Positions 1-37,141 of a stretch of 37,141 nucleotides of DNA are shown piece after piece (within the stretch, counting starts at the first letter, position 1; each line of letters opens with the position of its first letter). This stretch comes from Acidimicrobiia bacterium (GTDB lineage Bacteria; Actinomycetota; Acidimicrobiia; IMCC26256; PALSA-555): contig JBBECS010000011.1 in NCBI GenBank assembly GCA_040881685.1, forward strand, positions 1-37,141, given 5' to 3'. Both the position numbers and the translations under genes were made by a program. The notes beneath the pieces are model-generated. The model did no database searches and was not told the DNA's origin. It was given only the letters and a program-made list of their open reading frames with translations.

Positions 1-45
1 CTCATAACCCGAAGGTCGTGGGTTCAAATCCCACCCCCGCCACCA
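1..45 (+). tRNA. initiator tRNA-fMet (CAT), 3' half only
   Basis: This is the 3' part of a tRNA gene cut by the window edge. It starts exactly at the anticodon loop CTCATAA (anticodon CAT). It continues through anticodon-stem bases CCC, variable loop, T arm (GTGGG-TTCAAAT-CCCAC), acceptor CCCCGCC, discriminator A and encoded CCA. The CCC after the loop implies the three consecutive G:C pairs that mark initiator tRNA, and the segment closely follows the bacterial tRNA-fMet 3' half from memory. The 5' half should lie just left of the window. It is the presumed integration target (attB/attL) for the island to its right. Confidence 0.85.
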
Positions 46-49
46 TGTT

Positions 50-82
50 GGCCCTGGTCAGAACCAGTTTCTGACCAGGGCC
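50..82 (+). terminator. hairpin terminator after tRNA-fMet
   Basis: A perfect 14 bp stem (GGCCCTGGTCAGAA with its complement) closes a 5 nt loop and is followed by GTTTC. It lies 4 nt after the tRNA CCA and between the tRNA and the 3' end of the integrase remnant, so it could serve both directions. Confidence 0.8.
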
Positions 83-103
83 GTTTCACGTTCGCAATGC
101 GTT

Positions 104-409
104 CTACCGGGTGTTCCACCGGGTGGAACCGGTGGACGGGTCGAGAATCGCGGCGAAGGTCCGTGCGGCTTCCTGTTGCATGCCGGGCAGGACGTGCTGG
201 TAGGTCGCCATGGTGAAGCCGGGCATGGCGTGGCCGAGGCGTTCGCTCACGACCTTGATCGGACGCCGGCCTTGAGGAGCAGGGTGGCGTGCGTGTGTCG
301 AAGGTCGTGCAGTCGTACGCGCGGGACGTCGAGTGTTCCGACGAGTCGATTGAAGGCCTGCGAGAAGAGGTCGGGGGCGATCGCCTCGGGTTCCATCACC
401 TGGGCGACG
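104..409 (-). pseudogene. tyrosine integrase remnant, frameshifted and 5'-truncated
   Basis: On the minus strand the C-terminal catalytic half of a phage-type tyrosine recombinase can be read. One frame gives HDLRHTHATLLLKAGV (the box II HxxR motif). After loss of one base near 262, the next frame gives KVVSERLGHA, then TYQHVLPGM with the catalytic Tyr, ending at a stop at 104. Homology begins abruptly near 409, so the N-terminal arm-binding and core-binding domains are missing. Its 3' end points at the tRNA, as expected for an integrase beside its own att site. It is almost certainly inactive because of both the frameshift and the truncation. It is the only integrase trace in the window. Confidence 0.85.
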
Positions 410-541
410 GTGTCGATCGCCTACATCGAGCTTCCAGGCGCGCAACACTCGTTCGACGGGTTCCGATCGGTTCGTTGCGGCATCGACGCTATGGAATGGT
501 TCACCGCATGGGTGCGAACGGCGCATACAAGCGCTGAATAG
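410..541 (+). pseudogene. C-terminal fragment of an alpha/beta hydrolase
   Basis: About 43 codons read in frame to a stop at 539-541. They contain IELPGAQHSFDGF and EWFTAWVRT, resembling the last segment of esterase/lipase-type alpha/beta hydrolases, where the His of GAQH is the catalytic histidine. There is no start and nothing of the rest of the enzyme upstream: the sequence changes directly into the integrase remnant near 410. It is best read as a gene tail brought in by a recombination or deletion joint. The family call rests on this short motif. Confidence 0.55.
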
Positions 542-607
542 CGGTGCAATGGTCGTGACGTATTTCGAACGCAGTCCTGGCGCAGACGGGATCGAGGTGG
601 CAATCGG

Positions 608-1351
608 ATGCAACAACTGGAGCAGCGCACTGCGATCGTGACCGGCGCAGCGAGCGGCATCGGACTCGGGCTCGTTCACGCGTTCGTGGCGACCGACATG
701 CGCGTTGTGATGGCTGACGTCGATCAGGGTTCGCTGGTCGCCCACGCAGACCGGCTGCGGGCTGACGGGGCCGAGGTGCTCGCCGTCCCAACCGACGTCC
801 GTGATCCCGAGGCCGTCGACGCCCTCGCCGAGACGACCGTCGAACACTTCGGCGGCCTGCACATCGCCGTCAACAACGCCGGCATCGTCAATGGCGGACT
901 GTCGTGGGAGCTCCCCCTCGACGAGTGGCGACGTCTGCTCGAGATCAACCTCTGGGGTGTCATCCACGGCATCCGCAGCTTCGTCCCACGGATCCTCGCG
1001 ACCGGTGAAGAAGGCCACGTTGTGAACACAGCCTCGATGGCGGCCGTCCTACCGCGAGCCGGGCTCGGTCCATACACCGTCGCGAAGCACGGCGTGCTCG
1101 GACTATCCGACGTCCTTCGGGCCGAGCTCACCGACCTCGGCGCACCTGTGGGTGTGAGCGTCGTCATGCCGGGGATGATCCGAACCGGCATGAATCCGAT
1201 CGGTCTGGTGGAGCCGGAGCAGGTCGCAGCGAACGTCCTCGACGCGATTCGCCACGAACGGGCGTACGTGTTCACGGACGACCACAGCGCCGTCGAAGTT
1301 GAACGACGACTCGCGTCGATCGTCGCTTCCCGTGACGACGTCTTGTCCTGA
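608..1351 (+). CDS. SDR family NAD(P)-dependent oxidoreductase
   Basis: A 247-residue classical short-chain dehydrogenase/reductase, a complete length for the family. The dinucleotide-binding motif TGAASGIG is at residues 12-19, NNAG near 90, and the catalytic Ser and YTVAK (Tyr-x3-Lys) follow near 140-160. It would oxidise or reduce a hydroxyl/carbonyl substrate in the cytoplasm; the substrate cannot be inferred. The gene stands alone between the hydrolase fragment and a degenerate att arm at 1431, so it may be the cargo of its own former unit. The start is the ATG at 608; the ribosome-binding site is weak (GAGGTGG about 12 nt upstream). Confidence 0.9.
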   Translation: MQQLEQRTAIVTGAASGIGLGLVHAFVATDMRVVMADVDQGSLVAHADRLRADGAEVLAVPTDVRDPEAVDALAETTVEHFGGLHIAVNNAGIVNGGLSWELPLDEWRRLLEINLWGVIHGIRSFVPRILATGEEGHVVNTASMAAVLPRAGLGPYTVAKHGVLGLSDVLRAELTDLGAPVGVSVVMPGMIRTGMNPIGLVEPEQVAANVLDAIRHERAYVFTDDHSAVEVERRLASIVASRDDVLS

Positions 1352-1430
1352 GTGCGGACCCTGCACGAGGGCAGAGTCGACACTGTCCTCGCGATGATCG
1401 GGTTTCGCAGAGTTTGGTTCCAGTGCTCGC

Positions 1431-1470
1431 TGTCACCGAATGTGTCACCGGTGGCGCACGACTCAGGCCA
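1431..1470 (+). repeat. degenerate att arm R1 (no tRNA fragment)
   Basis: TGTCACCGAATGTGTCACC followed by GGTGG and GACTCAGG matches the start of the arm that precedes each tRNA fragment farther right (R2-R5). No CTCATAA core follows, and the remainder of 1352-1610 has no other recognisable feature. It is interpreted as the relic of a unit boundary whose tRNA part has been lost. Confidence 0.6.
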
Positions 1471-1610
1471 CGACCGGACGAGGCGACTCTGGACGAAACG
1501 AGTCCCGAATCAGGCACAAGAGAGAGGTCCTGACGGGCATCGTGGAACTCGCGAGCCGACCGGCAGACGAAACGAACTGGACGAGGCCCTCGCATTGCGC
1601 CGCTTCTGTG

Positions 1611-3683
1611 CTACTGCACCACGACCCGCATTCGCCCAAGGTTCTGCACCAACCTGTATCGCGCCTTCGGGTCACCGTCACGCTCCGACGTCACGCGGAC
1701 CGCGGGGAAGTACGTACCGGCCTTTGTGTAGGTGAACGTTGCCGTCAATTCGATGCGACGGCCGATTCGGCGGATCTCCGTGCGGGTTGGGTACTTGCCG
1801 ACGCCTTCGAAGTCCCACTCGATACCGACGATCTTGCCAGCGCCGGGTGGCGCTTCGGCTTCTACGGTGAACGTGACCTTCTGATCGACACCGATTTCGG
1901 CGCGCTCACTTTCAGACGCACGTCGCTTGCCGATCTCCGTCACGGTCAGAGTGACGACGGGCTGTACGCCCCCGCGTTCGTCTGCGCTCGCTGGAAGCTG
2001 GATCTGGCTGTCGTCGTCGACGGAGTACGACGTGGTCACCGGCGGCGGTGATCCGTCGGTCACCCAGGCGTCGAGATCGAGGAGCGCTTGCTGGAGCTCA
2101 CTGTCGTAGTTGACGACGTGTGCGGCGGCGGACCTGTTCGGAATTGACTCCGCAGAACGCGGATCGTGGTCGGCGTTGTCCATGTACCAGAGGCGATAGC
2201 TGTCTTCGAACTGGTCGCCGAGGAAGCCCTGCGCCTGGGTGCGGTACCAATCCGCTGCCCACGGGTACGCCTGCACGTCCATGGTCGAGGCGAGCATGAT
2301 CATCTTGCCCTCGAACCGGCCGGTTGGGATGGAACCACCCGACACGCCGGCGAACGTGTCTGCGACGAGCGTGGAGCGTTGCGCTGGGACGGGTGCGCCT
2401 TGGGCGTCGCGGAACTGGTTCCAGCCGTACTGGTCCGGCGAGGGCACCTGGTGGCGGTGGTAGTACTCGAGCGCGACCCGCCACGAGTTGTCGATGCGCA
2501 CATCGTCACCGGCACGGATCGCATTCGTGACTTCGGGGTCGGAACCTCCTTCGAGCTCCACGGTCTTGCCGGTGACGTTGGTGATCACGAGCGACTTGTC
2601 CGCCGCATCGCCGCTGGTAATCACGAGGTCGGCGCCGGCGAGGTAGCCGTCGGGAACACTCTCGAGCACGACCTTCTTCACTCTCTTGCCCACGACCTGG
2701 GTCACGGTCGTGTCGTGTTGGACTCGAAGCGCCTGCACCGCAGGATCGCTGCCCTCGTAGCCGGGCGCGTTCCAGAAGTCGTCGACGTAGGAGGCGTCGA
2801 GAATCTTGACGCCGCCCTGGACCGCAAAGAATCCGCCGCCCGTGAGCGTCGCGTACTGCCACCAGCCCCGAAGCGGATGGCCAAGTTTCGCAGCTTCTCT
2901 GAGGATCGCCTGCTGCTCGGGGTCGAGATCGGCGTACGGGTCGCCGCTACCGCCTGGCTCCATCGCGTCGGCGATCTTGGGCAACACATCGTGCAGCTCG
3001 CGCAGAGCGAGCAGCTCGACTGTCATGAAGCTGGGAATGGCGTTCGGAACTCCCGGCACCATCGGTACGAAGCCGTCCCACACGCCGCTCGTGCTCTCGC
3101 TTGCACCGATCGTCTGGTATGCGCCCCCACTCGCGCCGTAGAGATAGCCACGCGGGCGTTCGGAGGTCTTGTAGATCTTCGCCGCGACCTCGCGCGAGTA
3201 CTTGGCGGCCGCGGCGTTGACCCGGTATCCACCGAGGGTCGGTGATACGGGGACTCCTCCCGCGTTGTTCGAGGAAACCACGTACGCGCCATGCGAGATG
3301 GCAAAGACGATCGTGCTGGGCTCGGCGTCTTCTTCACCGATCGTCGGGTACGTGGACTCGAGGAACCGGCCCTGATAGTCGGCCTTGGATGGAAAGTAGA
3401 AGGAGAAGCGCGCGTCGGTGTCCTTGAACCCACCGTGGATGTAGCGGAAGCTGACCTTTACCTTCGTCACCGGATCGGTGATCGTCCGATGCTCGTCTTT
3501 GTCGGTGTACGGGTTGGTGAGCTCCGGGTCCACACACGTCTCCGTGATGATGACGGCATTGTCCGACGGGCGCGCCGCGCACGGCTCCTCGCCGGCACCG
3601 GCGGGTTGCACCTGGATCGATGTAACGCCGGCGAGAGCCAGCACCAACGATCCGGCCGCCACTAGTTCCTTCGTTCTCACCAT
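1611..3683 (-). CDS. secreted alpha/beta hydrolase with C-terminal PKD-like domain
   Basis: A 690-residue exported protein. The N-terminus has a signal peptide (basic start, hydrophobic stretch about residues 8-25, Ala/Gly-rich cleavage region near 30). The middle carries a nucleophile elbow GASGG with Ser near 185; a later Asp in a TMD segment and a His in NADHDP near 505 could complete a triad. The last ~90 residues contain WDFEGVGKYP and FTYTKAGTYFPAVRV, typical of a PKD/Ig-like beta-sandwich. The start is the ATG at 3683 with GAGGGAG upstream. It overlaps the end of the SnoaL-like gene by 7 bp, so the two are probably translationally coupled. It is the last gene of the leftward TauD-SnoaL-hydrolase operon. 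The substrate is unknown, perhaps an ester of the compound the cluster degrades. Confidence 0.75.
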   Translation of the reverse strand: MVRTKELVAAGSLVLALAGVTSIQVQPAGAGEEPCAARPSDNAVIITETCVDPELTNPYTDKDEHRTITDPVTKVKVSFRYIHGGFKDTDARFSFYFPSKADYQGRFLESTYPTIGEEDAEPSTIVFAISHGAYVVSSNNAGGVPVSPTLGGYRVNAAAAKYSREVAAKIYKTSERPRGYLYGASGGAYQTIGASESTSGVWDGFVPMVPGVPNAIPSFMTVELLALRELHDVLPKIADAMEPGGSGDPYADLDPEQQAILREAAKLGHPLRGWWQYATLTGGGFFAVQGGVKILDASYVDDFWNAPGYEGSDPAVQALRVQHDTTVTQVVGKRVKKVVLESVPDGYLAGADLVITSGDAADKSLVITNVTGKTVELEGGSDPEVTNAIRAGDDVRIDNSWRVALEYYHRHQVPSPDQYGWNQFRDAQGAPVPAQRSTLVADTFAGVSGGSIPTGRFEGKMIMLASTMDVQAYPWAADWYRTQAQGFLGDQFEDSYRLWYMDNADHDPRSAESIPNRSAAAHVVNYDSELQQALLDLDAWVTDGSPPPVTTSYSVDDDSQIQLPASADERGGVQPVVTLTVTEIGKRRASESERAEIGVDQKVTFTVEAEAPPGAGKIVGIEWDFEGVGKYPTRTEIRRIGRRIELTATFTYTKAGTYFPAVRVTSERDGDPKARYRLVQNLGRMRVVVQ

Positions 3684-4231
3684 CTCGCTCCCTCAAAGTC
3701 CAGCCCCAACGGACGCTCGTACGACAGGTCGCTGCGGTCGCGAGCGCCCTTGAGATAGCTCTGCTCTTTGAAGAACGGTGACTGGAGCATCGATGCATCT
3801 CCGGTCAGCACGATCTCGGCTGTAGAACGCCGAACCGCTATCCGCCAGGCACCGTCGCGTCGCTCGAGGCGATCGATGTAGCGACCGTTGAGCAACGTCG
3901 CGGTCGTTCCGTCGGGACTGAGCATCGACACGAGCACGTAGCTCTCGGCGTGGGCAACGTCACCGTCAATCTCGCACGTGTGCGTCGTTACGTTGTGAAG
4001 ATGCGCCTGCGACGTTGCCGCGTGCACGGTGTTGGCCCAAATCGCATAGTCGGGTCCGATGTTGATTGTCGCCCCGTGCTCGTCCACACCATCGTCGTGA
4101 TAGGTGCTCGTCAGCAGCCCGGCGTCATGACGGTCGCATCCGCGGGCGTGTCGCGCGATGCAGTCGATGATCGCCGTTCGGTCCTCGAGCTGCTGGACTC
4201 GGCGGTGCAGATCGACTTGCTCAGTGCTCAT
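3677..4231 (-). CDS. SnoaL-like (NTF2 fold) protein
   Basis: A 184-residue protein. The segment RTAIIDCIARHARGCDRHD followed by LTSTYHDDGVDEHG is characteristic of the SnoaL_4 / ring-hydroxylating dioxygenase beta-subunit-like NTF2 fold, and W-R-I-x-V-R near residue 135 closes the fold. Such proteins are small cytoplasmic isomerases, cyclases, hydratases or hydroxylase partners in aromatic, steroid and polyketide metabolism. It sits between the TauD-type dioxygenase (15 bp gap) and the secreted hydrolase (7 bp overlap), clearly one transcription unit. The exact reaction cannot be assigned. Confidence 0.75.
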   Translation of the reverse strand: MSTEQVDLHRRVQQLEDRTAIIDCIARHARGCDRHDAGLLTSTYHDDGVDEHGATINIGPDYAIWANTVHAATSQAHLHNVTTHTCEIDGDVAHAESYVLVSMLSPDGTTATLLNGRYIDRLERRDGAWRIAVRRSTAEIVLTGDASMLQSPFFKEQSYLKGARDRSDLSYERPLGLDFEGARW

Positions 4232-4246
4232 GAGTTCGTTCCCGGA

Positions 4247-5083
4247 TCAGGTGACGGCTTCTTCGCCGGCGAGGGTCGTGCGGTGCAGCAGTCGACGTGA
4301 GGTCGGCTCGAACATCAACGCGCGATGCAACATGCCCGTGTTGTCCCACATCACGAGGTCGCCTCTGTGCCAGTGATGGCGAAGCACGAACTGGGGCTGC
4401 GTCGACCACTCGAGAAGGTGATCGAGCAGTGCACGGCTCTCGTCCCATGACCAGCCGACGACCTCATGCGCCGTCGCGCCGATGAGCATCGATTTGCGAC
4501 CGTCGCGGTGTGTCCAGACAAGGGGATGTTCCTTGGGTGGGACGCCGTCCCACGCTGCTCGTTCTTCCTCGGATGGCTCGGGGTGCGCGAGCTGCTGTGC
4601 AGCCGCGAAGCTGTGCACGACGCGAAGGTCGGCGATCTCGTGCTTCTCCTCTTCGGGTAGAGCGTCATAGGCCGCGTACGTGCTGGCGAACTCGGTGTCG
4701 CCGCCGGTGTCGTCGACTTCCTGCGCGCTGAGCAGCGTCGCCTTCTGGGGTGTGTCGAGAGTGGCTCCGTCGACGTGCCAGTGGAAGTTCCCCTGGCGGT
4801 ATGACGCGAGCCGCGCCTTCGTCTTCGACGGATCGAGAGTGATCGTCTGGATCTCCGGGTACCGGTGCTCGCCCGTCGGCGTCACCACGACCTCGCCCAG
4901 CAGACGGCTGAGCTCGACGAGCTCCTCGTCGGTGACGTTCGCGTCGCGGTAGACGACCACCCCGTGCTGGTCCAACGTCTCGAGCGCGTCATCGGCAGCG
5001 CCGCGGTTCACGAGATCGGTGCCTGCGAGGCCGCGGACCTCCGCGCCGACATGGGGCGTCAACGCGGTGACGGTGACGGGCAT
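4247..5083 (-). CDS. TauD/TfdA-family Fe(II)/2-oxoglutarate dioxygenase
   Basis: A 278-residue enzyme, normal size for TauD/TfdA. The metal motif W-H-V-D lies at residues 102-105 (His103, Asp105) and the distal His near 253 in MWDNTGMLHRAL. An Arg near 268 (LLHRTTL) is suited to bind 2-oxoglutarate. Members use Fe(II), O2 and 2-oxoglutarate to hydroxylate small substrates, often sulfonates, aryloxyalkanoates or carboxylates, in the cytoplasm. It is the first gene of the leftward operon. Its ATG at 5083 (GGAGGAGCG upstream) faces the tandem palindromic operator at 5120-5153. Regulation by the TetR protein encoded at 6087 is likely. Confidence 0.9.
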   Translation of the reverse strand: MPVTVTALTPHVGAEVRGLAGTDLVNRGAADDALETLDQHGVVVYRDANVTDEELVELSRLLGEVVVTPTGEHRYPEIQTITLDPSKTKARLASYRQGNFHWHVDGATLDTPQKATLLSAQEVDDTGGDTEFASTYAAYDALPEEEKHEIADLRVVHSFAAAQQLAHPEPSEEERAAWDGVPPKEHPLVWTHRDGRKSMLIGATAHEVVGWSWDESRALLDHLLEWSTQPQFVLRHHWHRGDLVMWDNTGMLHRALMFEPTSRRLLHRTTLAGEEAVT

Positions 5084-5119
5084 TCGCTCCTCCGCCCTTG
5101 CTGGTCCGGCCCGGAAGAG

Positions 5120-5153
5120 TTGTACATTAGTACAATCTTGTACACTTGTACAA
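5120..5153. promoter_or_regulatory. tandem palindromic operator in divergent promoter
   Basis: Two copies of TTGTAC-N4-GTACAA (5120-5135 and 5138-5153) lie 18 bp centre to centre, each a perfect 6+6 inverted repeat. They fill most of the short gap between the divergent TauD and LLM-oxidoreductase genes. This is the expected form for two TetR dimers bound side by side, and the only TetR gene nearby is the second gene of the rightward operon. The assignment to that regulator is inference. Confidence 0.8.
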
Positions 5154-5172
5154 CCGTGTCGGGAGGGCGAAC

Positions 5173-6087
5173 GTGCGCATCGGACTGACCGGAGGCGGCG
5201 CCTCGGTGGACAAGCTGATCGAGCAGGCCAAGCGGGCCGAGGCCGGTGGCTTCACCTCGCTCTGGTACGCCAGCCTCGTCACCGGTGACCCGCTCGTCGC
5301 GATCGCGATCGCCGGCCGTGAGACCTCGATGATCGAGCTCGGCACCGCGGTGCTTCAGACCTATCCGTGTCATCCGCTACTGCAGGCGAACCGCGCTGCG
5401 TCCGTTGTCGACGCGATGCGCCGACCCGGCTTCACACTCGGCATCGGGCCCTCGCACGAGCCGCTCGTGCGCGGAGTCTTGGGTATGTCGTACGACCATC
5501 CCGGGCGAAGCACGGAGGAGTACGTGCGCATCCTGGCAGGCGTGCTGCGCGGCGAGACCGTCGACTTCGACGGCGAAGACTGGTCGGCGCACACGGCGGG
5601 GCGCGCGATCGCCGTCGGGCATTCGGTGCCAGTCCTCGTATCGGCGCTCGGCGCGCGCCTGCTGCGAGTGGCGGGCGAGCTCGCTGACGGCACCGTCCTT
5701 TGGATGGCGCCTCCGCGCGCGATCGAATCGCACATTGCACCGAAGGTGCACGCCGCCGCTGCGAACGCGGGACGCCCTGCCCCGCGGATCGTTGCCGGCC
5801 TCCCCGTCGCAGTCCATGACGACGTCACCGAAGCACGTGAGGGCGCAGCAGCTAGCTCCTCGATGTATGCGGGGATGGAGAACTACCGACGCGTCCTCGA
5901 GATCGGCGGCGCGGCCAGTGCGGCGGACGCGGCGATCGTTGGCGACGAAGCTTCGGTACGAGCCCAGTTGCAGGGACTGCTCGACGCAGGAGCCACGGAT
6001 ATCTGGGCGGCCGTCATTCCGGTCGGCGACGATCCGAAACGATCGATGCGCCGAACGACTGATCTACTCAAGGAGCTCGTGTCCTGA
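5173..6087 (+). CDS. LLM-class flavin/F420-dependent oxidoreductase
   Basis: A 304-residue luciferase-like monooxygenase family protein. It opens with MRIGLTGGGASVDKL, continues with ELGTAVLQTYPCHPLLQANR and has GFTLGIGPSHEP, close to the actinobacterial F420-dependent LLM subgroup around MSMEG_4879 (TIGR03564), as recalled. The GTG at 5173 with GGGAGGGCG just upstream is chosen; an upstream TTG at 5146 would place the operator inside the gene. It is the first gene of a tight rightward operon, and its stop overlaps the TetR ATG by one base (TGATG). It probably oxidises or reduces an intermediate together with the P450 and SDRs. Whether the cofactor is FMN or F420 is not certain. Confidence 0.85.
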   Translation: MRIGLTGGGASVDKLIEQAKRAEAGGFTSLWYASLVTGDPLVAIAIAGRETSMIELGTAVLQTYPCHPLLQANRAASVVDAMRRPGFTLGIGPSHEPLVRGVLGMSYDHPGRSTEEYVRILAGVLRGETVDFDGEDWSAHTAGRAIAVGHSVPVLVSALGARLLRVAGELADGTVLWMAPPRAIESHIAPKVHAAAANAGRPAPRIVAGLPVAVHDDVTEAREGAAASSSMYAGMENYRRVLEIGGAASAADAAIVGDEASVRAQLQGLLDAGATDIWAAVIPVGDDPKRSMRRTTDLLKELVS

Positions 6088-6728
6088 TGACGACTCGTCA
6101 GGACGCGAGCGCGGCGACCGGCCGGCGTATCGGATCACCCACGTCGAAGACTCGAGCCGTGATCGTCGAAGGCGCCGAGCAGATCATGATCGAAGACGGC
6201 TACGCGTCGGTCACTTATCGCAGCGTCGCGGCGCGGGTAGGCGTGACTGCCGGGCTCGTTCAGTACTACTTCCCGTCACTCGACGATCTCTTCCTCGCGG
6301 TCCTTCGACGCGGTACCGACCGGATCGTCGAAGAAGTGCGTCGCCTGTCCGAGACCGACGCGCCGCTCCACGCGATCTGGGAGTACGTCAGTGATCGGCG
6401 CGGTGCGGCGTTGATCGTGGAGTTCATGGCTGTCGCCAACCACCGCAAGGCAATTTGGGACGAGCTCGGCGCGGGGGGTGAACGGGTCCGTCGGGCACAG
6501 CTCGAGGCGCTTGCTGACCGGTGGCCGCAACTCTCCATCACCGATCACGACGTCCCGCCGGCGGCGCTGCTGTTCGCGCTGACGGCGCTCGGCCGGATGG
6601 CCCGACTCGAGGCGGCGTTCGGCACTCATACCGGTCACGACGAAGCGATCGACGTCGTACGGAGACTGCTCGACACGGTCGAACCGTCGCCAACCGAGGC
6701 TGACAACAATCCGAAGAAGCAAGCGTGA
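6087..6728 (+). CDS. TetR-family transcriptional regulator
   Basis: A 213-residue repressor-type protein. The N-terminal helix-turn-helix is at about residues 28-70 (IMIEDGYASVTYRSVAARVG, then TAGLVQYYFPS), followed by a helical ligand-binding domain. The gene overlaps LLM upstream by 1 bp and P450 downstream by 4 bp (GTGA), so it is co-transcribed with the enzymes it probably controls. The natural target is the double TTGTAC-N4-GTACAA site between the two arms of the cluster, giving autoregulation and joint control of the TauD operon. The inducer is probably a substrate of the pathway, which is unknown. Confidence 0.9.
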   Translation: MTTRQDASAATGRRIGSPTSKTRAVIVEGAEQIMIEDGYASVTYRSVAARVGVTAGLVQYYFPSLDDLFLAVLRRGTDRIVEEVRRLSETDAPLHAIWEYVSDRRGAALIVEFMAVANHRKAIWDELGAGGERVRRAQLEALADRWPQLSITDHDVPPAALLFALTALGRMARLEAAFGTHTGHDEAIDVVRRLLDTVEPSPTEADNNPKKQA

Positions 6729-7975
6729 GCACCTGGGAAGAGCTCGACTTCTTCTCGGACAAGGCGCTCGTGAACGACCCGTACCCGTATTACGACGCGC
6801 TACGACAATGTCCCGTTCGGCGCGAGCCGCGATACGACGTGATCATGGTGTCGGGGTACGACGAGGTATCCGCTGTGCTTCGGGACGAACGCGAGACGTT
6901 CTCGCTCTGCAATGTGGTGAGCGGACCGTTCCCCGGATTGCCAGTCGCCGCCGAGGGTGACGACATCTCTGATCTCATCGAGCAGTACCGCGACACGCTG
7001 CCCCTGAGTGATTACTTCGCGTCCTTCGACCCGCCCAAGCACACCGCACACCGCTCGCTCCTCGGCCGCCTGTTCACACCGAAGCGCCTAAAGGAGAACG
7101 AAGAGTTCCTGTGGCGACTCGCCGACCAGCAGATCGATCGCTTCGTCAATCGCGGCTCCTGCGAGTTCGTGACCGACTACGGGTTCCCCTTCACGATGAT
7201 CGCAATTGCCGACTTGCTTGGCGTGCCCGAGAGCGACCACGAGAAGTTCGGTCGGGAGCCGAAGTTCACCGGGCTCAAGGGCAGCGATCGAAACTTCGTC
7301 GGCGTAGAAGACGACTGGTTCGTCGAGTACATCGAGGACCGACGCCGCGAACCGCGCGACGACGTCCTCACTCATCTCGCGCAGGCGAAGTTCCCAGACG
7401 GCTCGACGCCCACGGCCCTCGACGTCGCGCGGGTGGCGACCTTCATGTTCGCTGCCGGGCAAGGCACAACGGTCGATCTCCTCAGCAGCGCGCTGCTGAT
7501 GCTCGCTGAGGGGCCTGACCTTCAGGAGCTGCTTCGCTGCGAACGAGACCGGATTCCCGGCTTCTTCGAGGAGATGTTGCGATTCGAAAGCCCGGTGAAG
7601 AGCAACTTCCGTCTGGCGAGGCGGAGCACGACGGTCAGCGATGTCGAGGCGCCCGCCGGTTCGGATGTCCTCGTGATGGTGGGAGCCGCGAACCGCGATC
7701 CGCGGCGCTTCGAGGACCCGGATGACTTTCGGCTCGACCGGCCGAACGCCCTCGAACACCTCGGATTCGGCCGCGGAATGCACGCGTGCCCAGGCGCACC
7801 GTTGGCGCGAGCTGAGGCGCGAGTCAGCCTCGAGCGAATCCTCGACCGCATGGCCGATATCCGTCTCTCCGAAGCCGAGCACGGACCGCCGGATGATCGC
7901 CGGTTCAAGTGGGAGCGGACCTTCCTGTTGCGCCGGCTCAAGTCGTTGCACCTCGAGTTCACCCCGATCGACTGA
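6725..7975 (+). CDS. cytochrome P450
   Basis: A 416-residue soluble bacterial P450. The heme-ligand loop FGRGMHACPGAPLAR places the axial Cys at 355. The I-helix oxygen-activation motif AGQGTT is at 244-249, and the ExxR pair is E283/R286. The I-helix has Gln-Gly where many P450s have His/Glu-Asp, so the acidic residue before TT is missing. It is complete at both ends and starts from a GTG overlapping the TetR stop. No ferredoxin or reductase gene is nearby, so electrons must come from elsewhere in the genome. It would hydroxylate the substrate of this catabolic cluster; steroid- or terpenoid-like substrates are plausible but unproven. Confidence 0.93.
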   Translation: MSTWEELDFFSDKALVNDPYPYYDALRQCPVRREPRYDVIMVSGYDEVSAVLRDERETFSLCNVVSGPFPGLPVAAEGDDISDLIEQYRDTLPLSDYFASFDPPKHTAHRSLLGRLFTPKRLKENEEFLWRLADQQIDRFVNRGSCEFVTDYGFPFTMIAIADLLGVPESDHEKFGREPKFTGLKGSDRNFVGVEDDWFVEYIEDRRREPRDDVLTHLAQAKFPDGSTPTALDVARVATFMFAAGQGTTVDLLSSALLMLAEGPDLQELLRCERDRIPGFFEEMLRFESPVKSNFRLARRSTTVSDVEAPAGSDVLVMVGAANRDPRRFEDPDDFRLDRPNALEHLGFGRGMHACPGAPLARAEARVSLERILDRMADIRLSEAEHGPPDDRRFKWERTFLLRRLKSLHLEFTPID

Positions 7976-7977
7976 GC

Positions 7978-8721
7978 GTGAGTCGCGTCGCAGTCATCAC
8001 GGGAGGTGGCTCGGGCATCGGGCGCGCTGCATGCGAGTACCTCGCGCGTCACGGCCACCGGATTGCGGTACTCGATGTCGTTCAGGAATCCGCTGATGAA
8101 GTCGCGGCCACGCTCCGCGCCGAAGGCGCCGAAGCCCTCGGTCTCGGCGTCGATGTCATTGACCGAGGTTCCATCGAGGAGTCGTTCGCGAAGGTTCGCT
8201 CCCAGCTCGGCCGGGTCGAGATCCTTGTGACGAGCGCTGCGGCCGCCGCGTTCGTGCCGTTCGAGCAGATCACGGTCGACGACTGGAACGACATGATGAA
8301 CGTGAACCTGACTGGCACGTTCCACTGCGCACAGGCCGCGATTGCGGACATGGTCGCCTCGGGCTGGGGGCGGATCGTCACCATCTCGTCGGCGGCGGGA
8401 CAAGTCGGGTCGCCTCGGCAGGTGCATTACTCAGCGTCGAAGGGTGGTGTGATCGCGTTCACCAAGGCTCTCGCGCTCGAGTACGCGGCCCTCGGGATCA
8501 CGGTGAACACGATTCCCCCCTTCACCGTTGACACGCCCATGTTGCGCGCCGCGCAATCTGCGCGCGATCTCCCGAATCCGGAAGTGGTGGCAAAGATGAT
8601 CCCGGCGCGTCGTCTTGGCACGGTCGACGACATCGCTGCGACATGCGCGTTCTTGTGCTCCGAAGAAGCCGGCTACATCACCGGCCAGGTGGTCGCGGTC
8701 AACGGGGGAGCAGTGCTGTGA
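7978..8721 (+). CDS. SDR family oxidoreductase (3-oxoacyl reductase-like)
   Basis: A 247-residue classical SDR starting at the GTG two bases after the P450 stop. TGGGSGIG is at residues 8-15, and the catalytic Ser (ISSAAG) and YSASK are in the usual order near 138-155. The usual NNAG is replaced by TSAA near residue 83, a departure in the loop that stabilises the central beta-sheet. The C-terminal TGQVVAVNGG motif is intact. It is the fourth gene of the LLM-TetR-P450-SDR-SDR operon and probably acts on an alcohol or hydroxyacyl intermediate produced by the P450. Confidence 0.9.
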   Translation: MSRVAVITGGGSGIGRAACEYLARHGHRIAVLDVVQESADEVAATLRAEGAEALGLGVDVIDRGSIEESFAKVRSQLGRVEILVTSAAAAAFVPFEQITVDDWNDMMNVNLTGTFHCAQAAIADMVASGWGRIVTISSAAGQVGSPRQVHYSASKGGVIAFTKALALEYAALGITVNTIPPFTVDTPMLRAAQSARDLPNPEVVAKMIPARRLGTVDDIAATCAFLCSEEAGYITGQVVAVNGGAVL

Positions 8722-9488
8722 GCGAGCGCTTCTCATTAGAAGGCCATGTAGCGATCGTCACCGGGGGCGGTACGGGCATCGGACGCGGCGTCGCTCTGGT
8801 GCTCGCCGAGCACGGCGCCGACATCGCGCTGGCGGCCCGCCGCGCCGAGCCGCTCGTGTCGACCGCGCAAGAGGTTGAGGCCATGGGTCGGCGCGCCCTC
8901 GTCGTCCCCACCGATGTCACGAAGCCCGACCAGTGCCAGCAGCTGGTTGATGCCGCGCTTCGCGAGCTTGGCCGAATCGACGTCCTCGTGAACAACGCTG
9001 GTGGCGCGCAGACGAAGCGCATCGGGGACTGGTCGGACGACGAGTGGCACCAGGTCGTTGACCTCAACCTCGGAAGCGTGTGGTTTCTGTCCCGCTGCGC
9101 AGCGCAGCCGATGCTCGAGCAAGGGAAGGGTTCGATCGTCAACATCTCCTCTGGGGCCAGCCTGCTGGCGATGCCCCAGGCCGCGCCCTACGGCGCCGCC
9201 AAGGCAGCAGTCAACAACCTGACGGGTTCGATGGCCGCGGCCTGGACGCGCAAGGGAGTCCGCGTCAACAACATCGCGGTCGGCGCCGTTCGCACGGAGA
9301 TGCTTGCGGAGGACGCGAAGCGCTCTGGCATCGACGTCGAGTTGATCGGTCAGACGAACGCGATGGGGCGGCTTGGCGAGCCGGAAGAGATCGGTTACGG
9401 AGTCCTCTTCTTCGCGTCAGATGCCTCGAGCTTCTGCTCCGGTCAGACGCTCTACATCCACGGCGGTCCCGGCCTCGCGGGCGTCTGA
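8718..9488 (+). CDS. SDR family oxidoreductase (FabG-like)
   Basis: A 256-residue SDR that starts at a GTG inside the end of the previous gene (4 bp GTGA overlap). TGGGTGIG is at 15-22, NNAGG near 93, NISSGAS, and YGAAK as the active-site Tyr-x3-Lys. Unlike its upstream neighbour it keeps the standard NNAG. It is the last gene of the operon, and the unit ends about 120 bp later at att arm R2. Two consecutive SDRs with a P450 and an LLM enzyme suggest sequential oxidation steps on one substrate. Confidence 0.9.
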   Translation: MSERFSLEGHVAIVTGGGTGIGRGVALVLAEHGADIALAARRAEPLVSTAQEVEAMGRRALVVPTDVTKPDQCQQLVDAALRELGRIDVLVNNAGGAQTKRIGDWSDDEWHQVVDLNLGSVWFLSRCAAQPMLEQGKGSIVNISSGASLLAMPQAAPYGAAKAAVNNLTGSMAAAWTRKGVRVNNIAVGAVRTEMLAEDAKRSGIDVELIGQTNAMGRLGEPEEIGYGVLFFASDASSFCSGQTLYIHGGPGLAGV

Positions 9489-9605
9489 CGCCCCTGTTGG
9501 AGGGAGATCGCGCGGCGCACGAGGAACTGCTGCACCGTGCTCGCCGACCGAAACGCCGGTGAGCTCCCCCACAGGCCCGCCTGCAATCCTCGGCGGGTCG
9601 CGCTC

Positions 9606-9740
9606 GTCACCGAAGTTGTCACCAGTGGAGGCCGACTCAAGGCCGCCTCTACGCACTCCACGGCACTCCACGCAAAGTGCGCCGAACTCGGGACTACTCA
9701 GGGCGTGCTCAACGAGTCTCGAGGGCCGCTTGTCAAGGCG
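9606..9740 (+). repeat. att arm R2 (135 bp)
   Basis: This fills the gene-free stretch 9489-9852 together with the tRNA fragment and hairpin that follow. It has the GTCACC-N6-GTCACCAGTGG tandem pair, CGACTCAAGG, then CGAACTCGGG, CTCAACGAGTCTCG and CTTGTCAAG just before the tRNA core, in the same order and spacing as R3 and R4. The repeated GTCACC and ACTCAGGG blocks look like integrase arm-type sites. Confidence 0.8.
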
Positions 9741-9787
9741 CTCATAACCTGAAGGTCGTGGGTTTCAAATCCCACCCCCCGCCACCA
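9741..9787 (+). other. tRNA-fMet 3' fragment, att copy 2
   Basis: A copy of the 45 nt at the window start, from CTCATAA to CCA, with one substitution in the anticodon stem (CCC to CCT) and two single-base insertions (extra T in the T loop, extra C in the acceptor). No tRNA 5' half precedes it, so it is a displaced att sequence and not a gene. Confidence 0.85.
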
Positions 9788-9800
9788 TCGCAGCAAACAT

Positions 9801-9832
9801 GAAGGTCCCGAGCCTCAAGGCTCGGGACCTTC
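9801..9832 (+). terminator. hairpin after att copy 2
   Basis: A perfect 14 bp stem GAAGGTCCCGAGCC closes a TCAA tetraloop 13 nt after the tRNA fragment. It separates the SDR operon from the convergent SnoaL gene and may act in both directions. Confidence 0.75.
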
Positions 9833-9852
9833 GTACTGGAACGACCGAGTCG

Positions 9853-10296
9853 TCAGGCGGGCGGGGCGAAGGGGTTGTCGATCACGCCGAGCTTGCCCAT
9901 GAGTCCCAGCATGTCCTGGTAGTTCCAGGTCTCGATCACCTTGCCGTTGGCGACGCGGTTGATCTCTAAGGCTTCTTGTCGGATCTCTCCGTCGCCGTGC
10001 GGCGCGGTCCAGTGGTAGCGAAGCGCGAATCGATCTCCCTGCGCAACGAGGTCGTCCATCTCGAAGTGCATTCCCGGTATGCCCGCGCGACCAACCGCAA
10101 TGCGCTCGATGCAGGCGTCGATGCCAACGACCGTGCCGCCGGTGCGCGAGTGCAAGACGTAATCAGCCGCGAGGATCTCGCGTATGCCCACGGCTCGCAC
10201 GTCGTCGTCCGCTGTGTTGGCGAGTTCCATGATCCGTGCGGCGAGACGCTCAGCGACCGTCTGGAACGGCTCGACGTCACTGCGGTTGTCGACCAT
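9853..10296 (-). CDS. SnoaL-like ester cyclase family protein
   Basis: A 147-residue NTF2-fold protein. FEMDDLVAQGDRFALRYHWTA followed by EINRVANGKVIETWNYQDMLGLM is the usual C-terminal strand pattern of SnoaL-like polyketide cyclase/ester cyclase proteins. The ATG at 10296 is chosen because homology begins soon after. It lies 26 bp downstream of the cyclase/ATPase regulator on the same strand, so the two probably form an operon that is the whole cargo of this unit. The substrate is unknown. It is not closely similar to the other SnoaL-like protein at 3677. Confidence 0.8.
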   Translation of the reverse strand: MVDNRSDVEPFQTVAERLAARIMELANTADDDVRAVGIREILAADYVLHSRTGGTVVGIDACIERIAVGRAGIPGMHFEMDDLVAQGDRFALRYHWTAPHGDGEIRQEALEINRVANGKVIETWNYQDMLGLMGKLGVIDNPFAPPA

Positions 10297-10322
10297 GAAC
10301 GCCGACCGTAGATAATCCGCGG

Positions 10323-13064
10323 CTACTCGTCCCCGACATTCATCTCGACGTCGAGCTCGATGAGGGGCGCAGCGTGTTCGGCGATCACTCGGTCGAACGT
10401 CGTCAGCAGGTGCTCGACGGCGTCGTCGTAGCCGAAGCCTTCGACCTCTGCTCGGGCAGCCGCAATCTCCGCAGAGTAGAGCTTCGGGAAGTGGTTGAGC
10501 TGCGGTTGGTTCGTGAACGCCGGGAACGCCGCGATGGCGTCGCTCTCCGCGAAAACGGCCAACTTGATGGCCAGGGCGGGCTCCGACGACGCCACCGAGG
10601 CGGCCCAGCCCGCGACGGCGATCGCGAACACGCTGAGCTCGCCGTCGTGGGCATAAGCGTTGACACACTCCCGGCACAGCGAGACCCCCTCGGCGAGGTC
10701 ACCCCTCGAGAGGTGCAGCATCGCGGCCCTCCCGCGACCGAGGTTCAGGAACGTCTTGCGACGGGTGCGGTCGAAGCGGATGGACTCCTCGGCCGCAGCC
10801 AGGGAACGCGACGGGTCGGCGGTCGCGGTGGCGTTTTGCATCGCCAGCAGCGGATAGAAGGCGACGATCTTGCTGCCCGTGGCTCGTGCAACCTCGAGGG
10901 CTTCCTGGGCGAGCGCATGATCGTCGTCCCCGTCAGCCAAGTACTGGAAGACACTCAGTTGGCCGAGCATCCAAGCGAGCGTCGCGGGGTCACGGTCGCG
11001 TCGAGCGCGATCCACCGCGGCGCGTCCAAACGTGACAGCAGTGCCGACGTCGCCGTCGTAGAGCGCCATGACACCCGCGTCGATGGCGGTCGCCGCCGCC
11101 GGGTCGAGGTCGCCGGCCTGGCGTGCGAGAGTGTTCACACGGCGGTACTCGCCCAGGTCCCCGGCGAAGAACGCACGTCTCACCGCGAGGTCGCACGCAA
11201 CTTCGAAGCCCCGATGGCTGCCGGACTCCTCGATCACCTCGCTCGCGAGCATCCCCAGGTCGTCGGCCAAGGCGGGCGGATAGGCGAAGGCATCGAGGAA
11301 CGGCAGATCGGCGAAGAACAGCAGCAGCTCACCGGGGCGTGCGTCGTCGAGCAGCCACCGCGCTGCCGCGACGATGTTCGGCGTCTCGGTTTCGAGGCGC
11401 TCGAGCGCGTCGAAGTCAGCCGGCGTCGCGGTCTCGGCGAGCAGCGTGTGCGCGAGGTCCAGGAAGTGTCTGGCGTGGTCGTCGCGAGCGGCCCGCGCGG
11501 TGTCCGCGACAAGCTTCTCAACCGCGTACTGGCGGATCATCTCCAAGAGTCGGTAGCGCGTCGTGCCATAGCGCTCGGCCCGCTCCACGAGCGACTTCGC
11601 CACGAGCGATGCGAGCACGTCGAACGCCTCGAACTCTTCCACCTCGATACCAGCCGCGAGCGCGACCACCGCGTCGAGGTCGAAGCCGCCCACGCACACC
11701 GACAAGCGGGCGAGCAGCGCGCGCTCGTCGTCGCTCAAGAGCTCGAACGACCAGTCGATCGCCGCGCGCAGCGTCTGATGACGTTCCAGGCTGGTCCGGC
11801 GTCCTCCGGTCAGTAGTCGGAACTGCTGGTCGAGGCGGGAAAGGATCTCGGCCGGCGACATGAGCGCAGTGCGCGCCGCTGCGAGCTCGATCGCGAGTGG
11901 GATTCCGTCGAGGCGCACGCAGATGTCGTGCACCGCCTTGGCGCCGGCCTCGTCGAGCGCCAGGTCGCCCCGGGCCTCCTCGGCACGGGCAAGGAACAGA
12001 CTCCCCGCCTCCGAAGTGACGACCGAGGTGACGTCGGCGGCCGACGCGAGCTCCAGCGACGCGAGCGGTGCAACGTGCTCGCCCCGGACTCCGAGCGCCT
12101 CTCGGCTGGTCGCGAGCACCGACACCTTTGGCGCCGCGGCCGTCGTCACGGTGACCCACTCGGCGACCGCTCCGACGAGGTGTTCGCAGTTGTCGAGCAC
12201 CAGCAGGAGGTCCTTGCGCTCGAGGAAGCGCGCCAACCCGTCACGGACGGGTGTGCCCTGCGGTGGCGTGTACCCGAACGCCGCCGCGATCGCGTCGGCG
12301 AGGGCGCCGGGCTCCTGCACAGGGGCGAGCTCGCAGAGCCAGACGCCGTCGGCGTAGTGGGGGAGCAGCTCGGACGCGACGTGAACTGCCAGGCGGGTCT
12401 TCCCGACGCCGCCGACACCGACGACCGTCACGACGCGCGACGAGCGCATGCGGTCCGCGGCTGCGCGGAGGGCTTCGTCTCGACCCACGAAGGTGCTGAG
12501 CTCATGGGGAAGGTTCGAGCGGTACGCGTCGAGTGAGCGCAGGGGCGGGAACGTCGTCGGCAGGCTCGGTGCACCGACTTGGTAGAGGTGCACAGCCGCT
12601 TGCAAGTCACGCAGTCGGTGCTCACCGAGGTCGTCGAGCGCGACGTGGTCCCGCACCTGGTCGGCGACAGGGCGGGTGCACACGATCTGGCGTCCGTGCG
12701 CAACCGCCATCACCCGGGCGGCGCGGTTCACGTCTGAGCCGAACCAGTCGCCGTCGCGAGCGGTCGCCTCACCCGCGTGAAGTCCCATGCGCACCCGAAG
12801 CTCGAGCGGGTCGGGCCACGTGGCCGCGCACAGCGCCTCCTGCCCAGCCACCGCCGCGCCGATAGCTTCGCCGGCGCTCCGGAACGTCGCCATGGTGCCG
12901 TCGCCGGTGCTCTTGACGACCTGCCCGCCGTTGCCTTCGACTGCGGCCCGCAACAGGTCGTCGTGGTGGGCGAGCGCGACTCGCATCGCGTCCGGGTGTT
13001 CCTCCCACAGACGCGTGGAGCCTTCGAGGTCGGTGAACAGGAAGGTCAACGTCTCGGTGGCCAC
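10323..13064 (-). CDS. class III cyclase + NB-ARC ATPase + TPR-like regulator (no LuxR end)
   Basis: A protein of about 913 residues. The N-terminal class III nucleotidyl cyclase homology domain has FTDLEGSTRLWE and STGDGTMATF (both metal-binding Asp positions present). An AP-ATPase/NB-ARC module follows with Walker [10 protein letters not shown], Walker B LLLVLDNCEH and LDGIPLAIELAAAR. The rest is helical and TPR-like. The architecture is that of the actinobacterial Rv0386/Rv1358/Rv2488c family, but the C-terminal LuxR helix-turn-helix of those proteins is absent and the protein stops at a natural end. The GTG at 13064, preceded by AGGAGCGGGGG, is preferred over a TTG at 13109. Without a DNA-binding domain it may signal by nucleotide or protein contact. 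Its only partner gene is the SnoaL-like protein. Confidence 0.85.
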   Translation of the reverse strand: MATETLTFLFTDLEGSTRLWEEHPDAMRVALAHHDDLLRAAVEGNGGQVVKSTGDGTMATFRSAGEAIGAAVAGQEALCAATWPDPLELRVRMGLHAGEATARDGDWFGSDVNRAARVMAVAHGRQIVCTRPVADQVRDHVALDDLGEHRLRDLQAAVHLYQVGAPSLPTTFPPLRSLDAYRSNLPHELSTFVGRDEALRAAADRMRSSRVVTVVGVGGVGKTRLAVHVASELLPHYADGVWLCELAPVQEPGALADAIAAAFGYTPPQGTPVRDGLARFLERKDLLLVLDNCEHLVGAVAEWVTVTTAAAPKVSVLATSREALGVRGEHVAPLASLELASAADVTSVVTSEAGSLFLARAEEARGDLALDEAGAKAVHDICVRLDGIPLAIELAAARTALMSPAEILSRLDQQFRLLTGGRRTSLERHQTLRAAIDWSFELLSDDERALLARLSVCVGGFDLDAVVALAAGIEVEEFEAFDVLASLVAKSLVERAERYGTTRYRLLEMIRQYAVEKLVADTARAARDDHARHFLDLAHTLLAETATPADFDALERLETETPNIVAAARWLLDDARPGELLLFFADLPFLDAFAYPPALADDLGMLASEVIEESGSHRGFEVACDLAVRRAFFAGDLGEYRRVNTLARQAGDLDPAAATAIDAGVMALYDGDVGTAVTFGRAAVDRARRDRDPATLAWMLGQLSVFQYLADGDDDHALAQEALEVARATGSKIVAFYPLLAMQNATATADPSRSLAAAEESIRFDRTRRKTFLNLGRGRAAMLHLSRGDLAEGVSLCRECVNAYAHDGELSVFAIAVAGWAASVASSEPALAIKLAVFAESDAIAAFPAFTNQPQLNHFPKLYSAEIAAARAEVEGFGYDDAVEHLLTTFDRVIAEHAAPLIELDVEMNVGDE

Positions 13065-13196
13065 GCCGATCCCCCCGCTCCTCGGCTCGCCAGGTGCCGG
13101 GCAAGTCAACCAGACGATGCGATCGCGAACCGAGCAGCGCCCACTCGATACCGAGCCGAGTGGGGCATCCCACGGCCCGTTCGTCGTCGTCTTCTT

Positions 13197-13329
13197 GTCA
13201 CCGAACTTGTCACCAGTGGGAACCGACTCAGGGCGTCTTCACGCACGTGACGGGTCTGCACGGAATGAGCGCCCAACTCAGGGCTACTCGGCGTGTCTCA
13301 ACGGGTCTCGACGGACACTTGTCAAGCCG
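13197..13329 (+). repeat. att arm R3 (133 bp)
   Basis: The best-preserved arm, lying in the gene-free stretch 13065-13443. It has GTCACC-N6-GTCACCAGTGG, CGACTCAGGGC, a second CCAACTCAGGGC about 60 bp on, CTCAACGGGTCTCG, then CTTGTCAAG four bases before the CTCATAA core. Length and order match R2 and R4. Confidence 0.85.
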
Positions 13330-13374
13330 CTCATAACCCGAAGGTCGTGGGTTCAAATCCCACCCCCGCCACCA
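13330..13374 (+). other. tRNA-fMet 3' fragment, att copy 3
   Basis: Identical over all 45 nt to the tRNA end at the window start, including CCA, with no 5' half. Identity starts at the first base of the anticodon loop, consistent with integrase crossover in that loop. Confidence 0.9.
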
Positions 13375-13388
13375 TCAAAGCAGCAAGT

Positions 13389-13418
13389 CCGAGGCCCCGG
13401 ATCGCTCCGGGGCCTCGG
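13389..13418 (+). terminator. hairpin after att copy 3
   Basis: A perfect 13 bp stem CCGAGGCCCCGGA closes a TCGC loop, 14 nt after the tRNA fragment. It has the same position as the hairpins after copies 1, 2 and 5 but a different stem sequence. It lies at the 3' side of the VOC gene. Confidence 0.75.
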
Positions 13419-13443
13419 CGCGTTCGGTCTGAGGGCAATGGCG

Positions 13444-13848
13444 TCACCCCGTCGCCGGTTGGAACAGCTCGACGATGTTCCCGGACGGGTCGAGGATCAA
13501 GACCTGCTTGCCGCCCGGACCTTCGACGACGTCATTGCGGAACTGAGCGCCCGCGTCGCGCAGACGCGCGACGTCGGCAGCGATGTCGTCGACGTGGAAG
13601 TGGATGCGGTTCCAGCCACCCGGGCCAGGCTTGGCGCCGTCGGCCATCGGCCGTCCGGCGGAGCTCGTCGGTCCCGCGAGCAGCAGGCGCAGGTTGCCGC
13701 GTCTGACGTCGGCGAACGCCGGCGCGGCGTTCGAGATCAAGGCAAAGTCGAGGAGCTTCGTGTAAAAGGCGATCGCCTCCTCGACGTCGTCGACCATGTA
13801 ACGGACGTGAACCATCTCTTGAGGGTTGAGCAGTTCGTCGTGTGTCAT
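13444..13848 (-). CDS. VOC (glyoxalase/bleomycin-resistance fold) protein
   Basis: A 134-residue single-subunit VOC protein with the two beta-alpha-beta-beta-beta halves. The candidate metal ligands are His in MVHVRYMVDD, His in IHFHVDD and Glu in GNIVELFQ. Its ATG overlaps the stop of the ArsR-ArsC fusion (ATGA) and is preceded by AGGAGG, so it is the second gene of the ars operon. Some VOC proteins (ArsI) cleave carbon-arsenic bonds, but this one contains no cysteine at all, so an ArsI role is unlikely. Another detoxification or binding role alongside the arsenate reductase is inferred from operon position only. Confidence 0.8.
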   Translation of the reverse strand: MTHDELLNPQEMVHVRYMVDDVEEAIAFYTKLLDFALISNAAPAFADVRRGNLRLLLAGPTSSAGRPMADGAKPGPGGWNRIHFHVDDIAADVARLRDAGAQFRNDVVEGPGGKQVLILDPSGNIVELFQPATG

Positions 13849-14624
13849 GGGATGTCCTCCTGAACGACGGTGAGGCGGCTCATCAGCAGATCGACCCGGT
13901 TTTCGATCTCGTCGGCGGTTCGCACGAACGCTGGGTAGCTGGAGTCGTCGTTGTCACCCTCTGCGGCCGGGTCGGGCATGCTCCAATGTGCCGTCGGCGG
14001 CGAACCGGGGAACTCGGGGCATACCTCTTTCACCTTGTCGCACAGTGTGATGACGCGGTCGAAGCGGTTGCGGGCGAAGCGGCGTAGGTGCTTCGTAGTC
14101 CGCTCGGCGATGTCGAGGCCTCGCTCGGCCATCACGCGCACTGCGTTGGGATGCAGCGGCTTGGGATGGCTCCCGGCGCTGCGCGCCTGGATGGTGTGCC
14201 CGGATCGGTGCTCCAGAAGCGCTTCAGCCATCTGCGATCGTGCTGAGTTCCCGGTGCAGAGGAACAGCACCTTCGGCGTCCGTCCCCGGGGGAAGGGCTG
14301 CGCGTCGGGTGGGGGCGGGACGAGCTCGAGGCGCAATGCCGGATGCAATGCGGCGCTGGCGTCGACGAGCAGCGCGGCGCAGCGACCGAGGTCGGCGCGG
14401 TAGTAGGTGTCACGACCGTCGGCGGCACTTCGCCGAGCCGAGACCAGCCCAGCAGCGCGCAGCTCCCCCAGGTGGTACGACACCAGGTTCTGCGGCTTGC
14501 CCACCAATTCGGTGAGCTCACCGACACGGCGATCACTGTCGGCCAGCTCGCTCAGCAATCGCCACCGCTGCGGATCGCCCAGCAGCTGCAGGACACGCGA
14601 TTCTGCGCCAGCGTCGACCGCCAT
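13845..14624 (-). CDS. ArsR regulator - ArsC arsenate reductase fusion
   Basis: A 259-residue two-domain protein. Residues 1-~100 form an ArsR/SmtB winged helix with LVSYHLGELRAAGLVSARR as recognition helix and wing. From ~116 on it is a low-molecular-weight phosphatase-type arsenate reductase with P-loop CTGNSAR (Cys123 to Arg129). It also has the pair Cys195/Cys202 in LCDKVKEVC and Asp218 in MPDP. The three cysteines fit the thioredoxin-coupled ArsC mechanism. One polypeptide would therefore sense and reduce arsenate, or the reductase domain would link repression to redox state. Such fusions are known in actinobacteria. No arsenite efflux gene (ArsB/Acr3) is in the window. Confidence 0.88.
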   Translation of the reverse strand: MAVDAGAESRVLQLLGDPQRWRLLSELADSDRRVGELTELVGKPQNLVSYHLGELRAAGLVSARRSAADGRDTYYRADLGRCAALLVDASAALHPALRLELVPPPPDAQPFPRGRTPKVLFLCTGNSARSQMAEALLEHRSGHTIQARSAGSHPKPLHPNAVRVMAERGLDIAERTTKHLRRFARNRFDRVITLCDKVKEVCPEFPGSPPTAHWSMPDPAAEGDNDDSSYPAFVRTADEIENRVDLLMSRLTVVQEDIP

Positions 14625-14651
14625 GCCGTGAAATTAGACCAACAGGGATTG

Positions 14652-14675
14652 ATGGATCAACTACCTTTGATCCAT
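14652..14675. promoter_or_regulatory. ArsR-type operator
   Basis: A perfect 9+9 inverted repeat ATGGATCAA-N6-TTGATCCAT lies 27 bp upstream of the ArsR-ArsC start. The ATCAA-N6-TTGAT core is the classic ArsR/SmtB operator form. TTGATGGATCAA just before it (14649-14660) gives an overlapping second half-site arrangement. Confidence 0.8.
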
Positions 14676-14749
14676 GGTTGGATCGTGAACTCTCGGCACG
14701 AGGTGCCGTGATCACTCCGTGTTCACGAGCCTGAGGGACGGCTTGTCGT

Positions 14750-14771
14750 GACATTGTGATATCATGATGTC
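14750..14771. promoter_or_regulatory. putative antitoxin operator
   Basis: An interrupted palindrome GACAT...ATGTC encloses the perfect 8 bp palindrome TGATATCA (14757-14764), immediately before the ATG of the ribbon-helix-helix antitoxin. The position is right for autorepression by the toxin-antitoxin complex. Confidence 0.55.
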
Positions 14772-14981
14772 ATGGCAAAGCAGACGACCGTACGGCTCCC
14801 CGATGCGTTGGCAGACGAGGCTGAGGCGGTCGCACGCGTGAAGGGCACAAGCGTGAATGCGTTGATCGTCGACTCGCTCGCTGCGGAGATCGAGCGCGTC
14901 CGCGCTGACAAGGACTTCACGTTGCGTGCGCGCGAGCTGTTGAAGCGTGACAAGGAGTTGTTGGACCGGCTCGCGCGGTGA
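14772..14981 (+). CDS. ribbon-helix-helix antitoxin
   Basis: A 69-residue protein opening with a beta-strand KQTTVRLPDALADEAEAVAR, then GTSVNALIVDSL, the RHH/CopG-type fold. A highly charged C-terminal helix (RARELLKRDKELLDRL) would bind the toxin. Its stop overlaps the GTG of the Doc-like toxin by 4 bp, the usual tight coupling. It should neutralise the Fic-type toxin and repress its own promoter through the palindrome just upstream. It is complete, and the ATG at 14772 directly follows the operator. Confidence 0.85.
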   Translation: MAKQTTVRLPDALADEAEAVARVKGTSVNALIVDSLAAEIERVRADKDFTLRARELLKRDKELLDRLAR

Positions 14982-15340
14982 CGCGGTACCTCACGCTGGC
15001 CGAGTACTTCTGGCTGGCCGAGCAGGTCACTGGCACCGAGGCCGCGGTCCTCGTGAAGGCAGCGCGAGTCGAGCTCGCCGACTCGGCGCTCCACGCACCG
15101 GCGGCCGGCTTCGGCGATCAAGACTTCTATCCGGATCTCATCGACAAGGCCGCCGTACTCACCTGCCGACTGGCCTGGAACCACCCGCTTCCAGACGGCA
15201 ACAAGCGGGCGGCGTGGGCCGCGCTCGTGATGTTCGCCGACCTCAACGGCGGCGCGTGGGAACCGCGCTGGATCGCGAGGTCGCGTCGATGCACGACGCT
15301 GTCCCGGCCAGGACAGCAAGCCGCAGCGTGGTCGGCGTGA
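14978..15340 (+). CDS. Doc-like Fic-fold toxin, C-terminus possibly frameshifted
   Basis: A 120-residue death-on-curing toxin. The Fic motif HPLPDGNKR is at 69-77, preceded by the typical YPDLIDKAAVLTCRLAWN. Doc proteins phosphorylate EF-Tu and arrest translation. The family-like sequence runs to FADLNGGAWEP near residue 95, then turns into a Ser/Arg/Cys-rich tail not expected for Doc. The neighbouring frame instead gives ALDREVASMHDAV and stays open to 15492. A frameshift near 15260 is therefore possible, which would extend the protein into the small gene downstream. The active-site motif itself is intact. Confidence 0.75.
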   Translation: MTRYLTLAEYFWLAEQVTGTEAAVLVKAARVELADSALHAPAAGFGDQDFYPDLIDKAAVLTCRLAWNHPLPDGNKRAAWAALVMFADLNGGAWEPRWIARSRRCTTLSRPGQQAAAWSA

Positions 15341-15492
15341 TGAACGAGTTCGGGCGTCTGGCCGACGACTACCGCCAGATGCACGCGGCCGTCGATCTGC
15401 TGGAGTTCTCGCGCTGGCTCGCGCAGGTTCCGTACAGCCCGCTGTACGACAGCCACATCTCGCCGGACCGGGCGCTCACGTCGCTGCTCTGA
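15340..15492 (+). CDS. small unknown protein, or displaced tail of the Doc gene
   Basis: A 50-residue reading frame from an ATG overlapping the Doc stop (TGATG), ending LTSLL. It contains FGRLADDYRQMHAAVDLLEFSRWLAQV, amphipathic and helix-forming. It is in the frame that would continue Doc if a base were lost or gained near 15260, so it may be part of that gene. It lies 3 bp ahead of the next gene, keeping the series tightly packed. No family is recognised. Confidence 0.4.
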   Translation: MNEFGRLADDYRQMHAAVDLLEFSRWLAQVPYSPLYDSHISPDRALTSLL

Positions 15493-15495
15493 GCG

Positions 15496-15873
15496 ATGGC
15501 CAAGCAACGCCACCTCCGAGCCGGCGACGACCTCACTGACCAGGTCGTCGTCGTGCGCGGTGGCGAGCTCGACGCCGAGGTGCTGCGCGCTGATGCCGAG
15601 CGATACCAGGCGATCTATGGCACCTACGGCCTCTCGGTGTTCGCTGCCCGCGACGCCACCGTCGAGGAGCTCGCCCAGCAGCCTCCCCTGGTGCGTTTCG
15701 AGGTGCTCATCTTGGTGCGCGTCGGGGTGCTGCGCGCCGCCGGATTCCGCCTCGAGCCAACCGGGCGCAACCCGCGGCACTTCACCGTCGCGTTCGACGC
15801 TCTTGACGAGGGAATCGAAGCCCTGCGCGGCTGTGACCACCAGCGCTGGGAGAACCCCTACCATGAACACTGA
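15496..15873 (+). CDS. unknown protein, 125 residues
   Basis: It opens MAKQRHLRAGDDL, with DQVVVVRGGELDAEVLRADAERY, ATVEELAQQPPLVRFEVLILVRVGVLRAAGFRLEPTGR and HFTVAFDALDEGIEAL. There are no membrane segments or signal peptide; it is an alternating alpha/beta pattern, so probably a compact cytoplasmic protein. It is in tight order after the Doc region and just before another small gene, as if all were one transcript with the toxin-antitoxin pair. The family is not recognised and no function is proposed. Confidence 0.6.
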   Translation: MAKQRHLRAGDDLTDQVVVVRGGELDAEVLRADAERYQAIYGTYGLSVFAARDATVEELAQQPPLVRFEVLILVRVGVLRAAGFRLEPTGRNPRHFTVAFDALDEGIEALRGCDHQRWENPYHEH

Positions 15874-15886
15874 GAAGGTGGACCCG

Positions 15887-16132
15887 ATGGACGAACTCGA
15901 CCTCGTCGCCGACCTCAACGCCCAAGACGACGACGGCCTCGGCTGGTCAACGCTCGCCGACGCGCGCGACCCGAGCCGAGTGCGACCCGGAGCGATGCTG
16001 CTCGCCGGCAACCAGTACGGCCAGGCCGTCGTGCGCGTCGTCGCGGTCGACGACGACGGCCAAGTGCACTTCTCGATCCTTCCCGGCCCGGTAGCCAAGA
16101 ACCGCCACCTCCTCGACCACACCGTCGCCTGA
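15887..16132 (+). CDS. unknown small acidic protein
   Basis: An 81-residue protein starting MDELDLVADLNAQDDDGLGW. It has VRPGAMLLAGNQYGQAVVRVVAVDDDGQVHFSILPG, which reads like a small beta-barrel. The ATG at 15887 is preferred because AAGGTGG lies 5 nt upstream; an in-frame ATG at 15863 would overlap the previous gene by 11 bp. It is the last gene of the rightward run that begins with the antitoxin and is followed by a strong hairpin. Not recognised. Confidence 0.55.
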   Translation: MDELDLVADLNAQDDDGLGWSTLADARDPSRVRPGAMLLAGNQYGQAVVRVVAVDDDGQVHFSILPGPVAKNRHLLDHTVA

Positions 16133-16293
16133 GTCAGGACGCTTGCGCGCGGCCATCGATGCCGTGGCGATCACGGCGGCGTCGCGGCCTTCTCGAGTCG
16201 GTGGAAGAGGCCGGTAGAGCAGCAGCACTCCCCCTGCTCAGCGGCCATGAACGTGGGGTCGTCAACCCGAAGAAGAGGTCGTGTGAAGACGCG

Positions 16294-16325
16294 ACCGGAG
16301 GGAGCCGCTTGCGGCTCCCTCCGGT
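16294..16325. terminator. strong terminator hairpin between convergent genes
   Basis: A 15 bp perfect stem ACCGGAGGGAGCCGC sits around a TT turn, in the 228 bp gap between the toxin-antitoxin run and the convergent sigma/membrane gene pair. A second hairpin, GGGGGTT-C-AACCCCC (16341-16355), lies close to the minus-strand stop. One probably serves each side. Confidence 0.75.
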
Positions 16326-16360
16326 TCGTGTGAGCTGTCAGGGGGTTCAACCCCCGGGTG

Positions 16361-17035
16361 TCAGGGTCGGTGGCTCAGGCCGTCATCTGCTTGGCTGGGC
16401 GTGCTGACCGGGACCGACGGGGGCACGTCGGCGCCGGGGTGGTCATCGCCAGCCTGGCTCTTGCCGTCGCTGGCCGCGTCGGAGATCTCGGCGCCCTTGT
16501 CGACGCCGGTGGCGTCAGTCTCGGTGGCGAGTCCGGAGATCTCCGCACCCTTGCCGCTGTTCTCGTCGCCCTGGCCAGCGTCGTCGGGCGGGATGCTGGT
16601 GGGCGTGTGCTCGCCGGCCTTGGAGTGGCCGTCCGAAGCGTCGTTGGGGCTGGGAACCAAATCGATAGCGCCAGCCACGGCCAGGCTACCGACGAGGCTG
16701 AGACAGCTCACGGTGACGGCGACCAGGATCCTCTTGGGGGAGCGGACCTTGCGGGGCATCGATGACCTCCGAGATGGGGGGCTGGGGGAGGACGCGATGG
16801 CTGTTGCGATGCCCGCCACGGCACGGGACTCGTTCTCGAGCTCGGCCTTCGTTGGCTGTTGGGTCAGAGCGCCGATCACCCGAGCGACGTCCCGATAGGC
16901 GGGTGGAGCGTCGTCGGGGGGTAGCGCCTGGCCCATGAGGCCATTGGCCGTGTGCTCGTCGAGGGCGAGTTGGTCCGAGCCGAAGGGGAATCGCAGCATT
17001 CGCATCTCAGGAGGAAGAGCGTCGGGTGACGTCAT
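16361..17035 (-). CDS. single-pass membrane protein, putative anti-sigma partner
   Basis: A 224-residue protein. The soluble N-terminal part of ~100 residues contains PPAYRDVARVIGALTQQPT, typical of proteins encoded after actinobacterial ECF sigma factors. One membrane segment lies near 105-127 (ILVAVTVSCLSLVGSLAVAGA) after a basic stretch. An acidic Gly/Ser/Pro-rich outer region holds two copies of KGAEIS. Its ATG overlaps the sigma factor stop (ATGA), so the two are co-translated. The anti-sigma role is inferred from position and topology; no classical zinc (HxxxCxxC) anti-sigma motif is visible. Confidence 0.65.
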   Translation of the reverse strand: MTSPDALPPEMRMLRFPFGSDQLALDEHTANGLMGQALPPDDAPPAYRDVARVIGALTQQPTKAELENESRAVAGIATAIASSPSPPSRRSSMPRKVRSPKRILVAVTVSCLSLVGSLAVAGAIDLVPSPNDASDGHSKAGEHTPTSIPPDDAGQGDENSGKGAEISGLATETDATGVDKGAEISDAASDGKSQAGDDHPGADVPPSVPVSTPSQADDGLSHRP

Positions 17036-17601
17036 CGCGTTACACCTCTGGGCTGGAGCTCAGGACGCCCGAGCCGCTCGGCCAGGCGCCGCAACCCTCG
17101 GTGTTGGAGCACCCGCACCGTTCCGGGGCGCTTTCCGAGGATCGAAGCGACCTGCGTCGCGTCGAGTCCGCCGAGTACGCGCAGCAAGATGACCTCGGCC
17201 TGATCGGGTGGCAATGTGCCTACGAGGGCGAGCGCCGCGTCGGTGTCGAGGTTCTGCATCACTGCACTTGCTGCGTCGTCCGGGGTTGCGCTCTCGGGGA
17301 GCTGGTCGGGCGCGACTGGTCTCGCCGGTCGTCGCGCGGCGTGACGTCGCCAGTCGAGGAGGCGATGCCGGGCGATCGTGAACAGCCAAGCCCGGAACTC
17401 CATCTCGTTGCCGCGGAACCGGTGCAGGTCGCGGGCGGCCTGGAGCCATGTCTCGGACTCGATGTCCTCGGCGGCGCCCGGTTCCACGCCGCGCAAGTAC
17501 CGCAACAGCGGCGGATGCAGATCACGCCAGAGGACGGCGACTGCCCACTCCTGGCTGTCTTGTGCCGCGGCGAGCAGGTCGCCGAACTCCCAGCCGATCA
17601 A
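17032..17601 (-). CDS. ECF-type RNA polymerase sigma-70 factor
   Basis: A 189-residue two-domain sigma factor. Region 2 runs LHPPLLRYLRGVEPGAAEDIESETWLQAARDL to FRAWLFTIARHRLLDWRR. Region 4 has LPPDQAEVILLRVLGGLDATQVASILGKRPGTVRVLQHRGLRRL, with a clear helix-turn-helix. It would redirect RNA polymerase to a small regulon. The TTG start at 17601 follows GGAGG at correct spacing. It is the first gene of a two-gene operon with the membrane protein next to it and starts about 95 bp from att arm R4. Confidence 0.9.
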   Translation of the reverse strand: MIGWEFGDLLAAAQDSQEWAVAVLWRDLHPPLLRYLRGVEPGAAEDIESETWLQAARDLHRFRGNEMEFRAWLFTIARHRLLDWRRHAARRPARPVAPDQLPESATPDDAASAVMQNLDTDAALALVGTLPPDQAEVILLRVLGGLDATQVASILGKRPGTVRVLQHRGLRRLAERLGRPELQPRGVTR

Positions 17602-17695
17602 CTTGCCTCCGGGTTATCTGTTCTTCGGAGCCTGGAAGAGAACCTGAGCAATGCGCGCGGCCAGAAGCGCTCGTTCGTGGCCGCGAGTCGCAGTT

Positions 17696-17826
17696 GTCAT
17701 CGAAGTTGTCACCAGTGGAGACGAACTCAGGGCACCTCGGCGCACGCCACGGCACTCTACGCACTGAGCGCCGAACTCAGGACCACGCCGGGTGCCTCAA
17801 CGGGTCTCGGCGGTGACTTGTCAAGA
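17696..17826 (+). repeat. att arm R4 (131 bp)
   Basis: GTCATC-N6-GTCACCAGTGG, CGAACTCAGGGC, then CCGAACTCAGGACCAC, CTCAACGGGTCTCG and CTTGTCAAG, in the same order and spacing as R2 and R3. With the tRNA fragment and poly-C region it accounts for the gene-free 17602-18101. Confidence 0.85.
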
Positions 17827-17871
17827 CTCATAACCCGAAGGTCACGGGTTCAAATCCCGCCCCCGCCACCA
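17827..17871 (+). other. tRNA-fMet 3' fragment, att copy 4 (variant T stem)
   Basis: 45 nt from CTCATAA to CCA without a tRNA 5' half. The T stem reads ACGGG/CCCGC instead of GTGGG/CCCAC: the T-A pair at positions 50/64 has become C-G, a pair-preserving change, while position 49 is G to A. This suggests it came from a different functional tRNA allele, not by decay of the local one. Confidence 0.85.
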
Positions 17872-17893
17872 TCGAAGAAGCAGGTCAGGGGCC

Positions 17894-17920
17894 GGGGGGG
17901 AGCCCCCCCCCCCCCCCCCC
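17894..17920 (+). other. G7-AG-C18 homopolymer tract
   Basis: A run of seven G, then AG, then eighteen C occupies the place where the other units have a terminator hairpin. G7 can pair with part of the C run. A tract this long is prone to slippage or to assembly error, so its length should be treated with caution. It is not inside a gene; the cupin starts about 180 bp on. Confidence 0.75.
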
Positions 17921-18101
17921 TCTGCGCGAGGTGGCGCACTTCTAAGCGATCTTCTAACGGGCGCTCTGAGCCGGGCAGGGCTGCGTCTTTGACTGTTCGC
18001 GTCGACACCGCTTAACTCGCACCGGGGTTGCACGGTCGAACCGGCTGCGAGCCCAGAACGGATCGAGTCGGCTCGACCATGCCGACAGCTGAGGGGGAAC
18101 C

Positions 18102-18461
18102 ATGGCGGGAACCACGAAGAAGAGCTTCGACGCACCGGACGAGACACGCAGCCCCGACAAGACGAAGCTCGATGTCGTCGCGTTGGGCTCAAGGAAGGCT
18201 GCGCGTGCGACGCTCCAGCCGGGGTGGCGGTGGTCCGAGTGCATCAAGCCGGTCGCCGGGACCGACACGTGTGAAACCCATCACGTCGGCACGGTCGTCT
18301 CCGGACAGATGCACGTCGTCCACGACGACGGGTCGGAGATGGACATCGGTGCCGGCGACGCCTATGTGATCGAACCTGGCCATGATGCCTGGGTCGTTGG
18401 TGACGAGCCGTTTGTGGGTTTCGAGTTCGACAGCGGCGCTGCGGGTACCTACGCGCGCTAA
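18102..18461 (+). CDS. cupin-domain protein
   Basis: A 119-residue small beta-barrel protein. The cupin motif 1 region is ETHHVGTVVSGQMHVVHDDG and motif 2 is GDAYVIEPGHDAWVVGDEP. This gives His residues suited to a metal site, although the first motif is looser than the classical G(X)5HXH. It could be a small metal-dependent enzyme or a sensor; the substrate is unknown. It is the only gene of the unit between att copies 4 and 5, a one-gene cargo of about 0.8 kb. The ATG at 18102 with GAGGGGGAACC upstream is a good start. Confidence 0.85.
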   Translation: MAGTTKKSFDAPDETRSPDKTKLDVVALGSRKAARATLQPGWRWSECIKPVAGTDTCETHHVGTVVSGQMHVVHDDGSEMDIGAGDAYVIEPGHDAWVVGDEPFVGFEFDSGAAGTYAR

Positions 18462-18545
18462 GTGCAGAACCCAAAGACGTTCGTCAGCCCAGGCCTCTTG
18501 GCGACTGAAGGTGCTTGAAGCCACCAGTCCATGACCCGCGCAATC

Positions 18546-18588
18546 CATGAACCGCGCCCCCCTCGAGCACCCCGACGGGCGCGGTTTC
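18546..18588 (+). terminator. possible terminator after cupin gene
   Basis: A 10 bp stem AACCGCGCCC / GGGCGCGGTT has a long loop and ends in TTTCC, about 85 bp after the cupin stop and just before arm R5. Confidence 0.45.
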
Positions 18589-18599
18589 CAGCGCGGCCT

Positions 18600-18651
18600 G
18601 TCACCGAATTTGTCACCAGTGGGGACGAACTCGGGGCACCTGGACGCACGT
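18600..18651 (+). repeat. att arm R5, shortened (52 bp)
   Basis: GTCACC-N6-GTCACCAGTGG and CGAACTCGGGGC match the left part of R2-R4. It then jumps to ACGCACGT and directly to the CTCATAA core, missing about 80 bp including the second ACTCAGGG block and CTTGTCAAG. The deletion probably inactivates the site. R5 and what surrounds it fill 18462-18798. Confidence 0.8.
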
Positions 18652-18696
18652 CTCATAACCCGAAGGTCGTGGGTTCAAATCCCACCCCCGCCATCA
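18652..18696 (+). other. tRNA-fMet 3' fragment, att copy 5
   Basis: 45 nt, identical to copy 1 except that the terminal ACCA reads ATCA. No 5' half. It is the last clear copy in the window. Confidence 0.88.
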
Positions 18697-18711
18697 TCGA
18701 AGCAACAGCAG

Positions 18712-18738
18712 AGGCCCCGAACCACGAGTTCGGGGCCT
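18712..18738 (+). terminator. hairpin after att copy 5
   Basis: A perfect 11 bp stem AGGCCCCGAAC closes a 5 nt loop (CACGA) and ends in TTCC, 15 nt after the tRNA fragment. It has the same placement as the hairpins after copies 1-3. Confidence 0.75.
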
Positions 18739-18798
18739 TCCTGTTGGTGCGAATAGTTGTTGCGGGCTGCTTGACTGGCTGGCGCGAGGGGGTCGGGG

Positions 18799-21708
18799 AT
18801 GGTCGAGCTGCCGACAGGGACGGTGACGTTCCTGTTCACCGACATCGCGGAATCGCGGCGGCGCTGGGAGGAAGCGCCGACCGACATGGCCGAGGCGCTG
18901 CGTGTGCACGACGCCATCGTGCGGAACGCGATCGAACGCAACGGTGGCTTCGTGTTCGGCACCGGCGGCGACGGGATGCGCGCGGTGTTCTCGACGCCCG
19001 CCGAGGCGGCCGCGGCGGCGAGCGAGTCCCAGGAGCAGCTGTACGACCGCGGCGCCGTCGATGTCGCGGTCCGCATGGCCCTGCACACTGCTGAGGCGAC
19101 CGACCGCGACGGGAGCTACGCCGGCAGCGAGGTGAACCGCGCCGCGCGGTTGCTGTCGCTCGGGCACGGCGGCCAGGTGCTCGTCTCGGACGCGACCGAG
19201 GTGCTGCTGCGCAACCGGGTCGCGCTGCGGCCGCTGGGCGAGCACCGGCTCCGCGGCGCGCGCGGCGCAATGTCGGTGCACCAGCTCGTGACCGACGGGC
19301 TTCCGGCCGACTTCCCGGTGCTCCAGAGCGTCGACCAGTTCACGGGCAACCTCCCGCAGCAGCGGAGCTCACTGGTCGGTCGCGAGCCGCTGGTCGAGGA
19401 GGTCGCCGAGCTCGTGCGGTCGAGCCGTCTCGTCACCCTGACCGGTGTCGGCGGGGTCGGCAAGACGCGACTGGCGCTCGAGGTAGCGGCCGAGCTAGCC
19501 GACGAGTTCCCCGATGGCGTGTGGATGGTCGAGCTGGCATCGGTCGGCGACCCGGCGGCCGTCCCGGCCGCGATCGCGGCCGTGCTGGGCGTCACGCCAC
19601 AGGGCGACGCGCGGCTCATCGATGCGGTGGCCGAGTCGCTCGGCGGTCGGCAGCTGCTCCTCGTCGTCGACAACTGCGAGCACGTCCAGGCCGCGGCGCG
19701 CGCGGCCGTCGCGGCGATGCTCGCCCGCTCCGGCGACGTCAAGCTCCTTGCGACGTCGCGAGAGACCCTCGTGTTCGACGAGGAAGCGGCGCTCACCGTC
19801 GCGCCGCTGGCACTGGACGGGGGCGTTGCCTCGGATGCAGTCACGTTGTTCGTGGACCGCGCCCGCACCGTCCGGGCCGACTTCGGCTTCGACGAGCCGG
19901 AGACCGCGACCGCGGTGATCGAGATCTGCCGAACCCTCGACGGCATCCCACTGGGGATCGAGCTGGCAGCCGCGCGGATGGTGGCCATGAGCGCGGTCGA
20001 GGTCAGGGATCGGCTCGCCGACCGGTTCCGCCTGTTGCAGGGCTCGCAGCCGGGGCCGGATCGCCAGCTCACGCTGGGCCACGCCGTGGAGTGGTCCTAC
20101 GACCTGCTGACCGACGACGAGCGCGAGCTGCTTCGCCAGACGTCGGTGTTCGCGGGTGGCTTCGATCTCACGAGCATCTGCGCGGTGGTCGACGCCGCCG
20201 ACGACGTCGACGTGCTGCGCCTGCTCGACTCGTTGGTCCGCAAGTCGCTCGTCGTCGCCGACCACAGCGGCACGCGCACCCGGTACGGCCTCTTCGAGAC
20301 CATCCGCCAGTTCGCGAATGACCGGTTGGCCGAGGCGGGCTCGCTCGAGCCGGCCCGTGATCGCCACGCCGAGTACTTCGCGCGGGAGGCGACGGCTCGG
20401 TGGGAGCACTGGGACGGCCCCGGATGGCGCGCCGCGGTCGATTGGGTCGAGGTGGAGCTGGGCAACCTGCGATCGGGCTACCGGTGGAGCGCGGGGCGCG
20501 GTGAGCTGGAGGCGGCGACCGACATCGCCGCGCACGCTGCGCTGATGGGCTTCTCGGTGCAGCTGTTCGAGACGCTGGCATGGGCCGAGGAGCTGCTCGA
20601 GCCCGCGGCCGCGGCCGATGTGCGCCGGCTCCCTCGCCTCTACACCGCGGCCGGATACGCATGCTTCGCGGGGAGAGCGGAGTCAGCGCGTGCGAACGCA
20701 CACCGGGCGACCGAACTGGAGGACGACCCCCACTACGACGCGTGCGAACCCGGCTACGCGTCGTTCATCGAGGCGTTGGCGAGCGTGTACTGCGGCGACC
20801 TCGACCGCTACGTCGAGCTCACCGGCGCGGTGGCAGAGCGGTACGGGAGCGACCGCGGCTACGCCATCGCCTCCTATGTGGACGGTCTCCAGTCGTGCGG
20901 CCAGATCGAGGAGGCGCTCGCGCTCGCCGAGAAATCGATCACGGTGGCACGATCGCTGGGCAACCCCTATTGGATCTCGTACGCGCTCTGGATCACGGGG
21001 ATGGCGTTCGCCAAGGCCGACGTGCGCCGCGCGTTCGCGGCATGGGACGAGGGCGTCGACTTCGTGCGTGAGCACCGCGTGCAGTTCTTCGAGGGCTTCC
21101 TCGCACGCGACGCCGGCCGTCTGCACACCTCCGACGGCGAGCCTGAAACCGCGCTGGTGCTGTTCGCCGAGGCCATCGCCGCGTTTCAGCGCGCGGGCAA
21201 CGTGCCGCAGCTGATCATCACCCTGGCGAGCGTACCGGCGCTGTTCGAACGGCTCGACCGCCTCGTACCGGCGGCGACGCTGCTCGGCGCGCTGTCGCGC
21301 GAGCCGTCGAGCCTGCATCACGTGCCCGAGCTCGGCGAGCTCGGCGACCGGGTCGGCCGCAAGCTCGGCGCGACACGCGCCGCGGAGCTGGAGACGGTGG
21401 GTGCCGGGTTCGACCTCGGCGCCGCGGCCGCGTACGCGCGTCGACAGATCGATGTCGCGCGCCGCGACCCGGACCCACGGGCGCGCCAGGCGCGGCCCGG
21501 CGGCCTGAGCCGGCGGGAGCTGGAGGTGCTGCGACTCGTGGCCGACGGCCGGACCTCGGGCGAGATCGCCACGCAGCTCTTCATCTCACCGAGGACGGCG
21601 GAGCACCACGTGCAGCACATCTACACGAAGATCGGCGTCTCCAGCCGCGCCGCGGCAACCCGTTGGGCCGTCCAGCACCAGGTGGTCGACGGACCCGACG
21701 GAGCGTAG
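18799..21708 (+). CDS. class III cyclase + NB-ARC ATPase + LuxR regulator
   Basis: A 969-residue multidomain regulator. The N-terminal cyclase homology domain has [13 protein letters not shown] and [11 protein letters not shown]. The NB-ARC ATPase has GVGGVGKTR near 216-226, [10 protein letters not shown] and [15 protein letters not shown] long TPR-like helical region follows, then a C-terminal LuxR helix-turn-helix from about 905 ([36 protein letters not shown]). This is the full Rv0386/Rv1358/Rv2488c-type architecture. It probably integrates a ligand or nucleotide signal and activates neighbouring genes; the next two genes are candidate targets. It is a paralogue of the protein at 10323 in another unit, which lacks the HTH. 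The ATG at 18799 has GGGGGTCGGGG upstream. Confidence 0.9.
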
Positions 21709-21737
21709 GGAGGCCGAGCCCCTTTCATCGGGAAATG

Positions 21738-21749
21738 GGTAGGTCTACC
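21738..21749. promoter_or_regulatory. possible regulator site upstream of 21853
   Basis: A short inverted repeat GGTAG-GT-CTACC in the 144 bp gap between the LuxR-type regulator and the small gene at 21853. The position is right for an activator site, but the arms are only 5 bp. Confidence 0.3.
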
Positions 21750-21852
21750 GATGCCGCAGAGACAGCCGATCCGGAGAATCCCCTGTGACGCCGACCGAAC
21801 CCGGCTGGCGCGAAGCGGATCCACAGCGATCCATGCACAAAGGGGAACATCC

Positions 21853-22125
21853 ATGATCCTGGCCACGACGACAGTCAAGGACGTCGACCACTTCCTGGAC
21901 GTCTTCGGCACGAAGGGCGCCGAGAAGCGTGCGCTCCACGGCTCGAAGGGCGCCACCGTGTTCCGCGACCCCACGGAGGACAACCGCGTCTGGGCGCTCT
22001 TCGACTGGGATGAGCAGGGCTGGGCCGCCTTCGTCTCCGACCCCGACGTGCCGCCGATCCTCGCGGACGCCGGCCACCTCGGGAAGCCGGAGGCCGCGCT
22101 GCTCCTCGGCTCCTACGGGGCATGA
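21853..22125 (+). CDS. small unknown protein (ferredoxin-like fold suspected)
   Basis: A 90-residue cytoplasmic protein starting MILATTTVKDVDHFLDVFG. It has ATVFRDPTEDNRVWALFDWDEQGWAAFVSDP, a pattern of alternating strands and helices like small dimeric alpha/beta-barrel proteins of the monooxygenase/stress type. No catalytic motif is apparent. The ATG at 21853 is preceded by AAAGGGGAAC. It is followed 10 bp later by the ligand-binding protein with GAGGAGG, so the two are an operon probably controlled by the LuxR-type regulator upstream. Confidence 0.6.
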   Translation: MILATTTVKDVDHFLDVFGTKGAEKRALHGSKGATVFRDPTEDNRVWALFDWDEQGWAAFVSDPDVPPILADAGHLGKPEAALLLGSYGA

Positions 22126-22135
22126 GGAGGCCACG

Positions 22136-23254
22136 ATGACCAGCGCGATCAACCGCTCGGCCCGGGTGGGCCTCGTCACCGACCAGACCGGTGCTCTCTC
22201 CTTCATGGGCATCGCCAACGTCAACGTCGCCAAGATGGTGATCGACGACATCAATGCACGGGGCGGCCTGCTCGGCCGGCCCATCGAGCTGTTCGTCGAG
22301 GACAGCGCGACCGACGACGACGTCGCGGCAGCCGCCGCGGCGAAGCTCGTCGGTGCGGACGTCGACGTCGTCGTCGGTGGCATCTACAGCTCCACTCGCC
22401 AGGCCATCAAGGGATCGGTGGTCGACGAGGCGGAGAAGCTCTACCTCTACCCGGAGCAGTACGAGGGTCAGGAGTGTCACCCCCTGATCTTCTGCACCGG
22501 TCCGGTGCCCGCCCAGCAGATCGACCCGTTCTTCCCGTGGCTCATGCAGGAGACGGGTGCGAAGACCTTCTATCTGCCGTCGGCCGACTACATCTGGCCG
22601 CACACGCTGAACAGGAGGGTCCGTGAAGTCGTGACCGCCCGCGGCGGTGCGATCGTCGGCGAGGAGTACTTCCCGCTCGATCACACCCACTACGAGCACG
22701 TGGTCGACGACATCATGGCGAGTGGTGCGGAGGTCGTGTTCAACACGATCGTCCCGCCGGGGCTGACGCCCTTCCTCGAGCAGCTGCACCGTGCGGGGTT
22801 CACGCGTCGAGGTGGGACGATCGTCTGCACCTACTTCGACGAGAACTTCCTGAACCTCGTGCCGGCCGAGCAGGTCGAGGGCCTGTACGGGTGCCTCGAC
22901 TACTACCGCGCGGTCGACGACCCGTTCAGCATCGAGCTCCTCAACCGGTATGAAGCGCGTTACCCGGGGAGCGCGATGTTCACGGCGGGGAGCGCGTGCA
23001 CGGGCACCTACCGGGCGCTCAAGCTCTGGGCGGCCGCCGTCACCGAAGCGGGGTCGCTCGACCAGGGCGACGTCATCGGAGCGCTCGACCATGCCCGGAT
23101 CGCGGACGGGCCGGGAGGCCCCGCCGAGATGGTGCCGGGTCAGCACCACGTGCGGATGAACATGTACATCGCCCGGTCGGAGGGCGGCACGTTCAAGGTG
23201 GTGGAGAACCTCGGTCACATCGACCCGAAGGAGTGCGAGGTCGGGCGGGCCTGA
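22136..23254 (+). CDS. AmiC/UrtA-like ligand-binding protein without signal peptide
   Basis: A 372-residue periplasmic-binding-protein-fold (Peripla_BP_5/6 type) protein. VGLVTDQTGALSFMGIANVNVAKMVIDDINARGGLLGRPIELF, VVGGIYSS and FTAGSACTGTYRALKLWAAAV are typical of urea/amide receptors. It has no signal peptide or lipobox: the fold starts at about residue 10. No permease or ATPase is adjacent, so it resembles cytoplasmic sensors such as AmiC more than a transporter component. Lying after a cyclase/ATPase/LuxR regulator, it may be the ligand sensor of that system. The ligand is unknown, perhaps a small amide or urea compound. Confidence 0.78.
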   Translation: MTSAINRSARVGLVTDQTGALSFMGIANVNVAKMVIDDINARGGLLGRPIELFVEDSATDDDVAAAAAAKLVGADVDVVVGGIYSSTRQAIKGSVVDEAEKLYLYPEQYEGQECHPLIFCTGPVPAQQIDPFFPWLMQETGAKTFYLPSADYIWPHTLNRRVREVVTARGGAIVGEEYFPLDHTHYEHVVDDIMASGAEVVFNTIVPPGLTPFLEQLHRAGFTRRGGTIVCTYFDENFLNLVPAEQVEGLYGCLDYYRAVDDPFSIELLNRYEARYPGSAMFTAGSACTGTYRALKLWAAAVTEAGSLDQGDVIGALDHARIADGPGGPAEMVPGQHHVRMNMYIARSEGGTFKVVENLGHIDPKECEVGRA

Positions 23255-23290
23255 CCGGCTCCACGGTCACCACCGCAAAGCAACCAGACA

Positions 23291-23331
23291 GCAGGTCAGG
23301 GGCCCCGGGCGACGAGCTCGGGGCCTCCCTG
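23291..23331 (+). terminator. terminator hairpin and possible sixth unit boundary
   Basis: An imperfect hairpin GCAGG..AGGGGCCCCGGGC / GCTCGGGGCCTCCCTGC, 37 bp after the ligand-binding gene. Its left arm shares 15 consecutive bases (23290-23304) with the segment after att copy 4 (17879-17893), and GTCACCACCGCAAAGC just before recalls GCCACCATC-AAGC at the tRNA ends. It may be the remains of another boundary without its tRNA part. Confidence 0.55.
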
Positions 23332-23386
23332 CATCTTTGGGTTGCTCGGTTCTCGGGTACGAGGCGCGGTTTGCGAGAATCGGTCC

Positions 23387-24376
23387 ATGGATCTGATGAT
23401 CGAGGCAAAGGGCCTCACGAAGCGCTTCGGCAAGGTCGAGGCGCTTGCCGGCCTGGACCTGGACGCACCATCCGGATCGGTGATGGCGATCCTCGGTCCG
23501 AACGGCGCGGGGAAGACGACGTTCGTCCGCACGATCGCCACGCTGCTCCGTCCGGATGCCGGCGTGCTGCGCGTCGGCGGCGTCGATGTCGCCAAGGACC
23601 CCAAGCAGGTGCGACGGTCGATCGGCCTCGCGGGTCAGTTCGCGGCCGTCGAGCCCGCGCTCACGGGCCGCGAGAACCTGCGGATGGTTGCTCGCCTGTT
23701 CGGGCACGACCGACGCGCCGGCAACGCCGCGGCCGACGAGGTGCTCGAGCAGCTCGGGCTCTCCGACGCGGGCGACCGGCTCGTGCGCACCTATTCCGGC
23801 GGCATGCAGCGCCGACTCGACCTGGGCGCGAGCCTCGTCGGCGCGCCGCGGCTGCTGCTGATGGACGAACCGACGACCGGTCTCGACCCGCGGAGCCGGA
23901 ACGATCTCTGGCTCAACATCGAGTCGCTCGCCAAGGGCGGCACCGACGTCCTGCTCACGACGCAGTACTTGGATGAAGCGGACCGCCTCGCCGACAAGAT
24001 CGCGATCATCGACCACGGTCGGCTCATCGCCTCGGGGACGAGCAACGAGCTCAAGTCGCAGATGGGTCGCGACGTGATCGACGTGCGTCCCTCCGACAAC
24101 GCCGACCTGGAACGCGCGGCACAGGCGCTCGGCGCCGAGGCGACCGTCGACGCCGCCCGCTCGCGGGTCTCGCGCCCCGTGACCCAAGGCGCCGATGAGC
24201 TCGTTGCCGCGGTCCAGGCGCTCGGCAACGCCGGGATCGCGCTCGACGACATCTCAATGCGGCGGCCGACACTCGACGACGTCTTCTTGACGCTGACCGG
24301 TCACACGGCTGACGCCGAAGCGGACGACGAGTCCGAGGGCGAATCCGGGCCCGCCGTCGGGGAGGTGTCGCCATGA
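23387..24376 (+). CDS. ABC exporter ATP-binding protein (DrrA-like)
   Basis: A 329-residue ATPase. Walker A GPNGAGKTT is near residue 37, the Q-loop region GLAGQF follows, then signature YSGGMQRRLDL and Walker B LLLMDEPTTGLDPRS. A C-terminal extension of ~100 residues is typical of the DrrA/daunorubicin-resistance branch (ABC-2 exporters). The ATG at 23387 follows a short gap after the hairpin at 23331. It overlaps the permease by 4 bp (ATGA), forming a two-gene exporter. The likely role is efflux of a drug or lipid; the substrate is unknown. Confidence 0.92.
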   Translation: MDLMIEAKGLTKRFGKVEALAGLDLDAPSGSVMAILGPNGAGKTTFVRTIATLLRPDAGVLRVGGVDVAKDPKQVRRSIGLAGQFAAVEPALTGRENLRMVARLFGHDRRAGNAAADEVLEQLGLSDAGDRLVRTYSGGMQRRLDLGASLVGAPRLLLMDEPTTGLDPRSRNDLWLNIESLAKGGTDVLLTTQYLDEADRLADKIAIIDHGRLIASGTSNELKSQMGRDVIDVRPSDNADLERAAQALGAEATVDAARSRVSRPVTQGADELVAAVQALGNAGIALDDISMRRPTLDDVFLTLTGHTADAEADDESEGESGPAVGEVSP

Positions 24377-25173
24377 CCGTCACGGCTCCGACGTCGACCG
24401 CGAGCTGGCTCACCATCGCTACCACGGTCGCGGCGCGGACGATCGTCAAGATCCTCCGCACGCCCCAGATCGTCGGCATCGCGATCGTGCAGAGCATCGT
24501 GTTCCTTCTCATGTTCCGGTACGTGCTCGGTGGCGCGATCGGCGTGAAGGGCGTTTCGTACGTCGATTTCCTCGTGCCTGGCTTCGTCGTGGCGGGCTTG
24601 CTGTTCACGGCGGGCGGATCGGCGGTCGCCGTCGCCGAGGATGCGGCATCCGGCCTGTACGACAGGTTCCGCTCCCTTCCCATCTCGGACACCGCCGTGC
24701 TGATCGGGCGCGCCATCGCCGACGCCGCGCTGATGGTGCTGGTCGGCCTTGTCACCCTCGGCGTCGGCTTCCTCGTCGGCTTCGGGATCGATGCCAGCGC
24801 GCTCGACGTGCTCCTCGCAGTCGGGCTCCTCGTCGTCTACGCGCTCGGCGTCGCCGGGGTCTTCGTGTGGCTCGGGCTCGTCAGCGGCGGCGCGCAGGCG
24901 GCGCAAGGGCTGAGCATCCTCGCCGTTCCGTTTTCGTTCGTGTCGAGCGCGTTCGTGCCGGTGAAGTCGATGCCGGACGTGCTCGAGGCCTTTGCCGACT
25001 GGCAGCCGCTGACCTTCATGGTGAACTCCTGGCGCGGCCTGCTGCTCGGCGACTCCGCGATCGCAAGCTTCGAGCACAGCCTCGACTACTACGTCATCGG
25101 CTCAGTGGCGTGGGCGGTCGGGCTCGCCATCGTCATCGCCCCGCTCGCAATGAGGGCCTACCGCAAGCGTTGA
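24373..25173 (+). CDS. ABC-2 type permease (DrrB-like)
   Basis: A 266-residue integral membrane protein with about six hydrophobic segments. The soluble N-terminus TIVKILRTPQIVGIAIVQSI leads into the first helix. SGLYDRFRSLPIS is the conserved cytoplasmic coupling loop of the DrrB/ABC-2 family, and SSAFVPVKSMP is the conserved segment before the last helices. It pairs with the ATPase upstream (start inside its stop codon). It is complete in length. Confidence 0.92.
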   Translation: MTVTAPTSTASWLTIATTVAARTIVKILRTPQIVGIAIVQSIVFLLMFRYVLGGAIGVKGVSYVDFLVPGFVVAGLLFTAGGSAVAVAEDAASGLYDRFRSLPISDTAVLIGRAIADAALMVLVGLVTLGVGFLVGFGIDASALDVLLAVGLLVVYALGVAGVFVWLGLVSGGAQAAQGLSILAVPFSFVSSAFVPVKSMPDVLEAFADWQPLTFMVNSWRGLLLGDSAIASFEHSLDYYVIGSVAWAVGLAIVIAPLAMRAYRKR

Positions 25174-25197
25174 CGCGCCAGCGGTCGCTGGCGAACG

Positions 25198-25743
25198 TCA
25201 CACTCGTCGACCGGTGAAGGCGATCAGCTGGACGAGCGGCGATGCGCCGACGGGTGGGTCGACCGCCGCGGCGAAGGTGTCGCCGTCGCGCATGTCTTCC
25301 GAGATGGCCTGATGCGCGAACGCGTCGACCTCCGCCACGAGGTTCGCGGGCGGGTCGTAGGCCTGGCCGGTGGCGGTGGCGATGTCCCATGCGTGCACGA
25401 GGCCGTCGAGGGCCACGAACCGCGCGAACGTGTCTCCAGGTACCTCGCCGAACGGCGCCTTGATGGTGCGGTCGAGCGCCCCGGGGCTGCGGACTGCTGC
25501 TTGGAGGTCGGTCATCGCCACCGGGAAGGCGGACACGACGTCCCCCTGGGAAGACGGTTCACTCGGCGCGTCGCCGCGGAATGCCGCCGCGAAGATCGTT
25601 GCTCCGCCGACCATGTGCCCGAGGACATCGCGCACGGCGAACGCGGCGCACGGCGTCGGGGCATCGAGCTGGGCGTCATCGAGCGACGCCACCATCGCCG
25701 TCAGCAGCGGCAGGACGGTGTCGAGCTGGTCGCGTGGATCCAT
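25198..25743 (-). CDS. TIGR03086/DinB-like mycothiol-dependent family protein
   Basis: A 181-residue protein starting MDPRDQLDTVLPLL, with CAAFAVRDVLGHMVGGATIFAAAF, FVALDGLVHAWDIATATG and ending with AFTGRRV. The family (maleylpyruvate isomerase N-terminal/DinB fold, TIGR03086) is common in actinobacteria and uses a metal held by His residues such as those in LGHM and VHAWD, probably with mycothiol. The ATG at 25743 with GAAGGAG upstream is chosen; an in-frame start 43 codons farther up lacks such a site. It is convergent to the exporter operon with a 24 bp gap. The substrate is unknown. Confidence 0.82.
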   Translation of the reverse strand: MDPRDQLDTVLPLLTAMVASLDDAQLDAPTPCAAFAVRDVLGHMVGGATIFAAAFRGDAPSEPSSQGDVVSAFPVAMTDLQAAVRSPGALDRTIKAPFGEVPGDTFARFVALDGLVHAWDIATATGQAYDPPANLVAEVDAFAHQAISEDMRDGDTFAAAVDPPVGASPLVQLIAFTGRRV

Positions 25744-25916
25744 CGGGGCTCCTTCGATCTTCCTCGGTAGGTGGTCGGTAGCAAGCACTGCCGCCTCTCG
25801 GTCGCGGCCGTGCCGGATGAGATGGGTCAGCTCCTCGTCCCACGAGGGCTGGAGCCGGCGACGCTCGGACATTCGTTGATTGTCGGCCAGTCAAACGCCC
25901 CCCGCATCCCCTGCTT

Positions 25917-26198
25917 TCACCAACGTGATCCGGATCGCGATGGTGCATTTGACCCACGTCGGTCGCCCTCGCGGACGACCCAACGCCACTGGCCGCCCAC
26001 GCGCAGGTCAACCTCACAGACGAGCCACTCCGACGTGTCGAAGCCCCACCAGCGCCTGACGAGCTCGGGCGTGGTCCACGCCTTGAAGACCATCGCGGCC
26101 GGGGCGTCGAAGACGCGGGTGATGAGGATCTCGGTATCCGACGGCAGGGCGACCACGGCGGAGCCGTGGCGGTTGCTGACGGTGTCGTTGCTGCTCAT
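25917..26198 (-). pseudogene. truncated AHSA1/SRPBCC protein
   Basis: A 93-codon reading frame starting MSSNDTVSNRHG, with ITRVFDAPAAMVFKAWTTPELVRRWWGFD and VDLRVGGQWRWVVREGD, the first half of the AHSA1 (SRPBCC) fold. After WVVREGD the family sequence stops and an unrelated tail reaches a stop near 25917. Usual members are about 150 residues, so the second half, including the long C-terminal helix, is lost. No continuation is visible in the other frames of 25744-25917. Its ATG overlaps the stop of the ArsR-type gene, the standard ArsR-AHSA1 operon. It may still be expressed but is probably not functional. Confidence 0.7.
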
Positions 26199-26536
26199 GG
26201 TGCTCTCTCCTCGGTTTGGAGCTCGGCGAGCAGGTCGTCGAGCCGGTCGAGACGGGCGTTCCAGGTGCGCTCGAACGTGCGCACCCAGTCGTGGACGGGC
26301 TTCAGCGCCGGGCCGTTGACCCGGTACCAGCGACGCCGGCCGTCCGCACGGACGAGCACGAGACCGACCGTCCGCAGCACGGCGAGGTGCTTGGACACCT
26401 GCGGCTGGCTGAGGCCGAGCCGGTCGACGAGCTCGCCGACCGTTGCCTCCTCGGCGCCCAAGGCGTCGAGGAGGTCGCGTCGACTCGCCTCGGCGACGGC
26501 GTTGAACGCATCGGTCGTCGTCGGCGTGCGAGCCAT
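26195..26536 (-). CDS. ArsR/SmtB-family regulator
   Basis: A 113-residue winged-helix regulator. AFNAVAEASRRDLLDALG, then VGELVDRLGLSQPQVSKHLAVLRTVGLV (recognition helix) and GRRRWYRVN (wing) are diagnostic. No Cys-rich metal site is visible, as is usual for the subgroup paired with AHSA1 proteins. The gene overlaps the AHSA1-like gene by 4 bp. The partner is truncated, so the regulator may now control only itself. The palindrome at 26546-26565 lies just upstream of its start. Confidence 0.88.
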   Translation of the reverse strand: MARTPTTTDAFNAVAEASRRDLLDALGAEEATVGELVDRLGLSQPQVSKHLAVLRTVGLVLVRADGRRRWYRVNGPALKPVHDWVRTFERTWNARLDRLDDLLAELQTEERAP

Positions 26537-26545
26537 GGGGAGATC

Positions 26546-26565
26546 ATATGCTGATATCGGAATAT
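26546..26565. promoter_or_regulatory. putative ArsR-family operator
   Basis: ATAT-GCT-GATATC-GGA-ATAT: symmetric ATAT ends around a central GATATC palindrome, 9 bp upstream of the ArsR-type start. It is an A/T-rich island in GC-rich DNA and fits an autoregulatory site. Confidence 0.5.
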
Positions 26566-26572
26566 GTCGACC

Positions 26573-27472
26573 CTACCCGATGTGTTGCCAGATGTCGGGC
26601 TGTGAGTCGTCGACGTCCGTGAACCCGTATTCGTGTGCGAGCTGGGCCGAGCTGACCGATTGCTGGTTCCAACGGGTTCGGTCGGGATCCGATGCCATTG
26701 CAACGACCGCGCGCCCGACGTAGCGCGGCGACTCCGAGTGCACGAAGTCGGGTGGGGTGGCGGCGTCGCGCCAGTTCTCCTCGGTGGTGTCGAAGATGTC
26801 GAGCATCAGCTCCGACCGAAGCCAGCCCGGCGTGATCGCGACCGCGGTCGCGCCGTGGCGTTCCAGCTCATGGCCCTGCGAGAAGGCCAACCGGTTCACC
26901 GCAACCTTGGCCAGGTCGTAGTACACCGAGATGCGGTACCGCGTCGCGTTGTAGTCGAGGGTTCCGTCCGTCACCTCCACGAGCAGGCCGCCGGGCTGGT
27001 CGATGAGGAGCGGGAGGAGGTGATGCGACGTGATGAGGTGGGTGTCGATGGCGAGCCGCAGGATGCGCAGGCCGTTCTGGAGGTCGTGCTCCCAAATGGG
27101 GGTGTCCCATTCATCGGGGCCCCCCTTCAGCAGCTCGGCACCCCAGATGTCGTTGACGAGCACGTCGATATGTCCATGGTCGTCGCGGATCTGCTCGGCG
27201 AGCTTCTTCACCTGGTCGGCGTCGAGATGATCGACCGCGATCGCGACGCCAATGCCCCCGAGGTTGGTGACGAGCTCGGCGGTCTCTTCGATGGTCTCGC
27301 TTCGGTCGTAATCGGATTGGAGTGATCCCTTACGACTGGTGCGACCCGTGCACACCACCGTTGCGCCCGCTTCGCCCAACGCCGCAGCGATGCCACGCCC
27401 GGCGCCGCGCGTCGCCCCCGCAACGACGGCAACGCGACCGCGCAGGGCGTCTCGATCAGGCGACCATTCCAT
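26573..27472 (-). CDS. SDR family oxidoreductase, atypical
   Basis: A 299-residue short-chain dehydrogenase. The cofactor motif GATRGAGRG is near residue 19. YYDLAKVAV supplies the active-site Tyr-x3-Lys, and ITPGWLRSEL follows it. The usual NNAG is replaced by NDIWG near 110. An insertion after the first strand (SRKGSLQSDYDRSETIEET) is typical of the DHRS1-like branch of SDRs. It is cytoplasmic; the substrate is unknown. The start is the ATG at 27472. The gene lies 37 bp upstream of the ArsR-type gene on the same strand but has the operator in between, so it is probably separate. Confidence 0.85.
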   Translation of the reverse strand: MEWSPDRDALRGRVAVVAGATRGAGRGIAAALGEAGATVVCTGRTSRKGSLQSDYDRSETIEETAELVTNLGGIGVAIAVDHLDADQVKKLAEQIRDDHGHIDVLVNDIWGAELLKGGPDEWDTPIWEHDLQNGLRILRLAIDTHLITSHHLLPLLIDQPGGLLVEVTDGTLDYNATRYRISVYYDLAKVAVNRLAFSQGHELERHGATAVAITPGWLRSELMLDIFDTTEENWRDAATPPDFVHSESPRYVGRAVVAMASDPDRTRWNQQSVSSAQLAHEYGFTDVDDSQPDIWQHIG

Positions 27473-27543
27473 GCCTCAAGTCTGCCCACTCTTCCCTGAG
27501 GAACCAACGGCCGGCGCCCTGCACGCGATCCCGCCACGCGAGA

Positions 27544-27578
27544 CTGCGTGGGTCGCGAGTTTTCGCGATCCCACGCAG
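27544..27578 (-). terminator. strong terminator after the QCN-repeat gene
   Basis: A stem of about 15 bp, CTGCGTGGG-TCGCGA with its complement and a single-base bulge, around a short T-rich loop. It lies 29 bp past the stop of the secreted protein gene (minus strand). Confidence 0.75.
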
Positions 27579-27606
27579 CCCCGGTGGATGGTGAGTCGTC
27601 GTTGCC

Positions 27607-28449
27607 TCAGCCGGTGAGCTTGGGTGTCGCCAGAACCGGGATGGCAGGCGCGCCACCCGTCCCCGTGCCACCAGTCCCCGTGCCGCCGGTGGGCGTGCCG
27701 CCGGTGGGGGTGCCTGTCGGCGTTCCACCGGTGACGTCGGTATCGGTGACGATGTTGGTGATCGTGGTCGTACAGCTCACCCTGCCGCCGCCACCGTCCG
27801 CGGAATCCTCATTGCACTGATTCACCGTTACGGGCAGGCTCGAGCTCGACGTGCCCGAGGCCGAACAATGTGAGAACTCGGGAGCGAAAGTCACGAGACC
27901 GCCACCATTGCCCGTGCGATTGTTGCATTGGAAGATCGTGGCACCTCCCGCGTTCGAGACCGGGCTGCAGGTGTGTGGCGCAGTGCCGAGACCGTCGGGC
28001 TGATTGTTGTTGCACTGGTTGACGGTCGCCGTTGTCGCGGCTTGTGCCCCGCTCACGGCGATGTTGTTGATGATGTTGACGTGACACCGCAGGGTCCCGC
28101 CGCCGCCACGTGCGGAGGTGTTGCACTGGTTCACCGAGGTCACGATGTCCGTCGAGGTCAAGACGGTCGTAGCGCCGAGGTGATTGGTGGTCGTGATGAC
28201 CGAGCCGGTTGTGCTCGGGCTGTCGGTCAGCGTGTTGATGACCGCGACGTCACAGTCCACGGTCAGACCAGGCGTGTTGTAGACGTTGTTGCACTGGTTC
28301 ACCGAGATCGGCGCGGCCGAAGCCGGCTTCGTGGTGGACTCGAGCGCTACCGCGCTGAACCCGACGGCAAGCAGAATCGAGGCGAACAGGCTCGTCAGGA
28401 GTCGGACGCGCTTGGGCCCGCGACGAGGTTCATTGATGGGACCGTTCAT
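27607..28449 (-). CDS. secreted protein with five QCN cysteine repeats
   Basis: A 280-residue exported protein of unknown family. A basic N-terminus and hydrophobic segment (about 17-36) ending ASAA near 46 form a signal peptide. Five repeats begin (V)NQCN or FQCN, with Cys pairs at 53/66, 109/122, 146/161, 175/195 and 212/226. The even number and oxidising location suggest disulfides. A low-complexity Thr-Gly-Pro stretch (about 240-266) then leads to the C-terminal end ATPKLTG. The ATG at 28449 with GAAGGAG is a good start. No enzyme motif is seen; a surface or matrix structural role is possible. The end resembles that of the toroid protein at 30142. Confidence 0.7.
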   Translation of the reverse strand: MNGPINEPRRGPKRVRLLTSLFASILLAVGFSAVALESTTKPASAAPISVNQCNNVYNTPGLTVDCDVAVINTLTDSPSTTGSVITTTNHLGATTVLTSTDIVTSVNQCNTSARGGGGTLRCHVNIINNIAVSGAQAATTATVNQCNNNQPDGLGTAPHTCSPVSNAGGATIFQCNNRTGNGGGLVTFAPEFSHCSASGTSSSSLPVTVNQCNEDSADGGGGRVSCTTTITNIVTDTDVTGGTPTGTPTGGTPTGGTGTGGTGTGGAPAIPVLATPKLTG

Positions 28450-28609
28450 GATCAACACTCCTTCTCGCTGGGAGCGTTGAGGGCAGGGTCTAGGTCCCCG
28501 AGACGTCACCGGGTCGGTGACATGGCCGCATCGATGGAACTCACGTCCCATCAAGTTGAGCGCTCTATCCCAGGGTTATCGGCCGGCACGTCACGAGACT
28601 TGAGCCGGC

Positions 28610-29257
28610 TTACGCACTCCTGGCGAATCGGGCATGCGCAACAGATGGCGAGCTGAGGAACTCGACGCACTCGTAGCCGACGGGTCCGCCGTCGAGGTGG
28701 TCGAAGAGCCGCTCGCCGCTTCCCAGCAGGATCGGCACGAACGCGAGGTGCATCTCGTCGATCAGGCCCGCACCGAGGTACTGCTGAATGGTGGCGGCAC
28801 CGCCGCCGATCCGCACGTCGTTGCCGTCGGCCGCGTCCAATGCTTGCTCGAGTGCCGCATCGATGCCGGCCTCGACGAAGTGGAACGTGGTCCCGCCCTC
28901 CATCGTGATCGCCGCTCGCGGGTGGTGGGTGAGCACGAACACCGGGTGGTGGTACGGCGGTGTGTCGCCCCACCAACCCGTCCAGCTCTCGTCGCCCCAT
29001 GAGCCACGGATCGGGCCGAACATGTTGCGCCCCATGATGGTGGCGCCGATGCCTTCGTCGCCCCGCGCGATGAAGTCGTCATCGATGCCTGGTTCGCCAC
29101 CATCCATGCCTTGCATCTTGCGGAACGCGCGGGTCGCGAACGCCCATTCGTGCAGTCCCCGGCCGCCCACACCGAGCGGGTTGTCGACGTCCTGATCCGG
29201 CCCGGCCGCGTATCCGTCGAGTGACACCGCGAAGTTGTGCACGCGCAGCTTTGGCAT
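28610..29257 (-). CDS. dihydrofolate reductase-fold protein (RibD C-terminal type)
   Basis: A 215-residue protein opening MPKLRVHNFAVSLDGYAAG, the first strand of RibD/DHFR-like reductases. It has ATIMGRNMFGPIRGSW for cofactor contact, VRIGGGAATIQQYLGAGLIDEMHL as the conserved NADPH-binding segment, and ends FARSA. It would reduce a pterin- or pyrimidine-like substrate with NADPH; such standalone members are common in actinobacteria and mostly uncharacterised. It is a single gene, on the same strand as its neighbours but with gaps of ~100 bp or more on both sides. Confidence 0.88.
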   Translation of the reverse strand: MPKLRVHNFAVSLDGYAAGPDQDVDNPLGVGGRGLHEWAFATRAFRKMQGMDGGEPGIDDDFIARGDEGIGATIMGRNMFGPIRGSWGDESWTGWWGDTPPYHHPVFVLTHHPRAAITMEGGTTFHFVEAGIDAALEQALDAADGNDVRIGGGAATIQQYLGAGLIDEMHLAFVPILLGSGERLFDHLDGGPVGYECVEFLSSPSVAHARFARSA

Positions 29258-29365
29258 TGCTCCTCCTCTCCCTGGTGACAGCTCAGAGCTCCGCCTGCAC
29301 TGTTTCCTCGGGCTGACCTTTGAGTGTCCGAGTCTCGTGTCCGTTCGGCAGGCGCGGGACTGGAC

Positions 29366-30145
29366 TCAGACCAGCCGGCGGTGGCGTCGGAACCAGAGGC
29401 CGGCACCACCGAGCGCGACGACCAGGCCGCCGGCGACGATGACGCCAACAGGGGAGTTGCCGTCGTCACCGGCTTGGATGTTGGGGCGACCCCCGCGCTT
29501 GGGCCCGCTCGTTTGCTCGCTCGATGCGCCGTTGTTGTTGGGCGAACGTGTCGACGTGGTGGTGACCTCTGTGCCGGCGGGCGCGGGCGTGCCGTCGGGG
29601 CTCGTCTCCGTGGTCGCGCCTACGCCCGAGAAGCCGGACGGGTTCGACGGTGACGTCGGCGCGGGCGGGGGTGACGCGCACCCGGCCGTGTCACAGAACG
29701 AGTGGTACGGCGGTGGCTGTCCGGTCCCGTAGGCCCAACCCTCCACCGAGCCGTTGCTCACCGGACTGCTGCCCGCGGCGGAGCCGGCGTACTGCCAGCT
29801 GCTCGATCCCGGCGGCGACTTCCAGTACGACCAGTACTTGCCTGTCGTCTCACCGAGACACTCGCCAGGAACCGCGGGGTTCCCGACGCCGTTGATCTTG
29901 CACACCGCGGTGCCCTGCCCCGAGTACCCGATCGTCTCGACGCTCGCGACCATCTGGAGCGCCTGGAGCCCGTTGATCGTGCCGCTGAACGAGATCGTGC
30001 GAGGGCTGTCGTTGCCGATCACGATCACGGCACGACTCGACGCGGCGTGCGCGACCGGTGCTGGTGCGATTGCGGTCGCGCTGGTGAAGATCGCCAGCGC
30101 CACCGCTGTCGCCGCGACGGCGCGCCGAAGCACGCGACTCCTCAT
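29366..30145 (-). CDS. membrane-anchored DUF4430 (transcobalamin beta-domain-like) protein
   Basis: A 259-residue exported protein. The signal peptide covers about 1-35. Residues ~40-135 have the DUF4430/transcobalamin C-terminal domain pattern: GLQALQMVASVE, then TTGKYWSYWKSPPGSSSWQY and VSNGSVEGWAYGTG. A Pro/Ser/Thr-rich linker follows, then one C-terminal membrane helix (about 232-252) and the basic tail RRHRRLV. The N-terminal part is therefore outside the cell and tethered to the membrane. Its ATG overlaps the stop of the toroid protein gene (ATGA). Together they correspond to the beta and alpha domains of animal transcobalamin/intrinsic factor, which clamp cobalamin. The cobalamin riboswitch ahead of the operon supports corrinoid binding. 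Confidence 0.8.
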   Translation of the reverse strand: MRSRVLRRAVAATAVALAIFTSATAIAPAPVAHAASSRAVIVIGNDSPRTISFSGTINGLQALQMVASVETIGYSGQGTAVCKINGVGNPAVPGECLGETTGKYWSYWKSPPGSSSWQYAGSAAGSSPVSNGSVEGWAYGTGQPPPYHSFCDTAGCASPPPAPTSPSNPSGFSGVGATTETSPDGTPAPAGTEVTTTSTRSPNNNGASSEQTSGPKRGGRPNIQAGDDGNSPVGVIVAGGLVVALGGAGLWFRRHRRLV

Positions 30146-31692
30146 CCGGTCAACCTCGGATCCGCGATGACTGCGGTCGGGACCCCAGGCGCGGCGGCCG
30201 GACTGACGACCGCCGGTCCGCTGGGGTCGAGGATGACACCGTTCGTGGTGTCGTCATCATCCCCGGGACCGTGGTCGGTCAGGGTCAGCGTGATGACGTT
30301 CCCGGCGAAGGCCGCGTGGTCGGTGAAGTCCTGCCACGCGCCGTCATGGAGCTTGAAGTAGCGGGTCAGCGCGGGTCCGCCGTGGAGCGTGAGCTCCACC
30401 TGCACGGTGCCACCGGGCGTCACGCCGAGGACGAGGAAGGTCACGAGCCCGCGCGGGAACGTGGCGCCGGTCGGGGGAGCCGGAGAGCCGGGCGCAGCGC
30501 TCGCGGTGACGCTGCCGAGGCTGCCACCGGACGGCACTTCCAGCGTCAGGTAGCCACCGCTCGCGCCAGGCAGCGAGGCGACATTCGCCTGCTCGGCATC
30601 GGGGATGCCATCGTCGTTGCCGTCGCCGCCGTTCGGCGCGCCCCACTCGACCGCATCAGTCACGCCGTCAGCGTCGGTGCACGTGAGTGGCGACACCGAC
30701 GTCGCGCGCGGGACCTCGACGCGCACGAGTCCCTGGATTGCCTGCGAGGTCGCGAACGTGTTGATGCCGAAGCCGTCGTTCGGGCTCGCGATGCGCCCGT
30801 CGGGCTGCTGCTGCGCGGCGAGGAAGGCATCACCGGCCGGGAGGAACGTCAGCCGCCCCGCAACGCCGAGCGCGAGCAAAGCGAGCGCGGTCGAGTTCGG
30901 ATCGTCGGTGCCGAACGACTGCCACGCGCCCGTGCCCTGCTGGGCGGATTCGAGATAGTCGAGACCCAGCTCGACGTTGGCATCCGACGTGGTGCTGTCG
31001 TCGTCTTCGAGCAGGGTGAGGATGGCCGTGGCGGTCGTGTCGATGTCACCACCGGTGCCGGTGGCATCGCCGTCGAAGGACCACGATCCGTCCGACTTCT
31101 GTGACGCGTCGATCTGCGTGATCGTCGCGTCGGGAACGTCGCTGGCGCCCGCGGTCAGCGCATAGGCGCGGCCCGCCGTCAGGATCGAGTTGAAGGCGAA
31201 CAGCGAGAAGCCGAACCGCCCGTCGACCCCGGGCGCTCCGAGCACGGTCACGAGGTTCGTGGTTCCGCCGTCGCATTTGGGATCGAAGGACGTGGCGTCG
31301 ATCCCGAGTGGGTTCGTCACCTGCACGATGACCTTTGCCGCCTGGCCTTTGGTGATCGGGGTGTCGGCGAGGTCATCGAACGCCTCGAGTGGGCTGTTGT
31401 CCGAGCCGCCGAAGCGGGTGGCCGCGACCTCCGCCATCGCGGCGTCGGCGTCCCACGAGCCCCCCGGCTGTGCGGCCGACGCGATGGCGAACGTCGCGTC
31501 GGATGTCTCGAAGCCGGGGAAGTTCGCGACTTCGAAGCCCCCATCGGCTTCTTGTTGCGTCCGCAGCCAGGCGAGCGCCTGGTTGACGGTTGCTGACGCG
31601 CCGAGGGTTGGTGTGCCGATGAGCAATGCGAATGTTGCGAAAAGTGAAGCAAGCGCGACGAACGACACCGCGCGACGCGAGATGCCAGCCAT
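30142..31692 (-). CDS. secreted alpha/alpha-toroid (transcobalamin-like) protein with choice-of-anchor U domain
   Basis: A 516-residue exported protein. A signal peptide of ~30 residues is followed by prenyltransferase/squalene-oxidase-like repeats: QALAWLRTQQEADGGFEV, TITQIDASQKSDGSWSFDG, LDYLESAQQGTGAWQSFG, FLAAQQQPDGRI. An Asp-rich calcium-type segment (DGNDDGIPDAEQAN) comes next. The C-terminal domain (YFKLHDGAWQDFTDHA to NVITLTLTDHGPGDDD and NGVILDPSGP) looks like choice-of-anchor U. It ends IADPRLTG without a membrane helix. The ATG at 31692 follows GGAGGAAGG; longer reading through the riboswitch is rejected. First gene of the riboswitch operon; probably the corrinoid-capturing alpha domain. 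Confidence 0.8.
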   Translation of the reverse strand: MAGISRRAVSFVALASLFATFALLIGTPTLGASATVNQALAWLRTQQEADGGFEVANFPGFETSDATFAIASAAQPGGSWDADAAMAEVAATRFGGSDNSPLEAFDDLADTPITKGQAAKVIVQVTNPLGIDATSFDPKCDGGTTNLVTVLGAPGVDGRFGFSLFAFNSILTAGRAYALTAGASDVPDATITQIDASQKSDGSWSFDGDATGTGGDIDTTATAILTLLEDDDSTTSDANVELGLDYLESAQQGTGAWQSFGTDDPNSTALALLALGVAGRLTFLPAGDAFLAAQQQPDGRIASPNDGFGINTFATSQAIQGLVRVEVPRATSVSPLTCTDADGVTDAVEWGAPNGGDGNDDGIPDAEQANVASLPGASGGYLTLEVPSGGSLGSVTASAAPGSPAPPTGATFPRGLVTFLVLGVTPGGTVQVELTLHGGPALTRYFKLHDGAWQDFTDHAAFAGNVITLTLTDHGPGDDDDTTNGVILDPSGPAVVSPAAAPGVPTAVIADPRLTG

Positions 31693-31777
31693 GACCTTCC
31701 TCCGCCAGCCCCTGGTCCACGAGGGCCGTATCGCGACCACCCCGAAGGGCGGCGTCCCCATTGGGAGCGCCGGTGGC

Positions 31778-31897
31778 CCGGCGGACGGCGGCGGGTAGCC
31801 TGGCTTGCGGAGTGCGAACGCCGGTTGTCCGGCGGCCGCAGCGCCGCTCACAGTTGCGGGTCAGCGTCGGTCTCGCACCGACTTCCCCCGTCCCCGG
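31778..31897 (-). ncRNA. cobalamin riboswitch
   Basis: Read on the minus strand, P1 arms CCGGGGACGG (31897-31888) and CCGTCCGCCGG (31788-31778) pair with one bulge. Between them are the conserved core GGGAAGTCGGTGCGAGACC, then GCTGACCCGCAACTGTGA, and the 3' element GCAAGCCAGGCTACCCGCC, matching the cobalamin riboswitch (RF00174) landmarks GGTG, CCCGCaACTGT and AAGCCAGG-AGACC-TGCC. About 85 nt lie between the aptamer and the ATG of the toroid protein, including pairing segments near its GGAGG that could block translation. It should switch off the toroid-DUF4430 operon when cobalamin is plentiful. The peripheral P7-P10 part looks short. Confidence 0.9.
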
Positions 31898-31948
31898 CGT
31901 GCCGGGAACCACACGCAGCATCCGGGCTGCGCGTGACCGCTGTCAGAG

Positions 31949-33091
31949 ATGACCGTACCCACGATGCCCGAGCCGTCGCAAACGTCTGCGCACACGGAAC
32001 GTCCGTGGCACGCGGTCACGTGGTTGTGCTGGGCACTGGCTGGCACGACCGCGATCCAGCTCGCAGACAATCCGCTCTACGTGCTGGTCGTGATCGGCGT
32101 GGCGTGGGTCGTGGTGTCCGCCCACGGGCGCGAAGGCCCGTTCGCTCGGGCGTTCCCCTGGCTGGTGGGGTTGGCGGCCGCCTTTGGCGTGCTTCGGGTC
32201 GTCCTGACCGCGGCCACGACCCACGGTGGCTCGGACGTGCTGTTCACGACGCCTTCGTTCACGCTTCCTGAAGTCCTCGGTGGCTTCACGGTCGGCGGAA
32301 CGGTCGAGACCCCCGTGGTCGTCCATGCCGCCGCCGAGGGCCTGGTGATCGTGGGCATCGTTGCCGTCTTCGCCGCGTTCAACGCCGTCGTCTCGCACTA
32401 CGAGCTCGTGCAGACCGCGCCGCGGGCATTCCACGAGCTGGGGCTCGTCGTCGTTGTGGCACTCGCGTTCGTCCCATCGATCATCACCGCCGCGCACGAT
32501 GTCGGTGAGGCGGATCGAGCTCGAACCGGGGGGCGCGTCGTGCGTCGGGGACGGCTCCTCCGGCGACTCGTGCCCGTGTTGGAGAGTGGGCTGGAACGGG
32601 CGATCACGCTCTCGGAATCGCTCGACTCGCGCGGTTTCGCCCACCGGGGGCCGTCGGCTCGCGAGCGCGGTGCCGGCTGGTTCGGCGCGCTGGCGCTGCT
32701 CTCGCTCGGCGCAGGGTTCGTCGCGCTGATCGCCCGCGAAGGGACCATCGCGCTCCTCCTCGCGATCGCTGGCGCGGTGGGTGTCGGCGTTGCGGTCCTG
32801 CTCGTGTCGGGCTCGTCCGAACGAGTTCGCTACCGCCGCCGTCGGATCGCCACCGCTGATTGGGTCTGCATCGCGGTCGTGATCGCGGCGCCGGTCCTGC
32901 TCGGCGTCGTGAGCCTGGTTGGTGACAGCACCCTGCTGTGGCCGACCGATCCATTGGGCTGGCCGACGTTGCACGTGCTCCCGGTGCTGGCATTGCTGGC
33001 GCTCGTGGTGCCGTGCATGCGAGCGCCGTCGACCAGCAGCGTGGTCGCGGCGCCACGGGTGACGGCGCGCGCTGCCGCGGAGGCCGCATGA
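31949..33091 (+). CDS. ECF transporter T component (EcfT/CbiQ family)
   Basis: A 380-residue membrane protein with hydrophobic segments at both ends and a central cytoplasmic coupling region. ADRARTGGRVVRRGRLLRRLVPVLESGLERAITLSESLDSRGF carries the EcfT helices and the (A/S)RG-type motif that docks on the ATPases. It is longer than typical EcfT (~260) because of extra hydrophobic segments at the C-terminus. It is the first gene of the rightward ECF operon, divergent from the riboswitch operon. The ATG at 31949 lacks a clear ribosome-binding site; the ATG at 31967 is an alternative. Its stop overlaps the ATPase start (ATGA). Confidence 0.88.
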   Translation: MTVPTMPEPSQTSAHTERPWHAVTWLCWALAGTTAIQLADNPLYVLVVIGVAWVVVSAHGREGPFARAFPWLVGLAAAFGVLRVVLTAATTHGGSDVLFTTPSFTLPEVLGGFTVGGTVETPVVVHAAAEGLVIVGIVAVFAAFNAVVSHYELVQTAPRAFHELGLVVVVALAFVPSIITAAHDVGEADRARTGGRVVRRGRLLRRLVPVLESGLERAITLSESLDSRGFAHRGPSARERGAGWFGALALLSLGAGFVALIAREGTIALLLAIAGAVGVGVAVLLVSGSSERVRYRRRRIATADWVCIAVVIAAPVLLGVVSLVGDSTLLWPTDPLGWPTLHVLPVLALLALVVPCMRAPSTSSVVAAPRVTARAAAEAA

Positions 33092-34653
33092 GCGCGATCG
33101 CCTATAGCGCGGTTTCGTTCGCATACCCGGACAGCGACCTCGCGCTCCAGGACGTGACCCTCGAAGTCGCGCCGGGAGAGATCCTGCTCGTGGTGGGCAG
33201 CTCGGGCTCCGGGAAGAGCACCTTGTTGCGGTGCGCGAATGGTCTCGTGCCTCACTCGTCCGGCGGTCGATTCTCGGGTGACGTCATCGCATTCGGTCGC
33301 AGCACCCGATCGCATCACCCGCGGGAGCTGGCCGACGTCGTTGGCTTCGTCGGTCAAGATCCAGAGGCTCAGTTCGTCGTCGACCAGGTCGAGCACGACA
33401 TCGCGTTCGTGCTCGAGAACCTGGGTGTGCCCGAATCCGCGATGCGCCGACGCGTGGAAGAGACGCTCGACGCACTCGGCATCGCGCACCTGCGGGACCG
33501 GTCGCCGTCGACGCTGTCGGGCGGGGAGCGCCAACGCGCGGCGATCGCCGGTGCCCTTGCCGCAGCGCCGAGTGCCCTCGTGCTCGACGAGCCGACCTCA
33601 CAGCTCGATCCGCAGGGCGCCGACGACGTCCTTGCCGCGGTGTCGCGGCTCAACGCTGATCTCGGCACGACGGTCGTGTTCGCCGAGCACAGACTTGAAC
33701 GCGCAGCACCGCTCGCCGATCGCGCGGTGATCGTCGATGGTGGGCACGCCGCACCGCCGGCCCCAACCCGCTCGGTCCTGGCTGGCTATGAGGGCGCCCC
33801 GAGTGTCACCCGCCTCGGGCGGCTGGTCGGATGGGATCCGCTGCCACTCACCGTCCGCGAGGCCCGGGCGGCCGCGGCCGCGCACCCATTGCTCGGAACG
33901 GCCGGGCCCGAACCAGCTGCCAGCGCGCGCGGAGATGTGCTGGTTCGCGCGAACGGTTTGAGCGTGAGCCTCGGCAGCACCCAGGCGTTGCGCGACGCGT
34001 CGCTCGATGTGTGCGAGGGGGAGGTCATCGCGCTCCTCGGGCGCAACGGCGCGGGCAAGACCACGTTGCTGCGTGCGCTCGCACGCTTGGTGAAAGCGGA
34101 CCGGGGCAGCGTGGAAGGTTCGGCCACGGTCGGGTACGTGCCGCAGGACCCGGGGAGCATGCTCTTCGCTCCTACGGTGCGCCGCGAGGTGACCGAGACG
34201 CTGCGTCTCCTCGGCCAGCGCGACGACGGCGCCGTGGACGCCTGGCTCGATCGACTTGGCATCGGTCATCTGGCGGAGCACCACCCGCGCTCGCTCGCGG
34301 GAGGAGAACGTCAGCGGATCGCGATTGCTGCCGTCGCGGTGGGGGGCGCGAGCGTGTTGCTGCTCGACGAGCCCACTCGGGGCATGGACGCGGCGTCGCG
34401 CAGTGCGCTCGAGCACGCGGTGAAGGAGCACGCCGAAAAGGGTGGCGCCGTCATCCTCGCGACGCACGACATCGAGCTCGCCGCCCTGTGCGCGACGCGC
34501 GCCATTGTCCTCGGCGATGGTGAGGTGATCGCCGAAGGACCGGCGCGAGCCGTGCTCGCCGGCTCGCTGTACGCGCCGCAAGTGCTGCGGGTCCTGCCGC
34601 CGTTCCTGACCGTGGCCGACGTTGCGGCCGCGCTGGCACGGGAGTCCTCGTGA
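33088..34653 (+). CDS. fused double ATPase of ECF transporter (EcfA-EcfA')
   Basis: A 521-residue protein with two complete ABC domains. Half 1 has Walker A GSSGSGKST, LSGGERQRAAIAGAL and Walker B ALVLDEPTSQLD. Half 2, from ~290, has GRNGAGKTT, LAGGERQRIAIAAV and LLLDEPTRGMD. In most ECF systems EcfA and EcfA' are separate; here one chain supplies both. GQDPEAQFV in half 1 is the typical EcfA Q-loop. It is between EcfT (4 bp overlap) and the S-like component (4 bp overlap), so stoichiometric expression is expected. It powers import by the T/S membrane proteins. Confidence 0.93.
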   Translation: MSAIAYSAVSFAYPDSDLALQDVTLEVAPGEILLVVGSSGSGKSTLLRCANGLVPHSSGGRFSGDVIAFGRSTRSHHPRELADVVGFVGQDPEAQFVVDQVEHDIAFVLENLGVPESAMRRRVEETLDALGIAHLRDRSPSTLSGGERQRAAIAGALAAAPSALVLDEPTSQLDPQGADDVLAAVSRLNADLGTTVVFAEHRLERAAPLADRAVIVDGGHAAPPAPTRSVLAGYEGAPSVTRLGRLVGWDPLPLTVREARAAAAAHPLLGTAGPEPAASARGDVLVRANGLSVSLGSTQALRDASLDVCEGEVIALLGRNGAGKTTLLRALARLVKADRGSVEGSATVGYVPQDPGSMLFAPTVRREVTETLRLLGQRDDGAVDAWLDRLGIGHLAEHHPRSLAGGERQRIAIAAVAVGGASVLLLDEPTRGMDAASRSALEHAVKEHAEKGGAVILATHDIELAALCATRAIVLGDGEVIAEGPARAVLAGSLYAPQVLRVLPPFLTVADVAAALARESS

Positions 34654-35447
34654 ACACCACGTCGCAGCGCGTGCCGACCGCGATGGTCTACGTGCTCATG
34701 GTCGTCGTGGGCGTCGCGGCATTCCTATATCCGTTCTGGTTCCCGTCCAACGCATTCCCCGGCAGCGCACACGCCGGCGACGCGCCGCTCTGGGCCGCGG
34801 CGATCGGGGCCCTCGTCGTGGGGGCCGTCTCGCTCGAAGTGCGACGCGGGACCATGAACGGCGCGGTCGTGGCTGTGCTCGGCGTGCTCGGCGCGAGCGC
34901 CGCGCTGCTGCGCCTCATTGACCTGCCTGGCAACAACGCGGGCATTTTCTTCCTCGTCATCCTCGGCGGCGTCGCCTTCGGTCCTCGGTTCGGTGTGCTC
35001 CTCGGCATCACCGCGATGGCGACGTCGGCCGTCATCACCGGCGGCATCGGACCGTGGCTGCCGTTCCAGATGCTCGCCCTTTCGTGGATGGGTGGGACCG
35101 CCGGGCTCCTCGGTCGGTGGTCTGCTCGCCTCCCGGCGCGAGTCGAGGTCCTCGTGGTCGCCGGCTTCGGGTGGTGCTGGGGCTTCGCGTACGGCGCGGT
35201 GATGAACCTTTGGTCGTGGCCGTTCCTCCAGGGCGACGGCGACACGCTGTGGCGCCCCGGCCTCGGCGTGGGGCGGACCGCCGAGCACTATTGGGCGTAC
35301 TACGTCGCCACGTCGTTCGGATGGGACGCCGCGGGCGCGCTGTGCAACGCCATCCTCCTGCTCGTCACCGGTTCCGCGCTCCTGCGCACACTCAGGCGCT
35401 TCGCGCACCGACTCGAGCCAGTCGTCGAGCTCGTGCCCACGACCTGA
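34650..35447 (+). CDS. ECF transporter S-component-like membrane protein
   Basis: A 265-residue polytopic protein with about six to seven hydrophobic helices: VYVLMVVVGVAAFLYPFWF, LGGVAFGPRFGVLLGITAMATSAVITGGIGPWLPFQMLALSWMGGTAGLLG, and a last helix near 235-250. The GPxFG...G.GPWLPFQM part resembles ECF S components and related vitamin-uptake proteins. It starts at a GTG within the ATPase stop (GTGA), completing a T-A/A'-S operon. Because a cobalamin riboswitch operon is divergent next to it, cobalamin or a corrinoid precursor is the probable substrate; this is inferred from context, not from S-component motifs. Confidence 0.82.
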   Translation: MNTTSQRVPTAMVYVLMVVVGVAAFLYPFWFPSNAFPGSAHAGDAPLWAAAIGALVVGAVSLEVRRGTMNGAVVAVLGVLGASAALLRLIDLPGNNAGIFFLVILGGVAFGPRFGVLLGITAMATSAVITGGIGPWLPFQMLALSWMGGTAGLLGRWSARLPARVEVLVVAGFGWCWGFAYGAVMNLWSWPFLQGDGDTLWRPGLGVGRTAEHYWAYYVATSFGWDAAGALCNAILLLVTGSALLRTLRRFAHRLEPVVELVPTT

Positions 35448-35465
35448 ACCGGGCGGCTCCGTGAC

Positions 35466-35645
35466 TCAGACGTGCAGCATCTCGTCGTCGATGGCCGCGG
35501 CTCGCTCGTACGCTCGAGCGAGACGATCGCGTGCCTCGTCGATCTGAGACTGGGTGAGAATCTCGACGACCAAGAGCTGTCGGACCGCATCACTCGCTTC
35601 GCAAAGCTCACGGTGCGCGGCAACAACCTTCTCGCGTTCAATCAC
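35466..35645 (-). CDS. small charged helical protein (59 aa)
   Basis: A minus-strand frame from a GTG at 35645 to TGA at 35466. It reads MIEREKVVAAHRELCEASDA, continues VRQLLVVEILTQSQIDEARDRLARAYERAAA, and ends DDEMLHV. The composition is strongly helix-forming with regular charge spacing, unlike a chance frame in this DNA. AAGGTAG lies 9 nt upstream. It follows the ECF operon convergently and is divergent from the zinc-finger-like gene, sharing a palindrome between them. Family unknown; it could be a coiled-coil partner or a DNA-associated protein. Confidence 0.45.
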   Translation of the reverse strand: MIEREKVVAAHRELCEASDAVRQLLVVEILTQSQIDEARDRLARAYERAAAIDDEMLHV

Positions 35646-35666
35646 AGCCTCAATCTACCTTGTTCT

Positions 35667-35676
35667 CGTTCGAACG
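35667..35676. promoter_or_regulatory. palindrome between two divergent small genes
   Basis: CGTTCGAACG, a perfect 10 bp palindrome in the 80 bp space between the minus-strand gene at 35645 and the plus-strand gene at 35726. It could be an operator; nothing identifies the regulator. Confidence 0.3.
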
Positions 35677-35725
35677 TTCTCCGCGACCTCACGACGTGCG
35701 AAAATTCCGGTGGTACGCTGAGTAT

Positions 35726-35878
35726 GTGCTGACGCAATGCGAGATCGATGGTTGCGTCAATGACGCGCAAGGAAAGTTGACCACGAGCGGCTACGAGCTC
35801 TGCTCCGACCATTATCAGCAATGGACGACGAACAACATGTTCGTCGTCGAGGATGACGGTAAGGTCGTTCTCAAGTAG
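35726..35878 (+). CDS. small zinc-finger-like protein (50 aa)
   Basis: MLTQCEIDGCVNDAQGKLTT followed by GYELCSDHYQQW: the C-x4-C ... C-x2-H arrangement resembles the small zinc motif of HNH-type and related phage/actinobacterial proteins, where it reads C-x4-C...LC-x2-HYxRW. The GTG at 35726 is chosen because the Cys motif starts four codons in and no homology lies upstream; no ribosome-binding site is evident, so it may be leaderless. The base composition is less GC-rich than in neighbouring genes, a sign of possible transfer. Function unknown. Confidence 0.6.
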   Translation: MLTQCEIDGCVNDAQGKLTTSGYELCSDHYQQWTTNNMFVVEDDGKVVLK

Positions 35879-35920
35879 CGCGTTTCGCTCGTTCGTTGAG
35901 CCTCACCTAGCCTGGGCTCC

Positions 35921-36196
35921 ATGTGCCGAAACATCACGGAACTCAGGGGACTCGAACCGCCGGCGACGCGTGAGGAGGTCGAGGCTGCCGCTCGCCAGTT
36001 CGTGCGCAAGGTCAGCGGGATCACCCGACCCCGGGCCGAGATCGCCGAAGATCTCGACCGGGTCGCGCTCGACATCGCCGCCATGATCGAACCGCTCCTC
36101 GACCGGCTCCCTCCACGTCGTCAGCCACCGAAGACCATCCCGCCCCTGCGGCGTCCGGAAGTCCGCCAGCGGATGGGGCTCGCACCGCTCAGCTGA
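35921..36196 (+). CDS. DUF2277 family protein
   Basis: A 91-residue protein beginning MCRNITELRGLEPPATREEV with AARQFVRKVSGITRP, which is the strongly conserved N-terminal pattern of DUF2277 (MCRNI..L....PPAT..E...AA.Q.VRKVSG...P). The family is widespread in actinobacteria and proteobacteria and uncharacterised. It is complete; a Pro/Arg-rich tail (PPRRQPPKTIPPLRRPEV) is longer than usual. Convergent with the ATP-grasp gene with a gap of 16 bp. Confidence 0.88.
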   Translation: MCRNITELRGLEPPATREEVEAAARQFVRKVSGITRPRAEIAEDLDRVALDIAAMIEPLLDRLPPRRQPPKTIPPLRRPEVRQRMGLAPLS

Positions 36197-36212
36197 CGCT
36201 GCGCTGGCGCGG

Positions 36213-37085
36213 TCACGAACGCAGGCCGCCCACCCGCCGCTCGACGGCTGCCGCGAAGCGGTCAGCCGCCGCCGACGCGTACGCGACGAAGTACGACGGC
36301 TCCGCCAGCTCGACCTCGAGAATCCGGGGATGCCCATCGGTGCCGGGCACGAGGTCCACGCGGCCGTAGAGCAGCTCGCTCCCACCGCAGGCCGTGATCG
36401 TGGCTTCTCCCACCCGCCGTTCCTCGGCGCTGGGCTCGCGCGCGGCGATCTCCTCGGGCGCGAAGAACTCATCGGTCGGCGCTGCATCGCGTTCGAGGAT
36501 CGGTCCCTTGCGAAAGCCATGCGAGAAGGATCCGTCGAAGTAGACGAGGCCGGTCTCTCCGAGCGTGGCGATCCCTGCCTGATAAGGCTGGACCATCACG
36601 GCACGGTGCCGTTCGAGCAGGTCGCGCACGTGGAGCTCGGCTGCACGAGGATCGGAGTGGCGCGCGGTGTCCTTGGAGCCTGCCGAGATCACCGGTTTGA
36701 CCACGACGTCGCCGCGCCGCTCCGAGAGGTCCGGAGCGTCGCCGCCCGGTTCGTAGAACTCGGTCGGCACAACCGGCAAGCCTCGGGCGGCGAGATCGGC
36801 GAGGTAGTGCTTGTCGGTGTTCCAACGCACGACACTCGGATCGTTCAGCACGGGTGTGCGTGCGGCCGTTGCATCGAGCCAGCGCAAGAACTCGTCGTAT
36901 CGGGGGACGTAGTCCCACGGCGACCGGAGGACCACCAAGTCGTACGCGCCCCACTCCACGGTTTGGTCATCCCAGCAGGGCGAATCGGGCTCCAGGTGAC
37001 GGCTGATGAGCGCGTCGAGCAGCGGATCGAGATCTTCGTCGGTGCCCAGGGCAGCCCTTGCCGTCACCAACGCGACGCGAGACAT
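36213..37085 (-). CDS. ATP-grasp domain protein
   Basis: A 290-residue protein. VALVTARAALGTDEDLDPLL and YDLVVLRSPWDYVPRYDEFLRWL form the N-terminal domain. DVVVKPVISAGSKDTARH is the ATP-grasp lysine strand and glycine-type loop. YGRVDLVPGTDGHPRILEVELAEPSYF holds the Asp/Glu metal ligands. The pattern is that of the STI1/DcsG-like group of ATP-grasp ligases (D-cycloserine synthetase relatives and many orphan actinobacterial proteins), as recalled. It would join a carboxylate to an amine using ATP; substrates are unknown. The ATG at 37085 is the natural start. No partner genes are visible at the window end. Confidence 0.85.
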   Translation of the reverse strand: MSRVALVTARAALGTDEDLDPLLDALISRHLEPDSPCWDDQTVEWGAYDLVVLRSPWDYVPRYDEFLRWLDATAARTPVLNDPSVVRWNTDKHYLADLAARGLPVVPTEFYEPGGDAPDLSERRGDVVVKPVISAGSKDTARHSDPRAAELHVRDLLERHRAVMVQPYQAGIATLGETGLVYFDGSFSHGFRKGPILERDAAPTDEFFAPEEIAAREPSAEERRVGEATITACGGSELLYGRVDLVPGTDGHPRILEVELAEPSYFVAYASAAADRFAAAVERRVGGLRS

Positions 37086-37141
37086 CGCAGAAGGCTACGG
37101 TGCGGCGCGCGTGACGCTGACACCCGAGGTGCTCCGAGCGC

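Follow-up and report, generated by a model that had tools for sequence, protein, structure and literature searches.

Does a bacterial locus that sets a secreted toroid protein, a membrane-anchored protein and an ECF importer around a cobalamin riboswitch encode corrinoid import assisted by a transcobalamin-like clamp? The question was raised by a prediction made from the sequence alone (hereafter the original prediction) on a stretch of 37,141 nucleotides from an Acidimicrobiia bacterium (hereafter the window), which proposed that two separate surface proteins act as a B12 clamp and hand a corrinoid to the importer. The features of the locus are the following:

29366..30145, minus strand: surface protein of 259 amino acids with a transcobalamin-type beta domain, related to SCO2322 (signal peptide, core at residues 32-168, linker, C-terminal transmembrane segment, RRHRR)
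30142..31692, minus strand: secreted alpha/alpha-toroid protein of 516 amino acids (signal peptide, toroid at about residues 31-330, choice-of-anchor U domain at residues 407-495)
31789..31911, minus strand: cobalamin riboswitch aptamer (RF00174, by cmscan), in the leader of the toroid/beta-domain operon
31949..33091, plus strand: EcfT-type membrane subunit, CbrV-like, of 380 amino acids (assigned by homology, position and transmembrane segments)
33088..34653, plus strand: fused EcfA-EcfA' ATPase, CbrU-like, of 521 amino acids (TIGR04520, 302 bits, in two stretches)
34650..35447, plus strand: ECF S component, CbrT-like, of 265 amino acids (PF12822, 42.9 bits; hhalign to CbrT)

The covariance-model search named as a check in the original prediction was run and gave a significant match to RF00174 at positions 31911-31789 of the minus strand (50.8 bits, E 5.8e-10; gathering threshold 31.5). 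This match overlaps the riboswitch core that had been placed at 31778-31897 on the same strand, so that this claim held. A genome-wide RF00174 search identified it as the only cobalamin riboswitch of the source genome. The aptamer lies about 97 nt from the toroid start codon (ATG at 31692, with GGAGG upstream); no strong terminator was seen between the two, and folding of the leader revealed no significant expression platform or structure. Because of this spacing and the lack of a strong terminator, the riboswitch would probably act on translation, an inference drawn in the absence of ligand-binding or expression data.

The ECF operon of the window is divergent and carries no riboswitch of its own. 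The original prediction had described EcfT, a fused EcfA-EcfA' and an S-like gene in this orientation, with stop-start overlaps, and all of this held as described: overlaps of 4 nt join the toroid and beta-domain genes, EcfT and EcfA-EcfA', and EcfA-EcfA' and the S component. EcfT, which has no Pfam or NCBIfam match, shares 31% identity (E 2e-30) with an annotated EcfT of Streptomyces sp. SAT1 and is kept in relatives. It sits in one operon with the S component and an ATPase containing two sets each of Walker A, signature and Walker B motifs. The S component aligned with CbrT of L. plantarum pMF1298-5 (hhalign probability 99.0%, E 5.6e-18), and the latter with the solved CbrT 6FNP (E 1.8e-9); a direct comparison of the S-component profile with 6FNP gave no match up to E 10. 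The S component is homologous to CbrT, with the pMF1298-5 protein as the one intermediate.

These genes correspond to a predicted CbrUVT B12 transporter, the transport of cobalamin by the window proteins being inferred. CbrTUV systems have been described as B12 transporters (Rodionov et al. 2009, as cited in PMC5997447; Santos et al. 2018), CbrT binds and imports both cobalamin and cobinamide (PMC5997447), and one review gives cbrUVT as an uptake system for cobyrinate diamide (PMC8123684). The window shares with ECF-CbrT the T, A-A' and S subunits, an S component of the CbrT family and the B12 context. By contrast to ECF-CbrT of L. delbrueckii, which relies on a shared module, it has a dedicated operon with a fused A-A' ATPase, and it adds two transcobalamin-like surface proteins that were found in no paper on CbrT.

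The membrane-anchored protein has a signal peptide and a transmembrane segment at residues 233-251 followed by RRHRR. Its core (residues 32-168) was modelled with AlphaFold2 with a pLDDT of 93.4, and comparison of this model with the beta domains of haptocorrin, intrinsic factor and transcobalamin gave VIA Z scores of 11.1-12.4, the next unrelated structure scoring 6.9, which leaves a clear gap to other folds. The core, as predicted by the model, has the beta-domain fold of transcobalamin, intrinsic factor and haptocorrin. The label DUF4430-like, given to this protein in the original prediction, was thus right by fold and not by the Pfam model: PF14478 did not match the window protein and matched only one of 67 relatives (E 0.017). 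NCBIfam NF040672 (SCO2322) scored 21.6 bits (E 2.2e-4), below its cut-off of 85 bits, and the window protein is a distant relative of that family. By sequence, the beta-domain profile had no match in the PDB up to E 10.

The toroid protein, which the original prediction had correctly placed behind the riboswitch as a secreted alpha/alpha toroid, has a signal peptide and no membrane anchor of its own. Its fold is supported both by sequence, where SQHop/TED matches are weak, and by structure comparison. The protein also carries, at residues 407-495, a choice-of-anchor U domain (82.3 bits) that the original prediction overlooked. The transcobalamin alpha-domain family PF01122 did not match the window toroid and matched one of 47 relatives (E 7e-4), so that what is shown is a general alpha/alpha toroid fold and not a PF01122 alpha domain. 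The best matches, by sequence and by Z, were squalene-hopene and drimenyl cyclases; since Z was higher for squalene cyclases (24.6) than for transcobalamin (20.8), the toroid alone is no proof of B12 binding. Assignment as a class II terpene cyclase of the squalene-hopene type was rejected, as the catalytic DxDD acid of these enzymes was present in none of the 47 toroids. The position reads DxDT, and the conserved residues are DxDTTA, NSTA and ATxQA. The toroids share a conserved C-terminal tag (PRLTG/PRFTG). It was weighed as a possible sorting signal and set aside, because its codons make up the Shine-Dalgarno sequence of the following gene and the ATGA overlap with it.

The gene set is kept over Actinomycetota and Chloroflexota and is also found in some lactobacilli. 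Searching from the S component gave 48 suitable loci, of which 43 had both surface genes and 47 the beta-domain gene; in four loci (L181, L190, L216 and L222) the beta-domain gene occurred without a detectable toroid. The toroid and beta-domain genes are mostly overlapping or adjacent. A cobalamin riboswitch was detected on the same strand, at most 4.5 kb upstream, in 37 of the 44 genomes having the anchored protein. Of 30 loci from the taxonomic order, 23 contain the riboswitch, and contig ends cut the other seven. The commonest gene arrangement in the phylum is riboswitch, toroid, beta domain, EcfT, EcfAA' and S component, all co-directional, and therefore in most of the phylum the riboswitch heads the importer itself.

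An independent occurrence was observed on lactobacillus plasmids, where EcfT, EcfAA' and CbrT (CbrV-CbrU-CbrT) are found with a toroid and a DUF4430 protein; one such plasmid is reported to carry nrdJ, cobA, cobS, cobC, cblTS and CbrVUT (PMC6722938). When the beta-domain profile was aligned by hhalign to a single DUF4430 protein from lactobacillus, no significant match resulted, so that the case for their homology is built on fold and genomic neighbourhood. In three relatives (L083, L087 and L105) toroid and beta domain are fused in one chain. The best Foldseek matches of an AlphaFold2 model of the L087 fusion over both domains were transcobalamins (E 2.7e-10); the domain arrangement of holo-transcobalamin was not reproduced in the fused model (whole-chain rmsd about 19 A).

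The source genome contains ten matches to B12-binding domains. Neither CbiC nor CobS was found in it, so that cobalt or incomplete corrinoids would not be obviously usable, and FecCD was represented by one weak match, with no clear BtuC. From these data, the organism is inferred to be a B12 consumer, without a clear BtuC, that depends on imported cobamides.

Taken as a whole, the locus very likely serves corrinoid import, a statement made without ligand or uptake data. The full explanation, namely cobalamin-repressed import of a corrinoid, most likely intact cobamide/B12, by means of a surface clamp, is favoured with somewhat less assurance, the clamp and the hand-over being inferred. In this view, scarcity of cobalamin would lead the riboswitch to permit synthesis of the surface proteins; toroid and anchored beta domain would close over the corrinoid in the manner of the two transcobalamin domains and keep it at the cell surface; the ligand would be handed to the CbrT-like S component, and the EcfT/EcfA-A' motor would drive it across the membrane. 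The original prediction is supported in every part that could be tested, by the riboswitch, the beta-domain structure, the toroid fold, the natural fusions, the wide conservation and the kinship of the S component with CbrT. Binding of the corrinoid between two chains and its hand-over remain inferred: the fused homologue model lacks the holo arrangement, and for the two-chain clamp there are no binding data and no multimer or ligand model.

A possible but less likely alternative is corrinoid import without a two-chain clamp, in which the beta domain (or the toroid) would bind alone and the other protein would have a separate job, such as anchoring to the wall, docking to the S component or protection of the ligand. 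In its favour, the window toroid has a choice-of-anchor U domain and no membrane anchor, four loci have the beta-domain gene without a detected toroid, the human beta domain has been solved on its own with cyanocobalamin (5np4), and the clamp arrangement is absent from the fused model. Against it, the toroid/beta pair is conserved, usually in overlapping or adjacent genes and fused in three relatives, and neither half of the animal carriers is missing. It appears unlikely that the ligand is cobinamide or another precursor, dimethylbenzimidazole or cobalt instead of complete cobamides. Cobalamin riboswitches also govern transporters of precursors and of cobalt, and the cobinamide import by CbrT and the cobyrinate diamide assignment of cbrUVT cited above speak for this possibility; the lack of CbiC and CobS in the source genome and the beta-domain fold, which indicates corrinoids and not cobalt or a small base, speak against it. 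A reading of the toroid as an exported enzyme of terpenoids or polysaccharides, with a place in the operon unrelated to ligand capture, is very unlikely, for despite its best matches to cyclases the protein is exported, has other conserved residues in place of the DxDD acid, stands almost always beside the B12 riboswitch and ECF genes and forms one chain with the beta domain in relatives.

The surface clamp favoured here has in common with animal transcobalamin, intrinsic factor and haptocorrin (2BB5, 2PMV, 4KKI) an exported, corrinoid-linked pair of toroid and beta domain. It differs from them in being encoded by two genes, in the membrane anchor of its beta half, in an identity of only about 7-15%, in its inferred binding and in its partner, an ECF importer instead of an endocytosis receptor; moreover, the bacterial toroid is not specifically nearer to transcobalamin than to other toroids. 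Surface capture of B12 ahead of a transporter is also known for BtuG/BtuH of Bacteroides. BtuG is a beta propeller, a fold not known to be related, and its partner is the outer-membrane BtuB; BtuG strips intrinsic factor (mentioned in PMC12713380).

While the ECF part is already known as a predicted CbrUVT B12 transporter, no description of the transcobalamin-like module, and no paper tying it to ECF transporters, was found in the open-access literature searched; an earlier mention is possible. A bolder reading, for which the evidence is evenly balanced, is that the toroid and beta-domain pair of Actinomycetota, Chloroflexota and some lactobacilli, usually two chains and cell-anchored, is a true homologue of the animal B12 carriers that closes over a corrinoid and loads the ECF importer. 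If so, the animal carriers would either descend from a bacterial capture module or be its cousins, with the two parts fused. The locus thereby bears on their pre-vertebrate origin, and supplies bacterial sequences for tracing the fold pair, as well as on B12 capture ahead of CbrT-type transporters in bacteria without a BtuB-type outer-membrane receptor; recurrence of the gene set suggests that many bacteria may catch B12 with a transcobalamin-like clamp. NCBIfam SCO2321 (NF053823) and SCO2322 (NF040672) represent, in Streptomyces, the kin of the toroid and of the beta-domain protein; they have the operon type in common with the window, whose proteins score below both cut-offs. These families, named only by Streptomyces locus number and without assigned function, gain a specific and cheaply testable one. 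The same testable proposal extends to many genes that now go under the label 'squalene oxidase repeat' or even under 'fucose-binding lectin II'.

The cobalamin riboswitch stands at the head of two overlapping genes for surface proteins on the minus strand, and three overlapping ECF transporter genes diverge from it on the plus strand.

Features of the locus (window coordinates)
31911-31789, minus strand: RF00174 cobalamin riboswitch, 50.8 bits, E 5.8e-10
30142-31692, minus strand: exported protein of 516 aa (toroid), downstream of the riboswitch
29366-30145, minus strand: exported protein of 259 aa with a C-terminal membrane helix; 4-nt overlap with the toroid gene
31949-33091, plus strand, divergent from the riboswitch and surface genes: EcfT, start 37 nt past the riboswitch
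33088-34653, plus strand: fused EcfA-EcfA'; 4-nt overlap with the EcfT gene
34650-35447, plus strand: S component; 4-nt overlap with the EcfA-EcfA' gene

A whole-genome search revealed no other cobalamin riboswitch in the source genome (3.1 Mb in 54 contigs), which among named organisms is nearest to Acidimicrobiia/Acidimicrobiales. Direct control of the surface genes is inferred from riboswitch homology and position; the divergent ECF operon would require other regulation or constitutive expression. The arrangement in most of the phylum is co-directional, with the riboswitch ahead of all genes. The contig opens with the 3' half of a tRNA (window 1-42). Toroids of the family (window 30142-30160; loci L013-L019) end exactly in PRLTG, PRFTG or RGLTG, codons that double as the Shine-Dalgarno sequence and ATGA overlap of the following gene. 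A nearby, unrelated exported Cys/Asn-rich protein (27607-28554, minus strand) ends in PKLTG (27607-27625) with no obvious overlapping gene, and is outside the reach of such a gene-coupling explanation.

Conservation of the gene set was surveyed in relatives. The anchored protein was present in 30 of the 61 closest genomes, and 23 of the 30 fetched loci had an RF00174 match (22 above the gathering threshold, one at E 1.1e-11); the seven without a match were cut by contig ends beside the gene. Over the phylum, the anchored, SCO2322-type protein was found in 44 of 296 genomes, 37 of them with a same-strand cobalamin riboswitch 0.2-3.2 kb upstream. Matches with E up to 0.001 were accepted here, some scoring below Rfam gathering; given that these 2-10 Mb genomes carry one to nine riboswitches each, we estimate the chance of such placement at well below 1% per genome. 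In a reverse survey, the S component alone was used as query against named genomes. Among 48 loci with an ECF operon and enough upstream DNA, the beta-domain gene was found in 47, the toroid in 44 and both in 43. Hits came from Streptomyces, Kribbella, Janibacter, Knoellia, Nocardioides, Acidimicrobiia and Chloroflexota among others; the locus of Chloroploca (Chloroflexota) carried a cobalamin riboswitch (49.1 bits). Two limits make this survey a check of consistency and not an unbiased census: the S family was originally defined from loci carrying the beta-domain gene, and of 589 relatives only the 80 best were retained. Herpetosiphon and Chloroflexus (L161, L164, L171) have a close S-component relative, with toroid, beta-domain and ECF genes undetected in the fetched neighbourhood. 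Two extra, convergent ABC ATPase genes lie just past the S gene in a number of Acidimicrobiia loci (L017, L018, L019, L025, L028, L032, L145, L146).

The anchored protein had no Pfam match and only a weak NCBIfam match to SCO2322. Its AlphaFold2 model, built with 67 relatives, had a mean pLDDT of 93.4, and Foldseek returned 3u7z first, followed by transcobalamin, haptocorrin and intrinsic factor (E from 1.2e-3). In VIA-align, haptocorrin (Z 12.4; 1.7 A over 94 residues), transcobalamin (12.1) and intrinsic factor (11.9) stood well above the next unrelated row (6.9). The original prediction had called this protein DUF4430-like; these structural matches therefore uphold the label at the level of fold, Pfam recognising nothing. 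True Pfam DUF4430 genes occur elsewhere in the phylum (L126-L143) under strong cobalamin riboswitches, often alongside EcfT-EcfAA'-S genes and with the toroid last. Some operons have two or three beta domains (L102, 4034-4207; L083, L087, L105, L094), either as an SCO2322-type gene accompanied by a Pfam DUF4430 gene or as a toroid fused to two beta domains, and genomes G086, G111 and G199 contain open frames of 1500-1890 aa bearing several DUF4430 domains.

Sequence profiles of the toroid matched squalene-hopene cyclases; the matches to complement/alpha-2-macroglobulin toroids were weaker. The DxDD acid of the cyclases was kept by none of 47 relatives, which have DxDT at that position; conserved residues comprise DxDTTA, NSTA and ATxQA. 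A choice-of-anchor U domain follows the toroid in the window; other relatives have SLH domains or a tail that is either LPXTG-like or a TM segment.

In L083, L087 and L105 toroid and beta domain form a single chain, followed by repeats that, on our reading, are putatively cell-wall-binding. For the AlphaFold2 model of the L087 fusion (pLDDT 90.8, pTM 0.78), the fourteen best Foldseek matches, with E from 2.7e-10 to 6.6e-8, were transcobalamins, intrinsic factor and haptocorrin, single-toroid proteins ranking behind. On toroid Z alone, cyclases (24.6) outscored transcobalamin (20.8). The domains fitted singly, but their mutual arrangement differed (whole-chain rmsd about 19 A), so that the transcobalamin-like clamp proposed originally was not reproduced in this model and stays inferred. 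In L034 (7529-10195), a toroid with an LPRTG-like tail and a beta-domain protein are encoded in a single open frame that contains a second, internal signal-like stretch; this could be either a fusion or a missing stop.

The S component contains PF12822 and is strongly conserved. Its profile matched CbrT of Lactobacillus plantarum plasmid pMF1298-5 (hhalign 99.0%, E 5.6e-18), which in turn matched the L. delbrueckii CbrT structure 6FNP (E 1.8e-9); ECF-CbrT imports cobalamin and cobinamide (PMC5997447). On pMF1298-5 the order is EcfT, EcfAA', CbrT, a 350-aa exported 'fucose-binding lectin II' and a DUF4430 protein, the last a solid Pfam assignment (59.5 bits). In hhalign the 'lectin' (L225:8485-9537) aligned with the profile of the toroids (96.4%, E 1.3e-9), and it is probably a misannotated toroid relative. 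The plasmid is reported to carry nrdJ, cobA, cobS, cobC, cblTS and CbrVUT (PMC6722938); thus the toroid, beta-type and CbrTUV set recurs in lactobacilli in an independent B12 context.

The source genome had ten B12-binding domain matches. CbiC, CobS and a PduO-type adenosyltransferase were not found in it (the search left out the BtuR type), and FecCD gave one weak match only. From this gene content the host is likely a cobamide user with no clear BtuCD that depends on taking up complete cobamides.

The analysis establishes the homology of the riboswitch, the export signals, the folds, the conservation of the genes and the kinship with CbrT; the mechanism is inferred. Cobalamin would repress the surface genes through the riboswitch, and a corrinoid would be held between toroid and beta domain and delivered by the surface proteins to the S component, in a manner akin to transcobalamin combined with CbrT. 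The module is not filed as a member of the transcobalamin family, because neither PF01122 nor a single chain is present. CbrTUV transporters and cobalamin riboswitches are both of known kinds, and no description of a transcobalamin-like surface module as part of a CbrTUV system was found in the literature searched. NCBI names the two surface families SCO2321 and SCO2322, nothing further. On a Streptomyces plasmid (L226:6723-9035), metE, encoding B12-independent methionine synthase, adjoins the operon, which would fit B12-dependent switching.
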